46,174 nt of DNA from Armatimonadetes bacterium 13_1_40CM_64_14 (GTDB lineage Bacteria; Sysuimicrobiota; Sysuimicrobiia; Sysuimicrobiales; Kaftiobacteriaceae). The position numbers were made by a program, and so were the translations under genes. The notes below the pieces were generated by a model. It saw nothing but the letters and a program-made list of their open reading frames with translations. It had not been told where the DNA came from and made no database searches. The stretch lies in contig MNEU01000085.1 in NCBI GenBank assembly GCA_001917855.1, positions 1 through 46,174 of the forward strand. The letters run 5' to 3'. Positions 1 through 46,174 of this stretch are shown here, in pieces. How positions within the stretch are numbered: the first letter of the stretch is position 1; the number at the start of each line of letters is the position of its first letter.

Positions 1-376
1 AACCGGAGATCGAGGCGTAGATCAGCGCGGGAAATTTCTCCCGCAGGGCCGAGTAGCCCAGGCCCAGACGCTCCATCGTTCCGGGCCGGAAGTTTTCCAC
101 GAGGATGTCGGCGCGGCGCAACAACTCGTAGCAGATCGCCAGCCCGCGGGGGTCTTTGAGGTCCAGGGTCAGGCTCTCTTTGTTGCGATTCACGCTGAGG
201 AAATACGCGCTTTCCGTCCCCACGAAGGGCGGACCCCAGCCGCGAGTATCATCGCCGCCCTGTGGCGTCTCGATCTTGATGACCCGGGCCCCCAGGTCCG
301 ACAGCATCAGCGTACAGAACGGTCCAGCTAACGCGCGGGTCAGATCGACGACGACGAGGTCTTCCAGAGGGGCCAT
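1..376 (-). CDS. CaiB/BaiF family (class III) CoA-transferase, N-terminal part, truncated by window edge
   Basis: Reverse-strand reading from ATG at 376: [78 protein letters not shown]...[20 protein letters not shown]; typical family III N-terminus. Open at left edge. Confidence 0.93.
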
Positions 377-1227
377 TACGCCTCAACGAAGGCGACAAAC
401 CGGCAGAACGCGGCCTCGCCACCTTTAAACCGAAACGGGAACGCGCCGACCCACACGCGCTGATTGAGCACCTGATCGATGTGGCCGCCGACGTTTTCGA
501 CGTGGAACACGCCCCGCGGAAACAGCAGCGTGTGGGTGGCCTGGTAGTCCTGCGGCCAGGGGAAAGCTTTGTCCATCGACATCCCGATCTTGCGTTCGAC
601 GTCAGGGATCAGGTCACGGCGGGCGTCGCGTACTTTCGTGTTAAACGGGTGGTCGGTGCTGATGGCGTCGATCGCCATCCACCGGATGCCGCGGTCCAGC
701 ACCCACTTGCAGAACTCCGCCCGCGGGCCCGGGTGGCGCAGGAACGCGCGCGGCAGGTCGGCGCGCGCGTCCGGGTGATGCTCGCGCGTGTGGGGGGACC
801 AGTCCTCGTTGTAGTAGGCGTGATACCCGGTGTGGATCACCAGAACGTCCCCGCGCTCAATTTTGATGTTGAATTTCTTCTCCCACGCGGTAAAGTGATC
901 GACGCCGTAGATGTCGTAATCCCCAATGCCAAACTGCTGCAGGTCCACGACGCACGCGGGCCCGACCAGGGATTCAATCGGGATGCCGGAGACGTCCGGC
1001 CCCGGGTCGTTAAAGTGCAACGGCGAATCCAGGTGGGTGGCGATGTGATTGGTCGTCGAGATGTGCTGGGCGTTCACCCCCTCAAACGCCATCTTCTTGA
1101 CCCACGTGATCTTCGGGCCCTCATAGTAGGCGAAGGGGGGCGAGTCCATGCTGAAGTTCTGGGACAGATCCAGCACCCGACACCGGCTCAGGTCAAACGA
1201 TTTCAGTGGCATCCAGGCACTCCTCAC
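376..1227 (-). CDS. Cyclase family protein (kynurenine formamidase-like metal-dependent hydrolase)
   Basis: 283 aa [21 protein letters not shown] is the HxGTHxDAPxH-type motif. Stop overlaps the start of the CoA-transferase gene. Confidence 0.85.
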
Positions 1228-1310
1228 TCCACGATGTGGTCAAGGATCACAAGGAGACATGTGCATTTTGACCGAAGGGGTGGCGAAACTCACCTCGTGA
1301 ATACGACGCC

Positions 1311-2063
1311 TTGCAGATGAACCCTGCGTTAACGCCGCAGCCTGGATCCCGGCCCTCCGGGCGCGCACGCACGCCCTCTCCCATCCGGGCCGTCACGTTC
1401 GACGTGTACTCGGCGCTCTTCGACACGATCAGCGGGCTGCGCTTCGCCCTGTCGGCGCTGTTCCGCGCCCGCGGGCTGGCCCTCGACCCCGGAGCGGCAG
1501 CGGCCACGTGGCGGCAACGCCACATGACCTACCTGCTCGTCGCCAACTCGCTGGACCGGGAACCCGCCACGAACCGGAGAGCACTAGAGGCGTCGGCTCA
1601 ACAGACGCTCCACGCCCTCACCCCTCCGCTGACCGCCGCGGAGCTGGAGCGCCTCGTGTCCGCGTGGGAAGATCTGCCGCCCCATCCCGAGGCGGGCCGT
1701 GTGCTGGCCGAGGTTCGCCGCAGGACCCTGATCCTCGCAACGCTGTCCAATGGCGATCGCGACATGCTCGCTGCCCTCTTGCAGCACCTCCCCGTCGCCT
1801 TTGATCACATCGTGTCGACCGAAGGCGGGAAGTTCAAACCACACCCGTCGGTCTACACCGCTGCGTTGCGCATCCTCGGTGTGCCCCGAGAAGAATTGCT
1901 GCACGTGGCCGGGTCTGCGACTGACGCCGCCGGGGCGACCGCCTTCGGCCTGCAGACGATCTGGGTGAACCGGACCCAGGACACAGTACCCGACCCCCGA
2001 TTTGCCCCCGCGCATGTGGTGTCGGATCTCATCGGCGTGTTGGACCTCCTCCCTCACGCCTAA
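1311..2063 (+). CDS. HAD family hydrolase (haloacid dehalogenase type II-like)
   Basis: VTFDVYSALFDT (motif I), LATLSNGD (motif II), GGKFKPHPSVYTAAL (motif III). Exact start uncertain. Confidence 0.85.
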   Translation: MQMNPALTPQPGSRPSGRARTPSPIRAVTFDVYSALFDTISGLRFALSALFRARGLALDPGAAAATWRQRHMTYLLVANSLDREPATNRRALEASAQQTLHALTPPLTAAELERLVSAWEDLPPHPEAGRVLAEVRRRTLILATLSNGDRDMLAALLQHLPVAFDHIVSTEGGKFKPHPSVYTAALRILGVPREELLHVAGSATDAAGATAFGLQTIWVNRTQDTVPDPRFAPAHVVSDLIGVLDLLPHA

Positions 2064-2230
2064 CGGGAACGGTGCCCGTCCCCGCTGCTACACTGAGACG
2101 CGACCGGAGCAGGAGCACCATCGCCAAGTCCGAATCACATACGAGGTTTCCGCTGCTGGTCAATGTGCATGGGTGTTCGTGGACAGGACGCGCAAGTGGC
2201 GTCAGCATCTAATAGCGATCAGACGGGATA

Positions 2231-3493
2231 GTGCGAACGATCATCGCGGGGGGGATGCGCTTGCAGCGGCTTTGGACGGTGGCAGTGGTCGTTTTCGCCT
2301 GTACCCTTCCTCTCATCCTCACAACCACAGGGCAGCCAGCAACGACCGAGATCAAGATCGGAGCGGTTCTGCCGCTCACCGGAGCATTCGGATCGTCCGG
2401 CAACTACTTCAAGCAAGGCTATACCATGGCGATCGACGATGTGAACAAAGCCGGCGGACTTCAGGTGGGGGCGGCCAAGTACCCGATCACCCTGATCATT
2501 CTGGACGACGGCAGCGACGGCACCCGATCCCGCAGTCTCGTCGAGAAACTGGTCACCGACCAACACGTCAACTTCCTGCTCGGCGGCTACGACACGTCTC
2601 TCGTGCAGGCCCAGGAGGTCGTTCCCGATCAGTACAAGATCCCGTACGTCGAGGGCGGCGGAGCGGCATCGGAAATTTTCAAGCGGGGATACAAGTACAT
2701 CTTTGGTACCCTCGCCACCATTTACGACATGGCCAAGATCACCATGGACTACCTCGCCACCGCCGCGGACCAATACAAACTGACGAAACCGCTCACGATC
2801 GCCGTGGTGTGGGAGAACACGGATCACGGGAAGGATTACATCGAGGGGGTCCTCGACGGAGTGAAGGCGCGGCCTGACCTCTTTCGGATCGTGCTCAACC
2901 AGTCCTTTCAGCTCAACGGCAGCGATTTCAGCCCCCTCCTCCAGCAGGTACAGGCCTCCAACGCCACGGTGTTCCTCTCCGACGCCCACCTGCCGGACTT
3001 CATCACCATGCACCGCCAGTATCTGCAGGCCGGACTGTACCACCAGTTCGCTTCCTACGGCGCCCGCGGCCCCGACCAGAGAGGCCGACAGGCGCTGGGG
3101 GGCGGTGCGGATTACCTCATCGCTGCCCTCTGGTGGAGCCCGGCACTGAAGGGTGCGGCCTCGCAGGTGTTTGCCGATCGGTATACGCGGGAATATCACG
3201 CGATCCCGGACTGGTTCCAGGCGCTCTCCTATGACACCGCCCGCGTGCTGCTGGCGGGCGTCAAGAACGCTGGAACCCTGGACGGGCCCGCGGTGCGCGA
3301 CGCCCTGGCCAAGATCGAGTTCCGCAATGCGCTGGTCCCGGGAGGGGTGATCCGGTTCAACCCTAACGGCCAGATTGCCGGGTCCCCGTACATTATGGTC
3401 CAGACTCTTCCCGGGAACACCGTGCGGATTATCTGGCCCAAGAAAATGCCGGAAACCTTCGACGCTGTGCTCCCGATGCCCAAGAACCAGTAG
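2231..3493 (+). CDS. livJ: Branched-chain amino acid-type ABC transporter substrate-binding protein
   Basis: Signal-like N-terminus then EIKIGAVLPLTGAFGSSGNYFKQGYTMAIDDVNKAGGL; followed by permease and ATPase genes in LivHMGF order. GTG start. Confidence 0.9.
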   Translation: MRTIIAGGMRLQRLWTVAVVVFACTLPLILTTTGQPATTEIKIGAVLPLTGAFGSSGNYFKQGYTMAIDDVNKAGGLQVGAAKYPITLIILDDGSDGTRSRSLVEKLVTDQHVNFLLGGYDTSLVQAQEVVPDQYKIPYVEGGGAASEIFKRGYKYIFGTLATIYDMAKITMDYLATAADQYKLTKPLTIAVVWENTDHGKDYIEGVLDGVKARPDLFRIVLNQSFQLNGSDFSPLLQQVQASNATVFLSDAHLPDFITMHRQYLQAGLYHQFASYGARGPDQRGRQALGGGADYLIAALWWSPALKGAASQVFADRYTREYHAIPDWFQALSYDTARVLLAGVKNAGTLDGPAVRDALAKIEFRNALVPGGVIRFNPNGQIAGSPYIMVQTLPGNTVRIIWPKKMPETFDAVLPMPKNQ

Positions 3494-3543
3494 CGTGATG
3501 CGGGCATCAGGAGACGGGCGCTAGGACCCGAGCGTCTCCATCG

Positions 3544-4428
3544 GTGTTCACGACCCAGAACCTGGTCTCGGTCGCCATCGCGGCGCTGTTGACGGCGGGG
3601 CTGTACGCAGTGATGTCGTACGGCCTCGCCATTATTTATGGCGTTATGAAGGTCATCAACGTCAGCAACGCGGGGTTCCTCATGCTGGGGGCCTTCATGA
3701 CCCTGATGTACTTTCAGTGGTGGCACCTCGATCCCGTGGCCGGAGCGGTGCTGAACCTGCTGCCGTTCTTCGGCGCCGGCTGGCTCGTTTACAAGCTGCT
3801 GGTCAGGCGTGTGGTCAGCGCGCGGCCCATCGCGACGCTGCTCCTGTTGTTCGCCCTCTGGCTCGTGATCCAAAACGTCGCCCTGGCGATCTGGGGCAGC
3901 GACGATCAGTCGATCATCACCGCCTACACGTACAAGTCCCTCATTGTGGGGGGGTTCCGACTCCCGCTGACGCGGCTGATCGTGTTTGCCGTCGCCCTCC
4001 TCGCCTTGAGTCTGTTGCATTTCGTGCTGGGACACACCTATGTCGGGAAGGCCTTACGCGCCACAGTCCAGGATCCCCAGGCGGCGCTGCTTGTGGGCAT
4101 CGACACCGAGCGCATCAGCGCGCTGGCGTTCGGCCTCGGCACGGCGCTATCGGGGTTCGCCGGGAGCCTGCTCACCCTGCTGTTCAGCTTCACTCCGGAC
4201 TTCGGCGGACCGTTTCAGCTCAAGAGCTTTACGATCATTGTCTTAGGCGGACTGGAGAACTTCGCCGGGGTCACCGTCGGGGCGGCCGTCCTGGCGCTCA
4301 CGGAATCCTTCGCCGTTCTGTTCATGCGCGCCAGCCTTCAGAATGTCATCGCGTACGGTCTCCTGGTCGTGGCCCTCATCGTGATGCCCGGCGGGGTCGC
4401 TCAGTTGTGGGCGCGGACGCGGTCGTGA
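3544..4428 (+). CDS. livH: Branched-chain amino acid ABC transporter permease LivH
   Basis: 294 aa hydrophobic protein; LIYGVMKVINVSNAGFLMLGAF and FTIIVLGGLENFAGVTVGA motifs. Confidence 0.9.
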   Translation: MFTTQNLVSVAIAALLTAGLYAVMSYGLAIIYGVMKVINVSNAGFLMLGAFMTLMYFQWWHLDPVAGAVLNLLPFFGAGWLVYKLLVRRVVSARPIATLLLLFALWLVIQNVALAIWGSDDQSIITAYTYKSLIVGGFRLPLTRLIVFAVALLALSLLHFVLGHTYVGKALRATVQDPQAALLVGIDTERISALAFGLGTALSGFAGSLLTLLFSFTPDFGGPFQLKSFTIIVLGGLENFAGVTVGAAVLALTESFAVLFMRASLQNVIAYGLLVVALIVMPGGVAQLWARTRS

Positions 4429-4450
4429 TCCGGAGGAACCCAGCTCTGCT

Positions 4451-5488
4451 GTGAGGTCCTCGCTTCGGCTGGAGCTCGTTGCCGCCCTCGCTGTCGGCCT
4501 CCTGCTGGCGGCGGTCCCCATGCTCATCCCGGGCAACATCACGCTGCTTAACTTGGGGATCTTGACGTTCCTATACGTGGCGCAAGGCGTCGCATGGAAC
4601 ATCCTGGGCGGCTTTGCCGGATACGTGTCTTTCGGGTACGCGGCGTTCTTCGGCCTGGGCGCGTACACGACGGCGCTCCTCTGGCTTGCGGGCTGGTCGC
4701 CGGTCTTGACTTACCCGATCGGGGGCCTGGTGGCGGCCGCCTTCTCATTACTGGTCGGCGCCCCCACGCTTCGGCTGGTGGGGCCCTACTTCTCCATCGC
4801 GACGATCGGCGTCGGGGAAGCGATGCGGATCCTCATGCTCAACCTGGACAAGATCACCGGGGGGGCCTCCGGGCTCAACCTCCCCACCGTCGTTCCGTCG
4901 AAGACGTGGTTCTACTTCGTGGCGTTGATCTGCGCGGCGACATCGTACGCGGTGGCTGCCTGGATCCGCACCTCCCGATTTGGGCTGGGGTTGACCGCGC
5001 TCCGGCTTGACCTGGAAGCGGCGGAGAGCCTGGGGGTACGCACGACGCTGTTCAAAAACCTCGCGCACATCGTGAGCGCTGCTCTCGTCGGCGCCTGCGG
5101 CGGCGTTTACGCGACTTATCTGCAGTACGTGCATCCCGACACCGTGTTCAGCTTCACGCTCAGCATCAGTCTCGTCCTGATCGCGCTCATCGGCGGCCTG
5201 GGGACCGTGTGGGGCCCGGTGCTTGGCGCCGTCGTCTTCTTCGTGGTGCAAGACTATCTCCAAACCAGTTATCCGACCTTCCACCTCCTCGTATACGGGT
5301 TGCTGCTGCTGGTTATTATCCTTTTCGAACCCGGGGGGATGGCAGGATTGGCTGGCCGGCTGGTGGCGCGCCGGAGGGGTGCCTCGGCCGGACCGCCAGC
5401 CGCAGATCCTGCGCCCCACGCCGAGCACGAACGCGCGCCAATGCCCCGGGCCGACGCCGAGCGGCCAGGCACCGAGCGGACGACATGA
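4451..5488 (+). CDS. livM: Branched-chain amino acid ABC transporter permease LivM
   Basis: YVAQGVAWNILGGFAGYVSFGYAAFFGLGAYTTALL; ALIGGLGTVWGPVLGAVVFFV. Confidence 0.9.
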   Translation: MRSSLRLELVAALAVGLLLAAVPMLIPGNITLLNLGILTFLYVAQGVAWNILGGFAGYVSFGYAAFFGLGAYTTALLWLAGWSPVLTYPIGGLVAAAFSLLVGAPTLRLVGPYFSIATIGVGEAMRILMLNLDKITGGASGLNLPTVVPSKTWFYFVALICAATSYAVAAWIRTSRFGLGLTALRLDLEAAESLGVRTTLFKNLAHIVSAALVGACGGVYATYLQYVHPDTVFSFTLSISLVLIALIGGLGTVWGPVLGAVVFFVVQDYLQTSYPTFHLLVYGLLLLVIILFEPGGMAGLAGRLVARRRGASAGPPAADPAPHAEHERAPMPRADAERPGTERTT

Positions 5489-6222
5489 CCACCGCCCTCA
5501 CCCTCGACCGGATCACGAAGCGCTTTGGCGGACTCGCGGCGCTCCAGGAGGTGACAGTGCAAATCGCGTCCGGGGACATCACCGGCCTCATCGGTCCCAA
5601 CGGAGCGGGGAAGACCACGCTGTTTAGCATCATCGCCGGCAAGACCCGCCCGACAGTGGGCCGGGTGCTGTGTTTTGGCCATGACGTCACTGGGTGGAGT
5701 GCCCATGCGGTGTGCCGGCTCGGCGTGTGCACGACCCACCAAGTTGTCCGCCCGTTTGGGGACCTCACGGTCCTGGAGAATGTGCGCGTCGGAGCCTCCT
5801 TTGGAGCCAGCGGCCGCCTCGGGGGCCGCACGGCGGAAGAGGAGGCCGGGGAAATATTGACGTTCGTGGGCTTGGCTCACCGGCGGGACTCCCTCGCCTC
5901 CGCCCTCACGCTCGCCCAACGTAAGCGGCTGGAGATTGCCCGCGCCCTGGCCACGCGCCCGGCGGTGCTCTTGCTGGACGAAGTCCTCGCGGGCCTCACT
6001 CCGGCCGAGATCCAGCAGGCGGTAGAATTGGTTCGTCAGATCCGCGCCCGAGGCATCACGATTGTGATGATTGAGCACGTGATGCGGGCTGTCATGGACC
6101 TCTCAGATCGAGTGCTGGTCCTCAACTACGGCCGCCTGATCGCTGACGGATCTCCGGCGGTCGTCGCTAACAGTCCTCAGGTTATCGAAGCGTACCTCGG
6201 AGAGAAGATCTCAGAAAGCTGA
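5485..6222 (+). CDS. livG: ABC transporter ATP-binding protein LivG
   Basis: Walker A GPNGAGKTT, LivG-like fold, Walker B VLLLDEVLAGL. ATG at 5485 (ATGA overlap with livM) preferred over the longer ORF from 5209. Confidence 0.9.
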   Translation: MTTALTLDRITKRFGGLAALQEVTVQIASGDITGLIGPNGAGKTTLFSIIAGKTRPTVGRVLCFGHDVTGWSAHAVCRLGVCTTHQVVRPFGDLTVLENVRVGASFGASGRLGGRTAEEEAGEILTFVGLAHRRDSLASALTLAQRKRLEIARALATRPAVLLLDEVLAGLTPAEIQQAVELVRQIRARGITIVMIEHVMRAVMDLSDRVLVLNYGRLIADGSPAVVANSPQVIEAYLGEKISES

Positions 6223-6941
6223 TGCCCGCAGCGCCCCTGCTCGAGATTGAAAATATCGCGGCCGCCTACGGCCAGGTGCGGGCCCTGTGGGACGTGTCGT
6301 TCGCCGTGGGAGAGGGAGAAATCATCACCCTGCTGGGTGCCAACGGTGCGGGCAAGACGTCCACGATGCGCGTGATCTCCGGCCTCCTCCGGCCGATTGG
6401 CGGAGAGGTGCGGTTCGCCGGCGAGTCGCTCCGGCTGCGTCCGTCCCGCATCGTGGATGCTGGGATCGTGCAAATCCCTGAAGGGCGGGCGCTGTGGCCT
6501 CGGATGACTGTGCGGGAAAACCTCCAGCTCGGCGCGTACACGAGGAGAGCGCGCGCACACCAGGCCGAGTCCCTGGCATGGGTGGTGTCGCTCTTCCCGC
6601 GCCTCGCCGAACGCCTGACGCAGCTCGCGGGGACGCTGTCAGGAGGAGAACAGCAAATGGTGGCGATCGGCCGGGGCTTGATGAGCCGGCCGCGGTTACT
6701 GATGCTCGACGAACCGTCCCTGGGCCTCGCGCCGAAGCTGGTCCGCGAGGTCTTCCGGGTCATCCGGCAGATCAATGCCGACGGAGGCGTGACCGTACTT
6801 CTGGTGGAACAAAACGTCCGTCAGGCCTTGGAGATCGCCCACCGCGGCTACGTCTTGGAAACGGGCCGGACCATACGATCAGGACCCGCGACCGACCTGC
6901 TCCAGGACCCCGAGATCAAGCGCGCGTTCCTCGGAATGTAA
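6222..6941 (+). CDS. livF: ABC transporter ATP-binding protein LivF
   Basis: GANGAGKTSTMR, LSGGEQQMVAIGRGLMSRPRLLMLDEPSLGLAP; overlaps the livG stop. Confidence 0.92.
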   Translation: MPAAPLLEIENIAAAYGQVRALWDVSFAVGEGEIITLLGANGAGKTSTMRVISGLLRPIGGEVRFAGESLRLRPSRIVDAGIVQIPEGRALWPRMTVRENLQLGAYTRRARAHQAESLAWVVSLFPRLAERLTQLAGTLSGGEQQMVAIGRGLMSRPRLLMLDEPSLGLAPKLVREVFRVIRQINADGGVTVLLVEQNVRQALEIAHRGYVLETGRTIRSGPATDLLQDPEIKRAFLGM

Positions 6942-7069
6942 TCCCGCGTATCCCTCGTAAAAGGGCAGTCCGTCGGTCAGAGCCTGCGCGCGAATGGCTG
7001 AGTGTCTTTCATGTGACTGACAAATCCTCAGCTCCCGATCTCTGATAAACGTGGGCAACTGCGCCAGGG

Positions 7070-7195
7070 CTAAACGCGGTTGTGCTGAGATTCCCTCTCC
7101 TCTAAAGTCACTGCGTTCTTCACGATCTCGTCGACGCTGACGCCCTGAAATCCGCCTCGAAAAATCTTCCCGAAGGCCACCTCCACGATTTTCGC
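7070..7195 (-). pseudogene. Relic of a TetR-family regulator N-terminal HTH
   Basis: Reverse reading gives TAKIVEVAFGKIFRGGFQGVSVDEIVKNAVTLEERESQHNRV*, matching the TetR N-terminus (ilEaAfelFaerGFqgtSVdeIv..AGVtkg) and then losing similarity; no start codon or ligand domain. Confidence 0.6.
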
Positions 7196-7197
7196 AG

Positions 7198-8451
7198 TCA
7201 GGGCAACGTCGCCGCAAACGCTTCCACCGCCTGTTCAAAACAGGCGAGCGGTGGCCGTACCAAACCCGCGCCGACCTGGCCGATGCCCGGCCTGCGGTGC
7301 GCGATGCCGGTGTTCACGCGTGGGGTGATGCCGGTTTTGACCACCTTCCGGATATCGATCCCCGTCGGGGTCCCGCGGAAGTCGAGTTGCGGGATGCCGA
7401 ACGCCGGGTTCTCCGTGACGGTAATCTCGTACATCTCCAGAGTGGACTGCACGGCGAGTTGGGGTGTTCCCCCGACGAACTTCACGATCGCCGGAGCGGC
7501 GGCCATGGCGAACGCGCCCAGGCCCGCCGTCTCCGTGATGGTGCTATCGCCGATGTCCGGATTAGCATCGTCTTGCGTGAACCCGGGGAAGAACAGCCCG
7601 ACAGGCACCTCGGCGGGGGCGGTGAACCACGCATCGCCCAACCCGCTCACCCGGATGCCGAAGTCGGTCCCGTTACGCGCCATGCAGGTCACCACGGTGC
7701 TGCCGGCGATCCCGTGCGCCGCGTCCATCATCGCCTTGCAGGATGCCATCACAGGGTTGAGAACGGCTAGGTCATTGTCGGCGAGATACGTGAGCACGGC
7801 GGCCAGGTCGTCACTGCGCGTCGAGGTCCGCGCCAAGTGCGGAGCGAGAAGCCGCGCCATCAGCGCGGAGCCGGCCTTGTTACGATTGTGTCCCTCATCT
7901 CCCATCTGGACTTGCTGGGCGATGAGGTTTTTCATGTCCAGCCCACCGGACCGTTCCAGCGCCTTGCCCAAGACAGGCGCGCACACATCACGCAGCCAGC
8001 GCAGTCGCTGCAGCACATCGTCGCTGTACGCGCCATACCGCAGGACCTTCCCGTAGCCCTCGTTGAGCGTGGAATAGGCCCGATTCCCGAAGGCTCGGTT
8101 TTCGACGACATAAACCGGCATGGATGCCGTCGTGACCCCTGCCATCGGTCCGACCGCGCGGTAATGATGGCAGGGCGCAAACTGCACCTCGCCTCGTTCG
8201 ACCAGCGCCTGGGCCTCGCGGTCGTCGCGCGCCAACCCCTCATAGAGCACGCCGCCTAGCACCGCCCCGCGCAACGGACCCGACATCCGCGCCCAGGTGA
8301 TCGGCGGGCCAGCGTGGAGGATCAGATGCTTGTGCATCCCCGCAATAACTTCCGCGGCAGGAGCAGTCCCCACCAGGACAGGCCGGCTCTCGAGCACCGC
8401 CTGCGTCGCGCGTCGATTGGCTTCATCGATGGTCACATCCGCCCTCCGCAC
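7198..8451 (-). CDS. DUF1116 domain-containing protein (YlbE/AllG family)
   Basis: 417 aa; AEVIAGMHKHLILHAGPPITWARMSGPLRGAVLGGVLYEGLA, HHYRAVGPMAGVTTASMPVYVVEN, QMGDEGHNRNKAG; located directly downstream of fdrA. Confidence 0.87.
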   Translation of the reverse strand: MRRADVTIDEANRRATQAVLESRPVLVGTAPAAEVIAGMHKHLILHAGPPITWARMSGPLRGAVLGGVLYEGLARDDREAQALVERGEVQFAPCHHYRAVGPMAGVTTASMPVYVVENRAFGNRAYSTLNEGYGKVLRYGAYSDDVLQRLRWLRDVCAPVLGKALERSGGLDMKNLIAQQVQMGDEGHNRNKAGSALMARLLAPHLARTSTRSDDLAAVLTYLADNDLAVLNPVMASCKAMMDAAHGIAGSTVVTCMARNGTDFGIRVSGLGDAWFTAPAEVPVGLFFPGFTQDDANPDIGDSTITETAGLGAFAMAAAPAIVKFVGGTPQLAVQSTLEMYEITVTENPAFGIPQLDFRGTPTGIDIRKVVKTGITPRVNTGIAHRRPGIGQVGAGLVRPPLACFEQAVEAFAATLP

Positions 8452-8491
8452 CGCTCATGACACCACGATCGCTTTCGATGACGCCCATCGA

Positions 8492-10255
8492 TCAAGCGTT
8501 GAGCTTGTCCAGGATGTCGATGAATTTTTGCTTCCCGCCCGCCGGCGGCTGCCAGTCGACCGCCATGACCTCGACGCCCTGCGCCGTGAGGCTTTCGGCG
8601 AACAAATCTAGTCCTACGTTGATGACTCGCGGGCGCTCCAGCAACCGGAGGATGGACGAGACCTCCGGCACCGTCGGGGGAGCAGAGGGGGCGGGCAGCT
8701 CCATGGGCCGGTGGGGCTCACCGCGGCTCCCCGCAGCCTCCGCGATCAGGCCGGCCAGACGGACCGCCTGGGCGTTGCTGGCCTGCACCGTCGCGCCGGC
8801 GTCAATGAGCGTTGCGACTTGCGCCTCGTAGTCCTGCGGATCCTCGTCCGTCCCGCAGACGGAAACCACGACCGGGAGCCACCTCCCCGCCGCCTGGGCA
8901 CGCAAACGGGCCTGGCGGATCGCCGCCGCCAGCTCGCGCGCAGGATCTGGGTGGGCCCCGTATCCCAGCACGACATCCAGCAGGATCACCGCAACCTCAG
9001 GATCGTCGGCTTCGCGCGCGAGCCGCTGACACCGCAGGTCAAGATCGAGCATCGGGTGCAAGCGGCCGACCGTGAATTCGTCGCTGCCCATGTCGATGAC
9101 GGTATGGCCCCGACTGCGCAGGGCGGACTCCAGCGCCTGAGAAGGGTCTAGAGGGGTGTTGGAGTACACGGGGCCGGCGTACCGCTGGAGCAACAGGAGC
9201 GCCTCATAGCACAGCGTGCCACCGCTGTATAATCCCCGCACGTATTTCTGGGTGGACGCGAGCCGGCCCGCTTCCTGCGCGGGCAGCGCCTCCCAGTGGG
9301 GCCAGCGGGGTGCCTGCCCCGTCGCCAACGTCACCGCCTGGTGGGCCGCGTCTTCCAAGGTGAGCGCCACATGCATCGCCTTGGCCGCGGGCACGGATGC
9401 GCCGATGAAGTTGACCACCACCGGTTTGGACAGACGCTGGACGGCGCCGAGCACTTGGCTCGCGACGTCGGGAGCCGGCGGTTTGGAAATCACGACGATG
9501 ACCTCAGTGCCGGGATCGGCGGCTAAGGCGGCGAGCCCCTGCATCGCGGTCAGCCCACGCACAGCAGAGTTCAGATCGCGGCCCCCGGTCCCGATCGCCT
9601 GCGAGATTCCCCCGCCGCCACGGTGCACTAGAGACGCGACCTCCTGGATCCCCGTCCCCGACGCGCCCACGATCCCGACGGTGCCGCGGCGGACCCGGTT
9701 TGCAAACCCGAGGCCCGCCCCGCCGAGGATGCACGTCCCGCAATCCGGCCCCATCACCATCACCCCGCGCACGGCGGCGGTGCGTTTGAGCTCAATCTCG
9801 GCTTCGATGGACACGTTATCGCTGAACAACATCACATGCAGGCCAGCGACCAGCGCATCCTTAGCCACCCCCGCAGCAAAGCGCCCCGGGACGGAGATGA
9901 GAGCGAGATTCGCGCCGGTGAGCATCTGCGCCGCGGATGCGACGGTTTTCGGACGATACGGCCCGCCGACGGTGGGAGCGCGCCGCTGAACGAGGAGAGT
10001 CTCCGCGTGCGTCAGTGCACCGGCAGCCGCATCGTCGGAGATGGCGCGGACGACCAGGACCAAATCGTCCGCCCTCGCCGTGGAGGCCTCCGGGGTCAGC
10101 AGTCCCGCGTCGCGCAGCAGTTCTTTATTGGCATCGGTCCCCATGACCACGCCGGCTTCCTCGACCCCGGGGAGTTGACGCACCTCGCGCTGGACGAGCA
10201 TCAGCGTGACCGAGTCGAAATACGCGCTTGGCTTTAGCAGGGTACGGACGGCCAC
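8492..10255 (-). CDS. fdrA: FdrA family protein (acyl-CoA synthetase-like; AllF family)
   Basis: 587 aa; MRTLLKPSAYFDSVTLMLVQREVRQLPGVEEAGVVMGTDANKELL, VMGPDCGTCILGGAGLGFANRVRRGTVGIVGASGTGIQEV, GGRDLNSAVRGLTAMQGL. Confidence 0.9.
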   Translation of the reverse strand: MAVRTLLKPSAYFDSVTLMLVQREVRQLPGVEEAGVVMGTDANKELLRDAGLLTPEASTARADDLVLVVRAISDDAAAGALTHAETLLVQRRAPTVGGPYRPKTVASAAQMLTGANLALISVPGRFAAGVAKDALVAGLHVMLFSDNVSIEAEIELKRTAAVRGVMVMGPDCGTCILGGAGLGFANRVRRGTVGIVGASGTGIQEVASLVHRGGGGISQAIGTGGRDLNSAVRGLTAMQGLAALAADPGTEVIVVISKPPAPDVASQVLGAVQRLSKPVVVNFIGASVPAAKAMHVALTLEDAAHQAVTLATGQAPRWPHWEALPAQEAGRLASTQKYVRGLYSGGTLCYEALLLLQRYAGPVYSNTPLDPSQALESALRSRGHTVIDMGSDEFTVGRLHPMLDLDLRCQRLAREADDPEVAVILLDVVLGYGAHPDPARELAAAIRQARLRAQAAGRWLPVVVSVCGTDEDPQDYEAQVATLIDAGATVQASNAQAVRLAGLIAEAAGSRGEPHRPMELPAPSAPPTVPEVSSILRLLERPRVINVGLDLFAESLTAQGVEVMAVDWQPPAGGKQKFIDILDKLNA

Positions 10256-10449
10256 CGGTCACCTCACCGACGCACGCGGGGAAGTCGCTGTATGCATTCC
10301 AGCCTGCCGCTTGCCTTCCCCTTCCCTTCGTTGATTCCGGGGGCGGTTTCTGACAGACTGAGAATAAGTTCATCGTGGGCCCACCCAATCATCGGAGATC
10401 GACTCCACCGGTCGATCCAGGGCGCGTGGGCGGACAGGCGGAGCAGATC

Positions 10450-11067
10450 GTGGAGAAACCGCTCACCAAGCACGAATTGCGCCGTCTCGCTCGTCAAGAG
10501 CGCAAAGCCCAGGAGGCGCTCCGGCTCCAACGCGCGCGCCGCCAGCGACTCGGCCTTATCGCCGTTGCAGTCGTGGTGGTGCTCGGAGCGGCCGTCTGGC
10601 TCGTGCGAGGGGCGTTGCGTTCGGGGCCCGCTACCGCTGGGCTCGGATCAACCCCACTGCCGATCGTGGATTACCCCATCCAGGGCAGGGACCACATTCA
10701 GGTCGGCCAGCCCCACCCCGCCTACAACTCCAACCCGCCCACCTCGGGGTGGCACTATCCTGCGCCGGCGGACTGGGGATTTTACAACGAGGAACTCCCT
10801 GACGAACTGCTCGTGCACAACCTGGAGCACGGCGGCATCTGGCTCAGCTATCGGAGTGCGGAGGAGACCGAACTCATCAACCAGTTGGCCGCCTTGATCA
10901 AGCGTTACCGCTCGAAGGTGATCATCACCCAACGGAGCCGCAACGATACGCGTCTGACAGTCGCGGCCTGGGGTCATCTGATGCAGCTGGATCGCTACGA
11001 CAACGCGGCCATCGTCACGTTCATCAATCGGTTCAAGAACCGGGGCCCGGAATTTTTCCCCGATTAA
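10450..11067 (+). CDS. DUF3105 domain-containing membrane-anchored protein
   Basis: N-terminal TM segment (LGLIAVAVVVVLGAAVWLV) then YNSNPPTSGWHYPAPADWGFYNEELPDELLVHNLEHGGIWLSY. GTG at 10450 preferred. Confidence 0.85.
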   Translation: MEKPLTKHELRRLARQERKAQEALRLQRARRQRLGLIAVAVVVVLGAAVWLVRGALRSGPATAGLGSTPLPIVDYPIQGRDHIQVGQPHPAYNSNPPTSGWHYPAPADWGFYNEELPDELLVHNLEHGGIWLSYRSAEETELINQLAALIKRYRSKVIITQRSRNDTRLTVAAWGHLMQLDRYDNAAIVTFINRFKNRGPEFFPD

Positions 11068-11941
11068 CTTCCACGTCCGGAGGCCAGCGCAGCGGGTCGA
11101 CGTAGATGCCGTTGACGCGCACGCCCCAGTGGAGGTGTGGCCCGGTCGCCAACCCCGTGCTCCCGACTCGGCCCACGAGGTCTCCCTTGCTCACCCGCTG
11201 GCCAGGAACGACGTCGACCGCCGACATGTGCATGTAGTAGGTTAGAATCCCCATCCCGTGGTCGACAACGACCGTGATGCCGCTCAAGGGAAGCATCTCC
11301 GCCAGCCGGACGATGCCGGCATTAGCGGCAGATACGACCTGTCCCTCGGGGGCCGCGATATCCACCCCGTGGTGCCACCCTTGGGCGATCCCCTGATAGA
11401 AGCTGAAGACGCCGTACCCGGAGGTGATCGGGCCAATCACCGGGACCAGAAACGAACCCGTCCACAGGGGGGCGGCCTCCAGAACCTGCAACGCCGCGGC
11501 CAGTTTGGCCTGCTCCTCGCCCGCCAACTTCGCATCCAACAGCGCGGCTGTCCCAGGGGTAAACGTGATGTGGCGGCGCGGGAAGGTCACCGGGCGCACG
11601 GTGACGCTGCGGTGGGCCAGGACGAGAGTCTCCTCCGGCTGCACGAGTTCAACGACCAGCGGACGGAGCCCCGCGAACGTGTTCGGATCCGTCCCCAAGT
11701 AGGTTTGCCATCGGTCGGAGATTTGATAGACGGGCCACGATCGGCTGGCAAACCGCACCCGCAATGTGCCGTCAGGCGCGGGGCCGCGCAATGTGACGAC
11801 GACCGCTCCGCCTTGGGCCAGCGCCGCAGGCGTCACAGTCACCAGAACGACAGGAGTCGCCGCAACTGGCACCGTGCACATCCCTGCGAGCATCAAAAGC
11901 GCGGCAAGCATCCGGTAACTCATATCAGCTCTCTTGCCCAA
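11033..11941 (-). CDS. M23 family metallopeptidase (LytM-type)
   Basis: WHHGVDIAAPEGQVVSAANAGIV and HMSAVDVVPGQRVSKGDLVGRVGSTGLATGPHLHWGV; signal peptide-like N-terminus. Confidence 0.92.
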   Translation of the reverse strand: MGKRADMSYRMLAALLMLAGMCTVPVAATPVVLVTVTPAALAQGGAVVVTLRGPAPDGTLRVRFASRSWPVYQISDRWQTYLGTDPNTFAGLRPLVVELVQPEETLVLAHRSVTVRPVTFPRRHITFTPGTAALLDAKLAGEEQAKLAAALQVLEAAPLWTGSFLVPVIGPITSGYGVFSFYQGIAQGWHHGVDIAAPEGQVVSAANAGIVRLAEMLPLSGITVVVDHGMGILTYYMHMSAVDVVPGQRVSKGDLVGRVGSTGLATGPHLHWGVRVNGIYVDPLRWPPDVEVNRGKIPGPGS

Positions 11942-13025
11942 CTCCGTGTACCGACACTCCGTGCCGTCGCAGAATCATGATTACCTCGGGCAGCGGTAGG
12001 GCGGGCATGGTATGCGCGTCTCGGCCCGTGGTCGTCTCCGCCATGAACAGCGCGTTGAGAATGGCTTCCTCCGACGATTCGACCGCAGCGCGGAACAGCG
12101 CGTTCATGACCGCCCGGTCCGAGCGTTCCTGCCGGGGGGCTGTGGAGATCGCGATGGCGAGATCGCCGCTGGTCTGGCCGCTGATGGCGCCGGTCCGCGC
12201 CATACCCAGAAAACATCGCCACGCCAGCCGACGGAGATCCCCTGAGGCCAGGGGAGCATCGGTACCAAGCACGAAAATACACGACCCTCGCTCCGAGGGT
12301 TGCCCCACGGTCTCCAGCATGCGGCCCACGGGCACGCCCGCGATCACCAGATCGCCTGGAAATCCGAAGTTGGGCACGACCAGCACGCCGACGGTGAACC
12401 CCACATCTCCTGCCCGCCGTGATGAGGTGCCCACACCAGATTTGAAGCCCTGGCAGCGCATCCCCACACCCGCGCCAACGCACCCTTCCGCCACCGGCCC
12501 GTCGGAGGCGGTCGCGATGGCCTCGACGACCTCCCTCTCGCCCACCGCCCGCGCCCGAGCGTCATTCAGATAGCCGTCGAAGCACTCCAAAACAACGGGG
12601 TTTACAGTCTCCGTCAAACCGACACGCTCGTCTTGGGACAACATGTATGTGATCAGCGCGTCGGCGACGCGTGGCACGTTGAGAGTACTGGTGATGAGAA
12701 TCGGTGTCTCCACCGTCCCCAGCTCTTCGATCTGTATCAGGCCGACCGACTTCCCGTACCCGTTCAGTACCGCGCAGGCGGCGGTCACCTTCTCTTGGTA
12801 GAGGTTACGGGCGTGGGGGAGCACGGCGGTCACCCCCGTGCGCAGCGCACCGTGCACCAACGATGCATGGCCTACCCGCACGCCGCTGACATCGGTGAGG
12901 GCATTGTGCGGCCCAGGAGGCAGGATACCTTGGGTCAGGACGTCTCGCACGCGAACCATGGCCTGTAGGTGTTTGGCACACGCGCGGCCCGCTTCCTGCG
13001 CTACCCATCGGCTGGGTGAAAGCAC
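11925..13025 (-). CDS. P1 family peptidase (DmpA / L-aminopeptidase-D-esterase type)
   Basis: NALTDVSGVRVGHASLVHG...GVTAVLPH; VGAGVGMRCQGFKSGVGTSSR; overlaps the start of the M23 gene. Confidence 0.9.
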   Translation of the reverse strand: MLSPSRWVAQEAGRACAKHLQAMVRVRDVLTQGILPPGPHNALTDVSGVRVGHASLVHGALRTGVTAVLPHARNLYQEKVTAACAVLNGYGKSVGLIQIEELGTVETPILITSTLNVPRVADALITYMLSQDERVGLTETVNPVVLECFDGYLNDARARAVGEREVVEAIATASDGPVAEGCVGAGVGMRCQGFKSGVGTSSRRAGDVGFTVGVLVVPNFGFPGDLVIAGVPVGRMLETVGQPSERGSCIFVLGTDAPLASGDLRRLAWRCFLGMARTGAISGQTSGDLAIAISTAPRQERSDRAVMNALFRAAVESSEEAILNALFMAETTTGRDAHTMPALPLPEVIMILRRHGVSVHGVGQES

Positions 13026-13387
13026 AAAACGGTCAAGCGCGGATCAGCTCGCGTAATTGGAGCACTGCCCCGCCGCCACGCCGTTAATGAGGCGCGGCGG
13101 TTGCTCCCAAACCACCTCTGGTGAGGGAATTGCGCCCCCGCAAAGACGGCATCACATGAGGCTGCTAGACTCCGAGGTCAAGTACCTTGAAACTCCCCAC
13201 AGGAGATGAACCCGACCGGATTCCTGGACACATAGTGTCATCCACGGGGCCTTCGGTCACCGCCGCTCCCTCCGTCGCACTTTGCGTGATCCGCCGCCCC
13301 TTATCCCGATGGTCGCCCCCCCGCAAGACTGGTGGAGGACTCAGGCGTCCCTGGTCGACTGATCGAAGCCGGTGAGAAAGTTTAAGC

Positions 13388-16183
13388 GTGTATAATTCCC
13401 TTAAGGCCATACAGGACCTGTCGATGGGAGAGCGCCTAGCCGCGGGTCTGCGCGTTCGCATCTTCGTGATCTTGGTCCTTGTCCTGTTGCCCATCCTCGG
13501 ACTCGTCTACATCATCGTCCAGCAGGAAGAGCGCACTCTGGCCCAGGTGGCTCTCGTTCAGGTCCAGAACCTTATCGATCACCTCATTACAGATTACACA
13601 GATGGCGTCGAGGACACGCGCCGCTTGCTCGGCAGCATTGCACGCCTTCCAGAGATCCGGGCAGCCGGTCCCGGCTGTCGCAGCGTGCTGGCCTGGTATC
13701 GCGACGCCTACCCCACTTACCTCAACTTGGGAGTGATCGATCGTCAGGGGTTCCTGGTGTGCAGCGCCCTTCCCACCGTGGGCAGGGTAAACCTGGGAGA
13801 TCGTCTGTACTTCCGCCAAGTCATCGCCACTCACCAATTTGCCGTTGGCGAGTACCAGATCGGTCGCATCACCCAGAAGGCCACAGTGAACTTCGGGTAT
13901 CCCCTCTTTGACTCTGCGGGCGACGTGCGTGCTGTGCTGTTTGCCGCCTTTGACCTGGGGGCCCTTAGCCGGGTGACTTCCGGCCCGGTCCTGCCCCGGG
14001 GGGCGGTCATGACCCTGGTTGACCGCGAGGGAGTAGTGCTCACAAGATATCCCGACCCTGAGCGCTGGACGGGGCGCCGACTCCCTGAAGCCATGGTGCT
14101 AGACGCCATCCAGTCTCAAAGGCAAAGCGTCATCGAAACCCAGGGCCCTGACGGGGTCCGCCGTCTGTATCGTGTCGCATCACTCCGCGACCTCCCCGGG
14201 GCCGGGATGTTGTACGCCAGCGCCGGGATCCCCTCGATCTCCGCCGCTGCCCAACGGTATGAACTCCTCATGCGCGGCGTGGCGGGCCTGACACTCCTAG
14301 GTCTGGTGGCCGCCTGGCTGGCGTTCGGCCTGTTGTTCGTCAAGCCGGTCGAAGCACTCGTGTCCGCGGCACGCCGAGTCGGGCAAGGAGAACTGTCCGC
14401 GCGGTCCGGCGTCGCGTACCGGACAGGAGAACTCGGCCAGCTGGCGCAGGCCTTCGACGGGATGGCCGAGGAACTTCAGCATCGCGAGGTGGAACGGAAT
14501 GCATCCGAGCAGCAGATTTTGGATCAACTGCAAACACTGACCGCACTGTACGCAGGCGCCCGCCAACTGACCCTCAGTCTGGATCCTGACGATCTGGCTC
14601 GCCGCATCGTCCGGATATTCGTTGAGGTCCTTGGGGGCAAGGCAGCGTGGATCGGTCGCGTCTTACCTGGCGGTCGAATGAAGCGTCTGGCGGACTACCC
14701 CGCTGACGCCGGCTTGTTGGAGGAGGTCACGGCGCGGGTCGCGGCGCGGTGGAGCGAGTCCACAGCACAGGAGCAGGGACCCAGCATGCATGCGATCCAG
14801 AGCGGCTTTCCTGCGATCGTGTCCGACATTGCCGGCGATCCCGCCCTTGCCTCCTGGCGGGACTTGCTCCTCCGATACGGGATCGCCAGCCTCGCGTCCT
14901 TCCCCCTCACCAGCCGAGATGAGACGTTCGGGGTTCTGGCAGTACTAAGCGATAACCCCGCCTTCTTCTCCGCCCATCGCGTGGAACTATTCTCCGCGTT
15001 CGCCAACCAGGCTGCAGCGGCTTTGGAAAACGCGCGGCTGCATGGGGAGACCACCGATCGCCTGGACCAGCTTGAGTCCTTGTCCAAGATCGACCTCGCC
15101 ATATCGAGCAGCTTGGATCTAAAGATCACGCTGGACGTCATTCTGGACCAAGTGACCGCGCGGTTGCGCGTGGATGCGGCGGATATCCTCCTGCTCCGCC
15201 CGCCCACCCGAATGCTCGAGTACGCCGCGGGGAGAGGATTTCGCGAGACACGCATGAGCGGGACGCGCCTCCGTCTCGGCGACCAGTACGCGGGCCGAGT
15301 CGCGTCCGAACGGCGCACCCTCCTCATCCCCGACCTGCGCGAAACGCAGGCAATATCGCCCCAGGACGCCGCTCCAGAGCATTTCCTCACATACTTGGTC
15401 GCCCGGGAGCAGTTCGTGTCCTACGCCGCAGCGCCGCTCATTGCCAAAGGGCAGGTCCTAGGCGTCTTAGAAGTGTACCACCGCACCGCCCTGGACCCCG
15501 AGCCGACATGGATCGCATTTCTCGAAGCCGTGGCTGGCCAAGCCGCGATCGCGGTCGACAACCTCACGCTGTTTGACAACCTGCAACGATCCAACCGTGA
15601 TCTTGCCCGCGCCTACGATACCACCCTGGAGGGGTTGTCGCGGGCCATGGACCTCCGGGATAAGGAGACCGAAGGACACACCCAGCGGGTCACGGACCTC
15701 TCGGTGCGCCTGGCCCGGGCGATGGGTATGAGAGAGGACCAGGTGGTGCATCTGCGGCGAGGCGCTCTCCTGCACGACATTGGCAAAATGGGCCTTTCTG
15801 ATGCGATCTTATTCAAACCGGATGTATTGACGGCTGACGAGGGGACGCGCATGCGGCGCCATCCCGAGCACGCCCGGGACCTCCTCCAGCCGATCGAGTA
15901 TCTGCGTCCGGCGTTGGCGATTCCCTACGCGCACCACGAGAAATGGGACGGCAGCGGATACCCCCAAGGGTTGCGGGGAGACCAGATCCCGCTGGAGGCG
16001 AGAATCTTCGCGATCGTCGACGTCTGGGACGCGCTGACTTCAGACCGCCCGTACCGCCCAGCCTGGTCGAAAGAGAAAGCGCTAACGTATATCCGCGAGC
16101 AAAGTGGTAAACACTTCGACCCGAGGGCCACCGAGGAATTCGTCAAGATGATGGGAACGGAAATTTCTGCGTCCTCGGACTAA
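13388..16183 (+). CDS. Membrane HD-GYP phosphodiesterase with periplasmic cache-like, HAMP and two GAF domains
   Basis: TM - PDC/cache-like region - TM - HAMP (FVKPVEALVSAARRVGQGELSARS) - GAF - GAF - HD-GYP (GALLHDIGKMGLSD, YAHHEKWDGSGYPQGLRGDQIPLEARIFAIVDVWDALTSDRPYR). Start may be a little downstream. Confidence 0.92.
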   Translation: MYNSLKAIQDLSMGERLAAGLRVRIFVILVLVLLPILGLVYIIVQQEERTLAQVALVQVQNLIDHLITDYTDGVEDTRRLLGSIARLPEIRAAGPGCRSVLAWYRDAYPTYLNLGVIDRQGFLVCSALPTVGRVNLGDRLYFRQVIATHQFAVGEYQIGRITQKATVNFGYPLFDSAGDVRAVLFAAFDLGALSRVTSGPVLPRGAVMTLVDREGVVLTRYPDPERWTGRRLPEAMVLDAIQSQRQSVIETQGPDGVRRLYRVASLRDLPGAGMLYASAGIPSISAAAQRYELLMRGVAGLTLLGLVAAWLAFGLLFVKPVEALVSAARRVGQGELSARSGVAYRTGELGQLAQAFDGMAEELQHREVERNASEQQILDQLQTLTALYAGARQLTLSLDPDDLARRIVRIFVEVLGGKAAWIGRVLPGGRMKRLADYPADAGLLEEVTARVAARWSESTAQEQGPSMHAIQSGFPAIVSDIAGDPALASWRDLLLRYGIASLASFPLTSRDETFGVLAVLSDNPAFFSAHRVELFSAFANQAAAALENARLHGETTDRLDQLESLSKIDLAISSSLDLKITLDVILDQVTARLRVDAADILLLRPPTRMLEYAAGRGFRETRMSGTRLRLGDQYAGRVASERRTLLIPDLRETQAISPQDAAPEHFLTYLVAREQFVSYAAAPLIAKGQVLGVLEVYHRTALDPEPTWIAFLEAVAGQAAIAVDNLTLFDNLQRSNRDLARAYDTTLEGLSRAMDLRDKETEGHTQRVTDLSVRLARAMGMREDQVVHLRRGALLHDIGKMGLSDAILFKPDVLTADEGTRMRRHPEHARDLLQPIEYLRPALAIPYAHHEKWDGSGYPQGLRGDQIPLEARIFAIVDVWDALTSDRPYRPAWSKEKALTYIREQSGKHFDPRATEEFVKMMGTEISASSD

Positions 16184-16251
16184 TGGCGGCGACCATGTCC
16201 GTGGGCAAGAGGCCGGTTGGTATTCCAACAAACCTCCTGCGTAGTGACAGC

Positions 16252-16269
16252 CCGTTGCCTGAGCAACGG
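16252..16269. other. 7-bp stem hairpin (CCGTTGC-ctga-GCAACGG) downstream of the HD-GYP gene
   Basis: Perfect inverted repeat with 4-nt loop; no T-tract follows, so not called as an intrinsic terminator. Confidence 0.45.
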
Positions 16270-16296
16270 CAAGCGGGCCCGGGCCAAGACGCGTTC

Positions 16297-16340
16297 GTAC
16301 CGCCCTTTGGCAATACATGTACCGCCCTTTGGCAATACAA
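16297..16340. repeat. Two tandem 22-bp direct repeats
   Basis: GTACCGCCCTTTGGCAATACAT (16297-16318) followed immediately by GTACCGCCCTTTGGCAATACAA (16319-16340); 21/22 identical. Confidence 0.95.
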
Positions 16341-16470
16341 ATGTTCGGCGGGTTTTCCTGTGGATGTCGAGCATCATCCGGTAGGCCCCCCAGTCCTCGT
16401 TCTGCTGAGATTGCGTTTACGCAATGTGCGTGGCGGTCGCATTGTGCCACCGCAGAGACGGTATAGTCGG

Positions 16471-16510
16471 GCTGTTATAGGATTACTGGGCTTGCTGTGA
16501 TAGTATTACT
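16471..16510. repeat. 17-bp imperfect direct repeat with 23-bp period
   Basis: GCTGTTATAGGATTACT (16471-16487) and GCTGTGATAGTATTACT (16494-16510), 15/17 identical. Confidence 0.7.
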
Positions 16511-16801
16511 AAACCAGGCGCAAGACACCGACCGGAGGGAGCGGATCCAGCGCCATGGGCCTCTTCACAGCATCACTTCTCAGTTGCGTTCGCGACCGTC
16601 GTGTGCGGGTCGATTATCTCGCAGCCACGCGCGCGTCGATCGCAGGGAGAGTAACACCTCACCAACACCGCGCAACGTCCTCATTCCCTGATCCACCAAG
16701 AGCTCGGGTCACCCCTCGAGGCGGAGTTCTGCACAGCTTCCGGACCCACGACGGCCTCGTCAAAACCGTCGGTCACGAGCGAGCGGGGGGGAGCCATCGG
16801 T

Positions 16802-17983
16802 ATGCGTGAGGTGGGCAAGCTGAACGGACTCAGCGTCGCGTTCGATCGCTTGGCCCAGGCCTTGAAGCAACATGAGCGCGCGGAGACCGACGGACCGCAG
16901 GCGGTCGGCGAACGCGCGGAGCAGCTCCGCGAAGAACAGCTCCATCAGATCTTCGATGAGTTGCCGATCGGGATATCGCTGATGGATGCCGAGTATAGGG
17001 TGGTCCGCGTCAGCGCCGCCATGGCCGATATGCTCGGGTACTCCGCCAACGAGTTGCGCGGCAAGAGTTTCAGCGAATTTACGCACCCTGACGATGTGGA
17101 GTTGGACCGCGCCCTCATCTCTCAGCTCTTCGCGGGGACGATTCCTCGCTACCATGTCGAGAAGCGGTACCTCACCAAAGACGGGCGGATCATTTGGGGA
17201 CAGTTGACGGCGACGGTCATTCGCGACAAGCAGGGCCATATCACGTTCCGGATCGCGACCGTCGAGGATATCACGTCTCGGAAAATCGCCGAGCACAAAC
17301 TCCGACGCACCGCGGAGCGCCTGCGGGCGCTGTCGCGCCGCGTCGTAGACCTGCAAGAGACCGAGCGGCTGGAGATCTCCCGCGAACTGCACGACGAAGT
17401 CGGCCAGACCTTGACAGGCCTCAAACTGCTGCTCGATCTCGCGTCGCGCCACGCGGACAGCGCGGGGGCCCGGCTCCAAGAAGCACTGTCCATCGTCGAG
17501 CATCTCATCGGGCAAGTCCGCACGCTGACTCTCGACCTCCGCCCGCCGATGCTCGACGACCTGGGCCTGGGAGCCGCGCTCGCATGGCACATTGATCGCT
17601 TCTCTGCCCAGACGGGGATGCAGGTGCACTGGCGACACCAAGGAATCGAGCGGTCCCTTTCCCAGCCCGTCGCCACAGCCGTCTACCGCATCGTCCAAGA
17701 GGCCCTGACGAATGTAGCCCGGCATGCGGGCGCCCGATCCGTGGACGTGCAGGTCGCCGTCGAACAGGGGATTCTTTCGATTCGAGTCGTCGATGATGGG
17801 CAGGGGTTCGATGTCGGCGCGGCCCTGGCCGGGGGTGCCTCGAGCGGCCTTGCGGGGATGCGGGAACGCGCCGAGTTCCTGGACGGCTCGTTCCGCGTGG
17901 ACTCCGTGCCCGGTTGCGGGACGCGGGTGAGTGCCTCCATTCCCATGACGTCCCAGGCCCCGAGCCCGGAGGGACGCGGCTAG
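16802..17983 (+). CDS. PAS domain sensor histidine kinase (HisKA_3 / NarX-like)
   Basis: PAS/PAC region (IFDELPIGISLMDAEYRVVRVSAAMADMLGYSANEL); SRELHDEVGQTLTGLKLLLDLA; ATPase VQEALTNVARHAGA, VVDDGQGFDV, GLAGMRERAEFLDGSF. Confidence 0.93.
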   Translation: MREVGKLNGLSVAFDRLAQALKQHERAETDGPQAVGERAEQLREEQLHQIFDELPIGISLMDAEYRVVRVSAAMADMLGYSANELRGKSFSEFTHPDDVELDRALISQLFAGTIPRYHVEKRYLTKDGRIIWGQLTATVIRDKQGHITFRIATVEDITSRKIAEHKLRRTAERLRALSRRVVDLQETERLEISRELHDEVGQTLTGLKLLLDLASRHADSAGARLQEALSIVEHLIGQVRTLTLDLRPPMLDDLGLGAALAWHIDRFSAQTGMQVHWRHQGIERSLSQPVATAVYRIVQEALTNVARHAGARSVDVQVAVEQGILSIRVVDDGQGFDVGAALAGGASSGLAGMRERAEFLDGSFRVDSVPGCGTRVSASIPMTSQAPSPEGRG

Positions 17984-17997
17984 GCTTCATTCCCCCC

Positions 17998-18648
17998 ATG
18001 CCACAGACCATCGTCCTCGCGGATGACCACCCTATCGTGCGCCAGGGGCTTCGGGCGGTGCTTGACGCCGAGCCTGATTACGAGGTCGTCGGCGAGGCGT
18101 CGGATGGACTGGAAACTCTCGCCGTGGTCGAACGCCTCAAACCGAGCCTCCTCATCGTCGACGTGATGATGCCTGGGTTGAACGGCCTGGAGGTAACGCG
18201 CCGGGTGGTCGAGCGCTCTCCTCACACGCGTGTCATCGTCTTATCCATCCACGCCGATGAAGCCCACGTCTTAGAAGCCTTGCGGTACGGAGCCGCCGGC
18301 TATGCGCTGAAAGATGTCAACATCGCGGACCTGACCCGAGGTTTGCGGGAGGTCGCGGCAGGGCGCCGGTATCTCAGCCCCCCTCTGTCAGAACACGCCA
18401 TCGATGCCTACGCGAAGCGGGCGGCCTCCAGCACTTCCACACACGAGACGCTCACCCCCCGGGAGCGCGAAATCCTGCAACTCGTCGCCGAGGGCCACAC
18501 CAGTGCGGAAATTGGGGTGCGCCTGGGCATCAGTCCCCGCACCGTCGAAGTGCACCGGGCGAACCTGTTGCACAAGCTGAGCCTGCGCACGCAGGCCGAC
18601 GTCATCCGCTATGCCATCCGCCGGGGCCTCCTCCCCCCAGACGGATAA
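17998..18648 (+). CDS. NarL/FixJ-family response regulator
   Basis: MPQTIVLADDHPIVRQGLRAVLDAEPDYEVVGEA... LLIVDVMMPGLNGLEV... LTPREREILQLVAEGHTSAEIGVRLGISPRTVEVHRANLLHKL. ATG 17998 preferred over ORF start 17914. Confidence 0.95.
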   Translation: MPQTIVLADDHPIVRQGLRAVLDAEPDYEVVGEASDGLETLAVVERLKPSLLIVDVMMPGLNGLEVTRRVVERSPHTRVIVLSIHADEAHVLEALRYGAAGYALKDVNIADLTRGLREVAAGRRYLSPPLSEHAIDAYAKRAASSTSTHETLTPREREILQLVAEGHTSAEIGVRLGISPRTVEVHRANLLHKLSLRTQADVIRYAIRRGLLPPDG

Positions 18649-18808
18649 GCGCGCCCGCCCTCCGATTGCAAGCGTTAGATTATGCTGCTGGGCTGTTACG
18701 TAGTGATTTCTGCCAATCTACGTAATCTGCCCGATTGCCGTTCCCCGCCCAACGGGAGGACACTACTCGTTACCACCAGACGATACGCCATCCCTAAGTG
18801 GAAAGGTC

Positions 18809-19231
18809 ATGCGACAGACCGATGTGCTTGTGATCGATCACAGCACGCTGTTCCTCGCCGTCGTGCGATACTTTTTGCACATGTGCGGGGACGGCCGCTT
18901 CGCGGTCCAAACCGCCTCCACCGTCTCGGAAACCGAGAATCTGACCTGGCTTCACCCCGACTTGGTCTTGACGGACATTAAGAGACCCGGCGGGGGGCTG
19001 GGCACCATCACCCATCTGAGGCAACAGTTCCCCCACGCCGGGATCATCGTCCTCTCCCGCGTTGACCGCCACGGGTTCCGCGCGGCCGTCGCGAAGGCTG
19101 GGGCGGATGCGTGTGTCTCGAAAACCAATTTGCACACCGGTCTGCTCCCCACGATGTTCGCCGTCCTGCGGCAGCGAGGGCGCAGCGCTCCTGCAGACGC
19201 AGTCGTCGGGTCGCTCCGCGAGGCGCCATGA
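18809..19231 (+). CDS. Stand-alone receiver-domain protein, atypical
   Basis: DVLVIDHSTLFLAVVRYFL (DH instead of the usual DD pair), PDLVLTDIKRPGGG (phosphoacceptor-like Asp), IIVLSRVD, ADACVSKT (Lys). Confidence 0.72.
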   Translation: MRQTDVLVIDHSTLFLAVVRYFLHMCGDGRFAVQTASTVSETENLTWLHPDLVLTDIKRPGGGLGTITHLRQQFPHAGIIVLSRVDRHGFRAAVAKAGADACVSKTNLHTGLLPTMFAVLRQRGRSAPADAVVGSLREAP

Positions 19232-19734
19232 GACGATGGCGCGCTCCTCAGGACTCTCGGATGCAGCTCACCCTGGCGCTTTTGGAGGAGTTTCGGAAGA
19301 CTGGAGATTCCCGCACGGCCATGCAGCTCACAGGCGTGCTGGCTCCGCTGGTTTACCAGATCACCCGCCGGTATCAGCGCACCGCAGTCCCGGCGCACCA
19401 GTTGAAGGCTCTGGCGTGGTCGGGGTTGTATGCGTCCTTGGCGTGGCTGGCCCTTGGTCGGCCGGTCCGGTTTGAGACCATGGCCCGATACATCACCGCA
19501 GGGGAAGTGTCCCGTTACGTACGCAAGACAGGAGCCGGACGAACGGGACGGAGTGCCTCGTGGCGCGGCGCGGGGAGAGGAAGCGGGGCAGGGCCTCGCG
19601 AGGAGGGACTTGCACCGGTGGCTCGTCCCCGCGCCGGCACGGGTATCGACTCTGAGGACCCAACCTGGCGGGGCCCTGTGACTGCGGGGGACAGGGGGCC
19701 GAAATGCCTTCCGTCACCGGGCCACGCCCCATAG
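19228..19734 (+). CDS. Short protein with sigma-70 region 2-like segment, no recognisable region 3/4
   Basis: LAPLVYQITRRYQRTAVPAHQLKALAWSGLYASLAWLALGRPVRFETMARYITAGEVSRYVRKTG resembles SigB/SigF region 2 (..LV..iArrf..rgv..eDL.Q.G..GL..A...fd...vkFsTyA...I.GEi.RylRd.g). ATGA overlap with the preceding receiver gene. Confidence 0.55.
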   Translation: MRRWRAPQDSRMQLTLALLEEFRKTGDSRTAMQLTGVLAPLVYQITRRYQRTAVPAHQLKALAWSGLYASLAWLALGRPVRFETMARYITAGEVSRYVRKTGAGRTGRSASWRGAGRGSGAGPREEGLAPVARPRAGTGIDSEDPTWRGPVTAGDRGPKCLPSPGHAP

Positions 19735-19757
19735 CGGGAAAGCGGACGTCCCGCTAT
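19731..19757. other. 9-bp perfect inverted repeat overlapping the stop of the sigma-like ORF
   Basis: ATAGCGGGA-aagcggacg-TCCCGCTAT; an alternative 6-bp hairpin CTATCG-gcgg-CGATAG (19753-19768) shares its 3' arm. Confidence 0.5.
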
Positions 19758-20090
19758 CGGCGGCGATAGGGGCGCTCGCGTACCAATGTCCTGGCGTGAA
19801 GTGCAGCGTCGCCACGTCGCATGAAGACAAACCCACCGTGAGTCTCGCTCTCGCCGCTGCGCGAAACGACAAACCTGCCGACCGCCGAAGCGCAATTGAG
19901 TCCAGGGGCGACGGGCACTCTCGCCAGGATTCTTGCGCGACACCTCACCGTTTGCGACTCGGGCCGCAGAGCCATCGGGCGACACCACTTCTCGGTGCTA
20001 CCCCATCTCGTGTCCGGATGTCGTGACCCTGTCGAGGATCGGAGTCGTTGACCGTTGGGCTCTCCGCCGCCCGGGGAGGAGGAGCTTCTC

Positions 20091-20753
20091 ATGAGGACAG
20101 AACCGGTAGACATCCTGCTCGTTGAAGACAATCCGACGGATGTGGAATTGACCCTTCACGCTCTGCACAAGAACAACGTTACAAACCGCGTGCATGTAGT
20201 TCGTGATGGGGTGGAAGCGCTGGACTTCGTCTTCGGCAAGGGGGCATATCGTGGCCGCAGCCTTGAAGACGGTCCGCGGGTGATCCTGCTAGACTTGCAA
20301 CTCCCCCAGGTCGACGGACGGGAGGTGCTCCGGCAGATCAAGGGCAACCTTCTGACAAGGTCGATCCCGATCGTGGTGCTCACCTCCTCCGTAGAACAAC
20401 GGGATATCCTCGAGAGCTACCAGTTGGGGGTCAACAGTTACATCGTCAAGCCCGTCGACTTCACGCAGTTCACCGACGCAGTGCGACAGCTTGGAATGTA
20501 CTGGCTCCTGCTCAACCAGCACGCGGTCACCATCGACGTGGAATGCGTCAAGGTGGAGCCAGGCGAGTTCGGGTGGAACGCCCGCTTCGTGGTGCGCGGT
20601 CTGCAGGACCCGCGTACTCCGCGCGGAGTCCTCGCGCTTACTCGCCTGTCGACTCGTCCGCTCGTTGGACTCAGGTACAGCTTGGTCCTGGACACCAACG
20701 CCCCATCGCCCAATGGGCAGGAGAACCCTCCGCCCCCTGATGCCGACGCCTGA
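20091..20753 (+). CDS. Rcp1-like response regulator with C-terminal extension
   Basis: VDILLVEDNPTDVELTLHALHKNNVTNRVHVVRDGVEALDFVFGKGAY...VILLDLQLPQVDGREVLRQIK...IPIVVLTSSVEQRDILESYQLGVNSYIVKPVDF; about 75 extra residues after MYWLLLNQ. ATG 20091 preferred. Confidence 0.9.
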   Translation: MRTEPVDILLVEDNPTDVELTLHALHKNNVTNRVHVVRDGVEALDFVFGKGAYRGRSLEDGPRVILLDLQLPQVDGREVLRQIKGNLLTRSIPIVVLTSSVEQRDILESYQLGVNSYIVKPVDFTQFTDAVRQLGMYWLLLNQHAVTIDVECVKVEPGEFGWNARFVVRGLQDPRTPRGVLALTRLSTRPLVGLRYSLVLDTNAPSPNGQENPPPPDADA

Positions 20754-20941
20754 CCGCTCTCCCTGATCGACTCGCCCACACTCTCCCTGGAACGTTCCCC
20801 CCCACCTGGGCCTCGCATCCGCCCCCCTCCGCTCCGATCTCGCAGGCGCAACCGCTGAACTGGTCGCCGCTCCATCTCACGTCTTGGCGCCATCATCTTG
20901 AGGTATGAGACATAAAAGCAGCGGCCCCTCCCAAGGAGCTA

Positions 20942-22597
20942 GTGTTGCCCGAGTTGCGAACCCAACGAGCCAGACGAGGAAACGACGCGATGGCGCGGAT
21001 CGTGGCGCTGGTGAAGACGATCCGTCTGCCAGACAACACTGAGCGGAAGGTCTCCGTGGTCCGCTTGATCATCCTCTTTTCCTTGCTGCCCATTCTGTGG
21101 TGGGACGTGGTCTCGCCCGACACCGCGCAGATCCTGATCGGTTTGACGGCCCTGATTGCGTGCTACATCCTGGTGGCCCTGTTCGTCATCCCCCGGTTGC
21201 GCCATAATGTCCGCCATGATCTCCTGCTGACGATCGATGTCCTCTCCATCACCGCCTTGGCATGGTTTACAGGCGGCATCCAGAGCAGTCTCCTCTTCCT
21301 CTTCTACTTGCCGATCCTGTCTGCCGCGATCCGGCTGGACCTCCGGGACTCGGTGCTATCGGCGGTCGCGGTATCGGGCATCGTGGTGTGGCTGTGGGCA
21401 GTCGCCGAAGGGGGCTTTCCGTCATTCAGCGGAAGCACGTTGCGTGTCGGCCTGCTGGTTGGGAGCAGCATGGTGGTGGCGGTCTTCTTCAGTATCTTAG
21501 CGGGAGAGTCGCGCCTGATGCAGGAACGCGGCAATCTGAACCGCCGCCTCAATGACAAGCTGGACGAAGCCACTGAACAGCTGCGACGGCGGCTGGAGGA
21601 GTTAGAGTTCGCCTACGAACTGTCGCGCCGGCTCGCCGGTGCCACCGGGACGGTCCCGGTCCTGGTATCGGTGGCCCAAGCCGCCCAACAGCTCCTGCGG
21701 GCGCCGTACGCCGCCGTGTTCTTGGCGGAACATGCAGGAGGAGAGCTGGTGCTCGCGCACGCCGCGGGCGTAGCCGACCATGACGCCATGCCGGTTATGT
21801 ACGCGTCGGCGGGCCGGGTCACCACCGACACCTCCCACCCCGTCAGTATCCACGTAGAGGGCGACGGGGCGTGGACCCGCGCGGTCTGCACGCCGATTGT
21901 CGTCGCCGACCGGTTGGTCGGCGTGTTGTGTGCCGGGGGCAATGACGCGTGGCACCCCGCGCGTCACTCGATCGCGGTGCTCGGGCACGTGGCGGGCCAA
22001 GCCGGGATCGCACTCGACCGCGCGACAATGCTGGAAGACCTGCAGCGCCTCGCCGTGGCCAAGCCGGAGGCCCGGTTGTTCACGCGCGACCAGTTCGACC
22101 GGATCCTCAAAGATGAGATCGGGCGCGCCACACAGTTGGGCGTCCCCTTCGCCTTGCTGAAACTTGTGCTCGCCGACCTCGAGGTCGGTGAAACCGCCCT
22201 GGACACGACCGCCGAGCTCGTCCAAAAGCGATTCAGCGATCTGATACTCGGCACCGCTCGCCGGGTGGATATTGTAGCCCAGGGAACACGCGGGGAGTTC
22301 TTCGTCCTGCTTTCCATGACGAACCTCGTCAGCGCGCAGCGCTACGCGGAGCGATTACTCCGGGAAATCAAAGACGACGCTACGATCAGCCGGCTGGTGG
22401 ACTCGCCGTCGGGCCCTGAGATGCGTGTCGGCATCGCGATGTTTCCCGACGATGCCGTGGGCGCTGCGCAACTCGCTTACGCCGCGCAGGATGCGGCGGC
22501 ATCGGCGACGTCCGATACTCCGGTCGCCTGTGCGCACGACCTGGAGTCTCACCACCCGACGATCTACACCGGGCGTCAGTCCAACAAAGTGCAGTAG
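20942..22597 (+). CDS. Membrane GAF-domain protein with degenerate GGDEF-like C-terminus
   Basis: Multiple N-terminal TM helices, coiled coil (NDKLDEATEQLRRRLEELEFAYELSRRL), GAF-like region, then DIVAQGTRGEFFVLLSMTNLVSAQRYAERLLREI ... MRVGIAMFPDDAVGAAQLAYAAQDA, a GGDEF fold with TRGEF in place of GGDEF. Start may be ATG 20990. Confidence 0.75.
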   Translation: MLPELRTQRARRGNDAMARIVALVKTIRLPDNTERKVSVVRLIILFSLLPILWWDVVSPDTAQILIGLTALIACYILVALFVIPRLRHNVRHDLLLTIDVLSITALAWFTGGIQSSLLFLFYLPILSAAIRLDLRDSVLSAVAVSGIVVWLWAVAEGGFPSFSGSTLRVGLLVGSSMVVAVFFSILAGESRLMQERGNLNRRLNDKLDEATEQLRRRLEELEFAYELSRRLAGATGTVPVLVSVAQAAQQLLRAPYAAVFLAEHAGGELVLAHAAGVADHDAMPVMYASAGRVTTDTSHPVSIHVEGDGAWTRAVCTPIVVADRLVGVLCAGGNDAWHPARHSIAVLGHVAGQAGIALDRATMLEDLQRLAVAKPEARLFTRDQFDRILKDEIGRATQLGVPFALLKLVLADLEVGETALDTTAELVQKRFSDLILGTARRVDIVAQGTRGEFFVLLSMTNLVSAQRYAERLLREIKDDATISRLVDSPSGPEMRVGIAMFPDDAVGAAQLAYAAQDAAASATSDTPVACAHDLESHHPTIYTGRQSNKVQ

Positions 22598-22767
22598 GCT
22601 GCTCAGCTTAGGACTCCCCGCCGCCTACCTTGTGTTCGTCGTGGGGTGGCGCGGGATCGTGCAGATGCCACGTTCCCAGGGCCAGACACCAGACCTACAC
22701 CCTTACGCTCTAGACCTCACCATACCGCTGCTGTTGTTCACACACCGAACACTCGCCGGCCGCACGT

Positions 22768-23331
22768 TCACCGGTCTTTCGCCGGCTGGTAGCGGAGGAT
22801 CACGCAGCCGGATTTCAACGGCCGCGCCTCCACAAGCCGCAATGGCAGCCGCTGGGGACTGGGTTTAAACAGAGGATTCCCTCCCCCCAGGACGAGGGGG
22901 GTGAGCGCAAGACGGTATTCGTCGATGAGCCCGTGGCGCGTCAGGGTCGCGGAGAGGTCCGCGCTGCCGAAGAGAAAGAGGTCCTTTCCGCTTCCTTGTT
23001 TGAGCCTTTCCACTTCCTCCGCGGCATCCTTTGTCACGAGCCGCGTGTTCTTCCACCCCACCGTTTCCAGCGTCCTCGAAAAGACGACTTTCGGGACGGT
23101 GTTCATGAAAGCGGCAATGTCCCCCTCCGCGGACGGCCAGTGCGCAGCCATCCCCTCGTATGTCCGGCGGCCGAACAGCAGCACGCCAATGGATCCCGCC
23201 TGCTCCAGAGACAGCTGCTCCAGTTCTTCGCCCCAGACGTAGTTGTGCCAGTCGATATCCCAAGGCTTGGGACCCTCAAAATAGCCGTCAAGCGTCACCA
23301 AGTTCCACATAATCAGCTGTCTCATCGTCAC
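22768..23331 (-). CDS. Dihydrofolate reductase family protein (RibD C-terminal-like)
   Basis: MRQLIMWNLVTLDGYFEGP...VLLFGRRTYEGMAAHWPSAEGDIAAFMNTVPKVVFSRTLETVGWKNTRLV...GSADLSATLTRHGLIDEYRLALTPLVLGGGNPLF. Confidence 0.92.
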   Translation of the reverse strand: MTMRQLIMWNLVTLDGYFEGPKPWDIDWHNYVWGEELEQLSLEQAGSIGVLLFGRRTYEGMAAHWPSAEGDIAAFMNTVPKVVFSRTLETVGWKNTRLVTKDAAEEVERLKQGSGKDLFLFGSADLSATLTRHGLIDEYRLALTPLVLGGGNPLFKPSPQRLPLRLVEARPLKSGCVILRYQPAKDR

Positions 23332-23421
23332 CCTCCCTCACGTCCACCGTGCCCAGGGGCCCGAGGATCTGCGTGCTTACGGTGTCGGAAACCACGAACG
23401 GGAAAAGATTGGTGGCGGGTT

Positions 23422-23877
23422 TTAGGGGCGCCCCCGCCGGGTGAAGCGTTCCGCAAGCGCGCCGAGCACGAATCCCCACCCTTCCTCATGTCGGCGGCCC
23501 ATAGCATCATCTGGGAGATTGGCATGGTGAAGCCGGACTCGAGTCTTATTCTCCTGCCCGTCAAAGGTGAGGGTGACCACCGACTCGAGCCCACGGGTCG
23601 CCTCCGAGACCCAGGTATGCTGGATTCGCCGTGGCCGGTCGAGAGCGACAAATCGTCCATAGTGAGCCCAATCGTGGTCCTCGAACCGGACCATGTGGAA
23701 AAAGAGGCCGTCGACCACCGGATGGACGATTGCCCTCGCCGCACCGAACCAGGGGCTGCCGGAACCCTTCCAGTCCAACCACGCGTCGAACACCTGGGAG
23801 GGAGTTGCGAGTAGTGTGCGGGTGACGGTCAACTCCATGGTCTTCACCTGAGTCGAGCGACGTGCCTTTGTGGCCAT
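23422..23877 (-). CDS. SRPBCC / AHSA1-like domain protein
   Basis: LTVTRTLLATPSQVFDAWLDWKGSGSPWFG...HTWVSEATRGLESVVTLTFDGQENKTRVRLHHANLPDDAMGRRHEEGWGFVLGALAERF. Confidence 0.85.
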   Translation of the reverse strand: MATKARRSTQVKTMELTVTRTLLATPSQVFDAWLDWKGSGSPWFGAARAIVHPVVDGLFFHMVRFEDHDWAHYGRFVALDRPRRIQHTWVSEATRGLESVVTLTFDGQENKTRVRLHHANLPDDAMGRRHEEGWGFVLGALAERFTRRGRP

Positions 23878-23889
23878 CGTGTTCCTCCC

Positions 23890-23993
23890 TGGGATCTAGG
23901 CATCTCGTGACGGGTCGTCGTAAATCCGTAGGGTCCCCACCACTGCGTGATGTGGCGGGGATCCGTCCACAGCGTGAACACAAGCGCGCGTGG
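23890..23993 (-). pseudogene. Relic of a second SRPBCC/AHSA1 gene
   Basis: PRALVFTLWTDPRHITQWWGPYGFTTT between arsR and the intact SRPBCC gene; matches the conserved AHSA1 N-terminal block (PrelVFkaWTDPehlaqWWGPkGFt) but lacks the first residues and roughly the last 100. Confidence 0.75.
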
Positions 23994-23998
23994 CCACG

Positions 23999-24367
23999 TC
24001 AGCGCTTGTGGTGTTTGCGGCCCTGTCGGTTGTCTTTGACCTCGCGAGCCCTCACCTCTCGCAGGTAGGTGTCCAATCGATCGAAACTCTGCTCCCAGAA
24101 CCGGCGGTAGTACTCGACCCAGTCGTCGACCTCTTTGAGCGGGCCCGCCTCCAGCCGGCAGGGCCGCCACTGGGCCCTCCGCGTCCGCGTGATCAGATGG
24201 GAACGCTCCAGCACCTTTAGGTGTTTGGAGATCGCCGGCAGACTCATCCGGAACGGCTTCGCCAGTTCGGTCACCGAGGCCGTCCCCGACGCCAGGCGCG
24301 CGAGGATCGCGCGGCGCGTGGGATCGGCGAGGGCCGCGAAGGTATCGCTGAGGTGGTCGTGGGCCAT
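23999..24367 (-). CDS. ArsR-family HTH transcriptional regulator
   Basis: FAALADPTRRAILARLASGTASVTELAKPFRMSLPAISKHLKVLERSHLITRTRRAQWRPCRLEAGPLKEVDDWVEYYRRFWEQSFDRLDTYL. Confidence 0.94.
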   Translation of the reverse strand: MAHDHLSDTFAALADPTRRAILARLASGTASVTELAKPFRMSLPAISKHLKVLERSHLITRTRRAQWRPCRLEAGPLKEVDDWVEYYRRFWEQSFDRLDTYLREVRAREVKDNRQGRKHHKR

Positions 24368-24383
24368 CGTGGAATAAACCCAA

Positions 24384-24409
24384 TGGTTAAATAACTTGCT
24401 GGTTAAATA
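24384..24409. promoter_or_regulatory. Direct-repeat operator candidate upstream of arsR
   Basis: TGGTTAAATA-acttgc-TGGTTAAATA, perfect 10-bp direct repeats, 16-bp period, AT-rich, immediately upstream of the ArsR start. Confidence 0.65.
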
Positions 24410-24638
24410 TAGAACGCTGTCCCGTACCTGTCAAGCCCAACCAGGGGGCCCGCCGCTGACTTTCGCCAAAACGGTCGTTCGCCACGTGGGGTCACCCGCA
24501 TCCGCCGATTCCCTCGATCCTCGAGGGCGCGGGGATGGGTGAGGTGAGACCGGGGAACGCCTGGATTCCCGCCTCCCCACGGCCCCGCGGTAGGCGCGCG
24601 GCAGGCGTTCTTGGCTCGTGTCTTGAAATAGGCCGGTC

Positions 24639-25580
24639 ATGTTGGACAAGAAGACGATGGCGGTATCCTCGCGGTTAGATCCGCAGGCGAAGACCTTTCT
24701 CGATCAACGGACAGCACTGGGCGTCCGTCCTGTCAACGAACTCACAGTCGAGGCCGCCCGCGAACAGGCTGTGCGGGTCGCGCGCGCCATGAGTGGTCCT
24801 GCCGAACCCGTCGCGCGGGTCGACGAACGTTTGCTTCCGGGGCCCTATGGCGATATCCCCGTCCGCATCTACCTCCCCGCACGCGCCGAGTCTGTGCCGA
24901 TGCTCGTGTACTTCCACGGCGGCGGGTGGGTCGTGGGCAACCTCGAGACGGTGGATGCCTTCTGCCGGTCGATGACGAATCTCGCGCGCTGCACCGTTGT
25001 CTCGGTCAACTACCGCCACGCCCCGGAGCACAAGTTTCCGCTCCCCGTCGAGGACGCGTATGCGGCGACGCAGTGGGTCGCAACCCATGCGGGGACGCTG
25101 GGCGGCAACCCGGCCCGGCTGGCGGTGGGGGGCACCAGCGCCGGTGGGGCCCAGGCCGCCGTGGTGGCGCAGATCGCACGCGATCGCCGTGGGCCGCAGG
25201 TCGCCTGCCAACTCCTCATCGTGCCGGTCACTGACCACAACTTCGAGACGACGTCGTACCGCGAAAATGCGGACGGGTACGGTCTGACGGCAGACGCGAT
25301 GCGCTGGTATTGGTCGCACTACCTGCACACTGCGGCCGATGGCGCGCAACCCTATGCCTCGCCCATCCGGGCCGCAAGCCTGCGCGGCCTGCCCCCGGCT
25401 GTCGTCGTCACGGCCGAATTCGATCCGCTCCGCGACGAGGGTGAAGCCTACGCGGCCCGCCTCCGGGCGGATGGCGTCCCGGTCGTCTCTAAACGCTACA
25501 ACGGGATGGTTCACCAGTTCCTTGGCTCGGACTCGAATGCCGAGATTGCCAGGATGCTCCGTCAGGCTCTCGCAGACTAA
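24639..25580 (+). CDS. Alpha/beta hydrolase, HSL/acetyl-esterase family
   Basis: VYFHGGGWVVGNLETVDAFCRSM (HGGGW), LAVGGTSAGGAQAA (GxSxG), VVVTAEFDPLRDEG, GMVHQF. Confidence 0.92.
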   Translation: MLDKKTMAVSSRLDPQAKTFLDQRTALGVRPVNELTVEAAREQAVRVARAMSGPAEPVARVDERLLPGPYGDIPVRIYLPARAESVPMLVYFHGGGWVVGNLETVDAFCRSMTNLARCTVVSVNYRHAPEHKFPLPVEDAYAATQWVATHAGTLGGNPARLAVGGTSAGGAQAAVVAQIARDRRGPQVACQLLIVPVTDHNFETTSYRENADGYGLTADAMRWYWSHYLHTAADGAQPYASPIRAASLRGLPPAVVVTAEFDPLRDEGEAYAARLRADGVPVVSKRYNGMVHQFLGSDSNAEIARMLRQALAD

Positions 25581-25730
25581 GCCCTCGATCCCAACCGGTC
25601 GGATCAGATGTCGGAGCTGCTGGAGCCAAAGAGGGCGTGACGGCTTTCGTGGACAAGTTCCTAACCAACACGCTTCAAGAGAACGGATCGGTCAGAAGGA
25701 TCGCGACGTCAGAGCGGGTGGAGCAGGCAA

Positions 25731-26105
25731 ATGGATTCGCGTTATGAAACCGGAATGAAGATTCGCACAGAGGTGTTGGGGGCAGAGCACGTCGCCCGGA
25801 CGAAAGCGCAGCAGACCGATCTGGACGCGGACTTCCAACGCTTCATTACGGAGACGGCGTGGGGTACCGTGTGGGCGAGGCCGAACCTCGATCGCCGCAC
25901 CCGGAGCCTCATCACGATCGGCATCCTGGCGGCGTTGGGACGTGACGAACTCGCGCTGCACCTCCGCGCCAGCCGCAACACCGGGGTCGACCCGAAGGAG
26001 ATCATCGACGTCCTATTCCACGTCGCCATCTACGCCGGCATCCCCGCCGCGAATACTGCATTCGCGATGGCCAAAACCCACTTGGAGGCAAAGGGGAACC
26101 CGTAG
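25731..26105 (+). CDS. pcaC: 4-carboxymuconolactone decarboxylase
   Basis: TAWGTVWARPNLDRRTRSLITIGILAALGRDELALHLRASRNTGVDPKEIIDVLFHVAIYAGIPAANTAFAMAK; first gene of a pca cluster. Confidence 0.92.
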   Translation: MDSRYETGMKIRTEVLGAEHVARTKAQQTDLDADFQRFITETAWGTVWARPNLDRRTRSLITIGILAALGRDELALHLRASRNTGVDPKEIIDVLFHVAIYAGIPAANTAFAMAKTHLEAKGNP

Positions 26106-26830
26106 TGGACGGCCCCGGGCGCGATCCCACGACCTTTCCGCCCTATTACCATGAGGCCTACCGCAGCACCGTGCGCCGCGCCCCCCGGCAGCCGCTTATC
26201 TCGGTCCCGCACACCCTGTCGGAGATCACCGGCCCAGGGCCGGCCCTCAGTGCAATGGGCGCACAGGACAGCGATCTGACCACGAACATGGGCACAGGCG
26301 GCGAGGCGATCGGAGAACGGATCATCGTTACTGGACGAGTGCTGGACGATCACGCGATGCCGGAGTCGGGAGCACTCATCGAGATCTGGCAGGCGAATGC
26401 CGCCGGACGGTACCGGCACCGCGTCGATGATCACCGTGCGCCGCTGGATCCGCACTTCCTCGGCTACGGCCGGTGCACCACAAACAATGACGGAGTCTAC
26501 CGATTCATCACCATCCGCCCCGGCGCCTATCCCTGGCAAAACCATCCCAACGCGTGGCGCCCAGCCCACATCCACTTCTCCGTGTTCGGGCCCTCCTGGG
26601 TCTCGCGGCTGATCACCCAGATGTACTTCCCCGGCGATCCGCTGCTGCCGCTTGACCCGATCTTCAACTCGGTGCCCACGGACGCGGCCCGGGCCCGTCT
26701 CATCGCCACGTATGCACACGACGTGACGCAAGAGGGATACGCGCTGGGGTTTCGGTTTGACGTGATCTTGCGTGGTCCCAATGCAACACCGTTCGAGCCC
26801 TTCGCGACCACGCACCACGCAAGGCGATGA
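26105..26830 (+). CDS. pcaH: Protocatechuate 3,4-dioxygenase beta subunit
   Basis: RAPRQPLISVPHTLSEITGPG; LIEIWQANAAGRYRHRVDDHRAPLDPHFLGYGRCTTNNDGVYRFITIRPGAYPW...WRPAHIHFSVFG. Confidence 0.95.
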   Translation: MDGPGRDPTTFPPYYHEAYRSTVRRAPRQPLISVPHTLSEITGPGPALSAMGAQDSDLTTNMGTGGEAIGERIIVTGRVLDDHAMPESGALIEIWQANAAGRYRHRVDDHRAPLDPHFLGYGRCTTNNDGVYRFITIRPGAYPWQNHPNAWRPAHIHFSVFGPSWVSRLITQMYFPGDPLLPLDPIFNSVPTDAARARLIATYAHDVTQEGYALGFRFDVILRGPNATPFEPFATTHHARR

Positions 26831-27402
26831 CCAGCCGTGATCTCACGCCGTCACAAACTGCAGGACCTTTCTTTCACAGCGGCTTATTGCGCGATCCCCT
26901 CAACACTCTCACGACAGGGCAGACGCAGGGTGAGCGCATCCGTCTCGAAGGGTACGTCTACGACGGGGACCGCACGGGAGTGTCTGACGCTTTGGTCGAA
27001 ATCTGGCAGGCGAACGCCGCCGGACGGTACCGGCATCCCGCCGACCTCCGTCCGGTGCCCCTGGATCCGGCGTTTGTGGGTTTTGGCCGCGCCGGGACGG
27101 ACGAGCACGGTTTCTACGCATTCGAGACCATCAAACCAGGACCGGTGCCGTTCGACACCCACACGACCCAGGCTCCCCACATCGGCGTGTGCGTGAGTGC
27201 CCGCGGGTTGCTGGACCATCTTCGCACCCGCGTGTACTTCGACGACGAGCGCGCCAACAGCGACGACCCGGTGTTGGGGCTAGTCCCCGAGCCGCGGCGG
27301 CCGACCCTGCTGGCCCGGCGCCGGACCGTCGAGGGCCAGACCGTGTACCGATTTGACATCATCCTCCAGGGGGACCAGGAAACCGTCTTCTTCGAACTCT
27401 AA
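26827..27402 (+). CDS. pcaG: Protocatechuate 3,4-dioxygenase alpha subunit
   Basis: LTPSQTAGPFFHSGLL; ALVEIWQANAAGRYRHPADLRPVPLDPAFVGFGRAGTDEHGFYAFETIKPG; APHIGVCVSARGLLDHLRTRVYFDDE. Confidence 0.95.
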   Translation: MTSRDLTPSQTAGPFFHSGLLRDPLNTLTTGQTQGERIRLEGYVYDGDRTGVSDALVEIWQANAAGRYRHPADLRPVPLDPAFVGFGRAGTDEHGFYAFETIKPGPVPFDTHTTQAPHIGVCVSARGLLDHLRTRVYFDDERANSDDPVLGLVPEPRRPTLLARRRTVEGQTVYRFDIILQGDQETVFFEL

Positions 27403-27407
27403 GCGGC

Positions 27408-28247
27408 ATGCCGCGCATTCTGTCACTGCAGGACGCGATCGCGGATTCCGTGCACGACGGTGACACCGTCGCCATGGAGGGGTTCACTCACTTGATCCCC
27501 TTCGCCGCCGGGCACGAGGTGATCCGGCAGCGGCGGCGCGACCTTACTTTGATCCGGATGACCCCGGACCTCATCTACGACCAGCTCATCGGGATGGGGT
27601 GCGCGCGCAAGCTGGTGTTCTCCTGGGGCGGGAACCCTGGCGTGGGCTCGCTGCACCGGCTGCGGGATGCCGTCGAGCACGGCTGGCCGCAGCCCCTCGA
27701 GCTCATCGAGCACAGCCACGCGGGCATGGCCCACGCTTACGCGGCCGGCGCGGCGGGGTTACCGCTCGCGATTCTGCGCGGGTATGCGGGCACCGATCTC
27801 CCCCGGGTCAACCCCCAGATCCGGTTCATTGACGACCCGTTCAGCGGCGAGAGGCTGGCGGCGATTCCGCCGCTGCGGCCCGACGTCACAATCATCCACG
27901 CGCAGCGCGCTGACCGCACCGGCAACGTCTTGCTGGAGGGGATCATCGGGGTCCAGAAGGAGGCCGTCTTAGCCGCGAAGCGCGCCATCGTAACGGTGGA
28001 AGAAATCGCCGACGACCTCCGCCGCCCCAGCCCCAATTCCGTCGTCCTTCCCGCCTGGACGGTCCACGCGATCGTGGCCGCCCCCGGGGGGGCCCGTCCG
28101 TCCTACGCCCACGGCTACTACCGACGGGATAACGCCTTTTATACGCAGTGGGACGCGATCTCCCGAGAGCGCGAGACGTTCTTGACGTGGATGCGGGATA
28201 ACGTCCTGCGGATACCATCGTCTCCCCCGCCGCGGGCGAGGGGATGA
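27408..28247 (+). CDS. pcaI: CoA-transferase subunit A (likely 3-oxoadipate CoA-transferase; GctA-like lineage)
   Basis: LQDAIADSVHDGDTVAMEGFTHLIPFAAGHEVIRQRRRDLTLIRMTPDL; operon position in the pca cluster. Confidence 0.82.
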   Translation: MPRILSLQDAIADSVHDGDTVAMEGFTHLIPFAAGHEVIRQRRRDLTLIRMTPDLIYDQLIGMGCARKLVFSWGGNPGVGSLHRLRDAVEHGWPQPLELIEHSHAGMAHAYAAGAAGLPLAILRGYAGTDLPRVNPQIRFIDDPFSGERLAAIPPLRPDVTIIHAQRADRTGNVLLEGIIGVQKEAVLAAKRAIVTVEEIADDLRRPSPNSVVLPAWTVHAIVAAPGGARPSYAHGYYRRDNAFYTQWDAISRERETFLTWMRDNVLRIPSSPPPRARG

Positions 28248-29041
28248 GCGACATGGGGCAGCCCGAGCCCGGGACGCACACGGCGTCGGAAATGATGATG
28301 GTCGCCGCCGCGCGCGCGTTGAAGGACGACGATGTGTGCTTGGTGGGCATCGGGGCGCCCTCGGCCGCCTGCAACCTGGCGCGGCTGACCCACGCGCCGC
28401 ACCTCACCCTCATCTATGAGTCGGGCACGATCGGCTCGAAACCGCAGGTCTTACCCCTCTCGATTGGCGATCCCGAATTGTGCGAGACGGCGTTGACCAC
28501 CGTGTCGGTGCCGGAGATGTTCGCCTATTGGTTGCAGGGGGGGCGCATCACCGTCGGATTCCTGGCCGCGGCGCAGATTGATCGGTTTTGCAACATCAAC
28601 ACGACGGTCATCGGCGACTACGCCGCGCCGAAAACCCGCCTGCCCGGAGGCGGGGGCGCGCCGGAAATTGCCAGCTGCTGCCAGCAGGTCTTCGTGATCG
28701 TCGCGCACTCGCCTCGGGCATTTGTGCCGACGGTCGACTTCGTGACCTCCTTTGGCTTTGGCACCGGCGCCGATCACCGCCGCCGCCTGGGGCTTCTGAC
28801 CACCGGCCCGAGTCTGGTGGTCACGGATCTGTGCCTGCTGCGTCCTCATCCGCACACCAAAGAGCTCCAGGTCACCGCGATGCATCCTGGCGTGATGCGC
28901 GAGGAGATCACCACACGCACGGGATGGCCGGTGCAGTTCGCCGAGAATCTCTCTCAAACACCGTCGCCCACCGACGAGGAGTTGGGAGTGCTGCGGGATC
29001 TCCTGCGCCGGTCGGGTCTGACCAGGGCGGGTGCGCCGTGA
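28244..29041 (+). CDS. pcaJ: CoA-transferase subunit B (likely 3-oxoadipate CoA-transferase; GctB-like lineage)
   Basis: LIYESGTIGSKPQVLPLSIGDPEL; FCNINTTVIGDYAAPKTRLPGGGGAPEIASCCQQVFVIV; ATGA overlap with the A subunit. Confidence 0.82.
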   Translation: MSDMGQPEPGTHTASEMMMVAAARALKDDDVCLVGIGAPSAACNLARLTHAPHLTLIYESGTIGSKPQVLPLSIGDPELCETALTTVSVPEMFAYWLQGGRITVGFLAAAQIDRFCNINTTVIGDYAAPKTRLPGGGGAPEIASCCQQVFVIVAHSPRAFVPTVDFVTSFGFGTGADHRRRLGLLTTGPSLVVTDLCLLRPHPHTKELQVTAMHPGVMREEITTRTGWPVQFAENLSQTPSPTDEELGVLRDLLRRSGLTRAGAP

Positions 29042-30375
29042 CGGAACGGGGGGCGGGCCTGTTTCCGACGAGCGAGATGTCGGCGATTTTCTCAGCCCTC
29101 TCGTTCGTGCAGCGGATGCTCGATGTCGAAGCGGCCCTCGCCCACGCCGAAGCGCGCACCGGAGTGATTCCGCAGGCCTCGGCGGATGCCATCGCGGCGG
29201 CGTGCCGGGCGGACCGGTTCGACACCGCCGCCCTGTTCAGCGAAACAGCCACGGCCGGCACGCCGGTCATCCCGCTGATCAGGATGCTCACAGAACTGGT
29301 TCCCGCTGCCGCGCGATCCCATGTACACTGGGGGGCCACTTCCCAAGACATCATGGACACGGCGCTGGTGTTGCAGATGCGCGACGGTCTGGACCTGGTG
29401 ACCAGCGGGCTAGGCGGGATAGCGGCGCGGTGTGCGGCGTTAGCCGACCGCTACCGCCACACGCCGATGGCGGGCCGCACGCTCACGCAGCACGCTGTCC
29501 CGATCACCTTTGGCCTGAAGGCGGCCCGCTGGCTTGCCCAGACGACGCGCTTGATTCGCCAACTGCGAGGGCTGAAGGGGGAGGCGCTCGTCGTGCAATT
29601 GGGTGGCGCGGCTGGCACGCTCGCCGCTCTAGGAGATCGTGGCGTGCGTGTCATGGAAGCGCTGGCCGAAGAACTCCACCTCGCCGCCCCGGCCCTGCCC
29701 TGGCACACCGAACGCGACCGGATCGCCGATGTGGTGAGTACGTTAGGCATTGTCGCGAGCGCAATGGGGAAAGTGGGAACGGATTTGGCGCTGCTGGCTC
29801 AGACGGAAGTCGGCGAAGCCACCGTAGCCTCGACCGGGGGCGGCTCGTCGACGATGCCGCACAAGCACAATCCGGTGGAAGCGGCCGCGGCGATCGCGTC
29901 CGCGCGGCTGGCGATCGGATTTGTCCCGATCGTGCTGTCTGCCGGAATCCAAGAGCACGAGCGTGCCGTCGGCGGCTGGCAGACCGAGGCCCAGGCAATG
30001 ACCGACGTATTCTCGTTTACGGGAGCGGCCGTGGAGTGGGTGTCCCGCGCTCTTGGGGGGCTCCAGGTCGACGCGGACCGGATGCGGAGAAATCTCGACC
30101 TCACGGGTGGACTCATCATGGCCGAACCGCTGACGATGGCCCTCGCGCCCACGCTGGGCCGGACGGAAGCGTACCGCATCGTTCAGCGACTGTCCGACCA
30201 GAGCACGCAGACGAAGATTCCCTTACGGGAGCTCGCCGCCTCAAACGAACAGGTGCAAAGCGTACTCAGGCCCGACGCAATTGCCAGAGTCTTTGACGTG
30301 TCTTCGTATGCGGGAAGTACCAATGCGTTGATCGACCGTGCGCTAGCCGAATACCGCACTCTCGGTCCAGAGTGA
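29038..30375 (+). CDS. pcaB: 3-carboxy-cis,cis-muconate cycloisomerase
   Basis: Fumarase/aspartase superfamily: HWGATSQDIMDTALVLQMRDGL; STGGGSSTMPHKHNPVEAAAAIASARLA. GTG start at 29038 (GTGA overlap) preferred over ORF start 28588. Confidence 0.93.
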   Translation: MTERGAGLFPTSEMSAIFSALSFVQRMLDVEAALAHAEARTGVIPQASADAIAAACRADRFDTAALFSETATAGTPVIPLIRMLTELVPAAARSHVHWGATSQDIMDTALVLQMRDGLDLVTSGLGGIAARCAALADRYRHTPMAGRTLTQHAVPITFGLKAARWLAQTTRLIRQLRGLKGEALVVQLGGAAGTLAALGDRGVRVMEALAEELHLAAPALPWHTERDRIADVVSTLGIVASAMGKVGTDLALLAQTEVGEATVASTGGGSSTMPHKHNPVEAAAAIASARLAIGFVPIVLSAGIQEHERAVGGWQTEAQAMTDVFSFTGAAVEWVSRALGGLQVDADRMRRNLDLTGGLIMAEPLTMALAPTLGRTEAYRIVQRLSDQSTQTKIPLRELAASNEQVQSVLRPDAIARVFDVSSYAGSTNALIDRALAEYRTLGPE

Positions 30376-30498
30376 AGCCAACAAACCCCGAGGGACAGCC
30401 GCTTGCGGCGCCGTGGGGGCGAGCGAGGCGGTGCTCCGCGCCTCGAGAGGAATGCGCGTCACCTGGATATCGTTCCATCAACCAATGGAAGGGAATAC

Positions 30499-30882
30499 AT
30501 GAACGTACTCGCGTGGATCTTGCAGGTTCTTCTGGCCGTGGAGTTCCTCTTCCACGGGTGGCTGTTCATTAGCCCGCCGGCCATGATGGTGGATGCGATC
30601 GCCATGTCCGGATTAAGCGCATGGTTCCGGCAGTTCATCGGGGTTGCAGAAGTCGTGGCAGCGATCGGCCTGGTGGTTCCTGGCCTCACAAGCACCCTCC
30701 CCTGGGCGACTCCGCTTTCCGCGCTGGGTCTGACGATTGTGATGGCCAGCGCTACGATCTTCCACATCGTCCGCAACGAGATTCCGAATGCGATTTCCGC
30801 TTTGAATCTGCTCTTGCTGGTCGTCGTCACGGGGTACGTGCGATGGAAAGTCGTCCCCTTACGAGGCCGCTCTGCCCGATGA
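30499..30882 (+). CDS. DoxX family membrane protein
   Basis: MNVLAWILQVLLAVEFLFHGWLFI...AWFRQFIGVAEVVAAIGLVVPGL; four hydrophobic segments. Confidence 0.85.
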   Translation: MNVLAWILQVLLAVEFLFHGWLFISPPAMMVDAIAMSGLSAWFRQFIGVAEVVAAIGLVVPGLTSTLPWATPLSALGLTIVMASATIFHIVRNEIPNAISALNLLLLVVVTGYVRWKVVPLRGRSAR

Positions 30883-30900
30883 ACTATGGAGGCGTGACCC

Positions 30901-31815
30901 GTGGGTGACTACGGCAGGCCGATCGAATTTGGGATCAGCGTCGTTCCCACCGCCGCCGACCTCCCGCAGACACGGAGCACCGTGACCCTGGCCGATGCGC
31001 AGGGGCTTGACCTGGTGGGGATCCAGGACCACCCGTACCAGTGGCGCTTCCTCGATACGTGGGCGTTGATGGCCGACCTGCTCGCGCGCACCACACGCAT
31101 CCGGATCTTCCCCGATGTCGCCAACCTGCCGATGCGTGTGCCGGCCATGATCGCGAAGGAAGCGGCGTCATTGGATGTCCTCTCCGGGGGCCGCTTTGAA
31201 CTCGGGATCGGCTCCGGCGCTTTTTGGCAGGCGATCGAGGCCATGGGAGGCCCATTCCGGACTCCACCGGACGCAGTCGCGGCGTTAGAAGAAGCCATCA
31301 GGATCATTCGATTGTTCTGGAGTGGGGAGCGCACGATTACCTTCGATGGGCGGTTCTACTCGGTCCACGGTCTGCATCCCGGACCAGCCCCCGCACACCG
31401 CATTGGGCTGTGGATCGGCGGTTATAAACCGCGGATGCTCCGCCTGATCGGCCGACTGGCGGACGGGTGGATCCCTCCCCTGCTGTCCTACGCCCCGCCC
31501 GAGGGAATGCCTGCCATGCAGCGCCGCATCGATGAGGCCGCGCAGGCGGAAGGACGCGACCCCCGCGATATCCGGCGGATCTATAATCTCCCGGGCGAAA
31601 TCGTCGATGGACCGACGCGGGGCCTCCTGCAAGGGCCGGTCGCGCATTGGGTTGAGACCTTGACACAGTTCGCCCTCGATGCCGGGTTTGACACGTTCGT
31701 GTTCTGGCCCAATACGGATCCCGTACACCAGACAGAACGCTTTGCGCAAGAAATCGTCCCCGAGGTGCGCACAGCCGTCGAACGCGCTCGCACATCCAGC
31801 GCGAAGGTGGGATGA
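30901..31815 (+). CDS. LLM class flavin-dependent oxidoreductase
   Basis: FGISVVPTAADL...LADAQGLDLVGIQDHPYQWRFLDTWALMADLLARTTRIRIFPDVANLPMRVPAMIAKEAASLDVLSGGRFELGIGSG. Confidence 0.93.
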   Translation: MGDYGRPIEFGISVVPTAADLPQTRSTVTLADAQGLDLVGIQDHPYQWRFLDTWALMADLLARTTRIRIFPDVANLPMRVPAMIAKEAASLDVLSGGRFELGIGSGAFWQAIEAMGGPFRTPPDAVAALEEAIRIIRLFWSGERTITFDGRFYSVHGLHPGPAPAHRIGLWIGGYKPRMLRLIGRLADGWIPPLLSYAPPEGMPAMQRRIDEAAQAEGRDPRDIRRIYNLPGEIVDGPTRGLLQGPVAHWVETLTQFALDAGFDTFVFWPNTDPVHQTERFAQEIVPEVRTAVERARTSSAKVG

Positions 31816-32846
31816 CGATGGAGGCGGTTGTGAAGACCTCGCTTGTCCTCGTCACAGACCAGGTCCTCCTCATCGCTCGTCCGATCACGGGGTGGTCGGT
31901 CGAGCAGCACCTGCAAGGAAAATCCCCCGACTGCGTTGCGGTCGACCCCTCTGACCCTACGCGCCTCTACTGCGGCACGTGGGGCGAAGGGCTGTGGATG
32001 AGTCACGACGGCGGTCAGACGTGGGACCAGACGGGGTCGGGAATTTCGTATTCTGAGATCTCGTCGGTTGCCGTCGGCCCACGCGAACACGGCCGGCGGG
32101 TCGGCGTCGTGTATGTCGGCACGGAACCCAGCACCGTCTTCCGGTCCGACGATGGTGGATCGACATGGCGGGAACTGTCTGGGCTGCGCATGCTCCCCTC
32201 ATCCCGGACCTGGAGTTTTCCCCCGCGCCCCGACACCCACCACGTGCGGTGGATTGAGCCGAATCGCACTCGCCCCGGTGAGGTTTTCGTCGCAATCGAA
32301 GCTGGCGCGCTGGTCCGGACGCGGGACGGCGGTCAGACGTGGCTCGACCGCGCGCCTGGTGGCCCCATCGATACGCACACGGCAGCCACGCACCTATTGG
32401 CACCAGATCGCGTTTATTCGGCGGCGGGGGATGGATACTTCGAGAGCACGGATGCAGGAGACACCTGGGCGCGTCGCGTCGATGGCCTGCAGCATCGGTA
32501 CCTCGTCGGGATCGCAGTCGATCCCGCGGATCCGAACACCGTGGTCGTCTCCGCCGCGCAAGGTCCCTGGGCAGCCTACCGTCCGCCGAACGCAGCAGCC
32601 TACGTCTACCGTAAGATAGCGCGCGAGGCCTTTGATCTCGCGATGGAAGGGTTACCGGATGGGCGGGGCACGACGGCGAGTCGTTTCGCGACCCATCCCG
32701 ATGAACAGGCAGTCATCTATGCCGCCAACAATCAGGGAACGTATCGGTCAGAAGACACAGGGCGGACGTGGGCGGCGCTAGACATCCCGTGGCCGTCACG
32801 GGCGCTGGCGCAGGGTGTAGAAGGGCTGGCCTGCCTTCCAAGTTAG
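31812..32846 (+). CDS. Asp-box (BNR/sialidase-like beta-propeller) repeat protein
   Basis: Five S/TxDxGxTW repeats: SHDGGQTW, SDDGGSTW, TRDGGQTW, STDAGDTW, SEDTGRTW. ATGA overlap with the LLM gene. Confidence 0.85.
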   Translation: MTMEAVVKTSLVLVTDQVLLIARPITGWSVEQHLQGKSPDCVAVDPSDPTRLYCGTWGEGLWMSHDGGQTWDQTGSGISYSEISSVAVGPREHGRRVGVVYVGTEPSTVFRSDDGGSTWRELSGLRMLPSSRTWSFPPRPDTHHVRWIEPNRTRPGEVFVAIEAGALVRTRDGGQTWLDRAPGGPIDTHTAATHLLAPDRVYSAAGDGYFESTDAGDTWARRVDGLQHRYLVGIAVDPADPNTVVVSAAQGPWAAYRPPNAAAYVYRKIAREAFDLAMEGLPDGRGTTASRFATHPDEQAVIYAANNQGTYRSEDTGRTWAALDIPWPSRALAQGVEGLACLPS

Positions 32847-32858
32847 CGGCTCGTTGTT

Positions 32859-34373
32859 TTATTTCGCCTTACGATCCCAGGTCCACACGGGATTCTTCCA
32901 GCCTTCCACTCCGTACTCGGCCATACACTGTCCGACGAATTCATGCAGCACATCTAACAGGCCGCGGCGCTTAGCGAGCGTCAGCAGATCCACCCGCATC
33001 TGCTCGTGATTGCCTGAGTAGTTACGCTCGTACAACTCATGGCGTCCCCCGAACTCCGTGCCGATCGCGTCCCAGATCAGCTTGAACAGTTTGATGCGCT
33101 CCTCTGCGGAGGCATCGGACCCCCGATAGAAGCGGTCCAGTAGCGGCCGGAGTTCATCGTCTTGGAGATCTTTGTAGCTGGACGGCACGACGATCGGGGC
33201 TCCCCCTAAGGACAGCTCAAAGATCTCCTTCACGCGGGGCCACGCCAGGGTGGCGAACAGCCGGCCCGCTGCGGCGTATTCCGTTTTCGGCAGAACACTC
33301 CCCCCCGGGCCCGGCTGCGGGTCTAGGGCCATCGCCGTCGACAGGGCCCAGATCAAGTGGCGCCACCCCAGGACCTCGCCGAGGCTGGCCTGCACTCCCC
33401 GATACACCTCGGTCCCGGTCGCCGCCAACCCCTTGGCGAGCAACCCGCACATGAAATCGAGTTTGACCGCCAGGCGTGTGAGCGATTGGAAGTTGTACCG
33501 GTTCAAGAATCCGGATGCCGCGTAGAACCCGGTCGCCTTTTCGATGTCGCGGTAGACGAGCACGTTTTCCCAGGGGATAAACGCGTTGTCGAACACCAGC
33601 ACGGCGTCGTTCTCATCAAATCGACTGCTCAGCGGGTAGTCAAAGGGACTGTGCGCGCTCGCCTCATAAGACGTCCGGCAGATGAGCTTCTGGCCGCGGG
33701 TCGTGAGCGGGGCAATGAACACGAGCGCGTAGTCTTCTGCTTTTCCCGCTTCCAACTGCGTCGCGCTGTTTTGCGCCACGAACGTGGCGTGCGTCAGTGC
33801 CGAACCCGTCGCCAGCATCTTCGCCCCGCTGACGATGATGCCCCCGTCTGTCTCGCGCACCACGTGGACATAGACATCGGCCACCTCGTGGACGGGCTTG
33901 TTGCGGTCGACGGGCGGGTTGACGATGACGTGGTTGAGGAAAAGGATCTTCGTCGCGTACTCCCGGTACCAGGTGGCGGCGCTTTTGGTGAAGGGGGCGT
34001 AGAAATCCGGGGCGGCCCCCAGTGTCGCCATGAATGACGCTTTGTAGTCCGGGGTGCGCCCCATGAACCCATACGAAAACCGCGCCCAGGTCACGATAGC
34101 CTCGCGGGCCTCGAGCAATTCTTGGGCAGAGTAGCTGGGCTTGAAGAACTTGTGAGTGAGGATACCTTGGCGGTCTGTCGCAAGCAGGGCGTCCTTGTGC
34201 TTCGGGTCGTGCAGCGCGTCATACAGACGCGCGATCGAGCGTGCGGAGTTGCGGAACGCCGGGTGGGTGACGACGTTTTTGACGCGCTCTCCGTAGATGT
34301 AGATTTCCCGGCCGTCTTCTAGGCTGTCGAGATACTGCTGGCCGGTCATCGGTCCGGTGATCAGATCCAGCAT
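32859..34373 (-). CDS. 4-hydroxyphenylacetate 3-monooxygenase (HpaB)-family flavin hydroxylase
   Basis: MTGQQYLDSLEDGREIYIYGERVKNVVTHPAFRNSARSIARLYDAL; VFDNAFIPWENVLVYRD. Start at 34373 preferred over 34436. Confidence 0.88.
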   Translation of the reverse strand: MLDLITGPMTGQQYLDSLEDGREIYIYGERVKNVVTHPAFRNSARSIARLYDALHDPKHKDALLATDRQGILTHKFFKPSYSAQELLEAREAIVTWARFSYGFMGRTPDYKASFMATLGAAPDFYAPFTKSAATWYREYATKILFLNHVIVNPPVDRNKPVHEVADVYVHVVRETDGGIIVSGAKMLATGSALTHATFVAQNSATQLEAGKAEDYALVFIAPLTTRGQKLICRTSYEASAHSPFDYPLSSRFDENDAVLVFDNAFIPWENVLVYRDIEKATGFYAASGFLNRYNFQSLTRLAVKLDFMCGLLAKGLAATGTEVYRGVQASLGEVLGWRHLIWALSTAMALDPQPGPGGSVLPKTEYAAAGRLFATLAWPRVKEIFELSLGGAPIVVPSSYKDLQDDELRPLLDRFYRGSDASAEERIKLFKLIWDAIGTEFGGRHELYERNYSGNHEQMRVDLLTLAKRRGLLDVLHEFVGQCMAEYGVEGWKNPVWTWDRKAK

Positions 34374-34526
34374 CGCCCATCTCCTCCGCGGGATGCACCC
34401 ATCGCTAGAGCATCCTGTTCTCGCTCCGTGATGCAACGCCCTGTCCGGCCCACATCCCTGACCTCAAAGCGTATGGGGACGGCAGAGAACAGGCCTCTGG
34501 GATGAGACGGCGAACGAGGGTTACGC

Positions 34527-35141
34527 ATGGACCAGACGCACGTGACAGGAATCATTCTCGCGGGTGGCCGGAGTAGCCGGATGGGACGCGACAAGGCCGC
34601 GCTGCCGTTCGGCGACCTCCCCCTCCTGTCGTGGATCGTCAAGAGGGTCGCCACAGTCTGCGATCCGATGATCGTCGTAGCGAAAACTGCAGATGCATAC
34701 CGCGACTCCGGCGCAACCGTCATTACGGACCGATGGCCCGGCGAGGGGCCGCTCGTCGGCCTGCACGCCGGACTGATGGCCACCCAGACCGAATACGCGG
34801 CGGCCGTCGCGTGCGATCTCCCGTTCGTCGACCCTGCGCTGCTCGCCGGGTTGATCACCCTTTCCCCCGGGTGGAGCGCCGTCGTTCCGGACGCACTGGG
34901 CAATGTCCATCCCCTCTGTGCCATCTACCACCGCAGCGTCGGCCAACACGCGGAGGACATCCTCACGCGCGGGGGAGGATCGTTGCGGCGCCTTCTCGCC
35001 GTCCCAGCACTTCGCGTCCGTTTCATCTCAGAAGACGAGCTGCGTGTGTGGGATCCACAGCTGCGCAGCTTCACGAACCTCAACACGCCCGAGGAATACA
35101 CTCAGGCCACGGCGGTCTGGCGCGAACTAGCGGGCTCATGA
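34527..35141 (+). CDS. mobA: Molybdenum cofactor guanylyltransferase MobA
   Basis: GIILAGGRSSRMGRDKAALPFGDLPLLSWIVKRV; VACDLPFVDPALLAGLI. Confidence 0.93.
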   Translation: MDQTHVTGIILAGGRSSRMGRDKAALPFGDLPLLSWIVKRVATVCDPMIVVAKTADAYRDSGATVITDRWPGEGPLVGLHAGLMATQTEYAAAVACDLPFVDPALLAGLITLSPGWSAVVPDALGNVHPLCAIYHRSVGQHAEDILTRGGGSLRRLLAVPALRVRFISEDELRVWDPQLRSFTNLNTPEEYTQATAVWRELAGS

Positions 35142-35182
35142 CTCCGGGGAGGGGATTCCCCAGCACACAACGTAGCGGGAGA

Positions 35183-35533
35183 ATGATGAGCCCCCGGATG
35201 CCCACACCGGTCGAGGTCGGCAGTATCGTCGGCAAGACCTTCCGCATCACCTGGTCTGATGGACACCGTTCCACATGTTCGTGGAAAGCGCTCCGCCTGG
35301 CCTGCCCCTGTGCGCACTGCCGGGGAGAGTGGGCCGATGGCCGGACAGTGGACCCGTCCTCGATCCGCGAGGACGTCCACCCCATGCGCATCGAGCGCGT
35401 CGGCGCCTACGCCCTGCAACCCACGTGGTGGGATGGGCACAACACCGGTCTGTACACCTTTCACATGCTACGGTTTGAGCTCTGCGAGTGCGCGGAGTGT
35501 ACGGCAGCGCGATCCGCGCGGGCCGCACGCTGA
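35183..35533 (+). CDS. DUF971 domain-containing protein
   Basis: FRITWSDGHRSTCSWKALRLACPCAHCRGEW...YALQPTWWDGHNTGLYTFHMLRFELCECAEC; start refined from the longer ORF. Confidence 0.88.
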   Translation: MMSPRMPTPVEVGSIVGKTFRITWSDGHRSTCSWKALRLACPCAHCRGEWADGRTVDPSSIREDVHPMRIERVGAYALQPTWWDGHNTGLYTFHMLRFELCECAECTAARSARAAR

Positions 35534-35581
35534 CCCTGTGCTATGATGAAATTACATGCGCACTCCATTGAGGAGTCTCTG

Positions 35582-36688
35582 ATGAGCCCTGAGCCTAAAG
35601 TCAGCCGCGAACAGGTCCTCGACGCGCTGCGTGGTGTCGAAGACCCGGAGTTGCACAAGAGTATTGTGGATCTGGACATGGTGAAGGACATCCAGATCAC
35701 AGATGGACGCGTCAATGTCACGGCCCTCCTAACCATCAGCGCCTGCCCGTTGCGGGAGACGATCGTCACCAGCATCCGTGACCGGGTGCGCAGTCTCCCC
35801 GGTGTCGGCGAGGTGGACGTGACCCTCGGCGTCATGGACCCCCAGGAACGCCAGGCGCTGATTACTAAGCTGCGCGGGGGCGCCGCGAGCCCCACACGCC
35901 GTTCCTCCTTCCTCACCCCCGAGTCTCCGGTCAGAGTCATTACCATTGCCAGTGGCAAAGGCGGTGTCGGCAAGTCGACGGTCACGGTCAACCTCGCCAT
36001 CGCGCTCACTCAGATGGGCCACAAAGTCGGGATCATCGACGCGGACGTCTACGGCTTCTCGATCCCCCGGATGCTTGGCATGCGGGGCCGCCCCACCATG
36101 ATCGATCAGATGGTCGTCCCGCTCGAGAAGCACGGCATCCGGGTGATGTCGATCGGGTTCATGCTCCCGGACGAAACGGATGCGGTCGTCTGGCGCGGCC
36201 CGATGTTGCACAAAGCCCTGACCACGTTCATCAACGAGGTGCACTGGGGCGATGACATGGACTACTTGCTGCTGGACTTGCCGCCCGGCACAGGTGACGT
36301 GTCGATCACCATCGCTCAGACGCTCCCCCAGACCCACATGGTCATCGTCACGACGCCCCAGGCGGCTGCCGTGAGCGTAGCACAGCGCGCGGCGCGCATG
36401 GCCGATAAGGTGAATATTGAAGTCATGGGCATCATAGAGAACATGTCCTACTTTCAGGCCGCGCCCGATCAGCCGCCCATCTACATCTTCGGACGGGGGG
36501 GTGGACTGCGCCTAGCGGAAGTACAGGGAGTGCCGCTGCTGGGGGAAATTCCGCTTGACCAGGCCATCCGCGAGGGGGGCGATGAGGGTACTCCGATCGT
36601 CCTCTCCGCTCCCGATAGCCCGGTGGCGAAAGCCTTTCGTACGACAGCCGACAAGCTCATCCGGCGTCTGCCGGTCCCTGTGGCCTGA
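35582..36688 (+). CDS. Mrp/ApbC-family Fe-S carrier ATPase with N-terminal DUF59 (MIP18-like) domain
   Basis: DALRGVEDPELHKSIVDLDMVKDI; ASGKGGVGKSTVTVNLAIAL; DYLLLDLPPGTGDVSITIAQ. Confidence 0.95.
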   Translation: MSPEPKVSREQVLDALRGVEDPELHKSIVDLDMVKDIQITDGRVNVTALLTISACPLRETIVTSIRDRVRSLPGVGEVDVTLGVMDPQERQALITKLRGGAASPTRRSSFLTPESPVRVITIASGKGGVGKSTVTVNLAIALTQMGHKVGIIDADVYGFSIPRMLGMRGRPTMIDQMVVPLEKHGIRVMSIGFMLPDETDAVVWRGPMLHKALTTFINEVHWGDDMDYLLLDLPPGTGDVSITIAQTLPQTHMVIVTTPQAAAVSVAQRAARMADKVNIEVMGIIENMSYFQAAPDQPPIYIFGRGGGLRLAEVQGVPLLGEIPLDQAIREGGDEGTPIVLSAPDSPVAKAFRTTADKLIRRLPVPVA

Positions 36689-36700
36689 GGCTTGCTGCGG

Positions 36701-37633
36701 TTACATCCCGATCAGATTGAGTTCGAGCTTGTGATAGCCGCGCTCAACGGCGACAATGTCCAAGGGAATGGTGGCGATTTCGTCGACGACGGGGACGGCC
36801 TGCGTTTCTTTGGTCAGATCCACTTCCTTGATGTATGTGTGACACGTCTCGCACAGGTTGAGCCGCACGTGCGGGAACTGATCCGTTGAGTGGTAGAGAA
36901 GGCGGTCAAACTCTTCCTCCCCGCAGCTCACACAACGCACCCGCTTAAATCGCCACTCCGTCGCGCATAGGGAGCACAGTAAGGTCCGCGACGCGCCGTG
37001 CGATTCGGGGCGCAGGACTGACACCTGGGCCTTCGCCCCGCACATCGGGCACACTCCGATCCCCTCGGCGACTTTCCAGTCTATCCCCGCCTCATTCCCG
37101 TCCCCGCGCACCCTGTTCGCGAGTCCGGCCGCGTACGGCTGGAGAAAGGCCTTGGGAAAGAAATCAATCGCCCCCGCCTCGTCGGGAGAATCCGGCTGAC
37201 CGGTATCCTGGAACCAATAGGCATCCAGCAGCGCCTCCCAGCGCTCGGCCGGCACAGACCGCAGAGCCCCCGCCGCCTCCGCGAGCGCGCTCGGGGCGAT
37301 CTTCTGGACCAGGTCGAGAAATTCTGGAAATTTGGACAGCAATAGATCGTGATGCTGCTCACCGAACAGCTCGCGCAAGGGGAAGGGGCCGTCCTTTTCG
37401 ACCGGGACGTGCTCTGGCTGGACAGGCAGGCCTTCGAACATCGTCTCCTGGAAGGAGATCAACTGCCGGAAAAAGCCCAGCGCGTCCTGCGCGAAGGGAT
37501 ACCGCGTCGCGAGATTCTCCGCGCGGCCACGCTGCTGATCCCATGAAAACCCGAGAATCGTGTTTATAGCCACCGATCGGGTGTTACCGAGGGAAAACGA
37601 GGCGAACGTGGTGATGCGTCCGCGATGTGCCAA
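36701..37633 (-). CDS. fdhE: Formate dehydrogenase accessory protein FdhE
   Basis: C-terminal zinc-ribbon motifs CPMCGAKAQVSVL, LLCSLCATEWRFKRVRCVSCGEE, LNLCETCHTYIKEVD; linked to FDH genes. Confidence 0.93.
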   Translation of the reverse strand: MAHRGRITTFASFSLGNTRSVAINTILGFSWDQQRGRAENLATRYPFAQDALGFFRQLISFQETMFEGLPVQPEHVPVEKDGPFPLRELFGEQHHDLLLSKFPEFLDLVQKIAPSALAEAAGALRSVPAERWEALLDAYWFQDTGQPDSPDEAGAIDFFPKAFLQPYAAGLANRVRGDGNEAGIDWKVAEGIGVCPMCGAKAQVSVLRPESHGASRTLLCSLCATEWRFKRVRCVSCGEEEFDRLLYHSTDQFPHVRLNLCETCHTYIKEVDLTKETQAVPVVDEIATIPLDIVAVERGYHKLELNLIGM

Positions 37634-37643
37634 TCCACCCGCC

Positions 37644-38291
37644 TTAGTGACGCGCCTGCGGAGTCGCCGACCGAAGCGCCTTCAGCCACCGCGCATGGTG
37701 GGCCTCCGCCCACCGCGCGGACACCGTCCCCTGGGTCATCGCCTTCACACTGCCGGGCGTGACGAACACGCCCATGTAGATGTGCACGATAAGGGCGCCG
37801 ATAGCGACAATAGCGGAGAGATCATGGACGATAAAACCGGCCTGCCGCAGGCCTACGTCGAAGGACCGCGGGAACCACAGGGTCACCCCGGAGAGCAGGA
37901 GGAGCACCGCCGAGGCGGACTGGACCCAGAATAACGCCTTCTGCCCAAAGTTGAAGCGCCCGGCATCGGCGACTACTTTCTCATCTCCGGTGACAAACTC
38001 CCGGAAGTGCCCGATCCACCGGCGATCGTCCGCGTCCACCTTCATGTCCTTAAACCATCGGACCAACAACACCGCCAAGGCGGCGAGGAAGACCAGGGCG
38101 ATGATGGGATGCCAGTAACGGATGACAGGACCACCGCCGAAGACGTCGGCCAGCCAGAAGAACGGCGGGGAAAACAGCGCCAGCCCAGTGAGCATCACGT
38201 AAACAAAGGTGCCGGCGATCGTCCAGTGGACGACCCGGTCGATCATGGGGTACCGCACAATCAGATTGCGTCCGTCGGCGCGCTGGGCCAT
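37644..38291 (-). CDS. fdnI: Formate dehydrogenase gamma subunit (cytochrome b556)
   Basis: RVVHWTIAGTFVYVMLTGLALF; hydrophobic; IVHIYMGVFVTPGSVKAMTQGTVSARWAEAHHARWL. Confidence 0.92.
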   Translation of the reverse strand: MAQRADGRNLIVRYPMIDRVVHWTIAGTFVYVMLTGLALFSPPFFWLADVFGGGPVIRYWHPIIALVFLAALAVLLVRWFKDMKVDADDRRWIGHFREFVTGDEKVVADAGRFNFGQKALFWVQSASAVLLLLSGVTLWFPRSFDVGLRQAGFIVHDLSAIVAIGALIVHIYMGVFVTPGSVKAMTQGTVSARWAEAHHARWLKALRSATPQARH

Positions 38292-38333
38292 GGGTCCCCT
38301 CGTCAGAGATCTCGCCGTCGTTCTAATCCGCCC

Positions 38334-39221
38334 TCAGTGCTTCACGTCGTCGTGCCGCGATTCGTCGACCTCTCGCGGTCCATATCGCAGGTAGTGCAGC
38401 ACTACCCCGACGATGCCGCCGGCGAACACGAGATTGCCCAACCATTTGAGCGGTCCCTTCCAGAGGTTCACGAACGTCACTTTGGGGTTGGTGGGCAGGC
38501 CGTACAGACTCGTTTCGTCGCCGTGCGGCAACACGTAGATGACATGGGTGCCGCCCACGCCAGAGGGGTTGTAGACGGCCGCGTGATCCAGGCCGTCCGC
38601 GGTCAACTGGGCGACTCGTCCCTGGGCCTGGGCGAGCATCTTCTCCCGCGTCCCGAAGGAGATGGCATTGGTCGGGCAGGACTTCACGCACGCCGGCTCC
38701 AGTCCCGCACTGACGCGGTCCGAACACAGCGTGCACTTGTAGACCTTGCCGGTGGTCGGGCTGATCCGGGGGACGTCGAACGGGCAGCCTGTCACACAGA
38801 ACTGGCAGCCGATACAGTTCTCCTGCACGAAGTCCACGATCCCATTGGAGTACTGCACGATCGCTCCGGGCGCTGGACAGGCCTTCAAACATCCCGGGTC
38901 CTCGCAGTGCATGCACTGGTACTTGGTCAGCGTCCACAGCAACCGCCCGTCCCGCTCGGTTTCGTTGAACTTGATGAGCTGCCAGAAGTTGTACTCCAGG
39001 TCGGGCAGTGTCTGGTACGTTTGGGGGGGCGACTCCCGGATTTCGTCGACTTTCAAATCGTTCCACTCCTGGCAGGCCACCTCGCAGGCCTTGCATCCGA
39101 TGCACACCGAGACGTCGATCATCTTGGTGAGCTCGGGGACGTCCTTAATGCCTGTCGCCGTGTGAGGGGAGGCGGACACCGCCTTGACCTGCAGGGCCGA
39201 AGCGCTCGTCACGGGGCTCAT
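38334..39221 (-). CDS. fdnH: Formate dehydrogenase iron-sulfur beta subunit with C-terminal TM anchor
   Basis: 4Fe-4S cysteine clusters CIGCKACEVAC, CMHCEDPGCLKAC, CIGCQFCVTGCPFDVP, CTLCSDRVSAGLEPACVKSCPTNA; TM near the C-terminus. Confidence 0.95.
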   Translation of the reverse strand: MSPVTSASALQVKAVSASPHTATGIKDVPELTKMIDVSVCIGCKACEVACQEWNDLKVDEIRESPPQTYQTLPDLEYNFWQLIKFNETERDGRLLWTLTKYQCMHCEDPGCLKACPAPGAIVQYSNGIVDFVQENCIGCQFCVTGCPFDVPRISPTTGKVYKCTLCSDRVSAGLEPACVKSCPTNAISFGTREKMLAQAQGRVAQLTADGLDHAAVYNPSGVGGTHVIYVLPHGDETSLYGLPTNPKVTFVNLWKGPLKWLGNLVFAGGIVGVVLHYLRYGPREVDESRHDDVKH

Positions 39222-39225
39222 CGGG

Positions 39226-42200
39226 TCACACCTTTTCGAGCTTCACGAGGAAGCCTTTGTACTCAGGGCAAAACGAGTTCGGGTCCACGACCGGGGGCGT
39301 CGTGATATTCGCGAGGCTGCCGCCTTGCTTGCCCAATCCAATGAACCCCCAGTGGATCGGCATGCCGATCTGGTAGACCTTCTTGCCCGCGACGGTCATG
39401 GGCTTGATCCGCTTGGTCAGCAGGGCTTTGCCCTCGATGTGACCCCGGGCCGAGGTGACCCGCACCCGCTCGCCGTCTTTGATCCCCATCTCCTGTCCCA
39501 GTTCGACGGGAATCTCGACGAAGAACTCCGGCATCATCTCGATCGCCCGAGGGTGATTCTTGGTCCAGTAGTGGAAGTGCTCGGTGAGCCGATAGGTGGT
39601 GCCGACGATGGGGAAGTCTTTCGCGGTGCCGAGGACATCCCATTGGGTAGTCTTAAAGATGTTGGCTGCGGGATTGTGGCTCTGCCCCCCGGGGTGCATC
39701 GGATTGTCGACGGGGGACTCCACAGGCTCGTAGAACTCCGGGAAGGGTCCTTCTTTGAAGATGTCGCCGGGGGCAAACAGCCGGGCGACTCCCTCGGGGA
39801 GTACGATGAACGCACCGGCACCCTTCTCCGGGTCGGATGTTCCGGGATAATCCGGCACGTCGCCCACCCAGGCCTTGCCGTTCCAGACGATCGCCGGGCG
39901 GGAGGGATCCCACGGCTTCCCCTGCGCATCCGCTGACGCGCGGTTGTACATGATCCGCCGGTTCGCAGGCCAGCTCCACGTCCAGGAGGAGAACCGCCCC
40001 AATCCGGTCGGGTCCTCCGTGCTGCGACGCATCATCATGTTCCCGCTGTCGGTATAGGAACCGCAGTATAGCCAGTTGCCGCTGGAGGTGGTGCCGTCGT
40101 CTTTCAGCGCGCTGAACGACGCCAGCTGTTGGCCGGTAGTCAGGTCCTTACCATTGACCTCCCGTGCGACTTCGTCCTCGGCGGGAGACACCGGGTTAGT
40201 GTAGGACCAGTCCAGACCGAGGACAGGGTCGGGGAAGGTCCCGCCCTCGGTCTTGTAGAGCTCCCGAACCTTCGTGAAGATCCGCCCGATAATCTCCTGG
40301 TCCGGCTTCGCCTGGCCGGGGGCATCGAGGGCCTTATATTTCCACTGCGCCCAGCGCGAGGAGTTGGTGAACGACCCGGACTTCTCGGCGAAGTTGGCCG
40401 CCGGTAAGAGGAAGACTTCGGTTTTGACGTCTTCGGGTTTCTTGCCCGCCAGGGCTAAAATCTCCGACTTCCAGAACGATGTCGTCTCTGTCTCGAAGTT
40501 CTCGGCGACCACGAGCCACTTCAGCTGCGACAGCGCAAACACCATCTTCCGGGAGTTTGGTCCATTGCAGACCGGGTTCATCCCGAAGTCGACTAGGCCT
40601 TCGACTTGGCCTTGGGCCATATGGTCGTAGATATAAGCCCAGCTCCAGTTCTCCAGCTTGCCCGACTTCGGATCTTCGGGCAGGCGGGGATGGAGCGTGT
40701 AGCCGAACTGGTTGGCTTTGGTGGCGGCCGCGCCGTAGAAGGCCTTGAGCTGGCTCGTGAACAGCTTGGGCGTGTTAGACCAGAAGTTCACCGAGTTGGG
40801 ACGCAGCGGCTTGGGCACCGCCACCTTCAAGTAGTCCTCCATGCTCACGTGCCCGGCCTTCGGGATCGGCATGTAGCCTGGGACGTTGTGATAGCCCATG
40901 CCCATGTCGGTCCCGCCCTGGATGTTCGCGTGGCCGCGGAGCGCGTTCACCCCACCGCCCGGCATGCCCACATTCCCTAAGAGCAGCTGGAGCATCGCGG
41001 CGGTCTTGATCAGCTGGACCGAGAAACTATGGTGGGTCCAGCCGAGAGCGTACATGATCGTCCCGGCGCGGTTTGCGGGGTAGGTCGAGGTGATGATCTC
41101 CGCCGCCTTCGTGAACGCCTCGGCGTCGCAGCCGCAAACCTCAGACACTTTCTGGGGCGTGTAGCGGGCGTAGAACGCCTTCATGAGCTGGAAGACCGAA
41201 CGGGGATGCTGCAGCGTTGGGTCGACCTGAGCGTTCCCTTGCGCGTCCACCTCGTACTGCCAGGTGGAGGTATCGTACTGCTTCTTATCCTTGTCCCACC
41301 CGGAGAAGAGTCCGGTCTTCTCGTCGAAGCTGTAGCCCTCTTTCACGATGAACGGCGCGTTGGTGTGCAGCTTGACGTAGTCGACTTGGACGTGGCCGGT
41401 CTGCAAAGCGTAGTTGATCAGCCCACCGAGGAAGGCAATGTCGGTGCCGGCACGGATCTGGACGAAGTGGTCGGCGACCGCGGCGGTTCGCTGGAAGCGC
41501 GGATCCACGGCCACCAGCTTGGCCCCCCGCCGGCGCTTGGCTTCCATGACAAACCGGAACCCGACGGGGTGGTTCTCGGCCGGATTGCCCCCCATCGCCA
41601 AGATGACATCCGCGTTGGCGATATCGGTCCAGCCATTGGTCATCGCCCCGCGTCCGAATGTGGCGGCCAAACTGGCCACCGTGGGGCCGTGTCATATTCG
41701 AGCTTGCTGCTCCACCGGGATGACGCCGAGACCCGCCCGGAAGGCCTTCTGGATCAGATAGTTATTCTCGTTGGAGTCGGTGCAGCCCCCGACCACGGCC
41801 ATGGCGGTCAGGGCGTTGATCGACCGCCCTTTGTAATCTTGCGTGATGAGGCGCTTGTCGCGTGTCTCTTTAATTAAGTGGGCAATGCGGTCAATGGCCC
41901 AATCCCAGGACTTTTCTTCGAAGTGGTCCGCCCCCGGGGCGCGATAGAGCATCTTGGTCATGCGCCGCTCGTTGACGATGTCGTCCCGCAGCGTCGCGCC
42001 CTTGGAACACAGCGTGCCGCGGTTGATCGGGCTGTCCGGATCCCCTTCGACGTGCACCACGGTGGTGCCCGTGACGTTGCGCGAGCGGTCGCCCAGGGTG
42101 TGGATGATGACGCTGCAGCCTACCGCGCAATACGGACACACGCTCCGGGTCTCGGTGGTGCGCTCGATTTTGAGAGTGCGGGCTTGAGCTGCGGCAGGCT

Positions 42201-42297
42201 GGACGTCGAAGCCGAAGACACTTACCGCCGCGCCGACCACCCCTCCGGCCACCCCCGTGGTGAGGAATGTGCGGCGCGTAATCGTCGGAACACTCAT
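39226..42297 (-). CDS. fdnG: Formate dehydrogenase-N alpha subunit, selenocysteine-containing (in-frame UGA at 41694-41692, codon 202)
   Basis: ORFs 41692-42297 and 39226-41679 are in the same frame; junction reads ...PVEQQARI-U-HGPTVASLAATFGRGAMTNGW..., matching the QAR-x-U-HGPTVA context of FDH-N/O alpha subunits. Tat-like signal TRRTFLTTG and CPYCAVGC 4Fe-4S motif at the N-terminus. Confidence 0.95.
41662..41694 (-). promoter_or_regulatory. Bacterial SECIS element (UGA plus downstream hairpin)
   Basis: UGA-CACGGCCCCAC-GGUGGCC-AGUUU-GGCCGCC: 11-nt spacer, 7-bp stem (one G-U), 5-nt loop containing GU; same spacing and layout as the E. coli fdhF SECIS. Confidence 0.85.
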
Positions 42298-42433
42298 CGT
42301 GCTCCCCCTCCCTGGGCTTGGGAGTAAGTGGATGGTAGGTTTGCTGTCATTCTAGGCCTGGGCAGGTCGCTCCTGTCAAGACGCGACCGACGATGGCACA
42401 GGGTGCTAGAGCAGAGGAGTGTGCCGCCAAACC

Positions 42434-42467
42434 GGAGAAGTCCGAAACACTTCGGCATGTCTTCTCC
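42434..42467 (+). promoter_or_regulatory. Two-tier hairpin upstream of fdhD
   Basis: GGAGAAG-t-CCGAA-acac-TTCGG-catgt-CTTCTCC (7 bp + 5 bp with asymmetric internal loop), just 5' of the GGAGAA ribosome-binding site. Confidence 0.5.
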
Positions 42468-42489
42468 CCCGAGCACATGGAGAACGAGC

Positions 42490-43383
42490 ATGGCACCCCC
42501 TCTGAGTGACAGGGGCGACCACCGCCCCGCAGCCAAAACCCCGGCAGAGGTGTGGGTAGTAAAGGAAGGTCGGGGACAACCGCGATCGGACCAGCTCGCG
42601 ACTGAAGAACCCCTCGAGATCCGCCTGCTCGCCGGACGTGCGAAACAAACCGTGGCCGTGACCATGCGCACCCCCGGCGCCGACTTCGAACTGGCGGCCG
42701 GCTTCCTCTTTGGCGAAGGCATCCTGCACGCGCGCGACGAGATCGCCCGGATCGCCTACTGCCTCGATGCGGAGGTCCCTTCCGATCAGCAGTACAACAT
42801 CGTGAACGTCTCGCTGCGGGCAGACGCGCTGCCGGATCTCGCTACGCTCGAGCGGCATTTCTACACCACGAGCGCGTGCGGGGTGTGTGGCAAAGCAAGT
42901 CTAGACGCCCTGCGGGTGCGGGGCTGTCCCGCCGCCCCCCCCGGACCCGAAGTGAGCGCCGACCTGGTGACCTCCCTTCCCGATAAGCTCCGCCAAGCGC
43001 AAGGGATTTTCGAGACGACGGGCGGGCTCCACGGCGCGGCCCTCTTTGACGCGCACGGCGACCTCGTGGCGGTGCGGGAAGACGTTGGCCGACACAATGC
43101 GATGGACAAGCTCATCGGCTGGGCATTCCTCGACGGGCACCTTCCCCTCGCGAACCATATCGTGATGGTCAGCGGGCGCGCCAGCTTCGAGCTGCTGCAA
43201 AAGTGCCTGGTGGCCGGGATCCCCATCTTCTGTGCCGTGTCGGCGCCGAGCAGTCTGGCGGTGATGGTCGCGCGCGACTTCGGCCTCACGCTGGTGGGCT
43301 TCCTGCGCGGCGAGCGCTTTAACGTCTACACGGGGCACGAGCGGATTCGGCTCTCCGTCTTAACATCATCATCGAGCGCCTAG
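42490..43383 (+). CDS. fdhD: Formate dehydrogenase accessory sulfurtransferase FdhD
   Basis: TEEPLEIRLLAGRAKQTVAVTMRTPGADFELAAGFLFGEGI; TTSACGVCGKASLDAL; TGGLHGAALFDAHGDLVAVREDVGRHNAMDKLIGWA. Start 42490 preferred (RBS). Confidence 0.95.
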   Translation: MAPPLSDRGDHRPAAKTPAEVWVVKEGRGQPRSDQLATEEPLEIRLLAGRAKQTVAVTMRTPGADFELAAGFLFGEGILHARDEIARIAYCLDAEVPSDQQYNIVNVSLRADALPDLATLERHFYTTSACGVCGKASLDALRVRGCPAAPPGPEVSADLVTSLPDKLRQAQGIFETTGGLHGAALFDAHGDLVAVREDVGRHNAMDKLIGWAFLDGHLPLANHIVMVSGRASFELLQKCLVAGIPIFCAVSAPSSLAVMVARDFGLTLVGFLRGERFNVYTGHERIRLSVLTSSSSA

Positions 43384-43449
43384 TCTTGAGGGTCGCCACG
43401 CGCCGCAGCCGACCCGTCTGCCCCTCTCCCCGCCGCCTTTGACACGACG

Positions 43450-45219
43450 ATGGCCCAACAACTCGAAGAGGCGTTTGCCCATCTGATCGCGCACGCCCAG
43501 GCCCTCCCGGCCGAACGGGTTCCGGTGCGGGCAGCGTTGGGCCGCGTGGCCGCGGCCAATGTCACCGCTGCGCGCCAGCTCCCCGGCTTCAGACGGTCGG
43601 CGATGGATGGGTACGTGTGTCACGACGTGGATGTCTCCGAAGCCTCGCCGGGGCGGCCCGTGAGATTGCGCCTCAGCGGGGAGGTGCGCATCGGCGAGGC
43701 GCCGCAGGATGGCCCCGCCCGCGGCGAGGCGTGGTCCATCACGACTGGGGGGGCGATTCCCTCGCGCGGGACCCGAGTGGTGCCGCTCGAAGACGTCCGG
43801 CGGCAGGACGATGTCCTCGTCATCGACCGCCCTCTAGACGCAAAAAAACACATTGCCGAAGCGGATGAGGAGCTCCCTGTGGGGACCGTCATTGTGCAGA
43901 TGGGAGACCTGATCGGTCCGTCCGCCGTGGGCACGATGGCGGGCGCAGCCATCCCTGATGTGCTCACCTACCGCCGACCCCGCGTGGCGCTCCTCTCGAC
44001 GGGAGACGAACTGGTCGACGCGTTGGACAGCGCACCATCAACACCCGCCGGACGCATCGTCAATACGAATGCGTGGGTGCTGAAAGGTGAGATGGAGATG
44101 GCGGGCTGCCTCGTCGACTACCGTGGGATCGTACGCGACGATCGCCAGCAACTGGGCGCCGCTTTTCAGGAGGCTGCGGAGGGCGCCTGTAACGTTGTCG
44201 TGTCCACGGGCGGGGTGTCGGTCGGCCCCTATGACAAGGTTCCGCGGGCATGGCTGGACCTGGGCGCGAAGCGGATTGTCGGCCGGGTGGACCTCAAGCC
44301 GGGCGGTCCCTTCTTCGCGGGCGTCCTCGGATCCACTTGGGCGATTGGTTTGTCGGGCAGCCCCGCGGCCTTGCTCGCCGCCTACCATCTGCTGCTCCGC
44401 CCCCTCCTCTACCGGCTCGCTGGGCACCGCTCGTATCTCAGGCCCATCGTCTCGGTCCGGCTCGCCACGGGTCTGGAGCGAAAAGCGGACCGATTCCGCG
44501 TGTTGTGGACACGCGTCGAGGACAGCGGGAAAGGGCGGTTGGACGGACATGTCTTGACAGATCGGACGCTAGGGATCCTCGGCGGGATGGCCCGCGCGAA
44601 CGGGTTGCTGCTCCTCCGCCCTGGGACCCCGCCACTACCTGCAGGATCACACGCACCCGTGCTGCTGCTCGACCGGCTGGAGGATCGGCAGGAGTTTCAC
44701 GTCCCCCCGGCGCATCCCGCTCCGCTGATCGTCGGGGTGGTGGGAAGTTCAGGCGAGGGCAAGACCGCCGTGATCGCAGGCCTGCTCCGTCGCCTGCGGG
44801 AGGCGGGTGTCCGGGGCCTCGCTGTCAAGCATGCCTCTCACGGATTCGCCTTTGACCAAGTGGGGACAGACAGTGCCCGGATGTTCGAAGCAGGCGCGGG
44901 CGTCGTCCTGGTGGCCGGACCCAATGAAGCAGCGGTGCGCCTGCAGCTGGACGGCCGACCCCTCGAACGCGAGGGGGCCATTGAAATCGCGATCGCTACA
45001 GCGGAGCATCTGGACAGGGGTCCTCCTCAGGTTGTCCTCGTGGAAGGGTTCCGTCACCCCGGCCAATTGGTCGTACGCGTCGGCGCGGCAAAGCCTGAGG
45101 CGCAGCGCGACCCCGTCTGGATGGATCTTCCCTCGGTCTCGTCTGTTGCTCCACAGGAAATGGAGCGCGCGCTCGATCGACTGGCGGTCCTCCTCGTAGA
45201 GAAAATTGGCGTCCCGTAG
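43450..45219 (+). CDS. MoeA-MobB fusion protein (molybdopterin molybdotransferase + MGD biosynthesis GTPase-like domain)
   Basis: MoeA: GFRRSAMDGYVC, VALLSTGDELVD, VVVSTGGVSVGPYDKV, DLKPGGPFFAGVL. C-terminal MobB: IVGVVGSSGEGKTAVIAGLLRRLREAGVRGLAVKHASHGFAFDQVGTDSARMFEAGA. Confidence 0.92.
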   Translation: MAQQLEEAFAHLIAHAQALPAERVPVRAALGRVAAANVTAARQLPGFRRSAMDGYVCHDVDVSEASPGRPVRLRLSGEVRIGEAPQDGPARGEAWSITTGGAIPSRGTRVVPLEDVRRQDDVLVIDRPLDAKKHIAEADEELPVGTVIVQMGDLIGPSAVGTMAGAAIPDVLTYRRPRVALLSTGDELVDALDSAPSTPAGRIVNTNAWVLKGEMEMAGCLVDYRGIVRDDRQQLGAAFQEAAEGACNVVVSTGGVSVGPYDKVPRAWLDLGAKRIVGRVDLKPGGPFFAGVLGSTWAIGLSGSPAALLAAYHLLLRPLLYRLAGHRSYLRPIVSVRLATGLERKADRFRVLWTRVEDSGKGRLDGHVLTDRTLGILGGMARANGLLLLRPGTPPLPAGSHAPVLLLDRLEDRQEFHVPPAHPAPLIVGVVGSSGEGKTAVIAGLLRRLREAGVRGLAVKHASHGFAFDQVGTDSARMFEAGAGVVLVAGPNEAAVRLQLDGRPLEREGAIEIAIATAEHLDRGPPQVVLVEGFRHPGQLVVRVGAAKPEAQRDPVWMDLPSVSSVAPQEMERALDRLAVLLVEKIGVP

Positions 45220-45319
45220 CCTCAGCGCACGACGCCGGTCGCCGCGCATGCACACCGGATAATCTGCGCCCTCCAACCGGCAGGGCCAGGAAATCGAAGT
45301 GGGGAAAGTCCACCCATCG

Positions 45320-45594
45320 ATGCATGAGGAACGGAAGGTCATCACGATCCTGGCCTCCGACCTGACCGGCTCCACTCATCTGGGGAACGGCTTGACCCAG
45401 AGGAAGTGAAGCTGATCATCGGGGAAGTGGTGGGCCGCTTCATCCGCATTGTCGAGGATTGGGGCGGCACCGTGAAAGATATCGCCGGAGACGGTCTCTT
45501 GGTGCTCTTTGGCGCCCCGGTCATCCATGAGGATGACGCCGAACGCGCGGTCCGCGCCGGGCTACAAATCGTCCAAGAGGCCCGGCGGGGGTAG
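45320..45594 (+). pseudogene. Frameshifted and truncated class III adenylate/guanylate cyclase domain
   Basis: Frame 1 (45320-45409): MHEERKVITILASDLTGSTHLGNGL..; frame shift; then DPEEVKLIIGEVVGRFIRIVEDWGGTVKDIAGDGLLVLFGAPVIHEDDAERAVRAGLQIVQEARRG*. Together these read as the N-terminal half of a cyclase domain. Confidence 0.82.
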
Positions 45595-45598
45595 CGGC

Positions 45599-46174
45599 GT
45601 GCGCCTGATCGACCTGACGATCCCGTGGGGGCCTGAGGTCGAGCCGGTCCCGGGACATCCGCATATCTACTACGTCCCGATCCACCACCACGAACTGCAC
45701 GGGCTCTCCACCTCGTACGCCACGTTCAGCATCCACACCGGCACCCACATTGACGCCCCGTACCACTTCATCAAAGACGGGCTCACAATCGACCGTGTGC
45801 CGCTGGAGTGGCTGAACGGACCTGCGGTGCTCGTGGACTTACGATCCCAGGCACGGCCGGGCCAGCCGTTTACGGTTGACGCGGTCCAGGCAGCAGCCGG
45901 CGACGCGGACCTGCGCGATCGGCGCGTTGTCCTCTGGAGCGGGTGGGCGCAGGCGAAGTGGAACGATCGGGCATTCTACCGCGACAATCCCTACGTGTCG
46001 AACGAAGCGGCGCAGTGGCTCGTCAGAACCGGGGTGCGCGCGTTGGGTGTGGACTTCGCCGTGGACGGCGGGCCACCGAAGCCGCCAGGACAGCCCAAAT
46101 ACCCGGTGCACCTGATCACGCTGGGTGCCGACGTGTGCCTGATTGAAAATCTGATCAACTTGAACCAGATCGGC
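45599..46174 (+). CDS. Cyclase family protein (kynurenine formamidase-like), 3' truncated by window edge
   Basis: GTG at 45599: VRLIDLTIPWGPEVEPVPGHPHIYYV...YATFSIHTGTHIDAPYHFIKDG...VRALGVDFAVDGG; open at right edge and absent from the ORF track. Confidence 0.9.
   Translation, partial: MRLIDLTIPWGPEVEPVPGHPHIYYVPIHHHELHGLSTSYATFSIHTGTHIDAPYHFIKDGLTIDRVPLEWLNGPAVLVDLRSQARPGQPFTVDAVQAAAGDADLRDRRVVLWSGWAQAKWNDRAFYRDNPYVSNEAAQWLVRTGVRALGVDFAVDGGPPKPPGQPKYPVHLITLGADVCLIENLINLNQIG

Follow-up and report, generated by a model that had tools for sequence, protein, structure and literature searches.

The ORF at 19228-19734 encodes a fragment of a sigma factor and follows a single-domain receiver gene in the window (the whole stretch of DNA that was analyzed, 46,174 nucleotides of contig MNEU01000085.1). 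The favored account, with a probability of about one half, is that this ORF is a diverged, truncated, lineage-specific SigB/F/G-like paralogue that is decaying after a phase of selection and is probably losing its function. Of the genomes searched, only this one has a truncated sigma paralogue beside a receiver, and a one-off remnant or an unproven decoy is a likelier reading of the fragment than a new regulatory system. The preliminary description of the locus had suggested a split PhyR-like sigma mimic, with the receiver and the sigma-like domain encoded by adjacent genes. The features of the locus are listed in Table 1.

Table 1. Features of the window around the receiver and the sigma fragment
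Feature	Position	Strand	Basis
PAS-HisKA_3 histidine kinase, candidate partner of receivers	16802..17983	+	Pfam PAS, HisKA_3, HATPase_c
NarL-type response regulator, REC and GerE HTH	17998..18648	+	Pfam Response_reg 95.7 bits, GerE 68.5 bits
Single-domain NarL/EvgA-like receiver, 140 aa, without output domain	18809..19231	+	Pfam, nearest structures, fold, coding composition
168-aa ORF containing the region 2 fragment; second possible start at ATG 19261	19228..19734	+	
86-aa sigma-70 region 2 domain with the phylum's SigB/F/G-like factor as parent	19276..19533	+	tblastn, AlphaFold2, Foldseek
Non-coding-like C-terminal tail; no frame encodes sigma regions 3 or 4	19537..19731	+	Codon score, pLDDT, tblastn
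Rcp1-like receiver protein, right-hand border of variable segment	20091..20753	+	Ortholog at counterpart locus in G006 and G008, 73-76% identity

The product of the second ORF matched the Pfam model Sigma70_r2 below threshold (18.3 bits against a cut-off of 24), and its NCBIfam match was to SigB/SigF/SigG-type families (SigBFG, E 1e-4). In tblastn searches, full-length SigB/F/G-like factors of the same phylum aligned with residues 17-102 (19276-19533) with E-values between 2.5e-16 and 6e-15 and identities of 35-40%, and the window copy shares the lineage signature FETxARxxxAGE with them. The AlphaFold2 model of the fragment has five helices (residues 8-25, 28-37, 39-47, 56-74, and 82-102), and its pLDDT exceeds 90 across region 2. 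Foldseek searches with this model returned sigma region 2 structures, the best ones at about 2 Å rmsd over 70-90 residues; the E-values, of which the best was 0.004, were at the modest level to be expected when the domain is small and part of the model is disordered. As judged from these searches and the predicted fold, the similarity to sigma-70 region 2 is far above chance, in agreement with the resemblance that had been described for the central part of the product.

The similarity to the full-length paralogues ends with region 2 at 19533. No match to sigma regions 3 or 4 was detected by tblastn in any frame of 18501-21000, which bears out their reported absence and rules out a frameshift concealing them. 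Compared with the SigB/F/G factor of the phylum, the window copy therefore lacks regions 3 and 4; it also adjoins a receiver and, of the positions conserved in region 2, retains half. Of the 32 positions conserved in at least 90% of 25 full-length homologues, 16 are kept and 16 are lost in the window copy, compared with 0-9 lost in any full-length homologue; the most deviant true homologues retain about three quarters. The substitutions D58Q, Q61A, G63A, D75A, and Y85M affect residues that are invariant in all 25 homologues. D58, Q61, and G63 belong to the motif DLxQxG of region 2.2, the similarity of which had already been described as weakened, and Tyr85 belongs to region 2.3. We take these lost positions to correspond to the known sigma-70 sites for core binding and -10 melting. 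Their loss, together with that of regions 3 and 4, makes it very unlikely from the sequence that the fragment is a working sigma factor.

The receiver ORF and the second ORF share ATGA at 19228-19231 in different frames. An in-frame ATG at 19261 has AGGA 7 nt upstream, and a start at this codon would leave a gap of 29 nt and no overlap with the receiver. The ribosome-site energies of the starts at 19228 and 19261 (-5.9 and -4.0, respectively) fail to choose between them, so that ATG 19261 is an equally plausible start; sigma homology begins downstream of both. Both ORFs and their overlap are thus as previously reported, but the translational coupling read from the overlap is uncertain because of the second start. 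The codon score through about residue 103 was 0.11-0.16, slightly below the +0.22 to +0.36 of the neighboring genes. The score of the tail (residues 104-168) was -0.39, like that of intergenic DNA, indicating that the coding part comprises about 100 aa. Approximately 550 bp without coding signal follow region 2. The tail was disordered in the AlphaFold2 model (pLDDT, about 40-60). A promoter/terminator scan found none.

Second codon positions of the fragment and its paralogues were 63-65% identical, and third positions were 24-34% identical. In simulations of neutral decay that started from a duplication within the family, the values were about 60% and 41-47%, respectively. The difference between second and third positions was 0.29-0.41 in the observed data and 0.14-0.20 in the simulations (P of about 0.02 at most; the six comparisons are not independent of one another). 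This pattern argues against decay that was neutral from the duplication onward, and the region 2 domain therefore spent much of its history under selection at the amino acid level. Such selection may still be acting today. The region 2 part contains no stop codon. Codon GC periodicity and the absence of stops had P values of 0.16-0.56 under neutral simulation, which do not separate decay from function; they were insufficient as proof of current function, and the codon-position identity test was the stronger one.

A full-length SigB/F/G-like paralogue is encoded elsewhere in the same genome (contig C48, 26522-27316). This parent factor is conserved through the phylum, which is small. In the genomes examined (e.g., G004 and G009), it is located between mltG/YqeG/lytic transglycosylase genes and roadblock/PilB-like genes, the names being read from translations with no profile search. 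In the region 2 tree, the window copy grouped with family f1 plus f4 (support, 88), with no resolution of its placement inside f1, and its branch was 1.7 substitutions per site, compared with about 0.5 or less for the full-length factors. Among 386 genomes, E 1e-9 was reached by same-family homologues only, indicating that a lineage paralogue is more likely than an import, as far as sequence similarity tells. Horizontal transfer of the fragment from another phylum is unsupported for the same reason. Searches for a plasmid origin and for a defense-system family gave no match. In three genomes of family f7, SigB/F/G-like matches are paired about 1.2 kb apart (G024:C113, G033:C103, and G035:C108), which suggests tandem duplicates of the sigma factor in that family.

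Conserved co-occurrence of the two genes in relatives, which had been put forward as a check, was not observed. Neither the pair nor an ortholog of either gene was found in 43 genomes of the phylum, and whole-genome searches returned neither an ortholog of the fragment nor a receiver-sigma pair in the 386 genomes overall. A conserved pair was also absent from two scans of genome collections, which used exact short patterns and so cover close relatives only. With a source genome that is 77% complete and a genus represented by one member among the genomes searched, this absence is informative, although sampling is thin.

At the counterpart loci of two relatives, G006 and G008, the genes encode a Cache-HAMP-GAF kinase, an Rcp1-like receiver, a GAF-HD protein, and a GAF-GGDEF protein, and a similar set is present in G001. 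The order in the window is a Cache-HAMP-GAF-HD fusion, the PAS kinase, the NarL regulator, the receiver, the sigma fragment, the Rcp1-like receiver, and the GAF-GGDEF protein. The PAS kinase/NarL pair thus lies beside the fragment, as had been described. The segment from this kinase to the sigma fragment is missing from the counterpart loci of the relatives, indicating that this is a rearranging spot. The relatives also lack a full-length sigma factor at this locus; as a sigma region 2 match exists as well, neither of the outcomes that had been named as refuting the preliminary reading occurred. The Cache-HAMP sensor fused to GAF-GAF-HD (13388-16183) is a lineage-specific fusion in a rearranging signaling locus, since the Cache-HAMP part is found in a separate kinase in relatives (L050, L051, and L054). 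The GAF-GGDEF protein (20942-22597), with orthologs in five relatives, has a PilS-like membrane domain and a degenerate-looking GGDEF motif (GTRGEFF) and, judging from this motif, probably lacks diguanylate cyclase activity. A perfect 21-nt direct repeat, GTACCGCCCTTTGGCAATACA, with a period of 22, is located at 16297-16339 within the non-coding stretch 16184-16801.

The receiver product matched Response_reg at 38.6 bits (cut-off, 30.2), and the receivers of EvgA and NarL are its nearest solved structures. D10, the phospho-acceptor D56, S84, and the conserved K105 are kept, and the second pocket acid, normally D, is His11, confirming the replacement noted earlier. The structure model, built from a six-sequence alignment, has the CheY-like strand/helix order and the (alpha/beta)5 fold (pLDDT, 81), and the codon composition is that of normal coding DNA. 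With its fold, phospho-acceptor D, and conserved K and T/S all present and one pocket acid changed to His, the receiver is a still-intact but atypical gene. If it is phosphorylated at all, this is plausibly by a neighboring kinase.

In the favored account, the history of the fragment would begin with a duplication, after which one sigma copy came into the two-component cassette beside the receiver. This copy would have evolved for a time as a selected protein for which contacts with polymerase and promoter were no longer needed, and a rearrangement would then have removed everything past region 2. The present product would be a helical domain of about 100 residues with a random tail, unable to direct transcription. 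Most probably, it has little or no remaining function today. A degenerating truncated paralogue accounts for the non-coding-like tail and the rearranged locus no less well than a mimic does. If the gene is decaying, it is a sigma duplicate from which the polymerase contacts disappeared, while selection acted on the protein, either before the truncation or at about the same time; such a duplicate would be a plausible intermediate toward sigma mimicry.

The strongest alternative, a working region 2 decoy, PhyR-like in two polypeptides, is possible though less likely. By analogy, the full-length SigB/F/G-like factor would normally be held by an anti-sigma factor or some other protein that binds region 2, the fragment would bind this protein instead, and the receiver would gate the binding by phosphorylation. 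PhyR, the anti-anti-sigma factor of the alphaproteobacterial general stress response, also combines a receiver with a sigma-like domain, which is degenerate at polymerase and promoter contacts (PMC8103513); the fragment shows the same pattern, having lost these contacts but kept its fold, with saturated third codon positions. In the CsfB/Gin-SigE case, region 2 of a related sigma factor is an anti-sigma target on its own. CsfB binds SigE 17-133, indicating that region 2 alone suffices for some anti-sigmas of related sigma factors (PMC10141391). However, PhyR is a single polypeptide with the sigma-like domain N-terminal, whereas the window has two ORFs in different frames with the receiver upstream. 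Furthermore, the PhyR domain is of the ECF/EcfG type with sigma2 and sigma4, while the fragment is of the SigB/F/G type with region 2 only. The proposed likeness to PhyR therefore holds for a degenerate sigma-like domain beside a receiver but not for the domain order, the sigma family, or region 4.

It does not hold for NepR either, with which, along with EcfG, PhyR works. NepR had no match in the source genome (77% complete) and none over the cut-off in 9 relatives, in a search that was positive in the Caulobacter control. An RsbW-like anti-sigma factor had also been suggested as something to look for elsewhere in the genome, and one orphan RsbW-like ATPase of 229 aa is encoded on contig C38, which counts in favor of a decoy. 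This gene adjoins neither sigma gene, however, and nothing was found connecting it with the receiver-fragment locus. SpoIIAB/RsbW-type anti-sigmas rely on sigma regions 3 and 4, which are missing here. The non-coding-like tail and the lack of conservation in any relative also argue against a decoy. There is a small chance that the locus encodes a receiver-controlled sigma mimic of two polypeptides, derived from SigB/F/G region 2 alone and relieving inhibition of the full-length paralogue, by which PhyR-like logic would have arisen independently outside Alphaproteobacteria. If working, it would mean that region 2 of a SigB/F/G factor is enough for a sigma decoy and can be linked to a receiver while remaining a separate protein, as an independent parallel to PhyR. 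On either reading, decaying or working, this is at present a single-genome case.

A gene on contig C9, one of the two most RsbW-like, was rejected as an anti-sigma candidate, being instead an RsbT-like kinase in a stressosome-like set. This set (C9 656-5057, L056; gene names read from translations) encodes two STAS-like proteins (one RsbR-like, one RsbS-like), the RsbT-like kinase, and a phosphatase resembling RsbX. Genes for a PAS kinase and a NarL regulator come immediately after it, and the set is apparently wired to a two-component system.

There is a slim chance that the region 2 fold now serves the receiver or the adjoining c-di-GMP-type sensors (HD-GYP, GGDEF-like) in an unrelated role, as a protein-protein adaptor. 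The kept fold, the lost sigma contacts, the adjoining receiver, and the surrounding signaling genes are consistent with it, but no evidence points to it positively and relatives show no conservation. The chance is very slim that the fragment supplies region 2 to a sigma factor of two subunits, the other being a region 4 protein, as region-2-only RsoA does with SigO in Bacillus (PMC8103513): RsoA, also a small protein with sigma region 2 only, keeps its initiation function and has its partner SigO co-encoded, whereas here the contact residues of regions 2.2 and 2.3 are lost and no lone region 4 gene adjoins. The HTH of the neighboring NarL regulator does cross-match sigma region 4 models, but it was rejected as the partner, this cross-match being general to that HTH clan.

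Farther along the window, a SECIS_3 element (66.4 bits; 41639-41697, minus strand) lies inside a formate dehydrogenase-like gene (39145-42297, minus strand). An in-frame TGA in this gene is read as selenocysteine (ARIUHGPTVASLA), and from these sequence features the formate dehydrogenase of the source genome appears to be made as a selenoprotein.
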